Assembly: GCF_000722635.1 (NCBI RefSeq) | Contig: NZ_JOKH01000005.1 | Span: forward strand, 391,646-455,645 | DNA length: 64,000 nucleotides | Reading direction: 5' to 3' | DNA from: Endozoicomonas numazuensis | GTDB lineage: Bacteria; Pseudomonadota; Gammaproteobacteria; Pseudomonadales; Endozoicomonadaceae | In this document: one piece after another, positions 1 to 64,000 of the stretch | How the letters are laid out: each line of letters begins with the position of its first letter | How positions within the stretch are numbered: position 1 is the first letter of the stretch | Made by a program: the position numbers and the translations under genes | Notes under the pieces: generated by a model | What the model was told of the DNA's origin: nothing | What the model saw: the letters and a program-made list of their open reading frames with translations, nothing else | Databases searched by the model: none

Positions 1-1137
1 GGGCATAATAGAGCAGGTTGCATACAGCAGTGTGCCACCGGGCTTGAGCAATGACCACATAGTATTAAGAATCTTGCCTTGAAGTTCGGCAAGAGCATCA
101 ATGTCTTCGGGCTTGCGAAGTAACTTAATATCAGGGTGACGGCGAATAACGCCTGTCGCTGAGCAAGGAGCATCCAGCAGAATGTGATCGTACTTCTGTC
201 CATCCCACCATTGTTCAGGTTGTGTGCCATCTCCTGTCATCAGTCTGGCTTTGAGGCCAATACGATCCAGATTTTCCTGCACACGAACCAGACGCTTTTC
301 ATCAACATCCAGAGCATCCAGTTCAATACCAGGATTCATTTCCAACAGCTGACAGGTTTTACCGCCTGGCGCACAGCAAGCATCCAGAACCCGATCTCCT
401 TCTTTAACCGAGAGAAGATTGCCAGACAGCTGAGCAGATTCATCCTGCACACTGACTACGCCGTCGAAAAAACCAGGGAGCTGATCGACCGAGGTGGCTC
501 TGGCCAAAGTGATCCCTTGTGGGGATACCAAAGAAGAGGAAGCCTGAATACAGTCGTCCAGCAATTTTTTAAGGTAGCGATCACGCTTGATATGCTGCTC
601 ATTGACCCTCAGGGTCATAGGCGGAGATTGATTATTGGCTCGAGTGATATCCTGCCAATGATCCGGCCAGGCTTTGCGAATCTTGCCAATCAACCACTGT
701 GGATGGGCGGTAAGACAAATGTCGTCTGAGTCGGACAGTGCGTTCAGCTCTTCTTCCTGACGCTGTGCAGATCGCAGTACACCATTTACCAGGCCTCGGG
801 CCCAGGCTTTGCCCAGTGTTCGAGTCACCTGAACAGTTTCACCAATCGCGGCATGGGCTGGAATACGGGTGTAAAACAGCTGATAGAGCCCTACCAGAAT
901 CAGACTGTGAATCGTCTGTTCTTTCGCCTTCAGTGGCTTATCCATCAGAAAGCTAAGCCAGCTATCCAGACGAAAATAGTAACGTAATGTGCCATAGCAG
1001 AGCTCTGCCAGAAGTGGCTGATCTTTTTGACGCAACCCCTCCTGATATTCAGGAAGAACCTGATTCAGAGACTCACCGGAGACAACACGGTTGATGACTT
1101 TGGCGGCAGCCAGTCGAACGGATGATTGTTTAGCCAT
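1..1137 (-). CDS. rsmB: 16S rRNA m5C967 methyltransferase RsmB (3' end cut by window edge)
   Basis: RsmB (Sun/Fmu) transfers a methyl group from AdoMet to C967 of 16S rRNA. The reverse-strand frame runs open for 379 codons from ATG 1137 to the window edge. A NusB-like helical N-terminal half is followed by a Rossmann methyltransferase with the AdoMet loop DACCAPGGKT, the DAPCSATGV cysteine motif and the YATCS second cysteine motif close to the edge, so only a short C-terminal piece is missing. The start codon shares one base with the fmt stop (TGATG), which implies translational coupling in a def-fmt-rsmB group. Family assignment is secure. Confidence 0.93.
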   Translation of the reverse strand, partial: MAKQSSVRLAAAKVINRVVSGESLNQVLPEYQEGLRQKDQPLLAELCYGTLRYYFRLDSWLSFLMDKPLKAKEQTIHSLILVGLYQLFYTRIPAHAAIGETVQVTRTLGKAWARGLVNGVLRSAQRQEEELNALSDSDDICLTAHPQWLIGKIRKAWPDHWQDITRANNQSPPMTLRVNEQHIKRDRYLKKLLDDCIQASSSLVSPQGITLARATSVDQLPGFFDGVVSVQDESAQLSGNLLSVKEGDRVLDACCAPGGKTCQLLEMNPGIELDALDVDEKRLVRVQENLDRIGLKARLMTGDGTQPEQWWDGQKYDHILLDAPCSATGVIRRHPDIKLLRKPEDIDALAELQGKILNTMWSLLKPGGTLLYATCSIMP

Positions 1138-2102
1138 CAGCTGAATTTTTTCCCGGGTACAAACATATCCCTGCGGCTGTTTAGCAGGTCCTGCACTGAC
1201 ATGGCACGGCTGCCAGATAACTGCACATTAGTCAGACGGAGGATGCCTTCTGCAGTAGCAATATCCAGACCTGACTTGTCTGCCTTAATCAGGGTACCTG
1301 GAGCCTCATCGCTGTTACCTTCCACTCGCTCAGCTTCCCATACCCGAATAGCATTGTCTTCAAGCTCTGTTGTAGCCACTGGCCAGGGATTAAAAGCACG
1401 TACCAGGCAATCCAGTTTTTCCGCAGGCTGGGTCCAGTCTATTCGAGCTTCTTCCTTACTCATCTTATGGGCATAACAAGCGCAGCTGTCATCCTGTTTT
1501 TCTGCAGTGATAGTGCCTTTGGCAATCGCATCAATGGCTTCGATCAGGGCGGGCTGACCCACTTCGATAAGACGGTCATGCAAGTCGGAAGATTTGTCGG
1601 TTATGTGGATGGGGCAGCAGGCTTTAATCAGCATATCACCCGTATCCAGCCCTTTATCCATCTGCATGATGGTAACGCCGGACTCCTCATCCCCTGCCGC
1701 AATCGCACGCTGGATAGGAGCGGCTCCTCGCCATCTGGGCAAAATAGAACCGTGCACATTGATACAACCATATGTTGGAATATCCAGAACACTCTGAGGC
1801 AGAATCAAACCATAGGCTACCACAATCATAAGGTCTGGCTTCAGTGCAGCCAGTTGTTCCCGGGCTTCCTCATCCTTTTTAAGGGACAGTGGCTGAAACA
1901 CCGGAATATCATGTTGCAGAGCCAGCTCTTTCACAGGGCTTGGCTTGAGCTTGCGGCCCCGTCCAGCCGGCCTGTCTGGCTGTGTATACACTGCAACCAC
2001 TTCATGATGGTTGTCTTGCACAGCCTGACTGTCCAGAACCGCTTGGAGGTGGGCACTGGCAAATTCCGGAGTTCCGGCAAAGACAATACGAAGGCTTTTC
2101 AT
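1137..2102 (-). CDS. fmt: Methionyl-tRNA formyltransferase
   Basis: Fmt formylates initiator Met-tRNA using 10-formyl-THF. At 321 residues it has the normal family length. The N-terminal Rossmann domain starts GTPEFA near residue 10 and carries the formyl-THF-binding signature [13 protein letters not shown] near residue 110. The C-terminal OB-fold-like domain follows from about residue 205. It lies between def (148 bp upstream) and rsmB (1-bp overlap), the widespread def-fmt-rsmB order, so formylation and deformylation are made together. Confidence 0.96.
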
Positions 2103-2250
2103 TGGGTTTTCTACAGGCTCGACAGAACGATGGGGATGGCGGCGATGATAGATAAAGTAAGGGGCTGAGTAAATCAGCCATATGCGAAAGTCAGGTTAAT
2201 GTGTCTCCTGGAAGAGTTGCTTTGACCTCTTCCAGGAGCCTGCAAAAGAC

Positions 2251-2760
2251 TTAAGCTGTCGCTAAGCGTCTGTTTTTTACCAGCTTCTTACGGATTCGTT
2301 CCTGTTTAAGGCGAGACAAGTAATCCACAAACAGTTTGCCGTTCAGGTGGTCCAGTTCATGTTGAACACAGACCGCAGGCAGAGCATCCAGATCTTTTGA
2401 GTATTCGTTGCCATCTCTGTCCAGTGCAGTCAGGCGAATCTGAGCCGGGCGATCCAGCAGCTCAAAGAATCCGGGGACAGACAGGCAGCCTTCAGACAGG
2501 TCGGTCAGCTCATCGGTCAACGGCTCAAACGATGGGTTGATCAAAACCAGTGGCTCAGAACCATCGTCGGAAAAGTCCATCACTACAATTCGCAGATGGA
2601 TATCGACCTGAGTGGCAGCCAGACCAACACCCTTGGAGTCGTACATGGTTTCCAGCATGTCGTCCACGATTTTACGAATATCGTCGTTTACTTCAGCCAC
2701 TGGCTCAGCAATGGTGCGAAGTCTTTCGTCAGGGTATTGGAGGATTTCCAGAAGCGCCAT
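2251..2760 (-). CDS. def: Peptide deformylase (main copy)
   Basis: Def removes the N-formyl group from nascent proteins. The three metal-site motifs are intact: GVGLAATQV near residue 45, EGCLSVPG near 90 with the metal-binding Cys, and QHELDHLNG near 132 with both metal-binding His and the catalytic Glu. Length 169 matches class I deformylases. It heads the def-fmt-rsmB cluster and is the probable housekeeping enzyme; a divergent paralogue is at 54859-55467. The AT-rich 284 bp upstream (2761-3044) presumably carries its promoter; I see no gene there. Confidence 0.96.
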
Positions 2761-3044
2761 TCAAATTCTCAAGCTTATTGTCTGTAAAAATTCAGCTTTA
2801 GCTACGTGAACTCAAAGCTGTTTTGTCCGATTAAAAATTAATTTTAAATTTCTTTTAGGTATATAGGTAGTTTTAAGTGCGAACGTTCCATTTTCAAGTG
2901 TTTTATTTTTAAAATCGTGATTGATTCAAGTAACGATATCTGTGTTTAAAGCGGTGATATGGGGATAAATGATTAGATTGACGTGTATTTACAAAGCAAA
3001 GAGGTCATTCGAAATAGATAGGACAAAGCAATGGGTTTCGAATA

Positions 3045-3461
3045 CTACGGCCGCTTAAGCTTTGGCCAGGACTTTGTCGCTTCCAGAACAGCAGTAATGT
3101 CACAGTGTTCCGGCCCTCCGGCATGGCGAATTAATGTATAGGCCAAGTGGCAGGCTGACTGTTTTGGGTAGCCTTTTTTCATCAGTGATCTCACGATCAT
3201 GCGGCTTACCTGGTGCTGAATAAAAAGGCGGGCTTTGTGCTGTTTATGGTAATGAGACTCTGTATACACAGGCCTGTCGGTGACCCATTGAATGAAACTG
3301 GCTTTCTGATCTTTCATGCGAATCATCATTTTTTTAATGATCCGGGCTGAAATTTTTCTGGAGTACCCTTTTTTTTCCAGTTCATCCGATGCCCACTGGA
3401 ATATCTGCCGGTTGGATTCTGACTGTTGAATGGGATGGTTTCTTTCTGAAGTGATTTCCAT
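3045..3461 (-). CDS. Hypothetical basic protein, 138 aa
   Basis: I do not recognise this protein. It is strongly basic, predicted helical and rich in Lys/Arg, His and Gln, with no signal peptide or membrane segment. Two Lys/Arg-rich blocks (near residues 35-55 and 90-105) have a similar ILE/MET-rich helical pattern and could be repeated helical units. No good Shine-Dalgarno precedes the ATG. In Pseudomonas, def and the LysM gene are adjacent and divergent, so this gene is an insertion in an otherwise conserved neighbourhood. It may be real or spurious. Confidence 0.45.
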   Translation of the reverse strand: MEITSERNHPIQQSESNRQIFQWASDELEKKGYSRKISARIIKKMMIRMKDQKASFIQWVTDRPVYTESHYHKQHKARLFIQHQVSRMIVRSLMKKGYPKQSACHLAYTLIRHAGGPEHCDITAVLEATKSWPKLKRP

Positions 3462-3835
3462 GATTTTGCCAGTGCCTGATGACTAAGACTGATATCGGCA
3501 GGCATAATTTAATCTTTCTTACTGTTCTCCTTCAGGCAATCAGCCGTCTTTCATGATTTTCTCAAAGTTCCAGGGTAGGCAAAAATCAAGTAGTTGGATA
3601 GTGTACAGGTTTGGTCAGGGAGTACAGAAAGGTGGTGGCTGGTCGAGAACAATAATTGATCAGTCTTATCCCTGATGAGGCGACAAAGCAGCCTGGAGCC
3701 CAAAAGAAATAGAGGATAAGTCACAATTCTGTGGGTGGATTCTCTTCATGTTGAAGAGTTGGATTGCTCCAAGACAGGGCCAGTTGGTAAACTGCTGGAA
3801 TAAAACCAACAACAAGCGCAAGGGATCGGGAACCA

Positions 3836-4864
3836 ATGAGAAGCATAGTACTGGGCGTTCTTCTGCTCTGTCTGTCGTCAGTAGGGATCGCTTACGAGAG
3901 TCCGATCAAGTCTGATTCTCCCCAGGATTACCTGGTAAAGAAAGGGGATACACTCTGGGAAATTTCCAATCGTTTCCTGAAAAGCCCATGGCTTTGGCCT
4001 GAAATCTGGCACGCCAACCCCCAGATCCATAACCCCCATCTGATTTTCCCCGGCGATCTGGTTAGCCTGGTTTACATCGATGGTCGTCCAAGACTGACTA
4101 TTGTTCGTCGTGGTGAAAGTGGCAGAACCATCAAGCTCAGCCCCAAGGTGAGAACCTTACCTGCTGAATCGGCTATTCCTGCAATTCCACTCAGTGCTAT
4201 TGACGCTTTTCTCAAGAACAGTCGGGTTTTTGCCTCCAAGCAGGAGCTGAATGGAGCTCCCTATGTATTTGCTTCCAGACAAGAGCGAATCATTACCGGT
4301 GCTGGAGACAAGGTTTACGCCCGTGGACGGATCGGATCTCTGGATAAGAATCTGGATATTCTTCGTGCCGGAGAAGTTCTGACGGATCCTGACAGCGGTG
4401 AGATGCTTGGCATTATTGGTCATGAAGTCGCAGATGCCTCTCTGCAGAAAGTGGATAATGGTATTGCCAGCCTGAGTATCAAAGCCAGTCAGCAGGAAGT
4501 CAGACCTGGTGACAAAGTAGTGCCAGCAGACTCTTTCAGTCTTCAAACCACCTTTTTCCCCAGAGCACCCGATGCTCCTGTGGAAGGAAAAATTGTTTCA
4601 GTGGTTGAAGGCGTACAGAAAGTCGGTCAGTTCAACAGCGTGATTGTTAATCGTGGTATCCGCGAAGGTCTGCGCCAGGGCGATATTCTCAATGCCTATA
4701 AGAATCTGATGGTCAAAGATCAGGTGAGTGGTGAAATGATCAAGCTTCCTCCTGAAAAGGCCGGCATGATCATGATTTATCGTCCTTTTGAAAAAGTAAG
4801 CTATGGTATTGTGCTGACTGCCTATGAAGAAATAGGTGTAGGAGATACTCTGAAAAGCCCTTGA
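3836..4864 (+). CDS. LysM peptidoglycan-binding protein upstream of dprA
   Basis: Probable exported cell-wall-binding protein. A signal peptide (residues 1-19, cleaved after GIA) is followed by a single LysM domain at about residues 30-80 (YLVKKGDTLWEISNRFL ... NPHLIFPGDLV). The remaining 260 residues are the extension found in the family located beside dprA in Pseudomonas (PA0020 type) and contain no catalytic motif I know. It is separated by 6 bp from dprA and probably co-transcribed. The 374-bp gap upstream (3462-3835) holds no gene that I can see. Molecular function unknown. Confidence 0.88.
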   Translation: MRSIVLGVLLLCLSSVGIAYESPIKSDSPQDYLVKKGDTLWEISNRFLKSPWLWPEIWHANPQIHNPHLIFPGDLVSLVYIDGRPRLTIVRRGESGRTIKLSPKVRTLPAESAIPAIPLSAIDAFLKNSRVFASKQELNGAPYVFASRQERIITGAGDKVYARGRIGSLDKNLDILRAGEVLTDPDSGEMLGIIGHEVADASLQKVDNGIASLSIKASQQEVRPGDKVVPADSFSLQTTFFPRAPDAPVEGKIVSVVEGVQKVGQFNSVIVNRGIREGLRQGDILNAYKNLMVKDQVSGEMIKLPPEKAGMIMIYRPFEKVSYGIVLTAYEEIGVGDTLKSP

Positions 4865-4870
4865 GGTTCA

Positions 4871-6001
4871 ATGACTCAGCAAACCTGTGATTCCAACTGG
4901 CAGCAGCTACGAAAATGGCTGCTGCTTTCGTTTCAGCCCGGTCTCGGTGCTGTACGGTTTAATGCGCTGATTCGAGAGTTTGGTTCAGCAGACGCTATCC
5001 TGTCTGCTTCTTATCATGCGCTCAGAGCAGGGCTGCCGGAAAAGCTGGCAGCGCAATTATCATCCAATCCTGAGACTCCGGAGATTGTTGATCGGTTGAA
5101 CTATTGCCGACAATGGCTGGAATCCAGTAAAGCTCATCATATTATTACCCTTCAATCTTCGCAGTATCCTGTTGCTCTCAAAGAATTAAGTGACCCCCCT
5201 CCCCTGCTTTATGTGGTCGGTAATATTGATTTATTAAATGAACCTCAGCTGGCAGTCGTTGGCAGTCGCAGGCCAACTCCTCAGGCTCGGCGTCTAGCTC
5301 AGGAGTTAGCCAGAGATCTTTCCAGAAAAGGATTGATTATCACCAGTGGCATGGCTTTGGGTATTGATGCAGCCGCTCATCAGGGGGTGTTGGGCAGTTA
5401 TGGCAGTACGATAGCCGTACTGGGAACCGGAGTAGATGTCATTTACCCCAGAAGTCATGGTGATCTCTACCAGGCTATAGCCATGCAAGGGGCTGTCGTC
5501 AGTGAGTTTCCGTTGGGAACGACGCCCAACCCCGGGAATTTTCCAAGAAGAAATCGCATCATCAGTGGTTTGTCATCAGGCGTATTGGTGGTTGAAGCTG
5601 CACTGAACAGTGGTTCTCTCATTTCGGCCAGGCTAGCTGCAGAGCAAGGACGTGAGGTATTTGCGGTACCGGGGTCGGTTTTAAATCCTCTCAGTCGGGG
5701 CTGCCATAAACTGATTCGGGAAGGTGCAGTGCTGGTGGAGTCGGCAGAGGATATTCTCATTGAGCTGCAAAACTATCTCAGACCTTTTGTGGAATCTTCA
5801 GACGAACCTGAGACAATCAGCTCCGACTTATCTGGCGTGCAGAGAGTCATTCTGGAGAGCCTGAATGGTGAAGCTGTCAGTGTGGACCTGATCTGTCAGA
5901 TATCGGGACTTTCGTTTGATGAAGTCTCTGTCATTCTGACTGAAATGGAGCTGGAGGGTTTTATCGAATCGGTTCCAGGCGGTTATACCAGAACAGGGTG
6001 A
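4871..6001 (+). CDS. dprA: DNA processing protein DprA
   Basis: DprA loads RecA onto incoming single-stranded DNA during natural transformation. Domains: an N-terminal SAM-like/HhH region (about 1-80), the LOG/Rossmann core with GSRRPT (about 130), SGMALGIDAAAH (about 160), GTGVDVIYPRSH and FPRRNRIISGLS, and a C-terminal winged helix (about 310-370). Length 376 is normal for the family. It follows the LysM gene closely. Confidence 0.96.
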   Translation: MTQQTCDSNWQQLRKWLLLSFQPGLGAVRFNALIREFGSADAILSASYHALRAGLPEKLAAQLSSNPETPEIVDRLNYCRQWLESSKAHHIITLQSSQYPVALKELSDPPPLLYVVGNIDLLNEPQLAVVGSRRPTPQARRLAQELARDLSRKGLIITSGMALGIDAAAHQGVLGSYGSTIAVLGTGVDVIYPRSHGDLYQAIAMQGAVVSEFPLGTTPNPGNFPRRNRIISGLSSGVLVVEAALNSGSLISARLAAEQGREVFAVPGSVLNPLSRGCHKLIREGAVLVESAEDILIELQNYLRPFVESSDEPETISSDLSGVQRVILESLNGEAVSVDLICQISGLSFDEVSVILTEMELEGFIESVPGGYTRTG

Positions 6002-6095
6002 CGCATTTTTGCGCAAAAAATAATCATTTACCTTCTTCTTCAAAGATTATTACAAGATTTTTTAATGCTTATTCGCTCAATCGTACAAGTCTTCT

Positions 6096-6101
6096 TATAA
6101 T
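6096..6101 (+). promoter_or_regulatory. Possible -10 element upstream of purE
   Basis: A consensus TATAAT lies 48 bp before the purE start. The -35 region 17-18 bp upstream (TTCGCT/TCGCTC) is poor. I see no clear PurR operator. Likely the promoter of the purE-purK pair, but this rests on the -10 hexamer alone. Confidence 0.4.
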
Positions 6102-6148
6102 CTATCCGAATCATCTACCAAGAATCACACGGCTTACAGGAGTTTGAG

Positions 6149-6634
6149 ATGGAAGTCGGCATTATTATGGGGTCGAAGTCAGACTGGCCAACGATGAAAC
6201 TGGCGGCAGAAATGCTGGATCGGTTTGGGGTCAGCTATGAAACCAAAGTTGTTTCAGCACACCGGACTCCCCAGCTGTTGGCGGACTATGCCACAAGTGC
6301 AAAAGAGCGAGGTCTCAAGGTCATTATTGCAGGTGCGGGTGGCGCAGCCCATCTGCCTGGCATGGCTGCAGCATTTACCAGTTTGCCTGTTTTGGGGGTA
6401 CCGGTTCAGTCTAAAGCTCTGAAAGGTATGGATTCATTGCTGTCCATTGCTCAGATGCCCAAGGGAATTGCTGTGGGTACTCTGGCTATTGGCGAAGCCG
6501 GTGCCGCTAATGCGGGTATTCTGGCGGCACAGATCATCGGGACGCACGATGAATCGGTCATGGCTAAAGTAGAAGCTTTCCGTAAAGAGCAAACCGACAC
6601 TGTTTTGGCTAATCCCAATCCGGCTGAGGATTAA
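6149..6634 (+). CDS. purE: N5-carboxyaminoimidazole ribonucleotide mutase
   Basis: PurE converts N5-CAIR to CAIR in purine synthesis. Class I signatures are clear: [10 protein letters not shown] at the N-terminus, SAHRTP near residue 43 and the glycine loop [11 protein letters not shown] near 70. Length 161 is typical. A strong Shine-Dalgarno (AGGAG) precedes the ATG. purK starts 4 bp after the stop, so the two act as one operon supplying and using N5-CAIR. Confidence 0.97.
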
Positions 6635-6638
6635 TCTG

Positions 6639-7778
6639 ATGCATGTTTTAGTGCTGGGGGCAGGCCAGTTGGCTCGAATGATGTCACTGGCTGGTGCACC
6701 ACTGAACATTAAAATCTCTGCGTATGATGTTGGCAGCGAATCAGTGGTCCATCCTCTGACTCAAATAAAAATGAGTGGCGATTTGGAATCGGCTATCAGG
6801 CAAGCCGATGTCATTACCGCAGAGTTTGAGCACATTCCTCTTGATATTCTGGCTATCTGTGAGAAGAGCGGCAAGTTCCTCCCTTCTACAGAAGCTATAA
6901 AGTCTGGCGGCGATCGGCGTATCGAGAAAAAATTGCTGGACGATGCGGGCGTAAAAAACGCCAGATATTGTGTCATTCATTCTTATGAAGATTTTCAGAA
7001 AGCGATTGAGCTTGTGGGTGTCCCCATGGTGCTCAAGAGTGCACTGGGCGGCTATGACGGCAAAGGTCAGTGGCGTTTAAAAGAAGCTGATCAGGCTGAT
7101 GCTATCTGGGCAGAAATGGCTGAATGCATCAGTGCTACTGAAAATCAGGCTATTGTGGCCGAAGAGTTTGTACCTTTTGGTCGTGAAGTCTCTCTGGTTG
7201 GAGCCCGAAGTAAGGATGGAGCCTTAGCAGTCTATCCGCTGGCAGAAAATGTACACACTAACGGGGTGTTGAGTCTTTCTACTGCAATTACCGATCAGGC
7301 ATTGCAGGAGCAGGCAAAACAGATGTTCAGTGCGGTCGCTGAGAGTCTGGATTATGTCGGTGTATTGGCACTGGAGTTCTTTGATGTGAATGGCCATTTA
7401 CTGGTCAATGAGATTGCTCCAAGAGTGCACAACTCCGGGCACTGGACCCAGCAAGGCTCTGAAATCTGCCAGTTTGAAAATCATCTGCGTGCTATCTGTG
7501 GAATGCCTCTGGGCAGTACCCGACTTATCCGTGAAACCACCATGATCAACATCCTGGGTGAAGACTCTCTTCCAGAAGCGGTGATGGCGATGGAGGGATG
7601 TCATATTCACTGGTACGGCAAAGATAAGCGATCCGGCCGAAAGATGGGCCACATCAATGTGTGTGGCGAGAGCACTGACAGTGTGCAGAGTAAGCTCTGT
7701 GCTCTGGCAAAGGTGCTCGATCAAGTGGCTTACCCTGCACTGCATGAGTTTGCTGAGAAGTCATCGATAAAGACTTGA
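6639..7778 (+). CDS. purK: N5-carboxyaminoimidazole ribonucleotide synthase
   Basis: PurK is an ATP-grasp enzyme that carboxylates AIR with bicarbonate and ATP to give N5-CAIR for PurE. Seen: the N-terminal preATP-grasp motif [11 protein letters not shown], the ATP-grasp loop [13 protein letters not shown] near residue 130, and [13 protein letters not shown] near 260. Length 379 is slightly longer than E. coli PurK. It is followed by a MITE copy at 7790-7951. Confidence 0.96.
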
Positions 7779-7789
7779 GTCATTCTTTT

Positions 7790-7951
7790 GGAGCCTGACC
7801 GAGGATAGCGCTCGAGCATAAAATTCAGTAGAACGAGTCAGCTTTTTCGTTGGATTTGTGCGAATAGTTGATCTATTTAAGCAAATTCAACGGATAAGAT
7901 GGCCGCTCTTTCTGGATTTCAGGCCGAGCTGTCTATTCTTGGTCAGGCTCC
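7790..7951. mobile_element. MITE family A, diverged copy
   Basis: About 162 bp with terminal inverted repeats GGAGCCTGACCGAGGATAG and CTATTCTTGGTCAGGCTCC. The interior matches the 168-bp element at 59973-60140 along its length (AAAATTCAGTAGAACGAG, GTGCGAATAGTTGA, TTTAAGCAAATTCA, TTCTTTCTGGATTT) with scattered substitutions. The right-hand flank reads TTCTAGC, a remnant of the CTAG target. It has no coding capacity. It lies between purK and tsaC. Confidence 0.85.
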
Positions 7952-8015
7952 TTCTAGCGGCGGTTACACAGCCTTGCTAGAATCCGCTACTCGCTGATCA
8001 AGTTGATGAAACTCT

Positions 8016-8561
8016 ATGTCTAAAGTTCAGGCTGTTATCGAACAGGGCGGTGTCATAGCCTACCCTACGGAAGCGGTCTGGGGGCTCGGATGTGACCCCT
8101 GGAATCGGGAAGCTGTTTATCAGGTGCTGGATATCAAGCATCGCCCTGTTGAAAAAGGGTTGATACTGGTAGCTTCATCTCAGCAGCAGATTGCACCCCT
8201 GCTTTCCGGTTTGACCGAGACTCAGCTTGAAACCCTGTCAGCCAGCTGGCCAGGACCTTATACCTGGCTGCTGCCTGATCCTGACAAATGGACGCCGGAC
8301 TGGGTTCGTGGAAAATTCGACACGGTAGCGGTCAGGATCAGTGCCCACCCAGTGGTTAAAATGCTCTGTGAACAGGCAGGGCATCCGCTGGTATCTACTT
8401 CTGCCAATCGAGCAGGAGAACCTCCTTTGATGACAGAGCAGCAGGTTCAGGAACAGATGGGAAACCAGGTGTCACTGATTGTTTCCGGTGAAACAGGCCC
8501 ACAGGCTGAACCCTCTGAAATTCGTGATCTTCAGACAGGACAAGTGATACGAGCTGGTTGA
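8016..8561 (+). CDS. tsaC: Threonylcarbamoyl-AMP synthase (TsaC/YrdC)
   Basis: TsaC makes threonylcarbamoyl-AMP from threonine, bicarbonate and ATP for t6A37 tRNA modification. The Sua5/YciO/YrdC domain fills the protein: GGVIAYPTEAVWGLGCDP at residues 11-28, KHRPVEKGLILV with the family KxRxxxK-type motif, and the C-terminal STSANRAGEPP. Length 181 is normal for the short bacterial form. It lies just upstream of hemF, as in Pseudomonas. Confidence 0.95.
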   Translation: MSKVQAVIEQGGVIAYPTEAVWGLGCDPWNREAVYQVLDIKHRPVEKGLILVASSQQQIAPLLSGLTETQLETLSASWPGPYTWLLPDPDKWTPDWVRGKFDTVAVRISAHPVVKMLCEQAGHPLVSTSANRAGEPPLMTEQQVQEQMGNQVSLIVSGETGPQAEPSEIRDLQTGQVIRAG

Positions 8562-8576
8562 TCCCAGCTCTGTTAA

Positions 8577-9584
<1,008 letters not shown>

Positions 9585-9600
9585 TAAGATAGGAAAAAGA

Positions 9601-10437
9601 ATGGCTATACCTGTTGATCATTACGCTGTGATGGGAAATCCCATTGAACACAGCAAGTCGCCCAGAATTCATGCCATGTTTGCAGAGTCCGTCGGACATA
9701 AGCTGAGCTATAACACTCAGCTGGTTCCGGTGAATGACTTTGAAGAAGCGGTAACACGCTTCTTTGATAATGGAGGCTACCTTGGTTTGAGTGTGACCGT
9801 GCCTTTCAAAGAACAGGCCTGGACGTTATCCGTTGTTCGGACGGCAAGAGCTGAGAAAGCAGGTGCAGTCAACACCCTCTGGATGGATGAGCAAGGTGAT
9901 CTGAACGGTGACAATACCGATGGCCTGGGGCTGGTTCAGGATCTGGCGGTTAACAACGGTGTTTCAATCAAAGGGGCTCGGGTCTTGATTCTGGGGGCTG
10001 GTGGAGCGGTACGAGGTGTTCTGGAACCTATCCTTTCGCAGGAACCATCTGAGCTGGTGATTGCCAATCGTACTGTCAGCAAGGCCGAGACGCTGGCCGG
10101 TCTGTTTCCAGAGAAACCTGTGAAAGCTTGTGGTTTTTCTGAGTTGGAAGGAAGCTTTGATATTATCATCAACGGCACATCCGCCAGTTTGCACGGAGAC
10201 CTACCTCCTGTTCCTGTCACAGTGATTGCATCTGCGACCTGCTGCTACGACATGATGTATTCAGCCTCTCATACCGTATTCAATCAGTGGGCGTTGGATC
10301 ATGGTGCTGGAAAAGTCATAGATGGTCTGGGTATGCTGGTAGAACAAGCTGCAGAGCAGTTTGCGATCTGGAGAGGTGTTCGTCCTGAGACTACTCCTGT
10401 TCTTGAAATGCTTAGAAAAGAGCTCCCTGGTAGCTGA
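9601..10437 (+). CDS. aroE: Shikimate dehydrogenase (NADP+)
   Basis: AroE reduces 3-dehydroshikimate in the chorismate pathway. Seen: HSKSPRIH shikimate site near residue 16, VTVPFKE with the catalytic Lys near 66, NTDGLG with the catalytic Asp near 104, and the NADP loop GAGGAVRGV followed by NRTVSKAE (the Arg that selects NADP). Length 278. It probably forms an operon with hemF; a 14-bp inverted repeat follows the stop. Confidence 0.96.
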   Translation: MAIPVDHYAVMGNPIEHSKSPRIHAMFAESVGHKLSYNTQLVPVNDFEEAVTRFFDNGGYLGLSVTVPFKEQAWTLSVVRTARAEKAGAVNTLWMDEQGDLNGDNTDGLGLVQDLAVNNGVSIKGARVLILGAGGAVRGVLEPILSQEPSELVIANRTVSKAETLAGLFPEKPVKACGFSELEGSFDIIINGTSASLHGDLPPVPVTVIASATCCYDMMYSASHTVFNQWALDHGAGKVIDGLGMLVEQAAEQFAIWRGVRPETTPVLEMLRKELPGS

Positions 10438-10450
10438 AGTACTTGGAAAT

Positions 10451-10479
10451 CTCAGGGCTCTTTCTGAAAGAGCTCTGAG
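10451..10479 (+). terminator. Stem-loop after aroE
   Basis: Inverted repeat CTCAGGGCTCTTTC / GAAAGAGCTCTGAG with a 1-nt spacer lies 13 bp after the aroE stop. There is no uridine run, so it may be an mRNA 3' end or processing structure rather than a full intrinsic terminator. Confidence 0.45.
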
Positions 10480-10596
10480 TGTAAGGGCGAACCATCGGTG
10501 TCAGGCTCAAGATTCTGCTATTTTCCTTGTTGTTTAACGATTTAAAATGAACATTCAGGGAACGGTTCTTCAACACCGGAAGACAGATTCAATATT

Positions 10597-11262
10597 ATGA
10601 TAGAGCAGCCAAACTCCTTGCCCGTACTAGATCTGCAAAAAGGTGATCTCCTGTTTCAACTTCGAAAAGGGGGCGAACTGGAGTGGATCATCAGCAGACT
10701 GTTTGCCGGATACAACGGTATGGCCCTGAATCATGTCGCCATTGCTACGGGTAGAGAGGAGCTGGTTGAAGCGGTCATGCCAAAGGTTCAGAAGATAGCC
10801 CTGACTCAATTTATCGATAAGTCTGTCTGTGATGGGCTGGGTCGTCCCTGTATTCTGGTAGCTCGCCTAAAGTCACCTTGGCAATCGCTGGTTGATGATG
10901 CGTTAGCCTTCACAGACGATCAATTGCATATTCGTTATAACAGTGACTTTTCTCCAGACAGTCAGGCTCACTCAGATATCAGAAGCCGAGCCTGGTATTG
11001 CAGTGCTCTGGTTCTGGAAGCTTTTCGCAAAGCTAATGAGGGAGAGCCTATCTTTCCGGAAACACCCATGGGATTTCGTGATCTGGAAACCGGAGAAATA
11101 TTCCCCTATTGGACAGAGTTTTATCAGAAGATGGGTCAACCTGTTCCTGAAGGTCAGCCGGGTTCTCACCCTGCCCTGCTCTCATGTTCAGATAAACTGG
11201 ATGTCATCAGAGTGATGGGGCAGCTGCCAGCCAGACAAGCTGCAAATGAGCAGCTTGCCTGA
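10597..11262 (+). CDS. YiiX/YebB-like permuted NlpC/P60 hydrolase
   Basis: Predicted circularly permuted papain-like (NlpC/P60 superfamily) hydrolase of the YiiX/YebB/YaeF type. Landmarks: QKGDLLFQLR near residue 15, the His motif NHVAIATG near residue 48, and the nucleophile block WYCSALVLEAF near residue 132. In the permuted family the catalytic Cys lies C-terminal to the His, as here. Length 221, no signal peptide, so cytoplasmic. Substrates of the family are poorly known (amide or lipid-linked bonds). It is convergent with speB. Confidence 0.75.
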   Translation: MIEQPNSLPVLDLQKGDLLFQLRKGGELEWIISRLFAGYNGMALNHVAIATGREELVEAVMPKVQKIALTQFIDKSVCDGLGRPCILVARLKSPWQSLVDDALAFTDDQLHIRYNSDFSPDSQAHSDIRSRAWYCSALVLEAFRKANEGEPIFPETPMGFRDLETGEIFPYWTEFYQKMGQPVPEGQPGSHPALLSCSDKLDVIRVMGQLPARQAANEQLA

Positions 11263-11274
11263 ATGGGAATAATA

Positions 11275-12201
11275 TCAGGTGGTTTTAGATTTGGACGCCT
11301 GTAAATAAAGCATCTCAAGTGCAATGGTGGCGCCTGCTAGAGCCGTAATATCGGCGTGATCGTATGCAGGGGCTACTTCAACTACATCCATCCCGACAAT
11401 ATCCAGCCCTTGAAGACCTCGCAGTAGATGCAAAGCTCTATCAGAGGTTAACCCCCCACAGACCGGTGTTCCGGTGCCTGGCGCATAAGCTGGATCGAGA
11501 CAGTCGATATCAAAGGTCAGATAAATACGACGATCACCTACTGTGTCACGAATTTTTTCGACGATCTCTGCCACAGGAGCACTGTTCACGTAACTGGCAT
11601 CCAGAACATTGAACGGTGTGTTCTTGTGGTCGTAAGTCGTCCGAATACCAATCTGGGTTGAAGCAGAGGCATCGATCAGCCCTTCAATTTGGGCGTGATG
11701 GAACATGGTGCCATGGTCGAACTTTCCGCCCAGATCATAGTCATCGGTATGGGCATCAAAATGAACCAGTGCCAGAGGGCCATAATGCTTGGCGTGTGCT
11801 CTCAACAAAGGCAGACTGATAAAGTGATCCCCCCCCAATGTCAGCATTCGCTTGCCAGCAGATAACAGTTGATCAGCATGCTGGAAAAGGGTATCGCTCA
11901 TATCCTGGGCGTTACCGCATTCAAACACCAGATCGCCGCAGTCCGCTACAGAGAGATGATCCTTCAGATTGAAGAACCAGGGCCAGCGTTTGCCTTCCCA
12001 GGCCAGGTTCACAGAAGCCTTGCGAATGGCTTCCGGACCAAAGCGACTGCCACTGCGACCGGTAGTGGCGAGATCAAAAGGAATACCGGTAATGATCAGG
12101 TCAGCGCTGGACTGAGCAGGATCAAAATCCAGAGGCTGTCGCAGAAAGCCGAAGGCGTTAGCGTAGAGGGAATGGTCTTCCCTTTTTGTCAGCGTAGTCA
12201 T
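11275..12201 (-). CDS. speB: Agmatinase
   Basis: SpeB hydrolyses agmatine to putrescine and urea. The ureohydrolase manganese motifs are intact: GGDHFISLP near residue 125, HFDAHTD near 150 and [18 protein letters not shown] near 230. Length 308 matches E. coli SpeB (306). It is the last gene of the minus-strand operon speE-speA-speD-speB and begins 4 bp after the speD stop, so it uses the agmatine made by SpeA. Confidence 0.95.
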
Positions 12202-12205
12202 GATC

Positions 12206-13138
12206 TTATCCTGTCAGTTCCACGGCTTGTACCGAGCGCTGCTCTTTGTGCTGATAATGATTGAAACTCATATCATAACCACACTTGAGAGGCAGAAGGC
12301 ACTCTGTCAGACAACTGAATTCACCATTTTCACGCAGAGGTGCAGGTGCATTAAAGCCAATCAGGTCCCAGCTGCCCGGGCGAAGCGCTTCCAGAAGCTT
12401 TTCCAGAATAGCCGTATCTTCCAGATTCAGGTTGGTTTCAAAGCTCACATAAGAGCTTTCTTCCTGAGGTGTGATATGGAAAGTGGCATAGCGGTCTCCC
12501 TTAATGGCATTCAGGGAGTATCCGAACGGCTCAAATAACCAGTCGCTCAGTTCAAAGCCGGGCAGAATCTCGTCCAGTCTTAGCAGTTTGCGTATACCTT
12601 CAATGGTTTGCCCTTCGCCGCGCAAGTACTGAGCACCTTCACCTTTGATGTGGTACATCAATAATTCGCTGGTTTGATCATTGGCTGCAGGTTGATAAGG
12701 GCGATCCAGATGGAAGATATAATTATGGTGGCTGTCCAGACTACCGAGAAGGAATGCCGTTCCCTTGAGCTCAGACTGAATCCGATCCATATCTTCCTGA
12801 AAAGAAGTTTTCTGCAGATGTGACTGGTATTCATTCTTGCGTTGGAAACTGGCAAACAGAATATGTTCGTCGGCTACGTGTTCCAGAAAATACAGAAAGG
12901 CATCGGCCAGAGTTGTGGTTCCGCAGGTCAGCATCAGAAAGCGGTCTTCCCAGACAAACAGACTGGACTCGGACAGCAGGTAGGCATCGCAATAGTCATT
13001 GCTCAGGGTTGTAAGAATTTCCGCTTGAGCTTTGGCTACTACTCCTGACCAGAATTCTTTACCCCGGCTACGCAGGGAGCCTGCTTCAGCCGCTGTAATG
13101 ACTTCCACTTTTTTTTCAGAGCCTTCGAAGAACATCAC
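12206..13138 (-). CDS. speD: S-adenosylmethionine decarboxylase proenzyme, eukaryotic type
   Basis: AdoMetDC supplies decarboxylated AdoMet for spermidine synthase. This is not the E. coli form: it aligns throughout with the eukaryotic (PF01536) enzyme. Landmarks, with human counterparts from memory: [11 protein letters not shown] near the N-terminus (FFEGTEKLLEV); processing site [10 protein letters not shown], so E57/S58 correspond to human E67/S68, S58 becoming the pyruvoyl group; TCGTT with C72 (C82); FGYSLN with S208 (S229); H221 (H243); YVSFETN. The residue aligned with human E247, a substrate contact, is Q225. Start: GTG 13138 overlaps the speA stop; ATG 13135 one codon later is equally possible. 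Confidence 0.9.
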
Positions 13139-15111
13139 AGCTCATTTCCTCCCAGGTGTTCAAGGTAGGTGTAGCCCTTCAGGCCCGCTTCCAGCTCTTC
13201 CAACACAGAGGCTCGGCTGGATTCTGGCAGGTACTCTTCCACCAGTTTTTGATAAGTTTGCAGGAAGCTTTCCGGTTTCAGATTCACGTATTTCAGAACA
13301 TCTTCTACGGTATCGCCAGGCTGAAAATCAAACATTTCAATCAACCCGAGATCTGTGACACGCACAGATACCGTATCAGTGTCGCCAAATAGGTTGTGCA
13401 TATCGCCAAGAATTTCCTGATAAGCGCCCACCAGGAAAATTCCGATCATATAAGGTTTGTCCGGGTGCCACTCAGGTACCGGTAGAGTGGTTTCTATGCC
13501 TTGACCCTCAACATACTGATCAATGGTGCCATCGGAATCACAAGTAATATCCAGCATAACCGCGCGTTTTTCCGGTGGACGGTTCAGACCAGACAGTGGC
13601 AGTACCGGGAATACCTGATCAATACCCCAGGCATCAGGCAGAGACTGAAACAGTGAGAAGTTGACGTAAAATTTATCGGCCAGCTTTTCGCTCAGCTCAT
13701 CAATCAGAGGCCTGTGAGAACGATTTTTGTGAGACAGTCTCTTGGACAGTTCGAAGCAGATTCGCAGGTTGATGCATTCTGCCCAGGCTCTCTGCTCCAG
13801 GTCCAGTAAGCCCATTCCAAACTGGGTATGAGCTTCTGAAAGGTCACTCTGGGTGTCATGGAACAGTTCTACCAGTGCTCGTTGTTCAACACCTTTGACC
13901 AGATCTTTCCAGGAGTGCCACATATTATGCAACAGCTGTGGTGAGTCTTTGCTCGGTGCAACAGGCTCTTCTGGCTCATAGCTTTCAACACCCACGACGT
14001 CGGTGATCAGAACCGCATGGTGCGCTGTCAGATTTCTACCGGATTCGGAAATGATTCTTGGAACCGGAATTTTCTGCTCTGCACAGAGGTCTCCCAAGGT
14101 ATAGACGATGTTGTTCGCATATTCCTGAAGACTGTAGTTCATGGAACAGGTGCTCTGGCTACGAGTACCTTCGTAGTCCACAGCCAGGCCGCCACCTACG
14201 TCCAGGCAATGGATAGGTGCACCCAGGCGATACAGCTCCGCGTACACTCTTGCACACTCACTAATGCCCTTGCGGATATCGCGAATATTCGACATCTGGG
14301 AACCCAGATGGAAATGAAGCAGCTGTAGACAGTCGATATTATTGCTGTCTTTGAGCCGCTTGATAACGTTCAGCACTTGGCTGGCAGAAAGACCAAACTT
14401 GGATTTTTCTCCACCACTGGCCTGCCACTTCCCTTTTCCCTGGGAAGCGAGGCGTACACGGAGGCCAAGTCTTGGGGTAACACCTAACTCTTTGGCCTCT
14501 TTCAGAATCATTTCAAGTTCGGTGATCTTTTCCAGAACGATATAGACCTGATGCCCGAGTTTTTCACCGATCAGCGCCAGACGAATGTATTCCCTGTCTT
14601 TGTAACCGTTGCAAACAATTACAGAGCTGGCTCGGCTCGCCATGGCCATTACAGCAAGCAACTCGGGCTTACTGCCACACTCAAGACCCAGTTGGCGATC
14701 CTGTCTGGCAGCCTGACTTTCCAGAATTTCTTCAACGACGGCTCGCTGTTGATTCACCTTGATGGGATAAACCGCCAGGTAATCGTTGCGGTATCCGTAT
14801 TCACCAATGGCCTGATTAAAGGCATCACAAAGCGTATTTACCCGGTCATGCAGAATTTCTGGAAAACGGACCAGTATTGGCAGAGAAGCCCCTTTTCGAA
14901 CCAGCTGGGCCGCAATATTATTCAGGCTGACAGCGGGCCTGCCTTTAGGCAGATAAACGACAGCACCATTGTCATTGATGTCGAAATAACCTTGGCTCCA
15001 ATAGCGGGCATTGTAGGTGGAGCGAGATTCTTCCACGCTCCATCCGCTTTCGATGGGATCTTCTGGTGAGCCTTTAGCGCCTGAAAAGCTGGGTATTACT
15101 GGATTAGTCAT
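13135..15111 (-). CDS. speA: Biosynthetic arginine decarboxylase
   Basis: SpeA decarboxylates arginine to agmatine with PLP. Length 658 equals E. coli SpeA. Seen: the PLP-barrel lysine in YPIKVNQQ near residue 115, the HFHLGSQ block, [12 protein letters not shown] and [11 protein letters not shown] of the group IV decarboxylase barrel, and the C-terminal [16 protein letters not shown]. Its first 8 bp overlap the end of speE and its stop overlaps the speD start, so the four polyamine genes appear translationally coupled. Confidence 0.97.
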
Positions 15112-15982
15112 TGACCTTCTGTATCGCCTGTTCTACGTATCTGGGCAGAGCAAAAGCTGCCTTGTGGATAGCGGGAGAGTAGTAACGGGTTTCGATACCG
15201 CAAGCATTGAATCGCTCCGTTACCGTTTCCAGAGACACATTGCGGGCCTCAGGGTTATCTGAACCCCAGGCAAAGGTCATGATTCCACCCACATAAGTCG
15301 GTACTGCGGCACTGTAGAAGTAGCAGTCTTCCATATAGTGGCCAAGACGGCGGGTGGTGGTTTCTACTTCATCCAGTTGCATGAAGCAGACGCCGTTTTG
15401 AGCTACAAAAATACCGCCTTCTTTCAGTAGACGTTTGCAACCTGCGTAGAAGTCAGAGGAAAACAGAACTTCACCGGGACCAATCGGGTCTGTGCAGTCA
15501 GAAATGATGACGTCAAAACGGCTGTCCGGTGTTTTTTTACTGTCGCTGACAAAGTTGATACCGTCGTCGATCACCAGATGGGTGCGAGGATCTTCATAAG
15601 CGCCTGCAGAGTGGTTAGGTAACCACTTTTTGCACATATCGACCACGGCGCCATCGATTTCTACCATGGTGACGTGCTCAACATTCTGGTGCTTCAGCAC
15701 TTCACGCAGAATGCCACCGTCACCGCCACCGATAATCAGCACACGCTTGGCGTTGCCGTGAGTCAGAATAGGCACATGAGTCATCATTTCGTGATAGATG
15801 AACTCGTCTTTTTCAGTCGTTTGTATAACACCATCCAGTGCCATCATACGACCAAACATTTTGTTGTTGAAAATGACCAGATGCTGATGTTCGGTTTTCT
15901 GCTCAAACAGCATTTCATCCACCGAAAAGCTCTGGCCGTAGCCATCATAAAGGGTCTCAAGGTATGTGTTGTCTTTCAGCAT
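15104..15982 (-). CDS. speE: Spermidine synthase
   Basis: SpeE transfers the aminopropyl group of decarboxylated AdoMet to putrescine. Seen: [19 protein letters not shown] near residue 45, the GGGDGG nucleotide loop near 85, DDG near 130 and [10 protein letters not shown] with the catalytic Asp near 155. I placed the start at ATG 15982 because homology to E. coli SpeE begins there (LYDGYGQSF) and a purine-rich Shine-Dalgarno (AGAAGGAAAGG) precedes it; the frame is open 43 codons further upstream. First gene of the polyamine operon. Confidence 0.94.
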
Positions 15983-16278
15983 GATGCCTTTCCTTCTAAA
16001 ACCGACCTTCCATAACGGGAAGATCCAACCAGCCAGTTGCCAGGACAGGATATAAAGAGTCTGGAAATGATAACCAGCAGTGATCAGAAACCTTTTATAA
16101 AGGTGATTCACTCTGGCGGGAGGCTCGACCCCTGATTACATTCAGGAACAGATATACAGAATCCAGGTGCCCGGAGGGAGAGAATGATGTGCTGAGGCCA
16201 AAGGGCTGGCAGCAGAGTGGCATAGACAGTTTTACGCTATTGGCATTTGTCAATGTTGTGCTCCTAAATCTGTATATA

Positions 16279-16323
16279 CCGTGTGTCTATTGTGGCGGAC
16301 AATGCCGCCCAGTCAGCACACGG
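16279..16323. repeat. Nested palindrome in the speE-opp gap
   Basis: Outer arms CCGTGTG/CACACGG (7 bp, perfect) enclose inner arms GGCGG/CCGCC (5 bp, perfect) around ACAATG. It lies about 300 bp upstream of the speE start in the otherwise featureless stretch 15983-16580. It could be an operator or a leader RNA structure; nothing in the sequence decides. Confidence 0.5.
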
Positions 16324-16580
16324 TTCAGGCCTTGAGAACCATATGTTCCTCAGTTCTTGGGTCGTTTTCAGCCCGATATTGTCTACAGGGAAGATCATTC
16401 GGGCGAGCGTATTTGAGTGCGCGAATTAAACCCTCGAAATGCCCAGATGACAACCCCTGAAGCAGAATTAATCAGGATCATTCAGAGGTGCACTACGGGT
16501 TCGCAGTTTTTGAGTCTTGATGGTCTGGAAAGTTCATTAACACTGCGTCTGGAAGACTGGGAAAGTGATAGAAGGAGGAC

Positions 16581-16606
16581 GCTCATCTGCCGGTAGACAG
16601 ATGAGC
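16581..16606 (-). terminator. Stem-loop after oppF
   Basis: Perfect 9-bp inverted repeat GCTCATCTG/CAGATGAGC with an 8-nt loop, just past the oppF stop. The following minus-strand sequence is pyrimidine-rich but is not a clean T-run, so termination efficiency is uncertain. Confidence 0.5.
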
Positions 16607-16612
16607 TGATGA

Positions 16613-17617
16613 TCAGGCCTTGGGACAGGCGGCAAAATGCTGATCGCCGACATCCATCAGGTAGGGGCGGTTTTGAGCACAGCTGGCTTCTGCTATTGGA
16701 CAACGGGTTCTGAAAACACAGCCACTGGGCGGACTGATGGGAGATGGCAGCTCGCCTTCCAGCAGTTCGATTACCTTGGCTTTTTCCAGTTCAGGGTCAG
16801 GAATAGGAACCGCTGAAAGAAGAGCCTTTGTATAGGGATGACGTGGGTCATCGTACATAGGTTCAGCTTTAGCCGTTTCTACTTCATTACCCAGATACAT
16901 GACCAATACCCGGTCACTGATATGTTTCACCACACTCAGGTCGTGGGCAATGAAAATCAGTGACAATCCCATTTCTTGCTGGAGTTCTTTCAGCAGGTTG
17001 ACCACCTGAGCCTGGATAGACACATCCAGAGCACTCACGGGTTCATCACAAATCACCAGTTTGGGCTTGAGAATCAATGCCCGGGCAATACCAATACGCT
17101 GACACTGACCACCAGAAAACTCATGGGGATAACGGTTGATGACGTTGGGCAATAAGCCTACTTTGGCCATCATTTCACGAACCTTGGAAAGTACCTCGTC
17201 TTTCGACAGCTCTGGATAATAGTTGCGTAGAGGCTCGGCAATAATATCGCCTACGGTCATTCTCGGATTCAATGACGCCAGCGGATCCTGAAAGATCATC
17301 TGGATATCTTTCCGGATATTTCTCATGGCCTTTTCCGACAGCCCGGCAATGTTGCCATCCTGCCAGAGGATTTCACCTTCAGTAGCCTTTACCAGGCCAA
17401 TGATGGAACGGGCCAGGGTGGACTTTCCGCAGCCGGATTCACCCACTACACCGAGAGTTTCTCCTTCGTATAGATCAAAGCTGACACCGTCAACGGCTTT
17501 TAATACCGGGGACTTTTCCCAGGGCCAGCTTCTGGCTTTGTGGATAGGGAAGTGTACCTTGATGTCACGCACTTTCAGAATAGGCTGAGGGCTTTCTATA
17601 GCTGGCTGAGGGCTCAT
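16613..17617 (-). CDS. oppF: Oligopeptide ABC transporter ATPase OppF
   Basis: Second ATPase of the oligopeptide importer. Seen: Walker A GESGCGKST near residue 60, signature FSGGQCQRIGIARAL, Walker B LVICDEPVSALD, the H-loop AHDLSVV and the C-terminal oligopeptide-transporter extension with the cysteine cluster CVFRTRCPIAEASC (about 290-310) typical of OppD/OppF, where it can hold an iron-sulfur cluster. Its start overlaps the oppD stop by 4 bp. Length 334 equals E. coli OppF. Confidence 0.94.
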   Translation of the reverse strand: MSPQPAIESPQPILKVRDIKVHFPIHKARSWPWEKSPVLKAVDGVSFDLYEGETLGVVGESGCGKSTLARSIIGLVKATEGEILWQDGNIAGLSEKAMRNIRKDIQMIFQDPLASLNPRMTVGDIIAEPLRNYYPELSKDEVLSKVREMMAKVGLLPNVINRYPHEFSGGQCQRIGIARALILKPKLVICDEPVSALDVSIQAQVVNLLKELQQEMGLSLIFIAHDLSVVKHISDRVLVMYLGNEVETAKAEPMYDDPRHPYTKALLSAVPIPDPELEKAKVIELLEGELPSPISPPSGCVFRTRCPIAEASCAQNRPYLMDVGDQHFAACPKA

Positions 17618-18594
17618 GCTGCATCCTCCCTGATGTTGTCTGGTGTCCAGAAACAGGCTTTTTGACGAGCGTTACCGAAGTTTTCCAGAGGCGGAGCTTC
17701 CTGACGGCAACGTTGCATGACATGAGGGCAGCGTTCCTGGAAAGGACAGCCCTGTGGCAAATTAAGCAAGTTGGGAGGGTTGCCCGGGATGGTAGGCAGT
17801 ATCTCGCCTCCCGTGTCCAGGCGAGGAATAGCCTCAAGCAAACCTCGGGAGTATGGATGACGAGGATCATAAAAGACCTCGTTGGTGGTGCCATATTCCA
17901 TGGTACGACCCGCGTACATGACCAATACTTTGTCACAGATACCGGCGACGACACCCAGGTCGTGGGTGATCATTATGATGGCCGTGTTGAACTCACTTTT
18001 CAGTTCATTCAGCAACTCCATAATCTGGGCCTGAACGGTTACGTCCAGAGCCGTCGTTGGCTCATCTGCAATCAGCAATTTGGGACGGCACAACAAAGCC
18101 ATAGCGATCATAACCCGCTGGCGCATGCCCCCTGAAAATTCATGGGGATACATGTTCATCCGCTTACGGGCTTCTGGCATTTTAACCGCATCCAGCATCT
18201 TTACAGATTCTTCAAAGGCTTCTTTTTTACTCATACCTTTGTGCAGCTGCAGAACTTCCATCAGCTGAGGCCCTACTTTCATATAGGGGTTCAGTGAGGT
18301 CATGGGGTCCTGGAAGATCATGGAGACCTGCTCTGCCCGGATACGATTCAGCTCGTTTTCACTCAGGCCCAGAATATCCTGGCCTTCAAACTTGGCTGAC
18401 CCCTCAATGATGCCATTTTTTGCCAGCAGCCCCATGAGAGCAAAAGCCGTCTGACTTTTACCCGAGCCGGACTCTCCTACCAGGCCCAGTGTTTCACCGG
18501 CCCTCAGAGAGAAAGTCATATTGTTTACTGCAGTGACATCCCCGTCGGGTGTCGTAAATTTAACCCGAAGGTTATCTACATCTAAAAGATTCAT
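17614..18594 (-). CDS. oppD: Oligopeptide ABC transporter ATPase OppD
   Basis: First ATPase of the importer. Walker A GESGSGKSQ near residue 39, signature FSGGMRQRVMIAMALL, Walker B LLIADEPTTALD and H-loop THDLGVV are intact. A C-terminal cysteine cluster (CPFQERCPHVMQRC, about 285-300) follows. Length 326. It lies 12 bp after oppC and overlaps oppF by 4 bp. Confidence 0.94.
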   Translation of the reverse strand: MNLLDVDNLRVKFTTPDGDVTAVNNMTFSLRAGETLGLVGESGSGKSQTAFALMGLLAKNGIIEGSAKFEGQDILGLSENELNRIRAEQVSMIFQDPMTSLNPYMKVGPQLMEVLQLHKGMSKKEAFEESVKMLDAVKMPEARKRMNMYPHEFSGGMRQRVMIAMALLCRPKLLIADEPTTALDVTVQAQIMELLNELKSEFNTAIIMITHDLGVVAGICDKVLVMYAGRTMEYGTTNEVFYDPRHPYSRGLLEAIPRLDTGGEILPTIPGNPPNLLNLPQGCPFQERCPHVMQRCRQEAPPLENFGNARQKACFWTPDNIREDAA

Positions 18595-18606
18595 ATGGCC
18601 TCCGGA

Positions 18607-19566
18607 TTAGCGATCTTTGGGGTCGAGTGCATCACGCAGCCCGTCACCAATAAAGTTGAAACAGAATAGAGTGACCACCAGGAAGGACGTCGGGAACGCC
18701 AGTTGCCATATGGCCACTTCCATGGAGGTCGCACCTTCATTCACAAGTGCACCCCAGCTGGTCATGGGTTCCTGTACACCCAGCCCCAGGAAGCTCAGGA
18801 ATGATTCAAACAGAATCATGCCCGGTACCAGCAGAGAGGCATAAACGACAACGATACCCAGCAAGTTTGGGATCAGGTGGCGGAAAACAATCTGGGTAGA
18901 GCTGGCGCCACTGATCACAGCCGCTTCGATAAATTCTTTACTTTTCAGACTCAGAGTCTGGCCTCTAACGATACGAGCCATATCCAGCCAGGAGACCGCT
19001 CCAATGGCGATAAAAATCAGCAGGATGGAACGTCCGAAGAAAGTGATCATCAGAATGACCAGAAACATAAAAGGGAAAGACTGAAGAATTTCCAGCGCTC
19101 GCATCATAAGGTTATCAACGCGACCACCCAGAAAGCCTGCCATGGAACCATAGATCGTTCCGATGATGACAGCAACCAGTGCACCCAGTGCTCCTACCAT
19201 GAAAGAGATACGACCACCTTCAAGGGTACGGACAAAGAGATCCCGGCCCAGGTGATCTGTACCAAAGAAATGGCCGGTTTCCATAGAAGGCGGTGCAGCC
19301 ATGTTAGCCCAGTCAATTTCATCGTAAGTAAACTGACTGACCATAGGGCCAAATACAATCAGCAAGGTCACTGCTACCAGAACGACCATGCTGGCGACAG
19401 CTGCCTTATTACTCAGGAAGCGTCGACGGGCATCTGCCCAGAGGCTACGTCCTTCAATCTCCAATCGTTCGTTGGAAAGCTGGTCAGAGAAATTCTCCAC
19501 AGCCTTGTGGCTTTCTTCTTTCACCATTTTATTCACAGTGCCTGTTTTTAACGAGATCGACGCCAT
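18607..19566 (-). CDS. oppC: Oligopeptide ABC transporter permease OppC
   Basis: Inner-membrane permease with an N-terminal cytoplasmic segment, a first membrane helix near residues 55-75, the periplasmic FFGTDHLGRDLF motif near 100 and a BPD-type permease domain with about five more helices. The EAA loop (EAAVISGASSTQIVFRHLIPN) near residue 215 contacts the ATPases. Length 319 is close to E. coli OppC (302) with a longer N-terminus. Confidence 0.93.
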   Translation of the reverse strand: MASISLKTGTVNKMVKEESHKAVENFSDQLSNERLEIEGRSLWADARRRFLSNKAAVASMVVLVAVTLLIVFGPMVSQFTYDEIDWANMAAPPSMETGHFFGTDHLGRDLFVRTLEGGRISFMVGALGALVAVIIGTIYGSMAGFLGGRVDNLMMRALEILQSFPFMFLVILMITFFGRSILLIFIAIGAVSWLDMARIVRGQTLSLKSKEFIEAAVISGASSTQIVFRHLIPNLLGIVVVYASLLVPGMILFESFLSFLGLGVQEPMTSWGALVNEGATSMEVAIWQLAFPTSFLVVTLFCFNFIGDGLRDALDPKDR

Positions 19567-19569
19567 GAT

Positions 19570-20496
19570 TTAACTCCCTACCCTGATTTTTGGATCGATC
19601 AGCCCATAAAGGATATCGACGACAGCGGTGAACAGGATGGTCAGTGATCCAATGATGATAGTCAGTCCCAGTACCAGGGAGTAGTCCCTGTTCAGAGCAC
19701 CGTTAACAAAGTGCTGGCCAATGCCGGGCAGGCCAAACACTGTTTCAATAACAACGGAGCCAGTGATAATGCCTACGAATGCCGGGCCAAGATAAGAAAC
19801 AACGGGCAGCAGCGCAGGCTTCAGGGCGTGTTTGAAAATAATGTGTCGTCTTGGCAGCCCCTTGGCCCGAGCAGTACGGATAAAGTTACTGTTCAGAGTT
19901 TCAATCATACTGGAGCGCATGATACGGGCGACGGCGGCTACATAAAGTATGGCCATGGCGGCAACAGGAAGCACCATGTTCTGCCAGCTGCCATCGTTCC
20001 AGCCACCCGCAGGCAGCCATTTCAGGCTGATGGAAAAAATCAGCACCATCAGCGGAGCAATAACAAAGGAAGGAAGTACAACACCGACCATAGAGAAGGT
20101 CATAACGGTGTAGTCGATCCAGGAATTCTGTCTCAAGGCTGCCAGAGTTCCAAGGCCAACGCCCATTAAAACAGTGACAAGAAATGCCAGCGAGCCAATA
20201 GTAATAGAAACAGGAAAACTCTGGGCAACCAGTTCGTTAACTGTGTAGTCCTTGTACTTGAAAGACGGTCCCAGATCGCCCTGCAGAAGGTCTTTCAGGT
20301 AATAGGCAAATTGTTGCCAGAGTGGCTTGTCGAGGTGATATTTGGCTTCCAGGTTGGCCAGAATTTCCGGTGGCATATTGAAATCACCGGTAAAAGGGCT
20401 GCCTGGCGCCATTTGCATGAGAAAGAACGACAACAGAACGAGAATGAACAGTGTCGGAATGGCAACGCCAATGCGTTTGAGAATAAAAGTAAACAT
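19570..20496 (-). CDS. oppB: Oligopeptide ABC transporter permease OppB
   Basis: Inner-membrane permease, close to E. coli OppB: FILKRIGVAIPTLFILVLLSFF first helix, APGSPFTG, KYHLDKPLWQQ, FKYKDYTVN, and the EAA-like loop RTARAKGLPRRHI. I chose ATG 20496 (308 residues) because homology starts there (MFTFILKR); the frame extends 22 codons further upstream without family similarity. It is 3 bp before oppC. Confidence 0.93.
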   Translation of the reverse strand: MFTFILKRIGVAIPTLFILVLLSFFLMQMAPGSPFTGDFNMPPEILANLEAKYHLDKPLWQQFAYYLKDLLQGDLGPSFKYKDYTVNELVAQSFPVSITIGSLAFLVTVLMGVGLGTLAALRQNSWIDYTVMTFSMVGVVLPSFVIAPLMVLIFSISLKWLPAGGWNDGSWQNMVLPVAAMAILYVAAVARIMRSSMIETLNSNFIRTARAKGLPRRHIIFKHALKPALLPVVSYLGPAFVGIITGSVVIETVFGLPGIGQHFVNGALNRDYSLVLGLTIIIGSLTILFTAVVDILYGLIDPKIRVGS

Positions 20497-20604
20497 AGGT
20501 ACACCGTTAATTAGATGTGTCCCCTCAACAACTCGTTCCCAGGCTTCAGCATGGGAATGCATAACCCTATAAAGTCAGGTTCTGCACTATCGAAGTTCAG
20601 TATG

Positions 20605-20630
20605 GGTTCCCATGCAGGAGCATGGGAACC
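20605..20630 (-). terminator. Intercistronic hairpin between oppA and oppB
   Basis: Perfect 10-bp inverted repeat GGTTCCCATG/CATGGGAACC with a 6-nt loop sits between the oppA stop (20654) and the oppB start (20496). A second, imperfect hairpin (about 20537-20560) follows. Such structures commonly protect the mRNA of the abundant binding protein and lower permease expression; that role is inferred. Confidence 0.55.
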
Positions 20631-20653
20631 AGGGGCTTTCTACACCAGAGGGA

Positions 20654-22294
20654 TTAATGCTTCTTGATAAACAGATCTCTGGTGTAAACGTTGTCCTCAA
20701 CATTGCTCATCGGGTAACCGCCTACGTAAGGTTTAACCAGTCGACTGGTGACGTATTGATAGATAGGAGCTACAGGCATCTCGTCAGCCAGAATCTTTTC
20801 GGCTTCAGTGTAAAGATGAGAGCGCTCTTCATCGCTGGTCACAACTCTGGATTCGGACATCAGCTTGTCGTACATCTGGTTAACAAACTGGGAATCATTC
20901 TGGCCATGAGTTGAAGTGTTCAGGTCCAGCATGGTGGAGGCTTCATTGTAGTCGCCAATCCAGCCAGCACGAGCCACATCGAACTTGCCGTCGTTACGGG
21001 AATCGAGGAAAGTTTTCCATTCCTGATTGACCAGAGTGACCTTCACACCCAGAGGCTTCCACATTTGAGCGATGGCGATAGCTACTTTCTTGTGGGCTTC
21101 ATCCGTGTTGTACAGCAGGTCAAATTTCAGAGGCTTGTCTGGGCCGTAACCCGCTTCAGACAGAAGACGCTTGGCTTCAGCGTTACGTTCACCCTGAGTC
21201 ATTTTGCTGTAGTCAGTGGTAGGAGGTACGAAGCCACTGACGGTTTCTGGAGTGAAGGTATAAGCAGGCTTTTCACCCTGACCTTTAACGTATTTGCTGA
21301 TGGCGTCACGGTTGATGGCATAAGACAGAGCTTTACGAACGCGTGCATCATCAAACGGTTTACGTTTGGTGTTGAAGGTATAGTAGTAGGTACCCAGATA
21401 AGGTGTCACTTTCACTTCATTCGGGATTTGCTTCTTCAGCGATTTGAAGTGCTCAACTGGAATGAGATTAGTCATATCCACCTCATCAGCCTTATAGCGA
21501 TTCAATTCTGAAGTAGTGCTGACGATAGGCAGATAGGTCACTTTATTGATGACTGTTTCCTTGTCGTTCCAGTAGTTGCTATTACGCTCCAGAACGATTT
21601 TTTCGTTAACACGCCAATCAGCCAGTTTGTAAGCACCGTTGGAGACCATGTTGCCTGGACGGGTCCAGTGGTCACCAAACTTTTCAACAATTTTCTGTGG
21701 TACCGGGAAGGTGGTCTGGTGAGCCAGCATCTTGATGAAATAAGGAACAGGCTTTTCCAGAGTGACCTGGAAAGTTTTGTCATCAATCGCTTTTACGCCC
21801 AGGCTATCAGCAGGCTTTTTGCCTTTGACAATGGCAGAAGCGTTTACGATGGTTGGGATTTCCATGAACCAGGCATAACGGGAAGCCGTTTCAGGATCCA
21901 CTGCGCGCTGAAAAGCGAAAACGAAATCACCGGCTGTTACCGGGTCTCCGTTGGACCACTGAGCGGTGTCACGAATTTTAAATGTAAATACTTTATTGTC
22001 TTCAGAGACAGTCCAGCTTTCAGCCTGACCTGGGATAGTGTTGCCGTCTGCGTCTTGGGTAACCAGACCTTCAAAGAGATCTTTGGTTACGCTGGAGCCA
22101 GGAACGCCCTCTACTTTCTGGGGATCGATGGAAGCGGGCTCTGCACCGTTGCCGCGAACCAGCTCCTGGGCTTGTGCCAGTTGTGTACCTGCTGGAACAA
22201 TCGCAGCGTTTGCGTTGGTGACGGCCATGATGCTGGCTGCCAGTGTCAAAGCCGGAATGCCGGCAAGCTTCAGAGCCTTGAATGGCTTCTTCAT
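20654..22294 (-). CDS. oppA: Periplasmic oligopeptide-binding protein OppA
   Basis: SBP_bac_5 family peptide receptor of the Opp importer. A signal peptide (residues 1-30, cleaved after ANA) is followed by the family opening RGNGAEPASIDPQKVEG, the domain-defining DLFEGLV and WSNGDPVTAGDFVFAFQRAVDP near 110, and RKPFDDARVRKALSYAINRD near 315. Length 546 is normal. It is the first gene of oppABCDF; 716 bp of mostly non-coding DNA lie upstream. Confidence 0.94.
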   Translation of the reverse strand: MKKPFKALKLAGIPALTLAASIMAVTNANAAIVPAGTQLAQAQELVRGNGAEPASIDPQKVEGVPGSSVTKDLFEGLVTQDADGNTIPGQAESWTVSEDNKVFTFKIRDTAQWSNGDPVTAGDFVFAFQRAVDPETASRYAWFMEIPTIVNASAIVKGKKPADSLGVKAIDDKTFQVTLEKPVPYFIKMLAHQTTFPVPQKIVEKFGDHWTRPGNMVSNGAYKLADWRVNEKIVLERNSNYWNDKETVINKVTYLPIVSTTSELNRYKADEVDMTNLIPVEHFKSLKKQIPNEVKVTPYLGTYYYTFNTKRKPFDDARVRKALSYAINRDAISKYVKGQGEKPAYTFTPETVSGFVPPTTDYSKMTQGERNAEAKRLLSEAGYGPDKPLKFDLLYNTDEAHKKVAIAIAQMWKPLGVKVTLVNQEWKTFLDSRNDGKFDVARAGWIGDYNEASTMLDLNTSTHGQNDSQFVNQMYDKLMSESRVVTSDEERSHLYTEAEKILADEMPVAPIYQYVTSRLVKPYVGGYPMSNVEDNVYTRDLFIKKH

Positions 22295-22381
22295 ATTGTT
22301 ATCCCCTTCATTCGATGACCGGCCTGTTAGCGGTCAACGCATAATTCTGGTTGGAGTTATGGTCATGGGCGGGAGCTGCTG

Positions 22382-22431
22382 GGAGCCTGATCGAGAATAG
22401 GGTTCGAGCGATCTATTCTTGGTCGAGCTCC
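22382..22431. mobile_element. MITE family A, internally deleted copy
   Basis: 50 bp consisting almost only of the two terminal repeats of the 168-bp MITE: GGAGCCTGATCGAGAATAG and CTATTCTTGGTCGAGCTCC facing each other across about 12 bp. The whole interior is missing. It lies upstream of oppA. Confidence 0.7.
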
Positions 22432-22810
22432 TTTGTCTGGCAGATCTGCCAGTGCAAGACGAGTAATACACGATCCTGTGCATTGCCGCTTTATCACACC
22501 CTGTTTGATGATCTAAACCTGAGTAAAAAATCATGACCAGGGACTGCTTATATTTATTGTACGCTTGTCGTCAATTCCGCCGGGTACTGCCTGATCCCGA
22601 ATGTAAATCCTGAATACGGAAGTCTTCACCGTTCACTGCTATAAAATCTTCGGATTCTTTGTTTTTGATAAGGAAAAACCGAATCGCAATGAGCGGGTCA
22701 CTGAATATAACTAAAAGTTGTTATAAGGATCAAGAAGGTTTTTGAACAAAAGTACGTAAAGCCCGCATCGTCCGAACAGGTTAACTCTTTGAAAACGTTA
22801 TAAAAACAGG

Positions 22811-22826
22811 TAAATCAGCTGATTTA
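22811..22826. promoter_or_regulatory. Perfect 16-bp palindrome upstream of oppA and marC
   Basis: TAAATCAGCTGATTTA is a perfect dyad in the 22432-22970 stretch, which otherwise contains no recognisable gene. It is operator-like in size and symmetry; the binding protein is unknown. Confidence 0.35.
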
Positions 22827-22970
22827 TTTCTAGAGGGTAGTGATGGGCGCTATTGGGCGATATGAGGCAGCTTGTTTATGCTGGTGAAGTTATAACGGTT
22901 ATTTGGGCTTTTTGGCGATAAGTATTTCTTATGCAAGATATAGGTTGTGACTTATTTTGCAGGTTGTACT

Positions 22971-23000
22971 TTTGGAGGCTGCCATGTAACAGCCTCCAAA
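22971..23000 (-). terminator. Stem-loop after marC
   Basis: Perfect 11-bp inverted repeat TTTGGAGGCTG/CAGCCTCCAAA with an 8-nt loop lies 10 bp past the marC stop. The A/T ends of the stem give short T-tracts on both strands, consistent with an intrinsic terminator. Confidence 0.6.
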
Positions 23001-23010
23001 TAGACGAGAC

Positions 23011-23601
23011 TCAGCCCAGATAGTTGGCGATGCCGTCCATAAACATCTGCACGGAAAGCATGACCAGGATCATCCCCATCAGACGCTCAATCGCAAATAC
23101 ACCACGGTTACCCAATACTCTCATGAATTGGCCTGAGCAAAGCAGGATAGCTGCAGAAGTACCCCAGGCAATCAGCAGTGCTGTAACCAGTTTACTCTGC
23201 TCACCCGGATGCTGATTACCCAGTAGAATCAAGGTGGCCAGAATGGATGGGCCTGCAATCAGAGGCGTAGCCAGAGGAACAATAAAAGGCTCACCATCGG
23301 GGGTATCACCCATAATACCGCCACCACGACTGGGAGGGAAAATCATCTTGATTGCGATAATAAACAGGATTATCGCCCCGGCAATACTGACGGCTTCCTG
23401 TCTCAGATGCAGAGTGCGTAGCATGGCATCACCCAGAAACAGGAAGATCACCAGAATCAGCAGAGCAATCAGCATCTCTCGCATCAGGATTTTGGCCCGA
23501 CGTCTGGGAGGAACCGTTTTAAGAACAGAGATAAATATGGGCATATTGCCGAGCGGATCCATAATTAGGAACAGCAATATGGCTGTGGAGTAGATTTCCA
23601 T
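23011..23601 (-). CDS. MarC family integral membrane protein (YhgN-like)
   Basis: UPF0056/MarC family inner-membrane protein with six predicted helices (about 5-25, 43-62, 68-88, 108-128, 140-158, 170-190). The family signatures MDPLGNMPIF near residue 14 and PLATPLIAGPS near 110 are clear; the latter resembles re-entrant loop motifs. At 196 residues it is closest to YhgN. Function is not established for the family despite the old multiple-antibiotic-resistance name. Confidence 0.9.
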   Translation of the reverse strand: MEIYSTAILLFLIMDPLGNMPIFISVLKTVPPRRRAKILMREMLIALLILVIFLFLGDAMLRTLHLRQEAVSIAGAIILFIIAIKMIFPPSRGGGIMGDTPDGEPFIVPLATPLIAGPSILATLILLGNQHPGEQSKLVTALLIAWGTSAAILLCSGQFMRVLGNRGVFAIERLMGMILVMLSVQMFMDGIANYLG

Positions 23602-23773
23602 CAGTGCAGCTCAGACTCGAAAAATTAGAATTTAAAGGATTGAGCGGGCTTATATCATCTGATCTTTAAAAAACCAATTGAGACTTATTCTTCAGTATAC
23701 GAGGCACCACCTATTTACCAGGAAGCAAAGTGTGATGATATGGGCGTGGGGAGATGCCTGATTGCAAAGTGTT

Positions 23774-24001
23774 TCAGATAACGAAGTTTTTCTGGGCAAC
23801 TAACAATGCCAGCCTGGCCTGTTTGTCTTTAACGTATCCTGAGCTTTGTTCGGCGGTTTGAGCGCTGAGATTCTCATGAAACTTCTCAGCCTGTTTTTCA
23901 GCATTGTAAATTTCTTGATTATCCAGCTGGCTGTCAGCCACCCAATTGGTTTGGGTCTGGTGGGTAGCGGAAGTGTCGATGGGTTTGATGGCATTACTCA
24001 T
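23774..24001 (-). CDS. Small hypothetical protein, 75 aa
   Basis: Not recognised. It is a soluble, polar, predicted helical protein rich in Ala, Gln and Asn, ending QARLALLVAQKNFVI. A good Shine-Dalgarno (GGGAG, 7 nt before the ATG) supports translation. Upstream DNA is AT-rich and contains palindromic elements. The size and composition recall small secretion-system or phage accessory proteins, but I see no motif that proves it. Confidence 0.55.
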   Translation of the reverse strand: MSNAIKPIDTSATHQTQTNWVADSQLDNQEIYNAEKQAEKFHENLSAQTAEQSSGYVKDKQARLALLVAQKNFVI

Positions 24002-24190
24002 TATTAAACTCCCAAAATCATCTACTGATCTTGGAAGACTAGGTCTGGAGATCCCGAATGTCTGTAATACTATCGTTTTATATTCTTTAATTTTATAAAA
24101 AATACTTTTCTAATTCTATTTGGTGTTAATAAAGAAACTGAATTACGCATATTAATAATGTGCAGAAACCACTGGTTAGGATTTGTCTTG

Positions 24191-24307
24191 AAATAACTTC
24201 CCGATAAAAATAGAACGTCCGTTCACTCTGAGCCTGTCGAAGGTTGGCGGCTATGGGCTTTGACAGGCTCAGCCCAAACGGGGGCTGGTCAAATAAGGAA
24301 GTTATTT
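24191..24307. repeat. 117-bp palindromic element, MITE-like
   Basis: Terminal inverted repeats AAATAACTTCC/GGAAGTTATTT bound 117 bp. Inside is a second dyad, CTGAGCCTGTCGAAGG facing CTTTGACAGGCTCAG. The TGAGCCTGTCGAA core is a repeat met in intergenic DNA of many bacteria. No coding capacity. Confidence 0.6.
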
Positions 24308-24334
24308 ACGGACTATTCCTTAGGGCCTGTTGAT

Positions 24335-24399
24335 ATTTTGTTTTGCGGCTCAGTGTTTTTTGAGTCACCTTCCCCAAACCCTGAGCGCGAAAACAAAAT
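24335..24399. repeat. 19-bp inverted repeat
   Basis: ATTTTGTTTTGCGGCTCAG faces CTGAGCGCGAAAACAAAAT (two mismatches) across 27 bp, downstream of the gamma-carbonic anhydrase gene and next to the 117-bp element. It could be a terminator region for the minus-strand gene or another palindromic repeat. Confidence 0.45.
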
Positions 24400-24442
24400 C
24401 ACAAAAGCTTCTAACCCGGAAATTTCATAAATTGGAATGGCT

Positions 24443-24997
24443 TTATGAATTTTCAGGATTCAGTGTCAGGTATTCGTCTTTCAGTTTCACGTAGTTGCCT
24501 GCACCATAGGAAAAGAAGGCCTTTTCTTTTTCACTGACCGGGCGAACTTTCTGGGCTGGGTTGCCTTTGTAAACATACCCACTTTCCAGTCGTTTACCTG
24601 GAGGAACCAGACAGCCTGCTGCAACAATCACTTCCTCCTCGACAATGGCTCCATCCATCACGACCGCTCCAATACCTATCAAACAGCGATTGTGAATGGT
24701 GCAGCCATGCAAAGTAACCTTGTGGCCGACAGTGACTTCATCACCAATGATCAGGGGGTAACCGTCAGGATTAAAAGAGCTGGCATGGGTGATATGCAGG
24801 ACAGAACCATCCTGTATACTGGTGCGTGAGCCGATACGTATGCGGTGCATATCTCCTCGAACAACCGCCATAGGCCATACTGAGCTGTCTTCTCCAATCT
24901 CTACGTCACCCAGTACCAGAGCGGTTTCATCAACAAATACTCGGTCACCCAGTTTTGGGGTATGGCCCCTGAAGGCTCTGATGGAACGGCTACTCAT
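24443..24997 (-). CDS. Gamma-carbonic anhydrase family protein (YrdA-like)
   Basis: Left-handed beta-helix protein of the gamma-carbonic anhydrase/YrdA family. Hexapeptide turns run through residues 15-150. The three metal-binding histidines are seen in VLHITHA (about residue 70), VGHKVTLHGC (about 95) and the neighbouring His. Length 184. Whether it hydrates CO2 or has another acyl-type role is unsettled for the short YrdA members. It is divergent from prlC, as in Pseudomonas. Confidence 0.9.
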   Translation of the reverse strand: MSSRSIRAFRGHTPKLGDRVFVDETALVLGDVEIGEDSSVWPMAVVRGDMHRIRIGSRTSIQDGSVLHITHASSFNPDGYPLIIGDEVTVGHKVTLHGCTIHNRCLIGIGAVVMDGAIVEEEVIVAAGCLVPPGKRLESGYVYKGNPAQKVRPVSEKEKAFFSYGAGNYVKLKDEYLTLNPENS

Positions 24998-25195
24998 AGT
25001 GTCAATCGCTCTGTTCTTTGTTGTCTGGCCAGGAGATCAAAGGCTTCTGTAGATGAGCCCTGTTTAAAAGGACTCCATAGCTTTCTGGTCACCCGGTGCG
25101 GGCTACACATATTTTTCAAGTATTGCATTGTCCTTGAAAACCGATAATCCTGCACCCATAGACATAATAAGAACTAACAGAAGAGCACCTGAACT

Positions 25196-27244
25196 ATGAG
25201 TAACCCACTGCTGGAAATCTGTGAACTGCCTCCCTTTGCCAAAATCAAACCGGAGCATGTGAAGCCAGCTGTTGAGTCGATCATTTTTGAAAGTGAGCAG
25301 GCGGTAGAGGCTTTACTGTCTGACAAGACTCAAACGTTCAGCTGGAACACGCTGCAAGAGCCAATGGACAGCCTGGGAGACAGGTTGAGTCAGGCGTGGT
25401 CTCCTGTTGGGCATATGAATGCAGTCGTTAACACCGACGAGTTGAGAGATGCTTATAATGCCTGCCTTCCTCTACTTTCTGAGTACTCAACTCGTCTGGG
25501 ACAGAATCAGAATCTCTACCAGGCTTATCTGAAACTTTCTCAGTCCCCCGAGTTCCAAACCCTGGATAAAGCTCAACAGAAAGTCATTACCGATAATCTT
25601 CGTGACTTCAAGCTGGCGGGTGTTGCCCTGCCGGAAGAAAAGAAAGTGCGTTACGGTGACATTCAGAAACGTCTTTCTGAACTGACAAGCAAGTTCTCTG
25701 ACAATGTGCTGGACGCCACCATGGCCTGGTCCAAGTTGGTTACGGATGAATCAGAGCTGGCCGGGTTGCCTGAATCGGCACTGGCAGGAGCGAGACAGCT
25801 GGCAGAGTCTAAAGGTCACAGTGAGGGTTGGATGCTCAACCTGGATTTCCCCAGCTACTTTCCTGTGATTACCTATGCAGACAACCGTAAATTGCGAGAA
25901 GAGGTTTATACCGCATTCAGTACCCGGGCATCAGATCAGGGTCCCAATGCCGGTGAATTTGATAACTCAGACAATATTAATGAAATCCTGACGTTACGCC
26001 AGGAGCTGGCTGAGCTGCTGGATTTCAACAACTATGCAGAATACTCCCTGGCCACCAAAATGGCAGATACCACGGATAAAGTGATGGAGTTTCTGGAAGA
26101 TCTGGCCCACAAAAGTAAGCCTCAGGCTGAAAAAGAACTGAACGAACTGAAAGCGTTTGCCAAAGAAGAGCATGGGGCTGAAGACCTGCAAGCGTGGGAC
26201 ATTGGTTACTATGGCGAGAAACTCAGGCAGCAGCGTTATGCTATTTCTCAGGAAGAATTGCGCCCCTGGTTCCCGTCAGAGAAAGCAGTCAGTGGTATGT
26301 TCTCTGTCGTTGAGCGTCTGTTTGGCATCTCTTTTGAGAAAGTGACTGATGTTGAAACCTGGCACAAAGATGTCAGTTTCTTTAATGTGGTTCGCGAAGG
26401 GGGAGTGATAGGTCGCTTCTATCTGGACCTGTTTGCCCGCGAACATAAGCGCGGTGGTGCTTGGATGGATGAGTGCCGGGTACGTCGCAAGATCGGGAAT
26501 AAAATCCAGCTGCCTGTGGCCTACCTGACGTGTAACTTCACTCCCCCTGTTGGTGATCAGCCTGCTCTGTTGACTCACGATGAAGTCGTGACCCTGTTCC
26601 ACGAGTTTGGTCATGGTCTGCACCACATGCTGACTCAGGTTGATTATTCTGCGGTATCCGGCATCAATGGTGTTGCATGGGATGCCGTAGAATTACCCAG
26701 TCAGTTTTTGGAAAACTGGTGCTGGGAAGAAGAAGGCCTGGCTTTGATCTCCGGTCATTTTGAAACCGGTGAACCTCTGCCCAAAGACAAACTGGATAAA
26801 TTGCTGGCTGCTAAAAATTTCCAGTCCGCGATGATGATGGTTCGTCAGCTGGAATTTTCACTGTTCGATTTTAAACTGCACAAAAACTCTCCATTTAGCG
26901 GGAGTGACGGGAAAACAGTTCAGGAGATTCTGGATGACGTTCGTAGCCAGGTATCGGTAGTTACTCCTCCAGCCTTCAATCGCTTCCAGCACGGGTTCAG
27001 CCATATCTTTGCCGGTGGTTATGCGGCGGGCTACTACAGCTATAAATGGGCTGAAGTACTGTCTGCGGATGCATTTTCCCGATTTGAAGAAGAAGGAATT
27101 TTCAATAGCCAGACCGGTGAGTCCTTCCTTCATGAAATTCTGGAGAAAGGCGGTTCTTCTGAGCCTATGGAACTGTTTGTGAATTTCCGGGGCCGAGAGC
27201 CAGAAGTCGATGCCCTGCTGCGTCACTCAGGTATTTCTGCCTGA
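25196..27244 (+). CDS. prlC: Oligopeptidase A
   Basis: M3-family zinc metallopeptidase of the cytoplasm that degrades signal peptides and other short peptides, possibly including those brought in by Opp. The HEFGHGLHHML zinc motif is at about residue 471 and the third ligand Glu follows in WDAVELPSQFLENW. Length 682 matches E. coli PrlC (680). Start ATG 25196. The next gene, yheV, is its usual Pseudomonas neighbour. Confidence 0.96.
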   Translation: MSNPLLEICELPPFAKIKPEHVKPAVESIIFESEQAVEALLSDKTQTFSWNTLQEPMDSLGDRLSQAWSPVGHMNAVVNTDELRDAYNACLPLLSEYSTRLGQNQNLYQAYLKLSQSPEFQTLDKAQQKVITDNLRDFKLAGVALPEEKKVRYGDIQKRLSELTSKFSDNVLDATMAWSKLVTDESELAGLPESALAGARQLAESKGHSEGWMLNLDFPSYFPVITYADNRKLREEVYTAFSTRASDQGPNAGEFDNSDNINEILTLRQELAELLDFNNYAEYSLATKMADTTDKVMEFLEDLAHKSKPQAEKELNELKAFAKEEHGAEDLQAWDIGYYGEKLRQQRYAISQEELRPWFPSEKAVSGMFSVVERLFGISFEKVTDVETWHKDVSFFNVVREGGVIGRFYLDLFAREHKRGGAWMDECRVRRKIGNKIQLPVAYLTCNFTPPVGDQPALLTHDEVVTLFHEFGHGLHHMLTQVDYSAVSGINGVAWDAVELPSQFLENWCWEEEGLALISGHFETGEPLPKDKLDKLLAAKNFQSAMMMVRQLEFSLFDFKLHKNSPFSGSDGKTVQEILDDVRSQVSVVTPPAFNRFQHGFSHIFAGGYAAGYYSYKWAEVLSADAFSRFEEEGIFNSQTGESFLHEILEKGGSSEPMELFVNFRGREPEVDALLRHSGISA

Positions 27245-27287
27245 ACATAAGGGGGGGAGTCAAAGGCTCTTTTATAGTTGAAGCCAT

Positions 27288-27324
27288 TAAGCCCCGGGGT
27301 TATCAGCCCTGAGGGCTTTTTTGT
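27288..27324 (+). terminator. Intrinsic terminator of prlC
   Basis: AAGCCC/GGGCTT arms (or the shorter AGCCC-TGA-GGGCT) followed by an uninterrupted T-run, about 45 bp past the prlC stop. Confidence 0.8.
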
Positions 27325-27335
27325 TTTAAGGCCCA

Positions 27336-27503
27336 TAGGAGTCTGTCGGACTTAAGACAATTTCGGCTTGAAATCCAGAAAGAGCGGCCATCTTTTCCGT
27401 TGAATTTGCTTAAATAGGTCAACTATTCGCACAAATTCAACGAAAAAGTTGACTCGTTTTACTGAATTTTATGCTCGGACGCTATTCTCGGTCAGCCTCC
27501 TAG
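27336..27503. mobile_element. MITE family A, inverted copy
   Basis: 168 bp matching the reverse complement of the copy at 59973-60140. The right end (CTATTCTCGGTCAGCCTCCTAG) is intact; the left end has drifted (TAGGAGTCTGTCGGACTTAAG). The interior blocks AAATCCAGAAAGAGCGGCC, TTGCTTAAATAGGTCAACT and GAATTTTATGCTCGGACGC are conserved. It sits between prlC and yheV. Confidence 0.85.
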
Positions 27504-27656
27504 TGCTCGAAAAGAGAGTCTGAGTTATATTGCGCCCTTGATGAATGCCTTGAAGTTGGAACTTTGCTCAGCGAAAGGAGGCACTCGATTTTTCGCAAAA
27601 ATTGCTCTGTAGAATATCAGATAAAGAGAGCATCTAGTTTGAGTCTTATTGAAGTT

Positions 27657-27908
27657 ATGACAACCAAAAGATTTATTGCCGGAGCTGTTTGCCCATCCTG
27701 TGGTCATCAGGATTCCGTGAGAATGTACAGTGAGAGTGGTGAGAACTATCGCGAATGCGTCGATTGCGGATTTTCAGATGAGATGGAAAAAGACCCTTCT
27801 CTTGCGGGGAAACCTCCAGTGACGAGGGTCTCCCCAGAAGATGAGAAGTCGAATGATGATGCTAACAAGGACAACGGTGTTCAGATCGTACGTATACTGG
27901 ATCAATAG
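27657..27908 (+). CDS. yheV: YheV family zinc-ribbon protein
   Basis: Small putative metal-binding protein. The start KRFIAGAVCPSCGHQD and the second pair ECVDCG match E. coli YheV (RFIAGAKCPACQAQD, ECVKCG); the four cysteines form a zinc ribbon, and a short hydrophobic tail (QIVRILD) corresponds to the YheV end. I set the start at ATG 27657 (83 residues), where homology begins, though the frame is open 31 codons further into the upstream MITE-flanking DNA. Function unknown. Confidence 0.85.
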   Translation: MTTKRFIAGAVCPSCGHQDSVRMYSESGENYRECVDCGFSDEMEKDPSLAGKPPVTRVSPEDEKSNDDANKDNGVQIVRILDQ

Positions 27909-28030
27909 CCTTGATTTCGAAAACAGATATTGTCAAAAACCTTTTGGGTTGTGGTGCTTTGCTTAAGCAAAGCGCCTGGGCTTCATGGGCCTGACAAGCG
28001 TATTTTCAAAAGTCCTTTGCATTAACGTCT

Positions 28031-28089
28031 ACTTCAATAGGTCAATGACTTCAATGGGTTAATGACTTCAATGGGTCAATGACTTCAAT
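28031..28089. repeat. 17-bp tandem repeat
   Basis: ACTTCAATGGGTCAATG and variants are repeated three and a half times head to tail (28031, 28048, 28065, 28082), between yheV and the end of the next minus-strand gene. Likely slipped-strand variable. It is not coding. Confidence 0.8.
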
Positions 28090-28104
28090 CGCCAGCGATC
28101 AGGT

Positions 28105-28755
28105 TCAGGCTGCTGACGTAAACTTCAGTTCAATGCTCATACGACTTGAGAGGCAATTCCATTTTGAGCAGGTGGATACCCATTGTTCTGGATTTCGGTT
28201 ATTGACGAAGTCTTTGAACATGCGATCGTTATAAATTTCCTGCGAACGCATCACTTGTTTTACGGTTTGCTCAACGATCTTGTCCAGCTCATTACCAAAT
28301 TCTTCACCCAGAATGGCATGAATAATCAAGTTGGCCCATGTCATATTCATGGTGATCAGCGTGCCCCCCGTTTTGGATAGATAGCTGTCGTTTACTTCTT
28401 CGATCAGTCGGTGAGCAAAGTAGGCCTTATCCAGCAGATCAAACAATCCCACATTATTCTGGGATTGCAGAACAGGTGCCAGAAAGTTCTCTTCAGCGAT
28501 GCTCAGGAAAGGGGATATAAAGCTCTCGATGCCCAGTTCCAATGAAGCCTGGTCCAGCGCTTCAAGAAAATTGGGTACATGATCAATGTATTCATCTGCA
28601 AATTTCAGCAGCGTTTCACAGGCCATGTCTTCGGGCAGTTCAATAGTATGGTGCAACTGTTCCAGTTGCTGACAGACAAGCGACTGAAGATGGCTTGAGC
28701 CTTCTTCATGCTTTCGGGCGCAATCGATCAGATTGCTAATAGCCTGCACGTCCAT
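28105..28755 (-). CDS. Hypothetical helical protein, 216 aa
   Basis: Not recognised. The sequence is acidic, predicted all-helical, cytoplasmic and lacks known motifs. I chose ATG 28755 because a Shine-Dalgarno (CGGAG, 7 nt upstream) precedes it; the open frame continues 68 codons upstream through low-complexity AT-rich DNA that is unlikely to be translated. The last 40 residues are richer in Ser, Asn and Cys. It may be lineage-specific. Confidence 0.65.
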   Translation of the reverse strand: MDVQAISNLIDCARKHEEGSSHLQSLVCQQLEQLHHTIELPEDMACETLLKFADEYIDHVPNFLEALDQASLELGIESFISPFLSIAEENFLAPVLQSQNNVGLFDLLDKAYFAHRLIEEVNDSYLSKTGGTLITMNMTWANLIIHAILGEEFGNELDKIVEQTVKQVMRSQEIYNDRMFKDFVNNRNPEQWVSTCSKWNCLSSRMSIELKFTSAA

Positions 28756-28959
28756 GATTGTCTCCGTTGCGGTTGATATTAGAATGGGTACTGCAACGTC
28801 TTTGTGAAGGTGATAAAAGACCATAGTGCTAACTAGAACACAAGCTTTTTTAAATACTCCTTTTTCATAATATGAAGATCTTTTATTCATTAAAGTTAAA
28901 ATAAAAAAAGACTGTAAAACCCGATAAAAATGAAAAAGTGCAAGCGATTGTGCAGTCAA

Positions 28960-29806
28960 AAAAATGACGCACTATATATGCTTAAAAAGCTGATTCTGAT
29001 GAGTGTTCTTGAATGGGTCGTGAAGGGTTTATTAAGAAGCTAAATGGATGTTCCAATCCGTGATAGGAGTCACAAAGCTATAGGCAAGCATTAGAAAAAT
29101 TTAAAGTGAAGCCTGACTGGTTGTTTTTTAATTAAATGAACAGAGCTCTACTGTCGATTGACTCTTCTATTAATACTCCAGATTATGAGTAATTAAAATT
29201 TCCCTATCTTTATTTAAACGACAAGTGACAGTTTAATTCAAGATATTTTTTACAAGACTCTTTTCATTTCCTGCAATCATGTTGTTTAATGAGGTTCTGG
29301 GACTATACTCATTGAGCGATTATTGTCAGACTTAATTGTCATGCAATGTGTCTCAAGGGTATTGGTATTTGCAGGGTGTTCCTGTGTTGTGGGTTTTGCA
29401 GGTTGGGTCCGAAGTAGTATGACGTTGTCAGTTACTTAACGGTCGCTTGCGATTGAATATTGGCACTTTAGGCTTCCGAAGGCAGCTATAAGCTGGGTTA
29501 TTTCTTTTTCTCCAAGACATAAAAGAAATAACAGGCAAACAGCTGGTTGGAAGGTCTGTTCGTTAAGTGCGCTGAGGTTTTTCAGGCAAGATGCTGTGAC
29601 AGCTCCTGTCCATTAGGGACAAATATGGACGATGGGAGCTAAAGACAATAAATCAAGTCAGTAAGCGCTGTTCTGGTATGCAGATAAATCTGCCCAGATC
29701 CTTTCGGTTACTGCTCCAACACCTCTGAAAGCAAGGCTATGGGTCTGCTCAATAATAATAAGAAGTCTCCGCCTGGTCTGGGCGGACAGTCAGGGGATGT
29801 AAGGGA
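28960..29806 (+). promoter_or_regulatory. Long non-coding leader region of the cox cluster
   Basis: About 850 bp without a convincing gene. It contains two good stem-loops: a perfect 12-bp inverted repeat GTTATTTCTTTT/AAAAGAAATAAC at 29497-29532, and a compound hairpin at 29601-29640 (AGCTCC/GGAGCT around GTCCAT/ATGGAC). A 32-codon frame from ATG 29341 is too short to call. The region probably holds the oxidase promoter and a structured 5' leader. Confidence 0.4.
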
Positions 29807-31282
29807 ATGATGCAGCACGCACTAGCTCTCTTTCTTTTGATAAAAGCTGCCGTAAGCTGGACGAAAAGCATGAGCGGTAAATATCGCCCACCCCGGATGT
29901 TACAAGTGGCGAGGTTCCGATATGGCAGCATTTTTCAAATAAGTCGGTCATTATTGTTATGGCTGAGATCAAGCAACGTCTTGATTTCTTTAACTCGCCT
30001 AAATTTCAGAAAACGACTTTCTACGCAGAAAGGCGTTGGTCAATCTTTCTCATGGTTGTTGGCCAGCCTCTCAGGTTTTCTGATTCCCTCTCGCGTTTTT
30101 GCTGATTGGGAAGTCAATATGACGGAGGGAGTCACCGCCGTCAGCAAATCCATTTATGATCTCCACATGGCCATATTTATTATATGTGTCGTGATAGGGA
30201 TAGTTGTATTTGGTGTAATGTTTTACTCCATCTTGATGCACCGTAAATCAAGAGGAGTAAAGCCGCATCCATTTCATGAAAGCACGTTGGTTGAAATACT
30301 GTGGACGACCATCCCATTTTTAATTCTGGTGGGTATGGCTATTCCAGCAACAAAAACATTGATTGATATTTATGATACTGACGAAGCTGAAATTGATATC
30401 AAGATTACGGGCTATCAATGGAAGTGGCAGTATGAATATCTGGGTGAAGAAGTCTCCTTCTTTAGTAATCTGAAAACGCCTTCAGAACAGATTTATAACA
30501 TTCGCAGTAAAGATCCCAATTACCTTCTCGAAGTAGACGAACCTCTGGTATTACCTACTGGTAAAAAAGTCCGGTTCCTGGTCACGGCTGCAGATGTTAT
30601 TCACTCCTGGTGGGTTCCTGCATTTGCGGTAAAACGGGATGCTATTCCAGGCTTTATTAACGAAGCCTGGACCAAGATAGACCGCCCCGGGATTTATCGT
30701 GGTCAGTGTGCAGAACTTTGTGGAAAGGACCATGGCTTTATGCCAATTGTGGTCGATGTCAGAACACCTGAAGATTACGCAACATGGCTAAATGAGAAAA
30801 AGGAAGCGGCTGCCAAAGAGCGAGAGCTGACCAGTAAAGACTGGACGATGGCTGAACTGATGGAGCGAGGTAAAAAGACTTACGAAAGAGTCTGTGCGGC
30901 CTGTCATCAGGTGAATGGTGCTGGTATGCCTCCGATCTTCCCTGCCCTCAAAGGCTCGAAGATGGCCATCGAGAAAGATCAGATTAAAGCTCATATCGAT
31001 ATTGTGGTGAACGGTAAAAAAGGCACCGCCATGCAGGCCTTTGCTGCTCAGTTAAGTGAAGTGGATATAGCCGCTGTTATTACCTACGAAAGAAACGCGT
31101 GGGGTAATAATACCGGTGATCTGATTACACCCAAGCAGATACTGGAATACAAGCAAACTGGGCAGTACTTATCCAACGAAGAGCACAAGGCAGCAGACAC
31201 TGAAAGCTCAGGTAAGTCCCCAGTTGATAGTCAAACGACGGTTAACAAGCCGACATTAAACCCACATCAGGCTGGACTGTGA
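29807..31282 (+). CDS. coxB: Cytochrome c oxidase subunit II with fused cytochrome c domain
   Basis: Electron-entry subunit. The mature part begins near residue 100 (after SRVFA, DWEVNM). Two membrane helices (about 118-143 and 163-183) follow, then the CuA cupredoxin domain with IHSWW His and the ligand loop CAELCGKDHGFM near 304. A C-terminal cytochrome c domain has CAACH near 366 and a Met ligand further on, making this a caa3-like arrangement. The true start is uncertain: the frame opens at 29807, and the roughly 60-residue leader before the signal peptide is unlike the family, so a later start is likely. Confidence 0.9.
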   Translation: MMQHALALFLLIKAAVSWTKSMSGKYRPPRMLQVARFRYGSIFQISRSLLLWLRSSNVLISLTRLNFRKRLSTQKGVGQSFSWLLASLSGFLIPSRVFADWEVNMTEGVTAVSKSIYDLHMAIFIICVVIGIVVFGVMFYSILMHRKSRGVKPHPFHESTLVEILWTTIPFLILVGMAIPATKTLIDIYDTDEAEIDIKITGYQWKWQYEYLGEEVSFFSNLKTPSEQIYNIRSKDPNYLLEVDEPLVLPTGKKVRFLVTAADVIHSWWVPAFAVKRDAIPGFINEAWTKIDRPGIYRGQCAELCGKDHGFMPIVVDVRTPEDYATWLNEKKEAAAKERELTSKDWTMAELMERGKKTYERVCAACHQVNGAGMPPIFPALKGSKMAIEKDQIKAHIDIVVNGKKGTAMQAFAAQLSEVDIAAVITYERNAWGNNTGDLITPKQILEYKQTGQYLSNEEHKAADTESSGKSPVDSQTTVNKPTLNPHQAGL

Positions 31283-31293
31283 GGAATGCAACC

Positions 31294-32892
31294 ATGACTG
31301 CTGTGACAGACACGACTAACGGAAAATCAAACGAGCATCATGATCATCACGGTCCCGCCAAGGGACTGATGCGCTGGGTGCTGACTACGAACCATAAAGA
31401 TATAGGCACCATGTATCTCTGGTTCAGTTTTATTATGTTCCTGACCGGTGGTGCGATGGCGATGGTCATTCGGGCAGAACTGTTCCAGCCGGGTATGCAG
31501 ATTGTAGACCCCGGGTTTTTCAATCAGATGACGACCATGCATGGTCTCATTATGGTGTTCGGTGCGGTCATGCCTGCCTTTGTCGGGCTGGCCAACTGGA
31601 TGATTCCTTTGATGATTGGCGCGCCAGATATGGCTCTGCCAAGGATGAATAACTGGAGCTTCTGGATTCTGCCTTTTGCTGCAGTGATGCTGGTCAGCAC
31701 ACTGTTTATGGAAGGGGGCGGTCCTAACTTTGGTTGGACATTCTATGCGCCTCTATCCACCACGTATGCGCCACCGTCCACTACTTTCTTTATCTTTGCC
31801 ATCCATATGCTGGGGATCTCGTCAATCATGGGGGCGATTAATATTATCGCCACTATATTGAACCTGCGGGCTCCTGGCATGACCATGATGAAGATGCCTC
31901 TGTTCGTATGGACATGGCTGATTACAGCTTATTTGCTGATAGCGGTTATGCCAGTGTTGGCAGGCGCTGTAACCATGATGCTGATGGACATTCACTTTGG
32001 CACCAGCTTCTTTAATGCCGGTGGCGGCGGTGACCCCGTTCTGTTCCAACACATTTTCTGGTTCTTCGGGCATCCGGAAGTGTACATCATGATTCTGCCT
32101 TCCTTCGGGATCGTTTCAGCCATACTGCCGACATTTGCCAGAAAACCTCTGTTTGGTTACACCTCAATGGTGTATGCCACTGCAAGTATTGCATTTCTGT
32201 CGTTTATCGTATGGGCGCACCATATGTTTACTGTAGGTATTCCGCTGGTGGGCGAACTGTTCTTCATGTACGCCACCCTGCTGATTGCTGTGCCGACCGG
32301 TGTAAAAGTCTTTAACTGGGTCACTACGATGTTCAGGGGGGCTATGACCTTTGAAACGCCCATGCTGTTCAGTATTGCTTTTGTGGTGCTGTTTACGATT
32401 GGTGGTTTTTCAGGGTTGATGCTGGCTATTGCGCCTGCAGACTTCCAGTACCATGACACTTATTTTGTAGTTGCTCATTTCCACTATGTACTGGTACCCG
32501 GAGCGATATTTGCCATTTTTGCTGCGGTTTATTACTGGTTGCCCAAGTGGACAGGTCATATGTATGACGAGACGTTGGGCAAGACACACTTCTGGATGTC
32601 ATTTATTGGCATGAATCTGACCTTCTTCCCCATGCACTTTGTTGGGCTGGCAGGAATGCCTCGTCGTATTCCTGATTACGCTCTGCAGTTTGCGGACTTT
32701 AACATGATTGCCAGTATGGGCGGGTTTATGTTCGGAACCACCCAGTTGCTGTTCTTGTTTATCGTAATCAAGTGCATCAGAGGTGGGGAAAAAGCCAAAG
32801 ATGAAAGTTGGGAAGGCGCAGAAGGCCTGGAATGGAGTTTGCCCTCGCCAATGCCTTATCACACCTTCACTACACCACCGGATGTGAAGTAA
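31294..32892 (+). CDS. coxA: Cytochrome c oxidase subunit I
   Basis: Heme a/heme a3-CuB catalytic subunit with twelve membrane helices. Ligand motifs are intact: TTMHG (low-spin heme His), FFGHPEVYI (CuB His and cross-linked Tyr), WAHHMFTVG (two CuB His) and HDTYFVVAHFHYVL (heme ligands). ATG 31294 is preceded by GAGG at 9 nt; the GTG 15 bp upstream is less likely. A histidine-rich N-terminal stretch (HHDHHG) precedes the first helix. It is 11 bp after coxB. Confidence 0.96.
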   Translation: MTAVTDTTNGKSNEHHDHHGPAKGLMRWVLTTNHKDIGTMYLWFSFIMFLTGGAMAMVIRAELFQPGMQIVDPGFFNQMTTMHGLIMVFGAVMPAFVGLANWMIPLMIGAPDMALPRMNNWSFWILPFAAVMLVSTLFMEGGGPNFGWTFYAPLSTTYAPPSTTFFIFAIHMLGISSIMGAINIIATILNLRAPGMTMMKMPLFVWTWLITAYLLIAVMPVLAGAVTMMLMDIHFGTSFFNAGGGGDPVLFQHIFWFFGHPEVYIMILPSFGIVSAILPTFARKPLFGYTSMVYATASIAFLSFIVWAHHMFTVGIPLVGELFFMYATLLIAVPTGVKVFNWVTTMFRGAMTFETPMLFSIAFVVLFTIGGFSGLMLAIAPADFQYHDTYFVVAHFHYVLVPGAIFAIFAAVYYWLPKWTGHMYDETLGKTHFWMSFIGMNLTFFPMHFVGLAGMPRRIPDYALQFADFNMIASMGGFMFGTTQLLFLFIVIKCIRGGEKAKDESWEGAEGLEWSLPSPMPYHTFTTPPDVK

Positions 32893-33461
32893 TGAGTGAG
32901 AAGGATGACGGCCCGGTCGATCTGTCGCGCCGAACTGTACTCAAAACGGGTCTGGTAGCTGGCGGAATGTTTGGCTTCGGTTTTGCCATGGTCCCGATTT
33001 ACAACGTGTTTTGTAAGGTCACAGGACTCAACGGTAAAACCGACCCAAATCCTTACCAGTACGACGCAGAAACGGCTGAAGTGGATACCAGCCGAAAGAT
33101 TAAAGTGCAGTTTGTGGCTACAAAAAATGCAGGGATGAGTTGGGACTTTAAGCCCAATGTTACGGAAGTGACAGTGCATCCTGGTCAGGTGGGGCAATTG
33201 GAGTTTTTTGCTCGCAACCCCACCGGAGAACGAATGATTGGTCAGGCCATCCCCAGCGTCTCGCCCTTTCAGGCCACTAACTATTTGCACAAAGTGGAAT
33301 GTTTCTGCTTCACCACCCAGACTTTGGAAGCAGGTCAAGAAAAAATCATGCCGCTGAGAATTATTGTGGATCAGGCATTACCCCGGCATATCACCAAACT
33401 GACACTGTCGTACACCCTGTTTGACGTGACGACAATGGGAGAGAGGACATTGCCGTCCTGA
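32892..33461 (+). CDS. ctaG: Cytochrome c oxidase assembly protein CtaG/Cox11
   Basis: Copper chaperone that delivers CuB to subunit I. It has one N-terminal membrane anchor (about 15-35: TVLKTGLVAGGMFGFGFAMV) and a periplasmic beta domain with the copper-binding CFCFTTQ motif near residue 138. Length 189. The ATG overlaps the coxA stop (TAATG), so translation is coupled with its client. Confidence 0.95.
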   Translation: MSEKDDGPVDLSRRTVLKTGLVAGGMFGFGFAMVPIYNVFCKVTGLNGKTDPNPYQYDAETAEVDTSRKIKVQFVATKNAGMSWDFKPNVTEVTVHPGQVGQLEFFARNPTGERMIGQAIPSVSPFQATNYLHKVECFCFTTQTLEAGQEKIMPLRIIVDQALPRHITKLTLSYTLFDVTTMGERTLPS

Positions 33462-33471
33462 GGAGATTCTG

Positions 33472-34368
33472 ATGGCTCAAGAAGGTGAAGGTACCTATTA
33501 TGTTCCGGCTCAGAGTAAGTGGCCGATCATTGCTTCGATAGGCCTTTTTACCATGCTGTTGGGTGCAGGCATGATGATGAATGACATGTCTGCCGGGGTA
33601 AAAGACTCGTTTGCTCATTATGTGTTTTTCGGTGGCTCCCTGATCATGGCCTATATGCTGTTTGGCTGGTTCAGTAATGTCATTGAGGAGTCTCAAAAGG
33701 GGCTCTACAGTGCTCAGATGGACCGTAGCTTCCGTTGGGGGATGGGGTGGTTCATCTTTTCGGAGGTCATGTTCTTTGCAGCATTCTTCGGAACGTTGTT
33801 CTATGTCCGTTATTTTGCTGTGCCCTGGCTCGCTGGTGAGGGTGACGGTGCTTCAACTCACGAACATCTCTGGCCTGAATTTGAAGCAGCCTGGCCACTG
33901 ATGTCCAACCCGGATAATGAAACCTTCCCGGGTGCCAAGGCATTGATTGACCCATTTCATTTACCTCTAATCAACACACTGTTGCTGGTCGCATCCAGTA
34001 TTACTCTGACCATTGCTCATCATGCGCTCAGAAAGGCTGAGAGAACCAAAGTTAAAATTTGGATGATCCTCACCCTGATTTTGGGCTTTGCGTTTCTCTA
34101 CTTTCAATTTGAAGAGTATGCCGAAGCCTATAACGAACTTGGACTCACTCTGAGTGCGGGTATCTATGGCTCAACGTTCTTTATACTGACCGGTTTTCAC
34201 GGAGCTCATGTCACCCTTGGGGCGACCATGTTGTTGATTATGCTGGTGCGTATTTATAAAGGGCATTTTGAGCCGGAGAATCACTTTGCTTTTGAGGCAT
34301 CCAGTTGGTATTGGCACTTTGTGGATGTGGTCTGGATTGGTCTGTTTATTTTTGTCTATTTGATATGA
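33472..34368 (+). CDS. coxC: Cytochrome c oxidase subunit III
   Basis: Seven-helix subunit III, 298 residues. Seen: SEVMFFAAFFGTLFY near residue 100, FHLPLINTLLLVASS near 160 and the conserved FHGAHVTLGATML and WYWHFVDVVWIGLF at the C-terminus. It lies 10 bp after ctaG with a Shine-Dalgarno (GAGGAG). Confidence 0.96.
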   Translation: MAQEGEGTYYVPAQSKWPIIASIGLFTMLLGAGMMMNDMSAGVKDSFAHYVFFGGSLIMAYMLFGWFSNVIEESQKGLYSAQMDRSFRWGMGWFIFSEVMFFAAFFGTLFYVRYFAVPWLAGEGDGASTHEHLWPEFEAAWPLMSNPDNETFPGAKALIDPFHLPLINTLLLVASSITLTIAHHALRKAERTKVKIWMILTLILGFAFLYFQFEEYAEAYNELGLTLSAGIYGSTFFILTGFHGAHVTLGATMLLIMLVRIYKGHFEPENHFAFEASSWYWHFVDVVWIGLFIFVYLI

Positions 34369-34417
34369 AAAGTGTCCGTCACTTCCAGGTGGAAGTGGCG
34401 GGAACCGATATCAAAGT

Positions 34418-34633
34418 TTAGCGATACAGCCAGGGAGCATTACTGTGGATGTCTCCAAATAGCCAGGCCGCCACAATGATTAGCATGATCAAAGCGGTCA
34501 AGCCAACCCGGGCGGTGAGGGAGTTAGCCAGTTTGGAAGAACTGCCCTCGCCTTTCAGTAAAAAATACAGACCTCTGCCCAGGCAGAACAGCACTGCTAG
34601 AAAAAGAAGAACAATAATAATTTTTAACCACAT
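34418..34633 (-). CDS. Twin-transmembrane DUF2909 protein
   Basis: 71-residue protein with two membrane helices (about 2-20 and 45-65) separated by a short Ser/Lys loop. The ATG at 34633 has a good Shine-Dalgarno (GGGAG, 8 nt). A DUF2909 gene on the opposite strand at exactly this place, between coxC and the SURF1 gene, is the Pseudomonas arrangement. Function unknown, probably linked to the oxidase. Confidence 0.8.
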   Translation of the reverse strand: MWLKIIIVLLFLAVLFCLGRGLYFLLKGEGSSSKLANSLTARVGLTALIMLIIVAAWLFGDIHSNAPWLYR

Positions 34634-34693
34634 ATAAAGCTCCCTGCTGATCGTTTTAGACCAGAATAACAGTGGAGTTTGGTAGAGCACCAG

Positions 34694-35455
34694 ATGTTGA
34701 AGTATAGCCAGTTTAGTTATCGACCCTTTATGCGCTATCGCGTTAAGTTGTCGCTGTTGGTGGTGCTGCTTTTACCTCTTTTAATCAAACTGGGGTTCTG
34801 GCAGTTGTCCCGATATCAGGAGAAGCTTGAGCTTGAGCAGACCCTGTCTGAGCGACAAACCATGTCGGCACTCGGCCTGACCGATGTCAGTCGTTACGCT
34901 GATTCCATGTATCTTCCAGTAAGTATCCGTGGTCGTTTTTTTTCCACTCGTGCTTTTTTCCTTGATAACCAGGTCCATGAAGGTCGGGCTGGTTATGACC
35001 TGATTATGCCTTTCAAGACAGATGACAACCGGTGGCTTCTGATTAACAGAGGCTGGATGCCTGCTGAAGGTAGAGAAAAACTGCCAGATATATTGACCCC
35101 AGAAGGGGAAATCGAGTTAACAGGAAAGCTGTATCGCTTATTGGGGACACCTTTCATGCTAGGAGAGGATGTCTGGAAAAAAGATTGGCCCAAGCGTATC
35201 CAGGCCATCAACTTTGAACGAATGGGGAAAGCGGTGGAACAGTCCCTTCCCTTCTACATCCTGAGACTGGCAGAGCATCAGCCTGGGGCTTATCAGGTTC
35301 GTCCTCTGGCGATGAAAACAACCTCTCAGAAGCATCTTGGTTACGCTATTCAATGGTTTTTAATGGCGCTGGTGTTGCTTGGACTCTATCTCTGGCAGAT
35401 GAGATCTCACAGAGAGCCGGAACCGATATCAGCGACAGGCAGAGGAGAAAAATAA
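34694..35455 (+). CDS. SURF1 family oxidase assembly protein
   Basis: Membrane protein aiding heme a insertion in aa3 oxidase. It has two membrane helices, near the N-terminus (about 18-38) and the C-terminus (about 218-238), with the SURF1 periplasmic domain between. Motifs: GFWQLSRYQEK, FFLDNQVHEGRAGYDLIMPF, WLLINRGWMP and HLGYAIQWFLMA. Start ATG 34694 chosen over the upstream TTG. The stop is immediately followed by the next gene. Confidence 0.9.
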   Translation: MLKYSQFSYRPFMRYRVKLSLLVVLLLPLLIKLGFWQLSRYQEKLELEQTLSERQTMSALGLTDVSRYADSMYLPVSIRGRFFSTRAFFLDNQVHEGRAGYDLIMPFKTDDNRWLLINRGWMPAEGREKLPDILTPEGEIELTGKLYRLLGTPFMLGEDVWKKDWPKRIQAINFERMGKAVEQSLPFYILRLAEHQPGAYQVRPLAMKTTSQKHLGYAIQWFLMALVLLGLYLWQMRSHREPEPISATGRGEK

Positions 35456-36085
35456 ATGGGACAGGACATTGCCACTCAGACGGCAAATAAAAACGCCAGC
35501 CATGATAAAAGAAACAAAGGTCGCTGGCAGCTGACTCTGGTTATCCTCATGCCTGCATTGGCTATGGGACTGGCCTGGTATTTTTATTTTTTTGGCGCAC
35601 AGTTTGTACCGGATGGGCGCACCAATAAAGGTGAGTTACTTCTACCGCCTGTCAGCTTTGAAAGCATGGCCCTTGAGAAAAATAAGGCGTTGTTTGATCT
35701 GAAAGCACTGGAGGGGCGTTGGGGAATTTTAGTGTTTGGCAGTGAGTCCTGCTCTGATCAGGCTTGTAAGGATGCTCTTTATCAAACCCGGCAAGCTCAT
35801 CTTGCATTGGGTCGCGAGAGTGATCGGGTTATACGACTCTTTATCACGCCCTCATCAAACCCTGAGTTGAACCAGAGCGTCTTGAGTGAACACCCTGATT
35901 TAATCTGGTTAGGCAGTACAAAAGAGTCGGTGTTAAAAGCATTAGACAACAAAGAGTGGCCTGCTAATGGTTTTTATATCGTCGATCCCCTGGGCAACAT
36001 CATGATGAAGTATCAGCCAGGGCAGTACGGTGGGGACTTATTAAAGGATTTAAGGAAGTTATTAAAAGTTTCCAATATCGGCTGA
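35456..36085 (+). CDS. Membrane-anchored thioredoxin-like protein of the cox cluster
   Basis: 209 residues: one N-terminal membrane helix (about 25-47) then a periplasmic domain resembling a thioredoxin fold (WGILVFGSESCSDQACKDALYQTRQ near 90, ending with FYIVDPLGNIMMKY). The CxxxxC spacing differs from the CxxxC of Sco proteins. Homologues occupy the same slot in Pseudomonas cox clusters (PA0111 type). Probable role in oxidase or copper maturation, inferred from position. Confidence 0.8.
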   Translation: MGQDIATQTANKNASHDKRNKGRWQLTLVILMPALAMGLAWYFYFFGAQFVPDGRTNKGELLLPPVSFESMALEKNKALFDLKALEGRWGILVFGSESCSDQACKDALYQTRQAHLALGRESDRVIRLFITPSSNPELNQSVLSEHPDLIWLGSTKESVLKALDNKEWPANGFYIVDPLGNIMMKYQPGQYGGDLLKDLRKLLKVSNIG

Positions 36086-36118
36086 TATTGAATCGCTTGA
36101 CCTTGAAAGGTGTGTTCT

Positions 36119-37210
36119 ATGACAACTGCATCGATAACAAAAAAAATAAGCCGCACGAAGGAACAAAGAGCGGGATTTTATCTCTCCCTGTTTGCAACTT
36201 TACTGGCCGCAGTCGTTGTCGGATTGGGCGCTTATACAAGACTGGTGCATGCAGGGCTGGGTTGCCCTGACTGGCCTGGTTGCTATGGTTTTCTGACGGT
36301 GCCTGAAACGGCTCAGGAAATTGCCGTGGCCGAAACGCTCTTTCCCAATGCCCCCGTGGAAGTAGATAAAGGCTGGGCTGAAATGGTGCATCGTTACGTA
36401 GCAGGATCTTTGTTGATACTGGTATTGATGATCGCCATTCAAGCTTTTCGCAACAGAAAAGAGCCTGGGCAACCGGTGAAACTGCCTCTGTTCATTTTGG
36501 GGCTGATTATCCTACAGGCTGCCTTTGGGATGTGGACTGTGACATTAAAGCTCTGGCCTCAGATTGTGACGGCTCATCTTCTGGGAGGCTTTGCTACGTT
36601 CAGTTTACTGTTTTTACTGACCCTTCGTTTATCAGGATTGAACTGGACAACATTATCCCCCTCTAAACAGAAAGACCGATTGCAAAGGTTAGCCGTTGCC
36701 GGGCTGTTGGTGGTGATTTTGCAAATTACTCTGGGAGGCTGGATCAGTTCCAACTATGCCGCATTAGCTTGTCCTGACTTTCCTATGTGTCAGGGGCAAT
36801 GGCTGCCTGCTGCAGACTTTGCTGACGGCTTGAATTTCAGCCAGTCCATTGGCCCGAATTATCTGGGTGGAAAAATGGACTCTGAAGCCCGGACTGCTAT
36901 ACATCTTTTACACAGATTAGGGGCACTGGTCACCACGTTGCTGCTACTGATTTTATTTTTTCAGGTGCTTCGATATGGAAAGACTCAGTCGTCTAATAGT
37001 CAAAGCAGTTTGAGAATGCTTGCTACCGTGATGCTGCTGGCTCTGTTGGTTCAAGTCACTTTGGGTATCAGTAATATTCTGGGCAGTCTTCCACTTTCGG
37101 TGGCCGTAGCCCATAACCTGGGAGGAGCTGTTTTGCTGTTGACGCTGGTCGCTCTCAATTTCCGTCTGGCCAGGCACTTATCTGAAGGATTCAGTGAGGT
37201 TCAAACATGA
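36119..37210 (+). CDS. ctaA: Heme A synthase
   Basis: CtaA/Cox15 oxidises heme O to heme A. Eight membrane helices with the family motifs [21 protein letters not shown] near residue 35, [11 protein letters not shown] near 80, AHLLGGF near 150, [12 protein letters not shown] near 217 and HLLHRLGAL near 260, giving the paired His ligands and conserved cysteines. I used ATG 36119 (AAAGG 8 nt before). It overlaps ctaB by 4 bp. Confidence 0.95.
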
Positions 37211-38118
37211 GTAAGACTTTTCAAAATAATGGCTCCATACAGGAAACGGCCCACTGGCGTGACTATCTTGAGCTGACCAAGCCCAGGGTTGTCGCCCTGA
37301 TGGTTCTGACCGTTGTTATCGGCATGTGCCTGGCAACGCCGGGTATGGTGCCGCTGGACATTTTGATCTTCGGCAATCTGGGGGTCGCCCTCTCTGCTGC
37401 CTCTGCCGCAGTGATTAATCATGTAGTAGATCGACAGATTGATACCGTTATGGCCAGAACCCATAAAAGGCCTGTAGCTACGGGACGTGTGGAGCCTCTA
37501 CAAGCGTTATTGTTTGCGTTGGCACTGGGTGTGTCAGGCATGGGTATTCTGGTTTTTCTGGTAAACCCTTTAACCGCCTGGCTGACTCTGGCCTCTCTGA
37601 TTGGCTATGCAGTGATTTATACCTTGATCCTGAAGCGAGCGACTCCTCAAAATATTGTGATTGGTGGTATTGCAGGTGCCTCCCCTCCCCTGTTGGGATG
37701 GACGGCAGTGACCGGACACTTTGAAGGGCACGCCTTGCTTCTGGTTCTGATTATTTTTGCCTGGACGCCTCCCCATTTTTGGGCTTTGGCCATCCATCGC
37801 AAGGATGAATATGCCAAGGCTGATATTCCCATGTTGCCCGTTACTCACGGAGAGGCTTACACCAAGCTGCATATTCTGCTTTATACCGTAATCATGATCA
37901 TAGCCAGCGTGCTACCGTTCCTGACGGGCATGAGTGGCATTATTTATCTGGCGGGTGCGCTTATTCTCGGAGGACGGTTTTTGTATTGGGCCATCGCTCT
38001 CCTGCGTGAAAGCAGGCCACATGCCGCCATTAAGACATTCAGGTATTCAATTACCTATTTGATGTTGCTCTTTGTTGTGCTGCTGGTGGATCATTATGCG
38101 TTCTATTTGTGGCTTTAA
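37207..38118 (+). CDS. ctaB: Protoheme IX farnesyltransferase (heme O synthase)
   Basis: UbiA-superfamily prenyltransferase that farnesylates heme B to heme O, the substrate of CtaA. The polyprenyl-diphosphate motif [20 protein letters not shown] spans about residues 63-82, and the second motif is around [19 protein letters not shown] near 198. About eight membrane helices. Length 303. Translationally coupled to ctaA. Confidence 0.96.
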
Positions 38119-38169
38119 CGAATTTAGAGTACTGACCATTTAGGAGCGTAAGGCTCCAGAGGATTTTTC

Positions 38170-38832
38170 ATGTCATCCAGGATGAGAGGCAGTGTGAACA
38201 AAACAGTATTGATTCTGGTGGCCGTTATCGCGGCCGTCGTTGGACTGACATTCCACAAATATATGAATAAGCCCTCGCTGACTCTGGAACAGTTGCAGCA
38301 GATGGGAACCGTTGTTTTCGACAAGCCCCGCTCCTTTGAATTAAAAGGGATGGTGGATAACAAAGGACAACCCTTCACCAAGGCAAATCTTGAAGGGAAA
38401 TGGTCTCTGGTGTACTTCGGGTATACCTTTTGCCCCGATATTTGCCCGACTACGTTGGGTCAATTGAATCAGATGGATAAGCTGCTGAAGAAAGATAATC
38501 CAGAAATGGCAGAGAAAATGAACTATCTCATGGTGACGGTTGATCCGCGCAGGGATACGGTAGAAAAACTCAACGGCTATGTTCCCCATTTTAATCCTGA
38601 CTTTGTCGGTGTGACCGGTAATCAAAAAGATATCCATAACCTGACAGTTCAATTGAACATTCCCTATACGCCAGTCACTGACCCAGAGGATGAATATTAT
38701 CTTGTGGATCATGGGGCGAATCTTGCGATTATCAATCCAAGAGGGGATTACCATGGCTTTATTCGCCCACCTTTGGACTCTGACAAGCTGGCACGAGTAA
38801 TGGTGGCTGTAGATGAGCTGTATCAGGACTAA
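38170..38832 (+). CDS. SCO1/SenC copper chaperone
   Basis: Inner-membrane-anchored thioredoxin-like protein delivering copper to CuA of CoxB. An N-terminal helix (about 11-30) is followed by the Sco domain with FGYTFCPDICPTTL (the CxxxC copper site, near 90), VDPRRDT near 130 and the metal-binding His in YLVDHGAN near 180. Length 220. Last gene of the oxidase cluster. Confidence 0.94.
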   Translation: MSSRMRGSVNKTVLILVAVIAAVVGLTFHKYMNKPSLTLEQLQQMGTVVFDKPRSFELKGMVDNKGQPFTKANLEGKWSLVYFGYTFCPDICPTTLGQLNQMDKLLKKDNPEMAEKMNYLMVTVDPRRDTVEKLNGYVPHFNPDFVGVTGNQKDIHNLTVQLNIPYTPVTDPEDEYYLVDHGANLAIINPRGDYHGFIRPPLDSDKLARVMVAVDELYQD

Positions 38833-38853
38833 ATAGGGCCTATTGAAAGTCTT

Positions 38854-38878
38854 TTGCTGCCTGGCTTTCAAGCAGCAA
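38854..38878 (+). terminator. Stem-loop after the sco gene
   Basis: TTGCTGC/GCAGCAA, 7-bp perfect stem with an 11-nt loop, 22 bp after the stop, followed by GGCCTTTCC. A probable 3' end of the cox transcript; the T-tract is weak. Confidence 0.45.
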
Positions 38879-39011
38879 GGCCTTTCCACTATCGTGCGTT
38901 ATTATCCCTGATCTGGATGTTATAAACCCTTTTCTGAACAGAGAGTTCATAAGTCATTCATAAAAGAGCCTTGATACTCTGTAGCCGTTAAAACTAACGT
39001 ACAGAATTTCC

Positions 39012-40307
39012 ATGCATGCAGAGTTCAAGCTGAAAACGTCTCTTCTCCTGATCGTATTTTTTCTATTTGCTGGCCGGGTATGGGCCTCTGAATGGGGCAT
39101 TGGTGTTTCTTTTCGCCACGGCACCATTCCTTATGTCACAGACAAGGCTGATACTGTTCGTACAACCATCCCAAGCATTTATTACGAGGATGATTATCTG
39201 TTTCTCAGAGATTCCACCTGGGGTATCAAGCTATATAACGATGAGCAATGGGGTGTTCGCTTTATTGGTCGCAGAAGGTTCGTCAATATTCCGAGATCCG
39301 TGCAGAATCAGTATCAGGAAGACGCTTTTGACTGGGGCTTTCAGTTTCTCCTGAATTCAGGAGAAGCCCGGAACTGGCGTTTTGAATTACTGACCGAATC
39401 ACAAAAACGACGTCAGCTCTACGCTGGTCATGACTGGCGATTCAATGTTGGGAACTTGCAGCTTTCCAGCGAATTGGGGTTACGTCTAAAGTCGAGTCAA
39501 TACAACAGCTATTACTATGGGCTGAGTGGCTATGGTGGTCAGAATCTGTCTGCAGGCGCTGAAGTTCAGGCTGGCATTGATTTTCGCTACCCGCTCTTTG
39601 GTGGACTGAATCTGATAGGTGGGTTGGAATGGATTTATCTGGAGCCAACCGCTGCCAAAAGTCGTTCACTGGGCAGTCATCACTATGGTGCGGTCCGGTT
39701 AGGTGTTGCCTATTTCAGTGAGTCTACAACGACAGTATTGCCGGCTTTTCAAAAAGGATCTTATTTGAGAGTGTCTCATGGCTGGGCAACCCCTTCGGAT
39801 ATGAATCAGATTCTTAGAGGCAATTCCGAGAGTGATCCATACAACAATCAGCTAACCTCGGTTTTTTATGGTCATCCTTTAACTCAGGGCTGGCTTGGAT
39901 TGCCTATTGATGTCTTTCTGACAGGAGGCCTTGCCTATCACTACAACTCCAGTGTGCAGGATCCGGCCATTGAGAGTGTGATGGCTATCAAGGCCTATTA
40001 TAATTTTGATTGGCCTGTTCGCTGGCGTCTGGGAGCTGCTGAAGGTTTGTCCTATGTCAGTCGAGTGACGTACATTGAAAAGGCCGAGATGGATAAGAAA
40101 GGCAACAACGCCAGTAAGCTGATGAACTATCTGGACTTAAGTCTTGATGTAAATATTGGCGATGTTTTTGGCCATGATGGGTGGAAATCAGTCTGGTTAG
40201 GTTGGAGCATGCATCATCGTTCTTCCATCTTTAAGTTGGCTTCCCAGTTTGGGCGTATCAAAGGTGGCAGTAATTACAACACGCTTTATCTGCAGTGGGA
40301 CTTTTGA
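39012..40307 (+). CDS. MipA/OmpV-like outer-membrane protein with extended C-terminus
   Basis: Exported beta-barrel protein. A signal peptide (residues 1-25, cleaved near VWA-SEW) is followed by alternating aromatic strands. The first ~245 residues follow the MipA/OmpV pattern (IPSIYYEDDYLFLRDSTWGIKLY). The C-terminal half (LRVSHGWATPSD ... WLGWSMHHRSSIF ... LQWDF) has another barrel-like pattern and ends in Phe, the usual outer-membrane assembly signal. The MipA assignment is by pattern only; at 431 residues it is much longer than simple MipA. Confidence 0.7.
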   Translation: MHAEFKLKTSLLLIVFFLFAGRVWASEWGIGVSFRHGTIPYVTDKADTVRTTIPSIYYEDDYLFLRDSTWGIKLYNDEQWGVRFIGRRRFVNIPRSVQNQYQEDAFDWGFQFLLNSGEARNWRFELLTESQKRRQLYAGHDWRFNVGNLQLSSELGLRLKSSQYNSYYYGLSGYGGQNLSAGAEVQAGIDFRYPLFGGLNLIGGLEWIYLEPTAAKSRSLGSHHYGAVRLGVAYFSESTTTVLPAFQKGSYLRVSHGWATPSDMNQILRGNSESDPYNNQLTSVFYGHPLTQGWLGLPIDVFLTGGLAYHYNSSVQDPAIESVMAIKAYYNFDWPVRWRLGAAEGLSYVSRVTYIEKAEMDKKGNNASKLMNYLDLSLDVNIGDVFGHDGWKSVWLGWSMHHRSSIFKLASQFGRIKGGSNYNTLYLQWDF

Positions 40308-40355
40308 GATGAGTCACCTGAAAGCAATGAATGTTGAGCTTCTGAGAAGAGAGTC

Positions 40356-40375
40356 AGGGCCATAGGAACGGCCCT
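40356..40375. terminator. Stem-loop between convergent genes
   Basis: AGGGCC/GGCCCT around an 8-nt loop between the barrel gene and the convergent znuB stop. Short, with no clear T-run. Confidence 0.4.
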
Positions 40376-40380
40376 GTATT

Positions 40381-41163
40381 TCAGTTGCGTTTGAAATTCA
40401 GACTCAAAATAAAAATCAGGAAGCTGCAGACAACGACGGAAGGCCCGGCAGGAGTGTCCAGCTGCCAGGAAGCTGCCAGTCCTCCTGCAACACTCAGTAA
40501 GCCAATAATGCCTGCGGTAACAGCCATTTGCTCCGGAGTTCGGGAGAATCTCTGGGCTGTTGCAGCCGGTATGATCATCAATGAAGTGATCAACAGTACA
40601 CCGACAATTTTCATGGCTACAGCAATAACGAGAGCCATCATTAATGTCAGAATGAATTTGGTGCGCCGGACCGGAAATCCTTCAACCTGTGCCAGTTCAG
40701 CATGGATCGTCATGGCCAGAAGTGGTCTCCACAGACAGGCCAGAGTGATGAGCACCAGCGCGCCGCCACCCAATATCCAGAACAAGTCTTCTGGCGATGT
40801 AGCCAGAATGTCACCAAACAGATAGGACATCATGTCGATACGGACATTCTCGGCAAAGCTGACAGCGACAAGCCCCAGTGAAAGACTGCTGTGTGCAAGT
40901 ATTCCCAGCAGTGTATCCGACGCCATTTTTTGCCTTTCCTGTAGAGAAACCAGAAGAAGGGCAAGAAACAGAGAGCAGACAATAATTGCCAGATTCAAAT
41001 CAATATCGAGCAACAGTCCCAGAGCAACACCCAGCAGGGCCGAATGGGAAAGTGTGTCGCCAAAGTAGGCCATTTTTCGCCAGACAACGAAGCATCCTAA
41101 TGGGCCCGCTACGATGGCAACACCCGATCCAGCCAGCATGGCAGTGAGGAGCAATTCAGGCAT
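40381..41163 (-). CDS. znuB: Zinc ABC transporter permease ZnuB
   Basis: ABC-3 family permease with about eight helices. The family start [22 protein letters not shown] and [12 protein letters not shown] near residue 42 are clear. I set the start at ATG 41163 (260 residues; E. coli ZnuB has 261) because homology begins at MPELLL; upstream in-frame codons belong to the overlapping znuC. Overlap with znuC is 8 bp. It works with ZnuC here and ZnuA at 57 kb. Confidence 0.94.
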
Positions 41164-42043
41164 GGGGGCTCCCCTTGTCGTGCTTGTGGATGACGTGACC
41201 ATCGACGCCGTGTTCATGATCGTGATGATGGGTATAGACAGCCAGCTCCTCAGATTCTCCACCAAAGAGTTTCAGATAAGCCGGGTGTTGTCGCACCTGA
41301 TGGGGATGACCAGAACAGCAGACATGTTGATTGAGGCAGACAACCCGGTCGGTAGAGGCCATGACCAGGTGGAGGTCGTGTGAGACCATTAAAACGGAGC
41401 AGCCCTGTTCATTCCTGAGTTCGGTAATCAGATGGTAGAGCTCTTTCTGACCATTGACGTCTACGCCCTGAACCGGTTCGTCCAGAACCAGTAAATGAGG
41501 TCTGTGCAACAGAGCCCTGGCCAGTAGTGTTCTTTGTAGCTCTCCACCCGAAAGTGTATGAACAGGGGATTGCATAACGTGAGCCACGCCGGTTCTTTCA
41601 AGGGCTGACATAATCTGCTGCTCTGGTTGTCCGGTCAGGGAAAGAAAGCGTTTAACGCTCAGGGGCATGCTTTCGTCAACGTGCAGCTTTTGAGGCATGT
41701 AGCCGATTCTTAGCCCGGACTTCATAGTACGGTCACCAGAATCAGGTATTTGAAGTCCGAGCACCACTCTGACCAGGGTTGTTTTACCAGCCCCGTTTGG
41801 GCCGATAAGCGTCACAATTTCACCGGGCCTGACGTCCAGGGAAATACCGGTGAGTACTTCTCGCTCCCGAAAAGCAATGTGTACGTCGTTAAGCCTGATC
41901 AATGACTCTTCAGACATCTTTGTATTAAGATCCTTTTTTGTTGCAGTGTAACGGCTGAAGGCTTTCTTTAGGCTGAAGGCTCTCTTTAGGCTGGAGGCTC
42001 TCTTTAGGCTGGAGGCTCTGCCAGTAAATTTGTCTGAACTCAT
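41156..42043 (-). CDS. znuC: Zinc ABC transporter ATPase ZnuC with a repetitive N-terminal extension
   Basis: ATPase of the zinc importer: Walker [10 protein letters not shown], signature LSGGELQR, Walker [14 protein letters not shown]-loop SHDLHLV and a His-rich tail ([13 protein letters not shown]) typical of zinc systems. The conserved domain begins near ATG 41917. The frame extends upstream to ATG 42043, which has a better Shine-Dalgarno (AGGGG) directly after the zur stop. The extra 42 residues include an 18-bp tandem repeat translating as [18 protein letters not shown]. Which start is used cannot be settled from sequence. Confidence 0.92.
41955..42022 (-). repeat. 18-bp in-frame tandem repeat at the znuC 5' end
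   Basis: Three and a half copies of an 18-bp unit (CTGAAGGCTCTCTTTAGG on the plus strand, with substitutions). The unit length is a multiple of three, so copy-number change would not shift the znuC frame. Confidence 0.85.
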
Positions 42044-42045
42044 AT

Positions 42046-42525
42046 TTACCCCTGTGCTTCCTGACAAATTGAGCACAAGCCGGTGAGCTCTATAGCAGCA
42101 TCTGTAATCTTGAAACCCTGATCTGTGGCACAGGAAGCAATGGACTGATTGATGGCCTGATGGTCTATTTCCTGTGTCACCCGACAGTTCTGGCAGATAA
42201 GAAAACAGCTGTTATGTTTTTTGCCGGGATGAGGGCATCCAATAAAAGCATTAAGGGAGGATAGACGGTGAATGAGGCCCTGCTCTAATAAGAAATCAAG
42301 AGCGCGATAAACGGTGGGTGGTTGAGCAACCCGCTCTTCCTGCTTTGCCAGTTCAGCAAGAATATCATATGCGCCTATGGGCTGATGACTTTGCCAGACC
42401 AGTTCCAGTACTTTCTCTCGGAGATAAGTCAGTCTGGCGCCCTTTTGCTGACAGAGCGTTCGTGCTTCCTGCAAGGCTTCTGAAATACAAAGATGATGGT
42501 CGTGAGGCTGGTTGACACTGGTCAT
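42046..42525 (-). CDS. zur: Zinc uptake regulator Zur (Fur family)
   Basis: Zinc-sensing repressor, first gene of zur-znuC-znuB. N-terminal winged helix with [13 protein letters not shown] and [20 protein letters not shown] near residues 30-90. The dimerisation domain has CPHP, CQNC and CSIC metal motifs. ATG 42525 is chosen over the upstream TTG. A GTTATATCATAAC operator-like dyad lies 28 bp upstream, consistent with autoregulation. Confidence 0.93.
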
Positions 42526-42552
42526 GACAAAGAAAGGTAGCAAGTGAAAGAT

Positions 42553-42565
42553 GTTATATCATAAC
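42553..42565. promoter_or_regulatory. Putative Zur box upstream of zur
   Basis: GTTATATCATAAC: 5-bp arms GTTAT/ATAAC around ATC, 28 bp before the zur ATG. It differs by one base from the dyad before znuA (57915) and resembles the gammaproteobacterial Zur consensus centred on GTTATA. Confidence 0.7.
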
Positions 42566-42713
42566 CGAATCGCTGATGGGTTTATATTGAATCCGGGGCT
42601 TTTGAGAGATTGAGTTAAAGCAGTTGCTTGAGAACTAGGCAGTAAGCAAGATAAAATTTTGAGCATTCAGGCTGTATAAGAACAACAATAAAACCTGCCA
42701 GAGGTGCATGTGT

Positions 42714-43613
42714 ATGGATACTATTTTTGAAATTCCCCGGGACATGATTCTGAAAAAAGATAAGGCGGGTGTTTGTCGGGCCATGAGTCTGGCATGGCTG
42801 AATGAGATGATGAAGAACCAGATTCCGGATGGCGATTGGGTCAGCAAGAAAAATGTTTCAACATGGGCTGACCTTCAGAAGAAATACCGAAAGAATCCCG
42901 ACAACTCTCCCATTATCAAAAGACTGAATCTTAACGAAGACTTCATTTTTGGTAGTTATGATGATGGCTGGGAAGAAAAAGTCATGTCCAGTTCCACCGT
43001 GTTTGACCTGAATAACGTAGGAAATGGCGCTTACTATATGAGCATTTCTTACAGCAGGGATTCAGGACAGCATGGTATTGGTTTTTTCTTCAACTCAACT
43101 TATCACTATGCATTAAATCAAAATGAAGGAATGCTCAGAGAAGGTGCTTCTAAATGCACAAAAAAGAAGTTTATTGATAATGTTTTACGGATAGAAAAAG
43201 AGTATGCCGAGAAGGAGTTGGATGCGAGAGTTCAATCCCAGCGTCTTTACACCATCAGTAGGGAAGAGGCTAAAAAAAGTAAAGGTATTCTGGGAAGCTG
43301 CTATCTGACAACGGCTACCTGCCAGTCACTGGGGTTGGGAGATCGCTGCTATGAACTGGAAACGCTCAGAAGCTATCGGGACGAATGGCTCGCCGCTCAA
43401 GAGCAAGGCCAGAATGAGATCGACTTTTATTACAAGACGGCACCGGGTGTCGTAGAAAAAATCAATCAGTCTGATCATGCCGAAACGATTTATCGTCAGA
43501 TTTATGAGGAGTTGGTTGAACCTTCAGTGAGCGCCATCGAAGCGGGTCATCATGAACGTGCCAGAGAGCTTTATAAAAAAGTCTCTCTGAAGTTATTCAA
43601 TCAGTATCAGTAA
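42714..43613 (+). CDS. YopT-like (C58) cysteine protease-fold protein with CFI-box-like C-terminus
   Basis: Two-part protein. The N-terminal ~150 residues fit the papain-like C58/YopT pattern: nucleophile block AGVCRAMSLAWL (C21), His block GQHGIGFFF (H120), and YALNQNEGMLR, where N135 takes the place of the usual acidic third residue. The C-terminal ~100 residues (SCYLTTATCQSLGL, RCYELETLRSYRDEWL) resemble the CFI-box C-terminal module found on diverse toxins and effectors. No signal peptide. Start ATG 42714 is 9 nt after GAGG; the ATG 6 bp earlier is too close. No immunity gene or chaperone is evident. Family assignment is by motif reading. Confidence 0.65.
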   Translation: MDTIFEIPRDMILKKDKAGVCRAMSLAWLNEMMKNQIPDGDWVSKKNVSTWADLQKKYRKNPDNSPIIKRLNLNEDFIFGSYDDGWEEKVMSSSTVFDLNNVGNGAYYMSISYSRDSGQHGIGFFFNSTYHYALNQNEGMLREGASKCTKKKFIDNVLRIEKEYAEKELDARVQSQRLYTISREEAKKSKGILGSCYLTTATCQSLGLGDRCYELETLRSYRDEWLAAQEQGQNEIDFYYKTAPGVVEKINQSDHAETIYRQIYEELVEPSVSAIEAGHHERARELYKKVSLKLFNQYQ

Positions 43614-43658
43614 AGTTGCGACCATCCCTCACCATAATGAGAGATGGAACATAACGAT

Positions 43659-44069
43659 CTACTTCCATTGAAAAATTGTCCAGGACGGAATCAGCATGCC
43701 GGGCTTGCTGGGATCTATGAAGTTGCCCATATTATCAGCCGCCACCAGATAATACGGCTTGCCAACTTTAGGGATTACCTGAATACCATAAAGGAAACCA
43801 TTAATGCGGTATTCCTTGATGGTTTCATTCGAACCGGGACGAATGACAACCGTGGTGTCGTCCCTTCTCTCCAGATCTTCTGGACGAAGATTTTTGGGGA
43901 TCTTCTCAAAATCTTCCTTGCTGATAGTCGCCGAATCAGATTGGGCGGCTTTGGGAGGTTTTTCCAGAGCGGCTTCGGGTGAGTTTGAAGGAGCTGGAGT
44001 ACTGGTACAGCCGGCAAGAAAGAAAGATATAAATGCAGCAAGAACCAGTGAACCTGTTATTGACTTCAT
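43659..44069 (-). CDS. DUF2782 lipoprotein
   Basis: Predicted lipoprotein: signal peptide with lipobox LAGC (Cys near residue 20), a Pro/Ala/Ser linker, then a conserved C-terminal domain (EYRINGFLYGIQVIPKVGKPYYLVAADNMGNF). A divergent DUF2782 gene beside polA is the Pseudomonas arrangement. ATG 44069 chosen for its Shine-Dalgarno (GAGG, 6 nt). Function unknown. Confidence 0.85.
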   Translation of the reverse strand: MKSITGSLVLAAFISFFLAGCTSTPAPSNSPEAALEKPPKAAQSDSATISKEDFEKIPKNLRPEDLERRDDTTVVIRPGSNETIKEYRINGFLYGIQVIPKVGKPYYLVAADNMGNFIDPSKPGMLIPSWTIFQWK

Positions 44070-44140
44070 AGCGTGCCTCAAGGAATAACCATGTGTCCGG
44101 CAAGAAAAAGAGATTAGAATAGCAGTCTACTCCAATATTC

Positions 44141-44160
44141 AGGAAGCTGATCAAGAATAG
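44141..44160. mobile_element. Solo MITE family A end (decayed)
   Basis: AGGAAGCTGATCAAGAATAG resembles the MITE end AGGAGGCTGACCGAGAATAG (three mismatches in 20). No interior is present. It lies between the lipoprotein gene and polA. Confidence 0.4.
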
Positions 44161-44272
44161 GGCTGCATAGTTAAGCTCTCTCCATGGTCAACGACCAGGC
44201 TGTAGCTGCCAGTGTTCATCAATTCAACGTCTGAATGCTACGGCTACCCATTAACCAGAGATCGATTCAGCA

Positions 44273-47011
44273 ATGTCAGATCAAGCCAGTACGCCCCTTG
44301 TGCTCGTAGATGGATCTTCTTACCTCTATCGGGCTTTTCATGCTTCAGAGCGAGCCAACCTGAGAACCTTAGACGGGCGTCCAACAGGGGCGATCCGTGT
44401 GATGACCAATATGCTGAAGAGTTTGCTGAGGGAATATCCGGGCAGCCCGGTTGCGGTTGTCTTTGATGCCAAGGGTAAAAACTTCCGGCACGACATGTAC
44501 GAAGACTACAAGGCGACGCGTAAGCCAATGCCTGATGATCTTCGCTCGCAAGTTCAGCCTATTCACGCCATTGTTCGTGCTTTGGGTATGCCGTTGTTGA
44601 TGATCGATGCTGTTGAAGCCGACGATGTGATCGGGACATTGGCAAAAGAAGCGACTGAGAAAAAAATTGATACAGTCATCTCAACCGGCGACAAAGATAT
44701 CGCCCAGCTGGTATCAGAACATGTCACTCTTATCGACACCATGAATGACTCTCGCACCGATCTGGCTGGTGTTGTCGATAAGTTTGGTATTCCTGCCCAT
44801 CTGATTATTGATTACCTGGCTCTCATGGGAGATTCCAGTGACAATATTCCCGGCATGCCCGGGGTTGGACAAAAAACAGCGCTGGCTCTCTTACAGGGGA
44901 TTGGCAGCATTGATGAGATTGCCAGGCGTTTGGACGAAGTCGCTGCTCTGGGATTCAGGGGCAGCAAGAATTTTGCTCCCAAGTTTGAAGAGCACAAGGA
45001 TATTGTGCTGCTCTCCAGAGACCTGGCCACTATCAAAACCGATGTTGAACTCCCCGTTGCGATTGAAGACCTTAAAGCCGAGCCAATCGATAAGGAAGCT
45101 CTGCTGACTCTGTATAAAGAATATGAGTTCCGTTCCATGGTGACTGAACTGGAACAAGGAATGGGAGGGGAGTCAGAATCTGAGCCAGCCAGACCCGCGA
45201 TCAATGCTGAGTACGAAACTGTTTTGGATCAGGACGGCTTTAATCGCTGGCTTAAACGCCTGGATGATGCAGAACTGTTTGCCTTTGATACCGAAACGAC
45301 CAGTCTTGATTACATGGAAGCGGAGCTGGTGGGACTGTCTTTCGCTGTAGAAGCAGGTAAAGCTGCGTATGTTCCAGTGGCTCATGATTATGTGGGAGCA
45401 CCGGATCAACTGGACAGAAACTGGGTACTTGAACAGATCAAACCACTGTTAGAGAACCCCGAAAAGAAAAAGGTTGGTCAGAACCTGAAATATGATAAGA
45501 GTGTATTGGCCAACTATGACATCAGTCTGGAAGGGATTGACTGGGATACGATGCTCGAGTCGTATGTTTTGAATTCTACGGCAACCCGCCATGATATGGA
45601 CAGCCTGGCCCAGAAATACCTCGATCATCAATGCATTTCTTTTGAAGAGATTGCAGGTAAAGGTAAAAAGCAGCTTACCTTTAATCAGATTGATCTTGAA
45701 ATTGCCGCTCCCTATGCCGCTGAAGATGCTGATATTACTCTGAGGCTGCATGAGACTCTTGCCCCTCAACTGGAGAAAGAGTCGTCTCTGTATTCTGTCT
45801 TCCGTGATATTGAAATGCCACTGGTTGGCATTATGTCTCGTATGGAAAGGCGAGGAGCCAAGGTGAATGGAAGCCTGCTGGCTCAGCAGAGTATGGAAAT
45901 CGGCAAGCGCCTGCACGAATTGGAAAAACAAGCGCATGATGCTGCAGGTGAACCTTTTAATCTGGCATCTCCCAAACAGCTACAGGTAATTCTGTTTGAA
46001 AAGCTGGGCTTGCCGGTCATCAAGAAAACCCCAAAAGGACAACCTTCCACAGCTGAAGAAGTACTTCAGGAGCTGGCTTTGGATTATCCGTTGCCAAAGC
46101 TTCTGATTGAACATCGTGGTCTCAGTAAGTTGAAATCAACTTACACAGATAAGTTACCCCAGATGATCAATCCGGTCACTGGACGCATTCATACCTCTTA
46201 TCACCAGGCTGTGACGGCCACAGGTCGATTGTCCTCTTCCGATCCTAACCTTCAGAACATTCCCATTCGTACTGAGGAAGGACGCAAGGTACGTCAGGCC
46301 TTTGTAGCGCCTGAAGGGTATCAGTTGATTGCGGCTGACTACTCTCAGATCGAGCTGAGAATCATGGCGCATCTTTCTGATGATGCAGGTCTGCTGGACG
46401 CTTTTGCCAAGGGGCTGGATATTCACAAAGCCACTGCCGCAGAAGTTTTTGGTGTTGCATTGGAAGAGGTCACTACCGACCAGCGAAGAAGTGCAAAGGC
46501 GATTAACTTTGGTCTGATTTATGGAATGTCCTCTTTCGGACTGGCCAAACAGCTGGGCATTTCCAGAAAGTCGGCACAAGAGTACATTGACCTTTATTTC
46601 GATCGTTACCCGGGTGTTCTTCATTACATGGATCGAACTAAAGAGTCTGCAAAGGAAAAAGGGTATGTGGAGACTCTGTTTGGACGGAGACTTTATCTTC
46701 CTGAAATCAATGCTCGAAATGGTATGCGCCGCCAGGCTGCTGAACGGACTGCTATCAATGCCCCTATGCAGGGAACGGCTGCTGACATCATTAAGAGAGC
46801 AATGGCTGATGTAGATCAGTGGCTTACTGAGAGTGATCTTGATGCCAGAATGATTTTGCAGGTGCACGATGAATTGATTTTGGAAGTTTCTGAAGAACAG
46901 CTTGAAGTCGTTAAAGCGGGGATCGTGGAAAAAATGTCGCTGGCTGCAGAACTTAAGGTTCCGCTACTGGTTGAAGCTGGCACAGGATATAACTGGGACG
47001 AAGCTCACTAG
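44273..47011 (+). CDS. polA: DNA polymerase I
   Basis: Repair and Okazaki-fragment processing polymerase, 912 residues. The 5' nuclease domain (1-300) has DGSSYLYRAFHA and the Asp clusters; the 3'-5' exonuclease (about 310-500) retains FDTETTSLD and YAAEDADIT, so proofreading is probably active; the polymerase domain has motif A DYSQIELRIMAH, motif B around INFGLIYGMSSFGLA and motif C QVHDELILEV. It ends NWDEAH, the same place as the E. coli protein. The stop codon TAG is part of the CTAG at the left end of a MITE. Confidence 0.97.
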   Translation: MSDQASTPLVLVDGSSYLYRAFHASERANLRTLDGRPTGAIRVMTNMLKSLLREYPGSPVAVVFDAKGKNFRHDMYEDYKATRKPMPDDLRSQVQPIHAIVRALGMPLLMIDAVEADDVIGTLAKEATEKKIDTVISTGDKDIAQLVSEHVTLIDTMNDSRTDLAGVVDKFGIPAHLIIDYLALMGDSSDNIPGMPGVGQKTALALLQGIGSIDEIARRLDEVAALGFRGSKNFAPKFEEHKDIVLLSRDLATIKTDVELPVAIEDLKAEPIDKEALLTLYKEYEFRSMVTELEQGMGGESESEPARPAINAEYETVLDQDGFNRWLKRLDDAELFAFDTETTSLDYMEAELVGLSFAVEAGKAAYVPVAHDYVGAPDQLDRNWVLEQIKPLLENPEKKKVGQNLKYDKSVLANYDISLEGIDWDTMLESYVLNSTATRHDMDSLAQKYLDHQCISFEEIAGKGKKQLTFNQIDLEIAAPYAAEDADITLRLHETLAPQLEKESSLYSVFRDIEMPLVGIMSRMERRGAKVNGSLLAQQSMEIGKRLHELEKQAHDAAGEPFNLASPKQLQVILFEKLGLPVIKKTPKGQPSTAEEVLQELALDYPLPKLLIEHRGLSKLKSTYTDKLPQMINPVTGRIHTSYHQAVTATGRLSSSDPNLQNIPIRTEEGRKVRQAFVAPEGYQLIAADYSQIELRIMAHLSDDAGLLDAFAKGLDIHKATAAEVFGVALEEVTTDQRRSAKAINFGLIYGMSSFGLAKQLGISRKSAQEYIDLYFDRYPGVLHYMDRTKESAKEKGYVETLFGRRLYLPEINARNGMRRQAAERTAINAPMQGTAADIIKRAMADVDQWLTESDLDARMILQVHDELILEVSEEQLEVVKAGIVEKMSLAAELKVPLLVEAGTGYNWDEAH

Positions 47012-47175
47012 GAGGCTGACCGAGAATAGTGGTCGAGAATAAAATTCAGTAGAACGAGGCCATTTTTTCGAGGTATTTGTGCGAATAGTGGGCTTATTCA
47101 ATAAAATTCATCGGAAAAAGGGGCTGTTCTTTCTGGATTTTAGGCCGACCTGTCTATTCTCGGACAGGCTCCTAG
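47008..47175. mobile_element. MITE family A, tandem copy 1 (on the polA stop codon)
   Basis: 168 bp from CTAG 47008-47011 to CTAG 47172-47175. Left end AGGAGGCTGACCGAGAATAG, right end CTATTCTCGGACAGGCTCCTAG. The interior is diverged from copies 2 and 59973 (GTGGTCGAGAATAAAATTC, TTTTTTCGAGGTATTTG). It shares its right CTAG with the next copy. Confidence 0.9.
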
Positions 47176-47339
47176 GAGGCTGACCGAGAATAGCGTCCGA
47201 GCATAAAATTCAGTAGAACGAGTCAGCTTTTTCACTGAATTTGTGCGAATAGTTGACCTATTTAAGCAAATTCAGTGGAAAAGATGGCCGTTCTTTCTGG
47301 ATTTTAGGCCGGGCTGTCTATTCTCGGTCAGCCTCCTAG
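47172..47339. mobile_element. MITE family A, tandem copy 2
   Basis: 168 bp with perfect ends CTAGGAGGCTGACCGAGAAT and its complement. By direct comparison it is identical, base for base, to the copy at 59973-60140, which points to recent movement or gene conversion. Internal complementary motifs (AAATTCAGT, ACTGAATTT, AATTTG/CAAATT) allow several hairpins. No coding capacity. Confidence 0.93.
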
Positions 47340-47390
47340 CATGGAGTAGGTCCGTGGTAAGTCCCTCAGGTTCTGAGAATAGCTAAGAAA

Positions 47391-47417
47391 ACGTCAGGGT
47401 TTCCCCTGGCGTTTTTT
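47391..47417 (+). terminator. Probable polA terminator, displaced by MITEs
   Basis: CGTCAGGG/CCCTGGCG stem with one G-U pair, then GTTTTTTG. It lies 380 bp past the polA stop, with the two MITE copies in between. Confidence 0.7.
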
Positions 47418-47744
47418 GAAAACACTCAATCGTAATCCAGACCTGAACAATACTTCTCTCTGGAAGCATTAAACCACCGCTTTGGAAGCTCAAGTGTTAC
47501 TGCTTGGTTCTTACGACCGTTCCGATATCAAGACCGGACACTATTATGCTTCGCTCATAGCTGTTTAGTGTTGGCTTCCTGCCTGACTAAGACTAGCCTT
47601 TTCAAGAGAACGCAAAGTTGTCTTTTGTAGACTTGCCGTTACCGTTTATTTAAAAGATGCAGTTTTGTTTCATTGTGGAACTCAACGTGAAAGGACTGAT
47701 TTTCAGAACGTCGAAAATTTTTTATATTTTTTTTCACGTCAGTG

Positions 47745-47772
47745 GGAACTTTTTCAGATTTTGGTTGTCTCA
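47745..47772 (+). promoter_or_regulatory. Sigma-E/AlgU-type promoter of sRNA 1
   Basis: GGAACTT (47745-47751), 16-nt spacer, TCTCA (47768-47772), with GTAGGG starting 7 nt after the -10. It matches the extracytoplasmic sigma factor consensus GGAACTT-N16-17-TCTGA/TCAAA. Confidence 0.75.
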
Positions 47773-47778
47773 GTATAT

Positions 47779-47907
47779 GTAGGGAGGCAAAAACCTTTCT
47801 ACAGACTCCTTGTGTGTTTAGTGTTGGCAAAACTTCAGCGCTGTGTTCCCCGACACAGGCTGTAACGAACCGGTAACCGTTCCCCCTTGGTGACCGGTTT
47901 TTTTTTT
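47779..47907 (+). ncRNA. sRNA 1, ErsA/Spot 42-locus family
   Basis: Predicted ~129-nt RNA from the GTAGGG start to the T-run. A 5' stem pairs GTAGGGAGG with CCTTTCTAC. The invariant core CCTTGTGTGTTTAG is at 47808-47821. An internal hairpin CTGTGT/ACACAG encloses TCCCCG. The terminator has arms AACCGGTAACC (47868-47878) and GGTGACCGGTT (47889-47899) around a C-rich loop, then nine T. Position after polA matches Spot 42 and ErsA. Short open frames across it are not convincing genes. Confidence 0.75.
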
Positions 47908-47952
47908 GCCTGAAAGTCAGCCAGAAAAATATGGAATAAATTACATCTTCTG

Positions 47953-47980
47953 GGAACTTTCTAAGATTTTGGTTGTCTCA
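47953..47980 (+). promoter_or_regulatory. Sigma-E/AlgU-type promoter of sRNA 2
   Basis: GGAACTT (47953-47959), 16-nt spacer, TCTCA (47976-47980); GTAGGG begins 7 nt further on. Confidence 0.75.
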
Positions 47981-47986
47981 GTTTAT

Positions 47987-48110
47987 GTAGGGAGGCGAGA
48001 ACCTTTCTACAGACTCCTTGTGTGTTTAGTGTGGCAATAATTTCAGAGCAGTGTCCGCGACACAGTCTGCGAAGAGCCGGTAACCCCTCCCTTGGTGACC
48101 GGTTTTTTTT
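47987..48110 (+). ncRNA. sRNA 2, ErsA/Spot 42-locus family
   Basis: Predicted ~124-nt RNA, the closest relative of sRNA 1: same 5' stem, core CCTTGTGTGTTTAG at 48016-48029 (same offset from the start), an internal hairpin GTGTC-CGC-GACAC, and a terminator with arms CCGGTAACC/GGTGACCGG (48077-48085, 48094-48102) followed by eight T. It has its own promoter and terminator, so it should be an independent transcript. Confidence 0.75.
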
Positions 48111-48177
48111 GTCTCTAAAAAATTTTCTTTCCAGTGGTTGCTCACCAGCAACTTCCTGACAAAAAAATCTTTAGGCG

Positions 48178-48205
48178 GGAACTTTTTCTGGAGTGTGTTG
48201 TCTCA
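48178..48205 (+). promoter_or_regulatory. Sigma-E/AlgU-type promoter of sRNA 3
   Basis: GGAACTT (48178-48184), 16-nt spacer, TCTCA (48201-48205); GTAGGG begins 7 nt further on. Spacer sequence differs from copies 1 and 2 while both boxes are kept. Confidence 0.75.
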
Positions 48206-48211
48206 ATCTAT

Positions 48212-48338
48212 GTAGGGAGGCGAAAACCTTTCTACAGATTCCTTGTGTGTTTAGAGTTGGCTAAAAAGCAGATTTGTGTTCCCCGACACAAACTGCAATC
48301 AACCGGTTACCATCCCCCTTGGTAACCGGTTTTTTTTT
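48212..48338 (+). ncRNA. sRNA 3, ErsA/Spot 42-locus family
   Basis: Predicted ~127-nt RNA. Core at 48241-48254, same offset as copies 1 and 2. The internal hairpin TTTGTGT/ACACAAA shows a compensatory C-G to T-A pair change against sRNA 1 with the same TCCCCG loop. The terminator stem AACCGGTTACC/GGTAACCGGTT is perfect and followed by a T-run. Confidence 0.75.
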
Positions 48339-48480
48339 ACCTGAAAATTATTTTTTGTTAAACGACAGTGCTTTTTGTTTTGTCACTTATGGCGGTTAGA
48401 AGTCTGTACTGTAAGTTTTTCTATCTGGGTCGATAGTCTAATTTGGACGCAATGGTAAGGCGGTGATCTAGAGAATGGAT

Positions 48481-48508
48481 GGAACTTACCGGAATATTGG
48501 CTGTCTTA
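48481..48508 (+). promoter_or_regulatory. Sigma-E/AlgU-type promoter of sRNA 4
   Basis: GGAACTT (48481-48487), 16-nt spacer, TCTTA (48504-48508); GTGAGGG begins 7 nt further on. Confidence 0.7.
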
Positions 48509-48514
48509 TGTTAT

Positions 48515-48642
48515 GTGAGGGAATTACCTCCCCCGTATTCTCTCGCAGCACTCCTTGTGTGTTTAGTGTTAACAAACTCCGTACCTCCATATGACGGAGC
48601 TTGGTGCCCCAGCTATCTCCCCCCGATGGCTGGGGCTTTTTT
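48515..48642 (+). ncRNA. sRNA 4, divergent family member with a Spot 42-like terminator
   Basis: Predicted ~128-nt RNA. The 5' end GTGAGGG pairs with a downstream CCTC; the invariant core is at 48553-48566; a hairpin CTCCGT/ACGGAG (48577-48599) replaces the TCCCCG hairpin. The terminator is GCCCCAGCTATC/GATGGCTGGGGC with a C-rich loop and a T-run, close in sequence to the GCCCCAGT stem of E. coli Spot 42. It is nearest to engB and may represent the ancestral gene. Convergent with engB. Confidence 0.75.
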
Positions 48643-48678
48643 ATGCACAGGGTTTTCTCGACGAGACAGGTACCTCTG

Positions 48679-49317
48679 TTATTCCTCTTCCTGCTCCTCC
48701 AGTGGCTCATCCTCTACCAGTAACCAGGTATCAAGGCGTTGCGCCAGCTGGTCGACCCCGGTTTTTTTCAAAGCGGAAAACAACTGCATCGAAATTTGCG
48801 GATAGTCTGAGAGTTCGTTGCGTAGATTATTCAAAGCCTGTTTGGCAACGCCTGATTTCAGTTTGTCGCTCTTGGTCAATAGAATGTGCAGAGGCATTTC
48901 GGAGTTGATGCTCCACTGGACCATCATTCGGTCGAACTCTTTCAGTGGGTGACGTATATCCACCAGCAGCACGAGCCCCACCAATGAGCCTCGGTTGTTC
49001 AAATAATCATTCAGATGCTTCTGCCATTCAATTTTCATGGCTTCCGGCACTTTGGCATATCCATAGCCAGGAAGGTCAACCAGATGAATGTTGTCTTCAA
49101 TATTGAAGTAATTCATCAGTTGGGTGCGTCCGGGGGTTTTACTGGTACGAGCAATCTTTGAGCCGGTCAGGGTGTTCAGTGCACTGGATTTGCCCGCGTT
49201 GGAACGACCCGCAAAAGCGACTTCCCTGCCATTATCAGGAGGACATAGTTTTAGCTTTGGGGCACTGGTCAGAAACTTGGCCTTGCGATAGTTCAAACCG
49301 CTTTTGGGTTCACTCAT
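48679..49317 (-). CDS. engB: Ribosome biogenesis GTPase EngB (YihA/YsxC)
   Basis: Essential GTPase for 50S assembly. G-motifs: GRSNAGKSS (G1, near residue 38), TPGRTQ (G2), [11 protein letters not shown] (G3), LLTKSDKL (G4) and a C-terminal SALK (G5). Length 212 with an acidic tail ([11 protein letters not shown]). It follows polA and the sRNA cluster, in the conserved order of Pseudomonas and enterics. Confidence 0.95.
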
Positions 49318-49643
49318 GTGTCAGACCTGTCAGGAAGTTTCCCTGTCCGGGAACTTCTAATAAGAAATGAAAAGTTGGCGCAATTTTGCTTGACTTGTAA
49401 GCGGAATGGAATAGCACCGTGGCATTCGCCGATAATTGGCAGCCGGGCATCTTGAGCCAATTGTTTCAGAAAAAAAAATCGTTTGTCTGACAGTAGCGAA
49501 TTTACTGGGCTCGACGGCCTACCGGAAAAGAGCATTACAGTATATACTAGCTTTCGTTTTGAGGCATATGCAGCCATTTTAAGCCACCTTTTTCAGAATA
49601 AGGACCGAGCACAGGTCGAAAAAACTAGCTGAATATAGAGGAC

Positions 49644-49679
49644 GTTTGTAAAGACAGAGCCGTATACGGCTTTACAAAC
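49644..49679. repeat. Compound inverted repeat upstream of cytochrome c4
   Basis: GTTTGTAAAG/CTTTACAAAC arms enclose the perfect palindrome AGCCGTATACGGCT. It lies 76 bp before the cytochrome c4 start in the engB-c4 divergent region (49318-49755), which otherwise shows no gene. It could be an operator or transcript leader. Confidence 0.5.
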
Positions 49680-49755
49680 AGATGCTGAACAGCTGACTGG
49701 GAAGGTTGGGATAATAACAGTCACTCATGGCAAGTGCCGTAGCTGGGTCAGGTTA

Positions 49756-50361
49756 ATGAAAAAAGTTATTTTCGGTCTGGTAGTGTCTTTGGGGGTATCA
49801 GGGGTAGCGTTTGCGAAGGGGGATGCAAATGCTGGACAAGCCAAAGTGGCAACCTGTACCGCCTGCCATGGAGCAACAGGTGTAAGCCTGGTGCCCAATT
49901 ACCCCAATTTGGCAGGACAAGGGCAACGCTATCTGGTTAAACAGATTACTGAGATTAAAGCCGGAAACCGTAGTGTTCCGGAGATGACGCCTTTTGTAGG
50001 CTCGCTGACAAAACAGGATATTGAAGATATCGCTGCTTTTTACGCCAGTCAGCCTGCGCCACAGGGGGTTGCTGATCCTAAACTGGTAGCGCTGGGTGAA
50101 CAGCTGTATCGTTTTGGTGATCAGAAGAAAGGTATTCCTGCTTGCAGTGCATGCCATTCCCCAAGCGGTCAGGGCAACTCTTTGGCTGGCTTCCCACAGA
50201 TCAGTGGGCAGCACGCTCAGTATACAGCCAAGCAGCTCCGTGATTTCCGTGAAGGTGATCGAGAGAATGATGGCGATACCAAAGTGATGAGAACCATCGC
50301 TGAAAAACTGAGCAATAAAGAAGTAGATGCTCTGGCTAGTTACATCAGTGGTCTGCGCTAA
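49756..50361 (+). CDS. Diheme cytochrome c4
   Basis: Periplasmic electron carrier, 201 residues: signal peptide (1-20, cleaved after FAK/AFA), then two cytochrome c domains with CTACH near residue 35 and CSACH near 132, each followed by a Met ligand. Family c4 donates electrons to terminal oxidases, fitting the coxBAC cluster upstream. The place between engB and dsbA is as in Pseudomonas. Confidence 0.93.
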   Translation: MKKVIFGLVVSLGVSGVAFAKGDANAGQAKVATCTACHGATGVSLVPNYPNLAGQGQRYLVKQITEIKAGNRSVPEMTPFVGSLTKQDIEDIAAFYASQPAPQGVADPKLVALGEQLYRFGDQKKGIPACSACHSPSGQGNSLAGFPQISGQHAQYTAKQLRDFREGDRENDGDTKVMRTIAEKLSNKEVDALASYISGLR

Positions 50362-50416
50362 CAGTCACGACTGTTAAAGCAAAGCTGGTTTGTGAACAGC
50401 CCGCTATGAGCAAGAA

Positions 50417-50452
50417 AACGGTTTGCAACGAACAGTTGCAAGCCGTTTTTTT
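50417..50452 (+). terminator. Intrinsic terminator of cytochrome c4
   Basis: AACGGTTTGCAAC/GTTGCAAGCCGTT (13-bp stem with one G-U) followed by seven T. The remaining sequence to dsbA (50453-50763) shows no gene. Confidence 0.85.
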
Positions 50453-50763
50453 ATGTCTGATAAAAATAGATAAATATTCTCCACTGTGAAAAATATTTTG
50501 CTACGTTGACTTTGCATGCTTGAGGGGGTGAAAAATACTCCCCTTAGTTCGTGAAGGGGACATTTGCTTTCAAAGCTTTTACATTTTCGAAATGTCTGTC
50601 AAATGTCCGATATTTAGTGAGAGTTTGCTTTAAAAATACCTTATCTTTCAGGTTCATTGCGGTGGTATGACAGATAGGGTTGCTCCTGCTTGGACTCACT
50701 GCCTAGACTTCTGTTAACTTGTCACTCAAATAGATCACTATAAAAGCCTTGGAGTGTATTTAA

Positions 50764-51462
50764 ATGCCAAAACAACTTAAATTTTTATGGTTGGCTCTGG
50801 TTCTGCCATTAATGGCGCAGGCTGCAACTGTTCAGGATAAATATAAAGAAGGTCAGGATTACCGGGTTCTGTCCAGCCAGGTGCAAACTGCAGCCAAGAA
50901 AGATCAAATCGAAGTAGCTGAAGTCTTCTGGTACGGTTGTCCGCACTGTTACACCCTTGAGCCTATTGTTGATCGTTGGAAACCTTCTCTGGAAAAGGAT
51001 ACTCGTTTTGTGCGTGTGCCAGGGTATTTTGGTCCCAACATATGGAAAACACATGCTCAGCTTTACTACACCCTGGTAACTATGATTCCTGATGAGAAAA
51101 AGTTGCATGAAATACACGACAGTATTTTCTCTGAAGTTCAGAATCGGAATAACCGCCTTGGCGACGTAGATGCTATGGGCGATTTCCTAAAGAAACGCTA
51201 CGGTATTGATCCCAAGCAGTTTGCCAGCTTCTATAATTCGTTCGGGGTACTGAATCTGATGAATCAGGGTGGAGCGAAAGTCAGGGGTTATCAGCTGACC
51301 GGTGTTCCAGCTTTGGTGGTTGATGGCCGATATGTTATTGAACCCAAGGTAGGGTTGGATAACATGCCAGCGGTTGCTGATTTTCTGATCAAGAAAGTGC
51401 GTGAAGAGCGTGCAGCCAAAGCTAAGCCTCAGGTTAAGGAAGAGTCAAAGGCGAAAAGCTGA
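50764..51462 (+). CDS. dsbA: Thiol:disulfide interchange protein DsbA
   Basis: Periplasmic oxidase that introduces disulfides. Signal peptide 1-20 (cleaved after AQA), active site FWYGCPHCYTLEP near residue 58, inserted helical domain (about 85-160), cis-Pro loop LTGVPALVVDG near 180. The C-terminus has an extra Lys/Ala-rich tail. Length 232. Confidence 0.95.
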   Translation: MPKQLKFLWLALVLPLMAQAATVQDKYKEGQDYRVLSSQVQTAAKKDQIEVAEVFWYGCPHCYTLEPIVDRWKPSLEKDTRFVRVPGYFGPNIWKTHAQLYYTLVTMIPDEKKLHEIHDSIFSEVQNRNNRLGDVDAMGDFLKKRYGIDPKQFASFYNSFGVLNLMNQGGAKVRGYQLTGVPALVVDGRYVIEPKVGLDNMPAVADFLIKKVREERAAKAKPQVKEESKAKS

Positions 51463-51489
51463 ATATCAGCCGGACCCTTTTAACCGGAT

Positions 51490-51512
51490 GGATGCTGGAC
51501 TAACCAGCATCC
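51490..51512 (+). terminator. Stem-loop between dsbA and the EEP gene
   Basis: Perfect 9-bp stem GGATGCTGG/CCAGCATCC with a 5-nt loop, 28 bp after dsbA. No T-run follows, so it may only partly stop transcription. Confidence 0.45.
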
Positions 51513-51530
51513 AGAATTCAGGTTCCACTG

Positions 51531-52394
51531 ATGCCAATTAGAACTTTGAAGGGGGCCTTGTCTTCTCGTTTGAACAGGGACACAGCTCCAAGATCCGTTC
51601 ACTGCAGTGAACTGGTCTATAAACCGAGTTCTCAGAAGCCCGGACGTATTCGTCTACTGAGCTTTAATATTCAAGTAGGTATCAATACCCAACAATATCG
51701 TCACTATCTCACTCGTAGCTGGCAACATCTGTTGCCTAATTCCAGGCGTTCAAGAACGCTCGATCAGATTGCCGCAGCCCTTCCAGATTTTGATTTGGTC
51801 GCATTACAGGAAGCCGATGGAGGCAGCCTTAGAACCGGTTTTATCAATCAGACCGAATATCTGGCTCAGAAATGCCAATTTCCCTACTGGTACCAACAGT
51901 TGAATCGAAATCTCGGCAAGCTGGCACAGCACAGCAATGGGCTATTAAGCCGCTTTAAACCTACCATTCTTGAAGATCATAAGCTGCCAGGGCTGATTCC
52001 CGGAAGAGGAGCCATCGTAGCTCAGTTTGGTGACCCACAGGATCCTTTAGTGGTCGTTATGATGCATCTGGCTCTCAGTCAGAGGGCCAGAAATATTCAG
52101 CTTTCTTATATCAGGGATCTGGTCAGTGCTTACAACCATGTGGTTCTGATGGGCGATATGAATACTCACGCCGATCAACTGTTAAACAACTCACCTCTGA
52201 GCGAGACCAACTTGCATGCGGTTCACACTGAACTGAATACTTTTCCCAGTTGGCGCCCCAGTCGTTCATTGGATCATATTTTGGTCAGTCGTACATTGAA
52301 GGTGCATCAGGTTGGTGTACTGAACCTGCCCATTTCAGATCATCTGCCAGTAGCTGTGGAAGTAGAAGTGCCTGAGAGCGTGCATCTGGAATAA
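51531..52394 (+). CDS. Endonuclease/exonuclease/phosphatase family protein
   Basis: EEP-fold metal-dependent phosphoesterase, 287 residues. Family residues are seen in order: LLSFNIQVG (Asn, near 45), LVALQEADGG (Glu, near 90), GDMNTHADQ (Asp-Asn, near 205), SLDHILVS and PISDHLPV (Asp-His, near 275). No signal peptide. It follows dsbA as in Pseudomonas. The substrate (DNA, RNA, phosphoinositide or other) is not shown by the sequence. Confidence 0.85.
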   Translation: MPIRTLKGALSSRLNRDTAPRSVHCSELVYKPSSQKPGRIRLLSFNIQVGINTQQYRHYLTRSWQHLLPNSRRSRTLDQIAAALPDFDLVALQEADGGSLRTGFINQTEYLAQKCQFPYWYQQLNRNLGKLAQHSNGLLSRFKPTILEDHKLPGLIPGRGAIVAQFGDPQDPLVVVMMHLALSQRARNIQLSYIRDLVSAYNHVVLMGDMNTHADQLLNNSPLSETNLHAVHTELNTFPSWRPSRSLDHILVSRTLKVHQVGVLNLPISDHLPVAVEVEVPESVHLE

Positions 52395-52426
52395 CTTTTA
52401 GTAACAGTGCATTCCTGTCTATAAAA

Positions 52427-52472
52427 AAGGTCTGGCACCGAGGGGGAAGGAGGAGGGGTGATACCAGACCTT
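52427..52472 (+). terminator. Hairpin with a G-rich purine loop
   Basis: AAGGTCTGG/CCAGACCTT (9-bp perfect stem) encloses a 28-nt loop that is almost all purine (GAGGGGGAAGGAGGAGGGG). Located after the EEP gene. A terminator or a G-quadruplex-capable 3' structure; the rest of the 313-bp gap to the next gene is AT-rich with no gene. Confidence 0.5.
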
Positions 52473-52707
52473 ATGAAAATACCAACCAGAAATCTGTTTG
52501 AGAGAAAGTCTTCACTTCCAACAAACGGGTAAGTCATTAACAGGGACTGATCATACAGATTGTTAAGATGAATAGTATTAGTAATTAACAGGTTAAATAT
52601 AAGTACTCAAACTAACCTCTTGCCTCTGTTCTGTCATTCAGACGCTCTGTGCTTTTCCCCACTCTTCACTCTTCTGGTACTCTGGAGTGATTGATTCCGG
52701 TATCTGA

Positions 52708-53307
52708 ATGAAAATCCAGCTGCCCACTGACACTGACAACATTATGACTGCCAAGAAAATAGGTATATTAGGTTCTGCTTTTAACCCGCCAACACTGGGG
52801 CATCTGGATGTACTGGAGCAGGCTCAGGAAGAGTTTGACCTGATACTGCTGGTGCCCAGTGCAGCTCATGCTTTTTCCAAACAGATGTTACCGTTTTATC
52901 ATAGAGTGGCGATGTGCCAGCAACTGGTGAAGTCGGTACAACTCCCCCATTGCCAGCTTGAAGTCTCAGAAATCGAAAAAAAAATGCTGTCGCATAATCC
53001 TGAACAGCCAGTGTATACCTTTGATCTTCTGGAATTATTAGAGCAGCAATATCCCGGATATGCGCTGGGTTTTATCAGAGGGCCTGATAATGCAGATCCT
53101 GAGACATGGAGACGTTTCTACCGGTCCCAAGATATTGAAAATCGGTGGCAGATATTTACGGCTACTGAACGACAGAATATTCGAAGCTCTCAGGCAAGAG
53201 AGCTGTTAGTTTCAGGAAATTCTGACGATAACAACAATGAAGGTGTGGCGGCACTGCTGTTACCTTCGGTTTATGAATACATTCTTCAGCATCAATTATA
53301 TCAATAA
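52708..53307 (+). CDS. Nicotinate/nicotinamide-nucleotide adenylyltransferase-like protein
   Basis: Nucleotidyltransferase-fold protein: phosphate-binding GILGSAFNPPTLGHL with the TxGH motif (near residue 20), GFIRGPDNADPETWRRF (the family D-x-x-x-x-W region) and the C-terminal IRSSQARELL corresponding to SSTxIR. Resembles NadD. Two starts are possible: ATG 52708, or ATG 52744 where homology begins. It is followed 8 bp later by an ADP-ribose pyrophosphatase, suggesting an NAD salvage pair. Confidence 0.8.
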   Translation: MKIQLPTDTDNIMTAKKIGILGSAFNPPTLGHLDVLEQAQEEFDLILLVPSAAHAFSKQMLPFYHRVAMCQQLVKSVQLPHCQLEVSEIEKKMLSHNPEQPVYTFDLLELLEQQYPGYALGFIRGPDNADPETWRRFYRSQDIENRWQIFTATERQNIRSSQARELLVSGNSDDNNNEGVAALLLPSVYEYILQHQLYQ

Positions 53308-53315
53308 GGTGTGTT

Positions 53316-53930
53316 ATGAAATTATCCGGCTTGGGAGCCGAAGACGTTCGGATTGAAAGTGAAGAGCGAGCCTGGTCTGGATTCCTCAAACTATGCCGAT
53401 ATAAAGTCAGACATGCCCTTTTTCAGGGGGGGTGGAGTAAGACGTTAGATCGGGAAGTGGTTCTTCGAGTCCCGTCTGTAGGGGTGCTGCTTTTTGACCC
53501 TGCTCTGAATAAAGTCGTGTTGGTGGAACAGTTTCGTGTTGGCCCCTTGGTGAGTGACGACGACCCCTGGTTATTGGAAATTGTTGCAGGCATTTCTGAG
53601 CCCGGTGAGTCCCTGGAGTCAGTTGCTATCAGAGAAGTGAAAGAGGAAGCCGATTGTGAAGTGAAGCATCTTTTGCCGGTCTCGAATTTCTATGTCAGTC
53701 CGGGGGCAACCAATGAACGCCTGATGCTCTACTGCGGCATTGTTGATGCTTCTTCGGCTGGTGGGGTTTACGGGTTAGCAGAAGAAGGTGAAGATATCAG
53801 AGTGCATGTGTTGGCAGCAGAAGAAGCCTGGCAGATGGTTGAAGATGGTCGTATTTCCAATGCCCCGGCTATCATTGCCCTGCAATGGTTAAAGCTGAAC
53901 CATGGAGAACTTAAAGATTATGCTCAATAA
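53316..53930 (+). CDS. nudF: ADP-ribose pyrophosphatase (Nudix, NudF-like)
   Basis: Hydrolyses ADP-ribose to AMP and ribose-5-phosphate. The Nudix box is complete: GISEPGESLE followed by SVAIREVKEEADCE (about residues 88-112). Preceding strands (VLLFDPALNKVVLVEQFRVG) and the downstream NFYVSPGATNERLMLYCG match NudF/ADPRase. Length 204. It overlaps the start of the next lipoprotein gene. Confidence 0.9.
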   Translation: MKLSGLGAEDVRIESEERAWSGFLKLCRYKVRHALFQGGWSKTLDREVVLRVPSVGVLLFDPALNKVVLVEQFRVGPLVSDDDPWLLEIVAGISEPGESLESVAIREVKEEADCEVKHLLPVSNFYVSPGATNERLMLYCGIVDASSAGGVYGLAEEGEDIRVHVLAAEEAWQMVEDGRISNAPAIIALQWLKLNHGELKDYAQ

Positions 53931-54501
53931 AACCGGGTCTGGACTCTTAACGCTTGTTCTGACTCTGTTGCTGGTTCTGACTGGGTGCCAGTACACAGGT
54001 TTCAATGACGCTGGAGGTCTGGGTGGCACCGCAGCTTCTTCAGGACTTTACAGGGAAGGACTTCCTGGAACTGCCAACTGGGCTGTTTTACCTTTCGTCA
54101 ATTATAGTGAAGCTACCAGTGTGACTACTCAGGTAGAAAGAATTCTGATGGTTCAGTTGCCTTCACGCGGCATTGAAAACGTCCGTTTGTATCCTGAGTC
54201 AGAAGTGACTACTGCTTCAAAATCACTTGAAGGTGCTCATCGCTATAAGAACGGTAAGCAGTGGGCCATGCAGAATGACATCAGCTTTGCGGTTGCCGGG
54301 GAAATTTTTGAGTGGTATTACGATGACAGTGGCAGACCTCAGGTCTCCATGGGTATGGCGGTCATTGATATTCGTAATGGTGAAGTGATCTGGAGCGTTA
54401 ACGGTTCAAGTGAAGGTCTTCAGGGCGATGATCTGTTTGATATCAGTCGGGGTCTCATGTCTGATCTGCTACAGTCTTTACCTATAAACCGGCGGATATA
54501 G
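53920..54501 (+). CDS. CsgG/PelC/LpoB-like outer-membrane lipoprotein
   Basis: Lipoprotein with lipobox LTGC near residue 23. The domain starts NWAVLPFVNYSEATSVTTQVERILMVQL, the opening strand-helix pattern of the CsgG/PelC/LpoB group, followed by AVAGEIFEWYYDDSGRPQVSM and VIDIRNGEVIWSVNGS. ATG 53920 gives a clean lipoprotein signal and overlaps the nudF stop; an in-frame ATG lies 18 bp earlier. Its exact partner is unknown. Confidence 0.75.
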   Translation: MLNKTGSGLLTLVLTLLLVLTGCQYTGFNDAGGLGGTAASSGLYREGLPGTANWAVLPFVNYSEATSVTTQVERILMVQLPSRGIENVRLYPESEVTTASKSLEGAHRYKNGKQWAMQNDISFAVAGEIFEWYYDDSGRPQVSMGMAVIDIRNGEVIWSVNGSSEGLQGDDLFDISRGLMSDLLQSLPINRRI

Positions 54502-54511
54502 GAGCAGCAGG

Positions 54512-54853
54512 ATGCTATACGCACTCAAGGATGAGAAAGGCAACATTCAGGCAGTTTCAGACAAACAGCTCTCTGAGGAATGGGTGTTTGTTAATCTGGA
54601 AGATGAAGCGGTACACGCTTTCCTGCATCGCAATCCGGCCATTGGTGGTAAAGTCATGCAGGCAGCGGATGCGGACTTTATTCGAGTGCTGGAAGATGTG
54701 ATTGACCTGCTCATTGATAAGCAGATCATTCAGTTTACAGAGCTTCCGGATCCGGTTCAGAACAAATTGTTGAACCGTCGCCGTTACCGTGAAGAGTTGC
54801 GTGGACAAGACGATACCACGCATCTTATTGATGGTGGTGATGAGATTTTTTAG
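54512..54853 (+). CDS. Conserved hypothetical protein, 113 aa
   Basis: Small soluble protein of a conserved gammaproteobacterial family without known function. It reads as MLYALKDEKGNIQAVS at the start, then FIRVLEDVIDLLIDKQIIQFTELP near 55-78 and an Arg-rich NRRRYREEL. A strong Shine-Dalgarno precedes it (AGGAG). Probably in an operon with nudF and the lipoprotein gene. Convergent with def2. Confidence 0.8.
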   Translation: MLYALKDEKGNIQAVSDKQLSEEWVFVNLEDEAVHAFLHRNPAIGGKVMQAADADFIRVLEDVIDLLIDKQIIQFTELPDPVQNKLLNRRRYREELRGQDDTTHLIDGGDEIF

Positions 54854-54858
54854 TCCTG

Positions 54859-55467
54859 TTACCGATCAGTAGACATCTGGCCACGAGGTGTTTTATGTGC
54901 ATTCGCAGTCGGCCAGTTTTCTGCCCATTGTTCCTGGTGCTCAATGGACTGATTAGGAATAATCAGGCTTTTATCTTCTACTCTCATAGGGAATAGCTTC
55001 CCGTTAAGATGATCCAGCTCATGCTGCATCACACGGGCTGTAAAGCCTGTCAGACTCCTTTCCTGCCGCTCTCCAAACTCATTATACCCAGCAACAGTAA
55101 TACTGTTTGGACGTTCTATCCAGGCTCTCATGCCTGGTACGGAAAGACAGGCCTCCCAGGTCCAGCAGGTCGTTTTGCTGAAGTGGGTAATTTGTGGGTT
55201 GATCCAGAATTCAAAAGGAATATCGGGAGCCTGTGGATATCTGGACCGGTTGATTTCAGAGATGCCGACACTGAGAACTCGGGCAGACCAGCCTATTTGA
55301 GGGGCAGCAAGGCCTACACCCTGAGTGCTTACCTGCTTTTGCTTGAGGACCTCAAGGTTGTGTTGAAAGTCATCTGAAGCTATTTCTCCAACAACGACCT
55401 GAGGTTGTTCCTGAAACAACAAAGGGTGTCCCATCAACAATACGTCAGGGTTTTTATTCAATCTCAT
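54859..55467 (-). CDS. Peptide deformylase paralogue
   Basis: Second deformylase, 202 residues, diverged from the copy at 2251. Motif 1 GVGLAAPQIG and motif 3 QHELDHLNG are intact; motif 2 reads EACLSVPG instead of EGCLSVPG, keeping the metal Cys. It has a longer linker (SVGISEINRSRYPQAPDIPFEF) and a 40-residue C-terminal tail. It may be an accessory or stress enzyme, or a deformylase with different substrate preference. Confidence 0.88.
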   Translation of the reverse strand: MRLNKNPDVLLMGHPLLFQEQPQVVVGEIASDDFQHNLEVLKQKQVSTQGVGLAAPQIGWSARVLSVGISEINRSRYPQAPDIPFEFWINPQITHFSKTTCWTWEACLSVPGMRAWIERPNSITVAGYNEFGERQERSLTGFTARVMQHELDHLNGKLFPMRVEDKSLIIPNQSIEHQEQWAENWPTANAHKTPRGQMSTDR

Positions 55468-55640
55468 AGCAAATAGATCCCCGGATAAAAATGGCCTTCA
55501 TGGGTTATAGCCTATAACAGTTGTTGCAAGATAGTCTGAAGAGCTGTGTGCCCCAGCCTGACAGTGTTTATAATGCAAAGATTCAGGAAGTAAGGCACTA
55601 TTTGCCATAGCTTAAGAGAGTGCCATAGCGTAAGAAAACT

Positions 55641-56495
55641 ATGATAAGAACCTATCGTCTTTTGATTTCATGCCCGGATGCCAGTGGCATTGTAGCCTCT
55701 GTCAGTCACTTTATTGCCAGTCATGGTGGCTGGATTCTGGAAGCAAACCATCATTCGGATCCCATTAGTGGCCGCTTTTACATGCGTAATGAGATAAAAG
55801 CGGACAGTTTGCCTTTTGAGCTGGATACTTTCAGGGAACACTTTCAAGCGCTGGCGGAAGACTTGTCACTGGATTGGACAATGACTGATTCGGGGGCTCC
55901 TCATAAAGTGGCCCTGCTGGCCAGCAAACAAGCGCACTGTCTTTCAGATCTTCTGTATCGCTGGAGAAGTGGTGATCTGAATATGGATATCCCCTGTGTT
56001 ATCTCTAACCATGATGATTTGAGAAGCTATGTCGAATGGCATGATATTCCTTATTACCATGTTCCTGTGGATAAGAATGATAAGGAAGCCGCTTATCAGC
56101 AAATGACAGATCTGCTGGAGGAGCACTGTGTTGATACTGTTGTTCTGGCTCGTTATATGCAGATTATTCCCCCTGCTTTGTGTCAAACGTTTCAAAACCG
56201 GCTGATTAATATCCACCACAGCTTTCTACCCTCTTTTGTGGGAGCCAGACCTTATCACCAGGCTTACACCCGGGGAGTAAAGCTGGTGGGGGCGACCTGT
56301 CACTATGTAACGGAAGAGCTGGATGCAGGGCCGATCATTGAGCAGGATGTGATCAGGGTGGGTCATAATCATTTGCCTGATGAGATGGTGAGGCTTGGAA
56401 AGGATGTTGAAAAAACGGTTCTTGCCCGCGGCCTGCGCTACCATCTTGAAGATCGGGTGATTGTTGACGAAGGTAAGACCATTATCCTTGAATAA
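55641..56495 (+). CDS. purU: Formyltetrahydrofolate deformylase
   Basis: PurU hydrolyses 10-formyl-THF to formate and THF, balancing the one-carbon pool that feeds Fmt and purine synthesis. An N-terminal ACT domain (about 1-85: YRLLISCPDASGIVASVSHFIASHGG) is followed by a formyltransferase-like domain with ISNHDDLR, LARYMQIIPP, NIHHSFLPSFVGARPYHQA and GATCHYVTEELDAGPIIEQD. Length 284 is normal. Confidence 0.96.
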   Translation: MIRTYRLLISCPDASGIVASVSHFIASHGGWILEANHHSDPISGRFYMRNEIKADSLPFELDTFREHFQALAEDLSLDWTMTDSGAPHKVALLASKQAHCLSDLLYRWRSGDLNMDIPCVISNHDDLRSYVEWHDIPYYHVPVDKNDKEAAYQQMTDLLEEHCVDTVVLARYMQIIPPALCQTFQNRLINIHHSFLPSFVGARPYHQAYTRGVKLVGATCHYVTEELDAGPIIEQDVIRVGHNHLPDEMVRLGKDVEKTVLARGLRYHLEDRVIVDEGKTIILE

Positions 56496-56574
56496 TGACT
56501 CAACCTGTGGATAACCTGTTAAAAGGTGTGGAAAAAGCTGTCATTGAGGTGTGAATAAAACGCAAGGAGGCGTT

Positions 56575-56841
56575 ATGAAACTGGAAAAGTGTCCCTGTTG
56601 TCTGGGTCAAGCCGATTTGGCAAGCATGATGGTGGGAGACATGGAAATGTGGCAAGTGACTTGCTCCAGCTGTGGTTTGTCCACAGAGCTGGATGATGAT
56701 CGGGCATTTTCAGAAGAGCGCTGGAACAAGCGGCTGGAACATTCAAAGTTGAAAATGTGGGTCACCTTATTGGCCTCCTTTCTGCCTTTCCTGGCTGTAG
56801 CTGCATTTCTTGGCGGAAGTTTCATGGGACTTCGGCTATAG
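56575..56841 (+). CDS. Lar-like zinc-ribbon membrane protein
   Basis: 88-residue protein. A CPCC...CSSCG zinc ribbon (residues 5-35) with DRAFSEERWNKR matches the restriction-alleviation (Lar) family N-terminal pattern, then a single membrane helix near the C-terminus (about 60-82). Start ATG 56575 has an excellent Shine-Dalgarno (AAGGAGG, 5 nt); the ATG 24 bp upstream has none. The membrane helix is unusual for Lar, so function is uncertain. Confidence 0.75.
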   Translation: MKLEKCPCCLGQADLASMMVGDMEMWQVTCSSCGLSTELDDDRAFSEERWNKRLEHSKLKMWVTLLASFLPFLAVAAFLGGSFMGLRL

Positions 56842-56846
56842 GGCTC

Positions 56847-56866
56847 GTCTATTCTCGGCCATGCTC
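56847..56866. mobile_element. Solo MITE family A end
   Basis: GTCTATTCTCGGCCATGCTC, preceded by GGGCTC, matches the right end of the 168-bp MITE (GGGCTGTCTATTCTCGGTCAGCCTCC) with few mismatches. No interior or left end. It lies immediately after a stop codon, as at polA. Confidence 0.5.
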
Positions 56867-56952
56867 AGCAACACTGATAATGCGAAACCAATAAATCGCC
56901 AGTATCGACTGAGCATTTCCACCCTTTCAAGCTGATAGGTATTGAACAGTCG

Positions 56953-57900
56953 TTACTTCTTCAGGCAGCTGATGATGGTATCTGTCAAATTATTCATGAA
57001 CTGGATATAGCCATCAGGGCTGACAGTAATATCAGTAGCCAGAGGATCAAGTACAGCGACGCTGGCATCAGTGCCACCGATGATTCGGTCAATGTAGGCA
57101 GGCTGGAATTGAGGCTCACGGAAAACACAGCTATTACCTGCTTTCTTCAGTTTGTCTTGTAATCGGGTCAGATGCTTTGCACCAGGCTGTTGTTCCGGGT
57201 TGATGGTGAAATAGTCCACAACATTCAGTTTGTAATGCTTTTGCAGGTATCCATAAGCATCATGAAAAACAAACATCGGCTGAGAATGGTAGTTGGTTAG
57301 CTTGGTGATATTACGTTTGTCTGCTGCCTGAACTGCTTTCTTGAACGCTTTGTAATTTTCTTGGTATTGCTTTTTATGGTCTGGATCCAGCTTGCTCAGT
57401 TTTTCTGACATGGTCTTTGCCATAGCAATGGCATTTTCAGGACTTAGCCAGATGTGAGCATCATACTCGCCGTGATGATGGTCGCTATCACCAGCATGAT
57501 CATGAACTTCTTCCTTTCCTTCACTGCTCTTCAAAAGCTTCAGCCTACTTTCTTGCATTAAAGGTACAGAGGTGGCTTTTTTGGACCCTGACAGGGTTTT
57601 ATCCAGGAATGTTTCCATATCAGGACCTACCCAGAAAATCATATCGGCTTCATAAAGCTTTCTGGCATCAGAGGGTTTCATGCTGTGACTGTGAGGAGAA
57701 GCCCCCGGTGGCAGCAGTACGTCTACTACAGTGACTCCTTCCGTGATAGATGTAGCAATCAGCTGCAAAGGTTTTATGGAGGCTAATACTTTAGGAGGTT
57801 CTTTGCTCCAGGCTGGCTGAGTTATAGAGAGTAACAGGCCAACCAGCCAGATTATTATCTTTGGTTTTTTCGAGAGGGTCATAGAGGGCAACTGCATCAA
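56953..57900 (-). CDS. znuA: Zinc ABC transporter substrate-binding protein ZnuA
   Basis: Periplasmic zinc receptor for ZnuBC. A signal peptide (about 1-33, cleaved after AWS) is followed by metal-site residues in GASPHSHSMKPSDA (His near 75), DAHIWLSPENA (His near 153) and the later YLQKHY/HDAYGYL His. A His/Asp-rich loop (VHDHAGDSDHHHGEYD, about 135-150) is typical of zinc rather than manganese receptors. It is 14 kb away from znuCB but shares an operator-like dyad with zur. Confidence 0.93.
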   Translation of the reverse strand: MMQLPSMTLSKKPKIIIWLVGLLLSITQPAWSKEPPKVLASIKPLQLIATSITEGVTVVDVLLPPGASPHSHSMKPSDARKLYEADMIFWVGPDMETFLDKTLSGSKKATSVPLMQESRLKLLKSSEGKEEVHDHAGDSDHHHGEYDAHIWLSPENAIAMAKTMSEKLSKLDPDHKKQYQENYKAFKKAVQAADKRNITKLTNYHSQPMFVFHDAYGYLQKHYKLNVVDYFTINPEQQPGAKHLTRLQDKLKKAGNSCVFREPQFQPAYIDRIIGGTDASVAVLDPLATDITVSPDGYIQFMNNLTDTIISCLKK

Positions 57901-57914
57901 TATGTGAAGGGAAC

Positions 57915-57927
57915 GTTATATTATAAC
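57915..57927. promoter_or_regulatory. Putative Zur box upstream of znuA
   Basis: GTTATATTATAAC: 5-bp arms GTTAT/ATAAC around ATT, 15 bp before the znuA start. It differs by one base from the dyad upstream of zur. Confidence 0.75.
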
Positions 57928-57992
57928 TATCCTGATAGTGAATGCCTGAGTTTTTGTAACAAATTGATTTGTTAGCCTGACTTGTTGCCAGA

Positions 57993-58340
57993 ATGCATCA
58001 AGCAGAGGATAGAGCCGTTCAAAGATTGGGGGTTCAGCTGCTCAGGTTTTCTCTCAAATCAGAACGGGATGCAGTGGATTCGATCCAGCACAATGGGGTG
58101 CTCTCACAGAACAGGCACAAAGAGCGATTATTGACGATGTGGTATAACTGACTTCTTTTCTGGACTCCATTTCTCCCAAAACTTGTCAAAAAGCATTTAT
58201 CGTTTGATAGATAGCTCAGACTCCCAGACATTTCTATCAGGGCTGAAAGATAAAATGGCCAGGCTGGAATCCCTGAGTCTAAAACTGGCAAGCCTTGACA
58301 GGACTGATCATGATCAACAGAAGGGAAATTAACCAGGAGA
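57993..58340 (+). pseudogene. Possible decayed coding region
   Basis: The 660-bp gap between znuA and the next gene has protein-like segments that do not form one frame: a 52-codon frame from ATG 57993, a segment reading ALTEQAQRAIIDDVV in another frame, and a later run ending LKDKMARLESLSLKLASLDR before a stop near 58332. This looks like a frameshifted remnant, but I cannot name the parent and chance is possible. Confidence 0.25.
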
Positions 58341-58561
58341 GCAGTAACTCCTGGCGCATTAGTCAAAGCCTGAGTCTGTATTTCTGCGATAGCATAGCCA
58401 GAGTAATGCTGCCGGAAGGGTAGTGTTTAAGGTGAAGTGCAGAGCCATAAGCTATATTTTTTATGAGTGGTACTGGTTCGGAAACTGCCTTTTTATCCTG
58501 GGCTGGCCTGGCCTGTTTCATTAAGGTGCAGCCCCTTGATCCTGCTATGGAAAGCTGAAAA

Positions 58562-59842
58562 ATGAAAATAGCGCAGAGTGCCTTGCAGCTGGCAAAAGTT
58601 CTACTTAGCCCTTCCTGGCTTAAGGGCAAAATCCGTCTATGGAAGCATCGCCTGATTAGAGTTGTATGGCTCAAGTTTGGTTATATCGCCAAGAGCAGCA
58701 GGCAGAGTCCGGTAGAAAAAACCTTCAGCTTTAACGATCCAGGCAAGACCAAGGAAGTCAAGCTGCTCCGCCCTCATTTCAACTGTGAGCTGCCTGGGCT
58801 CTCCTTCAGGATGTTTCTGCAAGAGTTGGATACAACGGATCCCGAACTTTGGTTAGACAGGGTTTTTGCTGACAACCGTTCCCGATTGCTGCGCTTTCGC
58901 CCGGACCAGAAACAAACAGAAGCATTTCTGATTCAGCTTGAGAACGTATTTAAAACATTGCCGGATCTTAATCAACGTAAACAAAAACTTAAGGCGCTTG
59001 AGATGATCAAGCAGTTTAACCGTGACTCGCCTGGACTTTGTGTGGATTCGGCAGAACCCTCGGTGCTGGCTTTTAACCTTGCCCTGCGGTTGTGTGACCC
59101 TGGCTTGTTAACTGCACAGGTTCGTTTACCGATCGCAAGTGATCCAGGCTTTTCTGGAACTAACTTATGTGGGCCAACAGCCACAATGTCCCTGTTTTGC
59201 CACCAAAAGCCTGAACTTTTCACACGTTTTACTCTGGATCTGGCGACCAGGGGCATGGCAAAGGCTGATGGTTTTTCTCTCAAAGTTCCCACAATTATGA
59301 GGGCTGTGCCAGAGTACCTGGGTGCACTTAACCCATTTGAACGGATTCTGCTGGGCAGCTTTATTTCCACTCAGGCAGGTTTTGGCAAATTCAAGGGGGT
59401 CTATCCCGTACAGCTGAAAAAATGGCTTCATAGACTGGGCTGGAAAGGAGCGAAGCAGGTGTTTTTTACAGGAGGGGAGCCCGGGCGCATTAAAAACCGT
59501 CATAAGTTAGCCAACAGCATTAAAGAATCCTGTGATAAAAGCCCGATTATTCTCTTTGGTGATAGTGGGGTTGTTATCCATAGCCTGCCTGGAAATGAGA
59601 ATAGCAACCACTATACGACTGAACCCGAAAATCTGACGAAATCCGGAAGCCTCCATTTTACCGCTGTTCTTGCCTGCAAAATCCTTGATGAAGAAAGAGT
59701 GAGACTGACAGTCAACAACTATGGAAGGATTTATGATTTACACATCAGTAAGACAGACCTTGCCCGGTTCACTGAGCAAATCATCAGTCTTGACGGCAAA
59801 GAGAATAATCAAAAAATAATGCCACGAAATCCACAAGGGTAA
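58562..59842 (+). CDS. Hypothetical papain-like (C39-type motif) protein, 426 aa
   Basis: Not recognised as a named family. A basic, amphipathic N-terminus (about 1-45) is followed by a domain with a plausible Cys-His-Asn triad: TNLCGPTATMSLF (C203), SGSLHFTAVLACKI (H365) and LTVNNYGRIYDL (N385), the order and spacing logic of C39/papain-like peptidases. No classical signal peptide. It lies in a repeat-rich stretch. It could be a secreted effector, but secretion is not shown. Confidence 0.6.
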   Translation: MKIAQSALQLAKVLLSPSWLKGKIRLWKHRLIRVVWLKFGYIAKSSRQSPVEKTFSFNDPGKTKEVKLLRPHFNCELPGLSFRMFLQELDTTDPELWLDRVFADNRSRLLRFRPDQKQTEAFLIQLENVFKTLPDLNQRKQKLKALEMIKQFNRDSPGLCVDSAEPSVLAFNLALRLCDPGLLTAQVRLPIASDPGFSGTNLCGPTATMSLFCHQKPELFTRFTLDLATRGMAKADGFSLKVPTIMRAVPEYLGALNPFERILLGSFISTQAGFGKFKGVYPVQLKKWLHRLGWKGAKQVFFTGGEPGRIKNRHKLANSIKESCDKSPIILFGDSGVVIHSLPGNENSNHYTTEPENLTKSGSLHFTAVLACKILDEERVRLTVNNYGRIYDLHISKTDLARFTEQIISLDGKENNQKIMPRNPQG

Positions 59843-59871
59843 ACCGTCAGGCTGTTTTGTCTCTGTACCTA

Positions 59872-60166
59872 TATACCCATCGCCTTTCAAGATGCTACGT
59901 TGTTGCCAGCGTTCGCTCACCCTGATCACCTACTACTTGTTGTAGGCTCACAGGGCTTCGCTCACTTGTCGCCTAGGAGGCTGACCGAGAATAGCGTCCG
60001 AGCATAAAATTCAGTAGAACGAGTCAGCTTTTTCACTGAATTTGTGCGAATAGTTGACCTATTTAAGCAAATTCAGTGGAAAAGATGGCCGTTCTTTCTG
60101 GATTTTAGGCCGGGCTGTCTATTCTCGGTCAGCCTCCTAGTAGCATCTTTAAATCCAATGGGTATA
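59872..60166. mobile_element. Palindromic repeat E, interrupted by a MITE
   Basis: Left arm TATACCCATCGCCTTTCAAG followed by ATGCTA faces right arm TAGCATCTTTAAATCCAATG followed by GGTATA, imperfect inverted repeats. Between them are TTGCCAGCGTTCGCTCACC and further dyad sequence. The element (about 130 bp without its insert) is split by the 168-bp MITE at 59973-60140. Similar TTGCCAGCGTTCGCTCACC-type repeats are, as I recall, widespread in marine gammaproteobacteria. Confidence 0.7.
59973..60140. mobile_element. MITE family A, intact copy nested in repeat E
   Basis: 168 bp from CTAG to CTAG with perfect 18-20 bp terminal repeats; identical to the copy at 47172-47339. Removing it and one CTAG restores GTCGCCTAGTAGCATC in the host repeat, so CTAG is the target duplication. 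CTAG/YTAR duplications are characteristic of some IS5-group transposases; no transposase is in the window. Confidence 0.93.
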
Positions 60167-60182
60167 GAGATTTGACCATTGA

Positions 60183-60383
60183 GATGTTGGCAGAGTTGAT
60201 CACCACTGGTCAGCTTCCTATAAGCTGACAACTGAGGATGGCCATTGTTTTCATATTAAACAACCCGTCTCGATCACCAGCTCTATGGACTTGGATCCGC
60301 CTGAATATACGGATAACAGGAAGTTAGGAGATATCAGGGTTGGATTGGGAAAAGCAACGGAAAGTAATCTTTATAATGGGTAG
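60183..60383 (+). pseudogene. Possible C-terminal gene remnant, 66 codons
   Basis: An open frame without a start codon, bounded upstream by a stop codon, reads VDHHWSASYKLTTEDGHCF ... and ends SNLYNG-stop. The composition looks protein-like and a stem-loop follows. It may be the end of a gene cut by repeat insertion; no family is recognised. Confidence 0.25.
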
Positions 60384-60391
60384 GAAAATTT

Positions 60392-60412
60392 CAGCCCCTT
60401 GATAAGGGGCTG
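60392..60412. terminator. Bidirectional stem-loop
   Basis: Perfect 9-bp stem CAGCCCCTT/AAGGGGCTG with a 3-nt loop, flanked by A/T tracts on both sides. It lies 12 bp past the stop of the minus-strand 59-residue gene. Confidence 0.7.
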
Positions 60413-60423
60413 GAAAATAGACT

Positions 60424-60603
60424 TTAGACATCACCCCAATAGCTATCGCCAAAGAAAGAGCTGAGTTTTTTGGTTTCTTCTCTGTCTTCCAGGGCTCTTC
60501 TGATCTTCAGTGCGCGCTTTGAACCTTTGTTAGGCAAATCGTCTCGATGAATTACTTCTGCTTGAAGAAAATCTTTTTTGAGTTGTTTGTCTTTGTTGGA
60601 CAT
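60424..60603 (-). CDS. Small PA3496-type protein, 59 aa
   Basis: A short gene read directly from the minus strand: ATG 60603, TAA 60424-60426, 59 residues. The C-terminal half (KRALKIRRALEDREETKKL) has the Arg/Glu-rich pattern of the PA3496 family (RRxLEDxxExKRL). A Shine-Dalgarno (AAGGGG, about 8 nt) precedes the ATG and a stem-loop follows the stop. Charged, with no membrane segment. Family recognition is by pattern and function is unknown. Confidence 0.75.
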   Translation of the reverse strand: MSNKDKQLKKDFLQAEVIHRDDLPNKGSKRALKIRRALEDREETKKLSSFFGDSYWGDV

Positions 60604-60840
60604 GCCAGCACCCCTTTATTTTTTATTGTTATTTATGATGCTTCCTGACAATTACGACCTTATGAAAAATGTCCGGTTGAGGCAAGAGATAATAACGTCA
60701 AAGCCTGTGGGATATATCTTACAAAAGCTGTTTTTAGCGAGGGTTTGCCCTAATTTTGTGCAAAAGCGTACGGCCTGGCTATTCTTCTCGATTTATTAGC
60801 AAAATCGTCGTAAACTCTCGCCCGGTAGGACGGGGAGCAG

Positions 60841-61692
60841 TCAAGTATTGACTCGACTATTACTGAGGCCATGTTTTATTTTCTTCAGCTGACGACTGAG
60901 TTCGGGTTCTTTAAGCATGGCCACACCGGTAGTCAGAACATCTATGACAACGAGATGAGCAATTCTGGAAGTCAGAGGAGTGAAGAGCTCTGTATTTTCC
61001 TCTGCAGCAACGGCCATTGGTAAGGTACATAATTTGGCTAAAGGAGTATTTTCAGGACAAATGCCAATGACTGTTGCACCATGCTTTCTTGCCAGCTTAA
61101 CGCTTTGCAATAGTTCTTTTGAGCGTCCCGATTGTGAAATGGCAACCACCACATCGCTCTCGGTCATGGTCGATGCAGAAATCAACTGAATATGAGGGTC
61201 TGCACAGGCCGTTGTTGAGGGTTGAATGCGGATAAATTTGTGCCTGGCATCTTCAGCGACAGCACCAGACGCACCAAAGCCATAAAACTCGATTCGTTTG
61301 GCTGATGCCAAAATTTCTATCGCTTGCTGTAACTGCTCTGTATTCAGAAGGTCTCTGACGTTCAGTAGCTCCCTGACCGTACCATTAAATACCTTATGGG
61401 CAATATCACCAGTAGAGTCCTTGCGGTCGAGTTTGAGCTCGGCAAAGCGAGAACCGCTGCCCAGACTCTGTGCCAGCCTCAGCTTGAACTCTTGATAGCC
61501 ATTACAACCGATTGCACGACAAAATCTCACAACAGTGGGTTCGCTGACCGAAGCCTGGCGGGCTAATTCGGCAATACTGAAGTTCACACAGCGGGATGGG
61601 TCTGTCAGTACCAGATCAGCTACTTTTTTTTCTGAGCGACGTAAAGCACCATACCCTTGTTTCAAAGCTTTTATAGGGTCATTGGAAAGCAT
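60841..61692 (-). CDS. hexR: HexR-type transcriptional regulator (RpiR family)
   Basis: Regulator of glucose-6-phosphate and Entner-Doudoroff metabolism. The N-terminal helix-turn-helix (about 1-80: LRRSEKKVADLVLTDP, SVSEPTVVRFCRAIGCNGYQEFK) is followed by a SIS sugar-phosphate-binding domain (about 120-260: IEFYGFGASGAVAEDARHKF, VVVAISQSGRSKELL). Length 283. A TGTAGT-TTT-ACTACA dyad lies 150 bp upstream, matching the HexR site pattern, so autoregulation is likely. No edd, zwf or gap gene lies in the window. Confidence 0.88.
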   Translation of the reverse strand: MLSNDPIKALKQGYGALRRSEKKVADLVLTDPSRCVNFSIAELARQASVSEPTVVRFCRAIGCNGYQEFKLRLAQSLGSGSRFAELKLDRKDSTGDIAHKVFNGTVRELLNVRDLLNTEQLQQAIEILASAKRIEFYGFGASGAVAEDARHKFIRIQPSTTACADPHIQLISASTMTESDVVVAISQSGRSKELLQSVKLARKHGATVIGICPENTPLAKLCTLPMAVAAEENTELFTPLTSRIAHLVVIDVLTTGVAMLKEPELSRQLKKIKHGLSNSRVNT

Positions 61693-61841
61693 CTTTTGAA
61701 TATCTTATTTTCTTTTTTATCGTAAAAAGATCAGGCTACAGAGTCTGCTTTTTGAACAGCCAGTCTGGTAGACAGGGTCTGTGGGAGACTTTGAAATCTG
61801 AAATAACGTCCTGCTCCCGGGGCTTTTCGAAACCCTCTTTT

Positions 61842-61856
61842 TGTAGTTTTACTACA
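61842..61856. promoter_or_regulatory. Putative HexR operator
   Basis: Perfect 6-bp arms TGTAGT/ACTACA around TTT, extended by flanking T and T. The pattern TGTARTNNNAYTACA corresponds to HexR sites described in Shewanella-type gammaproteobacteria. It is upstream of hexR and just past the end of the EAL gene. Confidence 0.65.
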
Positions 61857-61877
61857 TGGAGCGGCGACCTGTACAGG

Positions 61878-63281
61878 TTAAATTGAGATACCTTTGAGAA
61901 GTATCGGGGTGAGCTCGGTGCTCGAAAGGGCTGGGCAAATGAAATTGCCTTGCACTTCATCACAGTGATAAGAGCGTAAAAGCGCCAGTGTCTGTGCATC
62001 TTCTACGCCTTCTGCAACCATGCTCATACCCAGCTTGTGAGCCATAGTAATGGATGACTCGGTAATAGCCTGACATTTCTTATCGGTCGCCAGATTTAAT
62101 ATCAGACTGCGATCTATCTTCAGAGTATCCAGGGGTAGTTCGCTCAGAGAGTAGTGGGTGGCATAGCCTGAACCAAAGTCGTCCAGACTGATCTTTATGC
62201 CTAACTGTTTGAACGTATTCAGCTTTTCCACTGCACGATTCATCGAAGTAATGGGTTGAGACTCTGTCAGTTCGAACTCCAGGTGTGTAGTTTTTATACC
62301 GGTCTGTTTCAGAGTGGCGGTTACTGCGTCGTGCAAGTCTTCATTCATTAGCTGAGAAACAGAAAGGTTTACTGATACCTGTAAATCTATTCCCTGCTTC
62401 TGCCATTGCTGCAGCTGTTGGCAGGCTGCAGTGAGAACCAGATGACCCAGCTCATGTATCAGGCCAAGTTCTTCAGCTAGAGAGATGATCTGTTCTGGCT
62501 CGATATAGCCCTGTTCCTGATGATGCCAGCGAACCAGAGCTTCTACTTTGATAATTTTCTGATGTTTGAACTGGTACCTTGGTTGGTAATGAACCTCAAG
62601 GCTATGATTTCGTATGGCGACTGCCAAATCCTTTTTGAGGTGGGTTGAATCTATTTTGCTTATACCGTCCGTGTTTTCAGATCTGAGTAAGGAAGCGCTG
62701 AAAATAAGACCCAAAGCCAAAAACCAGCCAATAAACCAGAGAGGATCCAACATTTCCTGGTTGAGTAGGAAGAAGCCTGAAAATGGTATTATCAGCCCCA
62801 GACTGTAAGCAATAGCATTGATCGCTTTGCCAGAAAAAGCATGGCTGGCAAAGGCAGAAAGGGACACAAGAATAAGTGGAATGATAAAGAGTTGTTGAGT
62901 GGTCAGTAGAGACAGTGTCCAAACAGGTGCCAGACCGGTAAAGAGGCCGAGTCCCAATGCCTTGAGAATCATGTTGTCAGCCGTTCTGATCCACTTGAAA
63001 CTCAGCCAGGAAGGAGGGGTTGTCAGCAAGCTGAACAGTGCAAAGCAGGTTGCCCACTCCAGTAAGTGCAAAGGAATAAGGCTGGCCGGGAAAGCATAAA
63101 ACATCCCTATCAGACAAATCAGGGAAGCTGCTACTACCTGTTTGTAGCCTTTTACAGAGCTTCTGGAGGCAGAAGATACCCATGGCTCGGTATCCGTCGT
63201 TTTCAGTGTATAGGCAGGCACTTCCCGGGCCGGAAAGCGAATATGTTTCTTCTGCTCTTGACTGTGAATACCCATCAGCAC
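61878..63281 (-). CDS. Membrane-anchored EAL-domain c-di-GMP phosphodiesterase
   Basis: Inner-membrane protein of 467 residues. A cytoplasmic N-terminus (1-45) leads to about five or six membrane helices (46-200), then an EAL domain (about 215-460). Catalytic and metal residues are present: VEALVRW (the EAL motif), VNLSVSQL (Asn), ELTES (Glu), DDFGSGYATHYSL (Asp-Asp), LKIDRS (Lys), VAEGVED (Glu) and VQGNF (Gln), so hydrolysis of c-di-GMP to pGpG is expected. No GGDEF domain. The first methionine is used; MGIHSQ two codons later is also possible. Confidence 0.92.
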   Translation of the reverse strand: MLMGIHSQEQKKHIRFPAREVPAYTLKTTDTEPWVSSASRSSVKGYKQVVAASLICLIGMFYAFPASLIPLHLLEWATCFALFSLLTTPPSWLSFKWIRTADNMILKALGLGLFTGLAPVWTLSLLTTQQLFIIPLILVSLSAFASHAFSGKAINAIAYSLGLIIPFSGFFLLNQEMLDPLWFIGWFLALGLIFSASLLRSENTDGISKIDSTHLKKDLAVAIRNHSLEVHYQPRYQFKHQKIIKVEALVRWHHQEQGYIEPEQIISLAEELGLIHELGHLVLTAACQQLQQWQKQGIDLQVSVNLSVSQLMNEDLHDAVTATLKQTGIKTTHLEFELTESQPITSMNRAVEKLNTFKQLGIKISLDDFGSGYATHYSLSELPLDTLKIDRSLILNLATDKKCQAITESSITMAHKLGMSMVAEGVEDAQTLALLRSYHCDEVQGNFICPALSSTELTPILLKGISI

Positions 63282-63513
63282 TTCTTTACTGGGTTCAAAC
63301 GATGCCTATTCTGGGTGTTGTTGTGAAGACTATCAAGTGACTGAGTCACAGTTTAAATACTCCTTACCAACAGGATTCGTTACACTGTCTGACACTGAAA
63401 AACAGTCATGAGCGAAGCAAAATATTGTTCATGGCAAAGATTGCACAATGTGTCAGCTCCTGATTGAGCAGCCGGGCGGCATAGTTATCATTTAGCTGGA
63501 AAGAATTCTGTCT

Positions 63514-64000
63514 ATGGACGTAACCCCTATCATTGACTCCCTGAACGATGCCCAGCGCCAGGCGGTCACCAGTCCTCCTGGTTCACTGTTGGTTCTGGCG
63601 GGCGCTGGCAGTGGTAAAACCCGGGTACTGGTACACCGTATCGCCTGGTTAATTCAGGTGGATGGCATGTCACCCTATTCCATTTTGGCAGTGACGTTTA
63701 CCAACAAAGCAGCTGCAGAGATGCGAAGCCGTATAGAAGAACTACTGGGAATTCCGCCCCGAGGCATGTGGGTGGGGACTTTCCACGGTTTGGCCCATCG
63801 CTTGTTAAGAGCGCATTATCAAGATGCCGGATTGCCTGAGAATTTTCAGATTCTCGACAGTGATGATCAGCTTCGGGTTATCAAACGGCTGATGAGAGCA
63901 ATGAGTCTGGATGAGCAGAAGTGGCCACCCCGACAGGCTCAGTGGTATATCAATGGTAAGAAAGACGAAGGACTTAGACCTGATTACATAGATCCTGGCT
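63514..64000 (+). CDS. uvrD: DNA helicase II UvrD (N-terminal part, cut by window edge)
   Basis: Superfamily 1A helicase for mismatch and nucleotide excision repair. The first 162 residues are present: NDAQRQAVTSPPGSLLVLAG (Q motif), AGSGKTRVL Walker A near residue 33, VTFTNKAAAEMRSRI motif Ia and VGTFHGLAHRLLR motif Ib. ATG 63514 follows a Shine-Dalgarno (GGAAAG). I see no canonical LexA site in the 232 bp upstream. Confidence 0.95.
   Translation, partial: MDVTPIIDSLNDAQRQAVTSPPGSLLVLAGAGSGKTRVLVHRIAWLIQVDGMSPYSILAVTFTNKAAAEMRSRIEELLGIPPRGMWVGTFHGLAHRLLRAHYQDAGLPENFQILDSDDQLRVIKRLMRAMSLDEQKWPPRQAQWYINGKKDEGLRPDYIDPG

Follow-up and report, generated by a model that had tools for sequence, protein, structure and literature searches.

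A putative tandem array of four ErsA-like sRNA genes with sigma-E-type promoters between polA and engB in Endozoicomonas numazuensis

The gap between polA and engB of Endozoicomonas numazuensis contains four consecutive units, each composed of a promoter, a 5' hairpin, a near-invariant core, a further hairpin, and a terminator (Table 1; positions are those of the window, i.e., the whole 64,000-nucleotide stretch of DNA analysed). Judged from their sequence, these units are very probably an array of sigma-E-type, ErsA-like sRNA genes. The whole reading, in which four paralogous trans-acting sRNAs sharing a common core would be driven by RpoE and raise the dose of a porin repressor, is given a probability of roughly three in four. 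Such an array probably cuts outer-membrane pore production upon envelope damage.

An initial annotation of this DNA had described four units here, with 16 nt from GGAACTT to TCTCA or TCTTA and predicted starts at 47779, 47987, 48212, and 48515. All are found at these positions; the 16 nt consist of 15 nt plus the G of GTCTNA, and each predicted start is the seventh base after GTCTCA or GTCTTA. Each unit had also been credited with its own terminator, a GC-rich hairpin followed by a T-run, which folding bears out for all four; a strict terminator scan flagged units 3 and 4 only, and not units 1 and 2. Units 1 to 4 measure 128, 124, 127, and 128 nt, respectively. Pairwise identity is 86–91% among units 1–3 and 76–80% between these and unit 4. 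Units 1 and 4 carry the common 20-nt core (CUCCUUGUGUGUUUAGUGUU / CTCCTTGTGTGTTTAGTGTT) unaltered, while unit 2 deviates from it at one position and unit 3 at two; this core is absent from the initial annotation. As homologous predicted sRNA genes (at least two) with a common core in one genome, the units qualify as multicopy (sibling) sRNAs. The ORF on the engB side has a match in 55 of 58 genomes, its own included, with identities of 91% to Endozoicomonas sp. ISHI1, 83% to OPT23, and 82% to strain Hp36.

Table 1. Features of the polA-engB region (window positions); R2 and R3 are covariance models described in the text
Feature	Position	Strand	Parts and scores
912-aa ORF preceding the array, which we take from its sequence to be polA (DNA polymerase I)	44273..47011	+	
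Unit 1 sigma-E-type promoter, GGAACTT-N15-GTCTCA	47745..47772	+	
Unit 1 predicted sRNA (A type)	47779..47906	+	SL1 47779-47802, core 47806-47825, SL2 47836-47862, terminator 47867-47906; RF01719 35.7 bits; R2 E 1.7e-6; R3 E 1.7e-5; fold
Unit 2 sigma-E-type promoter, GGAACTT-N15-GTCTCA	47953..47980	+	
Unit 2 predicted sRNA (A type)	47987..48110	+	SL1 47987-48010, core 48014-48033, terminator 48071-48110 (fold of the middle less clear); R2 E 0.0038; fold
Unit 3 sigma-E-type promoter, GGAACTT-N15-GTCTCA	48178..48205	+	
Unit 3 predicted sRNA (A type)	48212..48338	+	SL1 ~48211-48236, core 48239-48258, SL2 48268-48296, terminator 48301-48338; RF01719 30.9 bits; R2 E 1.9e-5; R3 E 4.3e-4; fold
Unit 4 sigma-E-type promoter, GGAACTT-N15-GTCTTA	48481..48508	+	
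Unit 4 predicted sRNA (B type, engB side)	48515..48642	+	SL1 ~48514-48547, core 48551-48570, SL2 48573-48603, terminator 48606-48642; RF01719 38.7 bits; R2 E 2.6e-7; R3 E 0.0018; fold
212-aa ORF, presumably the engB/yihA GTPase; convergent downstream neighbour of the array	48679..49317	-	

A palindromic, MITE-like element (ends AGGAGGCTGACCGAGAATAG) is present twice in tandem at 47008-47335; the two copies are 164 bp long and 83% alike, and the pair overlaps the polA stop codon. Allowing up to 3 mismatches, the end sequence is matched 11 times in the window (0 in shuffles), and exact matches, in some cases in tandem, occur in 18 of the 40 20-kb stretches examined in the genome. A phage origin of the array was considered and rejected, as no similar DNA was found in the phage collection.

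Kinship to ErsA and RNA architecture

Searching the units against Rfam covariance models, as the initial annotation suggested, relates three of them to ErsA (Pseudomon-1, RF01719) and none to Spot 42. Units 1, 3, and 4 match RF01719 below its gathering cut-off of 50 bits (Table 1), and unit 2 has no match at E ≤ 1; the units are therefore called ErsA-like, and not members of RF01719. Weak matches to sX13, atoC, anti-hemB, and ncS54, all under the cut-offs of those families, were discarded. A covariance model of 31 units from the Endozoicomonas family (R1) was run on 244 genomes of the order, the own genome and family included: 37 match at E ≤ 0.001, 9 of them in the family, and several of the matches outside it are short and partial. 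Twenty of the 21 loci added by R1 were scanned with Rfam, and nine score 107–139 bits with RF01719. All nine belong to a single family (f20), which we infer to be the Pseudomonadaceae. They carry polA motifs in the expected place in nine cases out of nine and engB motifs in eight, so that the synteny comparison puts the array at the same location as ErsA loci.

A second model (R2) comprises 13 RNAs from outside the family, eight of the nine Rfam-scoring ones and five from family f34, the latter having the same core, promoter, and polA side and falling below the Rfam cut-off. Within the window, R2 finds exactly the four units at E ≤ 10; it is not fully independent, its members having been found through R1 and 5 of its 13 RNAs lying under the RF01719 cut-off. 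Because of this descent from R1, a third model (R3) was built from the nine RNAs above the Rfam ErsA cut-off alone, and at E ≤ 10 it retrieves only units 1, 3, and 4 in the window, with no match to unit 2. RF01719 and R2 both place unit 4 closest to ErsA, but R3 scores unit 1 highest, so that no unit is singled out in this respect. Covariance models in both directions, the polA/engB synteny, the common architecture, the promoters, and the RpoE equivalog (see below) together support the proposal of an expanded ErsA-like family, and the array extends ErsA-like RNAs past the present Rfam model.

ErsA has been described as two stem-loops, SL1 and SL2, with a 34-nt U-rich unstructured domain II, encoded between polA and engB (PMC8575079). 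The units match this layout of SL1, unstructured U-rich domain, SL2, and terminator, with a core that is moderately unpaired and a middle part that is less clear in unit 2. When units 1 to 4 were folded against 200 shuffles, 1, 3, 0, and 0 shuffles equalled or bettered them (z -2.82, -2.18, -4.97, and -5.65). RNAalifold on the A-type alignment recovers only SL2 and the terminator (19 pairs, in 8 of which both partners vary in at least one sequence). Because the alignment puts SL1 out of register by one base between subgroups, 43 RNAs (37 units of the family and 6 RNAs of other families) were folded one by one. SL1 is at or below -3 kcal/mol in 42 of the 43, and its energy is reached by at most 4 of 100 shuffles, again in 42; the middle part is at or below -3 kcal/mol and the end at or below -10 kcal/mol in all 43. 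The core is unpaired to a mean of 0.60, versus 0.44 at the same positions of shuffles, and attains at least 0.7 in only 7 of the 43. Of 37 units, 27 have C-rich motifs in their middle region (4.9 expected) and 35 have them in their terminator region (11.0 expected), the expectations coming from mononucleotide shuffles and the count leaving out one truncated unit, G017_u2.

These data bear on what kind of element the units are. That they might be no sRNA genes at all, but for instance protein-binding DNA repeats, is highly improbable, because covariance models relate them to ErsA RNAs that share their strand and locus, and because hairpins are kept across divergent sequences. Membership of the Spot 42 family, a kinship that the initial annotation had also considered, is just as improbable. 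Enteric Spot 42 shares the polA-engB position and the GTAGGG start, and its promoter is of the sigma-70/CRP type. Sigma-70-like sites occur at chance level (2 found vs 2.0 expected), and RF00021 gives no match at E ≤ 1 in 46500-49500; the kinship finds its support in position and in the GTAGGG start, together with a review in which ErsA is called a functional orthologue of Spot 42 (PMC8395346).

Sigma-E-type promoters and predicted porin targets

Sigma-E-type promoters on all four units, as initially proposed, are supported by the sequence of the array and of related loci. At the engB loci of 17 genomes, a promoter accompanies 38 of 39 cores, always with 15 nt between the boxes, the exception being the third unit of genome G004. 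At 18 further loci, it accompanies 26 of 26 cores with 15 or 16 nt, one of them having CTCAAA in place of GTCNNA. The third unit of G003, with a promoter and a degenerate core, stands outside these counts (64 of 65 in sum), and the invariance of the boxes is partly by construction since the search patterns fixed part of each. A scan of the whole genome (6.34 Mb, 31 contigs) for GGAACTT-N15/16-GTCTNA returns 6 sites, 4 of which are the array promoters, and the reversed-pattern control returns 1. The preservation of the boxes had been taken as a sign of selection on the promoters. The concentration of four of six strict sites in the array exceeds chance; in units 1 and 2, the preserved boxes partly reflect recent duplication, given the higher identity among units 1–3 than with unit 4.

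One protein of the genome lies above the curated cut-off of the RpoE equivalog (313.4 bits vs 236.15). Upstream of its gene, GGAACTT-N15-GTCTAT is seen by eye (spacing checked), and the two ORFs that follow occupy, by position only, the places of rseA and rseB. An hfq gene is also present. The sole two strict promoter matches beyond the array are located near a 232-aa ORF (L200, G000:C3:395411-395438, minus strand) and just 3' of an ORF that, by appearance only, looks like a UvrD/Rep-type helicase (L205, G000:C5:457386-457413, plus strand).

Taken as its complement, the core has the sequence of a ribosome-binding site (ACACACAAGGAG). The pattern CACAAGGAG-N3..10-ATG occurs at 40 sites in the 11 genomes of the genus, compared with 14 for the reversed pattern (7 vs 4 in the present genome); 30 of the 40 were read, many leading to frames of less than 80 codons. 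One such site precedes an outer-membrane porin in the present genome and in G006. This porin ("porin 1") scores 182.9 bits with Porin_O_P, and its closest solved structures are porin P and porin O. A background of 640 start regions was drawn from 800 kb of the present genome (40 stretches) and the window, with starts assigned by a simple rule; it contains both porins of the present genome and was used for the porins of other genomes too. Among the 640, no region matches the complement of the unit 1 core exactly over a longer stretch than porin 1 (10 nt, over the ribosome-binding site), a rank that is not independent because porin 1 was first found by the core-complement search. The second Porin_O_P gene has a 9-nt match, tied second with three others. 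Duplex energy places porin 1 first among the 640 for unit 4, 16th for unit 1, 19th for unit 2, and 69th for unit 3 (9th by the mean).

The Porin_O_P paralogue and the porins of other genomes were found by homology; in all, 13 of the 38 family genomes have 15 Porin_O_P genes (E ≤ 1e-8). With cores from their own genomes, 11 of the 15 fall by energy in the best 10% of the background when the best core is used, and 10 when the first core is used; owing to the kinship of the porins, the tests do not count as 15 independent ones. The porin of G008 beats all 640 regions with 3 of 3 own cores and that of G005 with 2 of 3. The four outside the best 10% pair weakly: those of G029, G003, and G004, with 157, 77, and 207 of the 640 regions as good, and the G006 paralogue (264), which has a 10-nt exact match despite its weak energy. 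Shuffled cores were run in seven comparisons covering 6 of the 15 porins, none of them a weak one. In three comparisons none of 60 shuffled cores reaches the real energy, and in the other four a single one does. Judged by rank, 0, 0, 0, 2, 5, 2, and 4 of 60 do as well; this form of the control is weaker than the energy form and, together with the descent of R2 from R1, tempers the confidence in the whole reading.

The complementarity of the core to the start regions of OprO/OprP-type porin mRNAs is a new prediction, strong in some genomes and weak in others, and we lean towards the porin being a direct target of the array RNAs. All 11 genus genomes carry array matches, but the search found no Porin_O_P gene in 5 of them; it therefore cannot be the sole target, and others must exist. 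In G008, CACAAGGAG also lies ahead of the start of an OMP_b-brl protein, an outer-membrane protein of another kind. General targeting of the secretome was rejected, as signal-peptide-like proteins (32 of the 640 regions by a crude rule) are not enriched (P 0.34 for match length, 0.29 for energy). The core complement is also seen before the start of a Band_7/SPFH protein in G005 and G010 (L173 and L198) and of a small helix-hairpin-helix protein in G010 and G007 (L182 and L183), one of each pair having been scanned for its identity; these are possible targets.

Proposed mechanism and known systems

In the proposed mechanism, each of the four paralogous ErsA-like trans-acting sRNA genes would have its own RpoE promoter and terminator. 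Envelope stress would free RpoE and, judging from the promoters and the RpoE gene, all four would be transcribed together. Each RNA would expose nearly the same core between hairpins, and this core, presumably assisted by Hfq, would pair with the start regions of target mRNAs, most likely that of the OprO/OprP-type porin, the translation of which is predicted to be blocked. Duplication would have retained the promoter and the core while the hairpin sequences drifted, so that the main effect would be more sRNA per RpoE activation, and not four regulons.

In E. coli and Salmonella, MicA, RybB, and MicL are sigma-E-driven sRNAs that lower outer-membrane protein mRNAs, as predicted for the array. 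They differ from it in being dispersed, single-copy genes not known to be related to ErsA. For the sibling sRNAs NgncR_162/163 of Neisseria gonorrhoeae, we know of no sigma-E promoter. Like the predicted array RNAs, they are aimed at ribosome-binding sites, with partial redundancy, but they exist in two copies and have metabolic targets, as described in PMC9973317. ErsA of Pseudomonas aeruginosa is reported to be controlled by AlgU and to repress oprD translation (PMC7264166, PMC8395346), with which RpoE-driven porin repression fits. The Pseudomonas RNA and the array have in common the polA-engB location, an AlgU-type promoter (identified here in sequence only), SL1, a core-bearing U-rich stretch, SL2, and a terminator with a C-rich loop. 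They differ in copy number, with one full-length match in each of the nine Rfam-scoring genomes against four units in the Endozoicomonas array, in the Rfam scores of the latter, and in its predicted target, the OprO/OprP-type porin. LhrC1-5 of the Gram-positive Listeria monocytogenes is documented as a multicopy envelope-stress sRNA (PMC4132741); it is under the two-component system LisRK, not RpoE, and no sequence relation to the array is claimed.

Multicopy envelope-stress sRNAs and sibling sRNAs are already known. The initial annotation knew of no four-copy array at this locus. Among the open-access literature matches listed, no title concerns a tandem ErsA array or Endozoicomonas sRNAs; four copies are not particular to the present genome, as G009 also has four. 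The analysis names a testable target, the OprO/OprP-type porin, in a genus for which the open-access titles listed include no sRNA study.

Copy number, dose, and turnover

At E ≤ 0.01, R1 matches 31 of the 38 family genomes, among them all 11 of the genus, with 4, 1, 3, 3, 3, 3, 3, 4, 2, 3, and 2 matches; the single match, in G006, is on an 11.9-kb contig. Nature thus provides genomes with one to four copies of a single predicted envelope-stress sRNA, alike in promoter type and core, in which the old question whether multicopy sRNAs are retained for dose, for sharpness, or for diversification can be put to a direct test. The tree, although weak at several of its deep nodes, pairs units 1 and 2 of the present genome (0.915), shows a separate recent pair in G009 (0.823), and unites the engB-side B-type units in one clade (0.839). 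From these sequences, the duplications are separate and recent, and copies have multiplied repeatedly in relatives.

Since the core is near-identical in all four units and the promoters are of a single type, an effect on dose is favoured over diversification. The four RNAs could nevertheless differ in regulon or timing through their hairpins and loops, above all unit 4 (B) versus units 1–3 (A), a view that is possible though the less probable of the two. The tree sets the A type apart from the B type, and both persist together in 7 of the 10 genus genomes with an engB locus, which leaves room for a division of labour, and the C-rich motifs could be extra pairing sites. Besides the uniform core and promoters, the state of the B type argues against it: its core is degenerate in G003, its promoter is unrecognisable in G004, and no B-type unit was seen in G002. 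The decayed units of G003 and G004, the recent pairs, and the range of matches per genome would suit neutral copy-number turnover by direct-repeat recombination, with a function no greater than that of one ErsA-like gene. This is unlikely, as the promoter is kept at nearly all cores and SL1 in nearly all folded RNAs despite sequence change.

With a dose effect retained as the preferred reading, a broader one may be offered tentatively. The ErsA-like gene of the Endozoicomonadaceae might be a site of recurrent amplification, in which the core and the sigma-E promoter are frozen while parallel lineages gain and lose copies, change the hairpins, and shift the location. Copy number might then determine how sharply porin synthesis drops on RpoE activation, which may be an adaptation to life with marine animal hosts.

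Sixteen loci were fetched away from engB, and polA motifs are found near 12 of them; the others are that of G032 and the second loci of G026, G028, and G030. In G031, assembled as one contig, the array lies ~52 kb from engB. In G011, two units follow polA (L158) and one is at engB (L072), ~119 kb apart on one contig. The second loci of G028, G030, and G026 (L165, L166, and L167), devoid of polA or engB motifs, hold extra ErsA-like units with sigma-E-type promoters, and those of L165 and L166 adjoin ORFs that, by appearance only, resemble a MEMO1-type protein and a radical-SAM enzyme.
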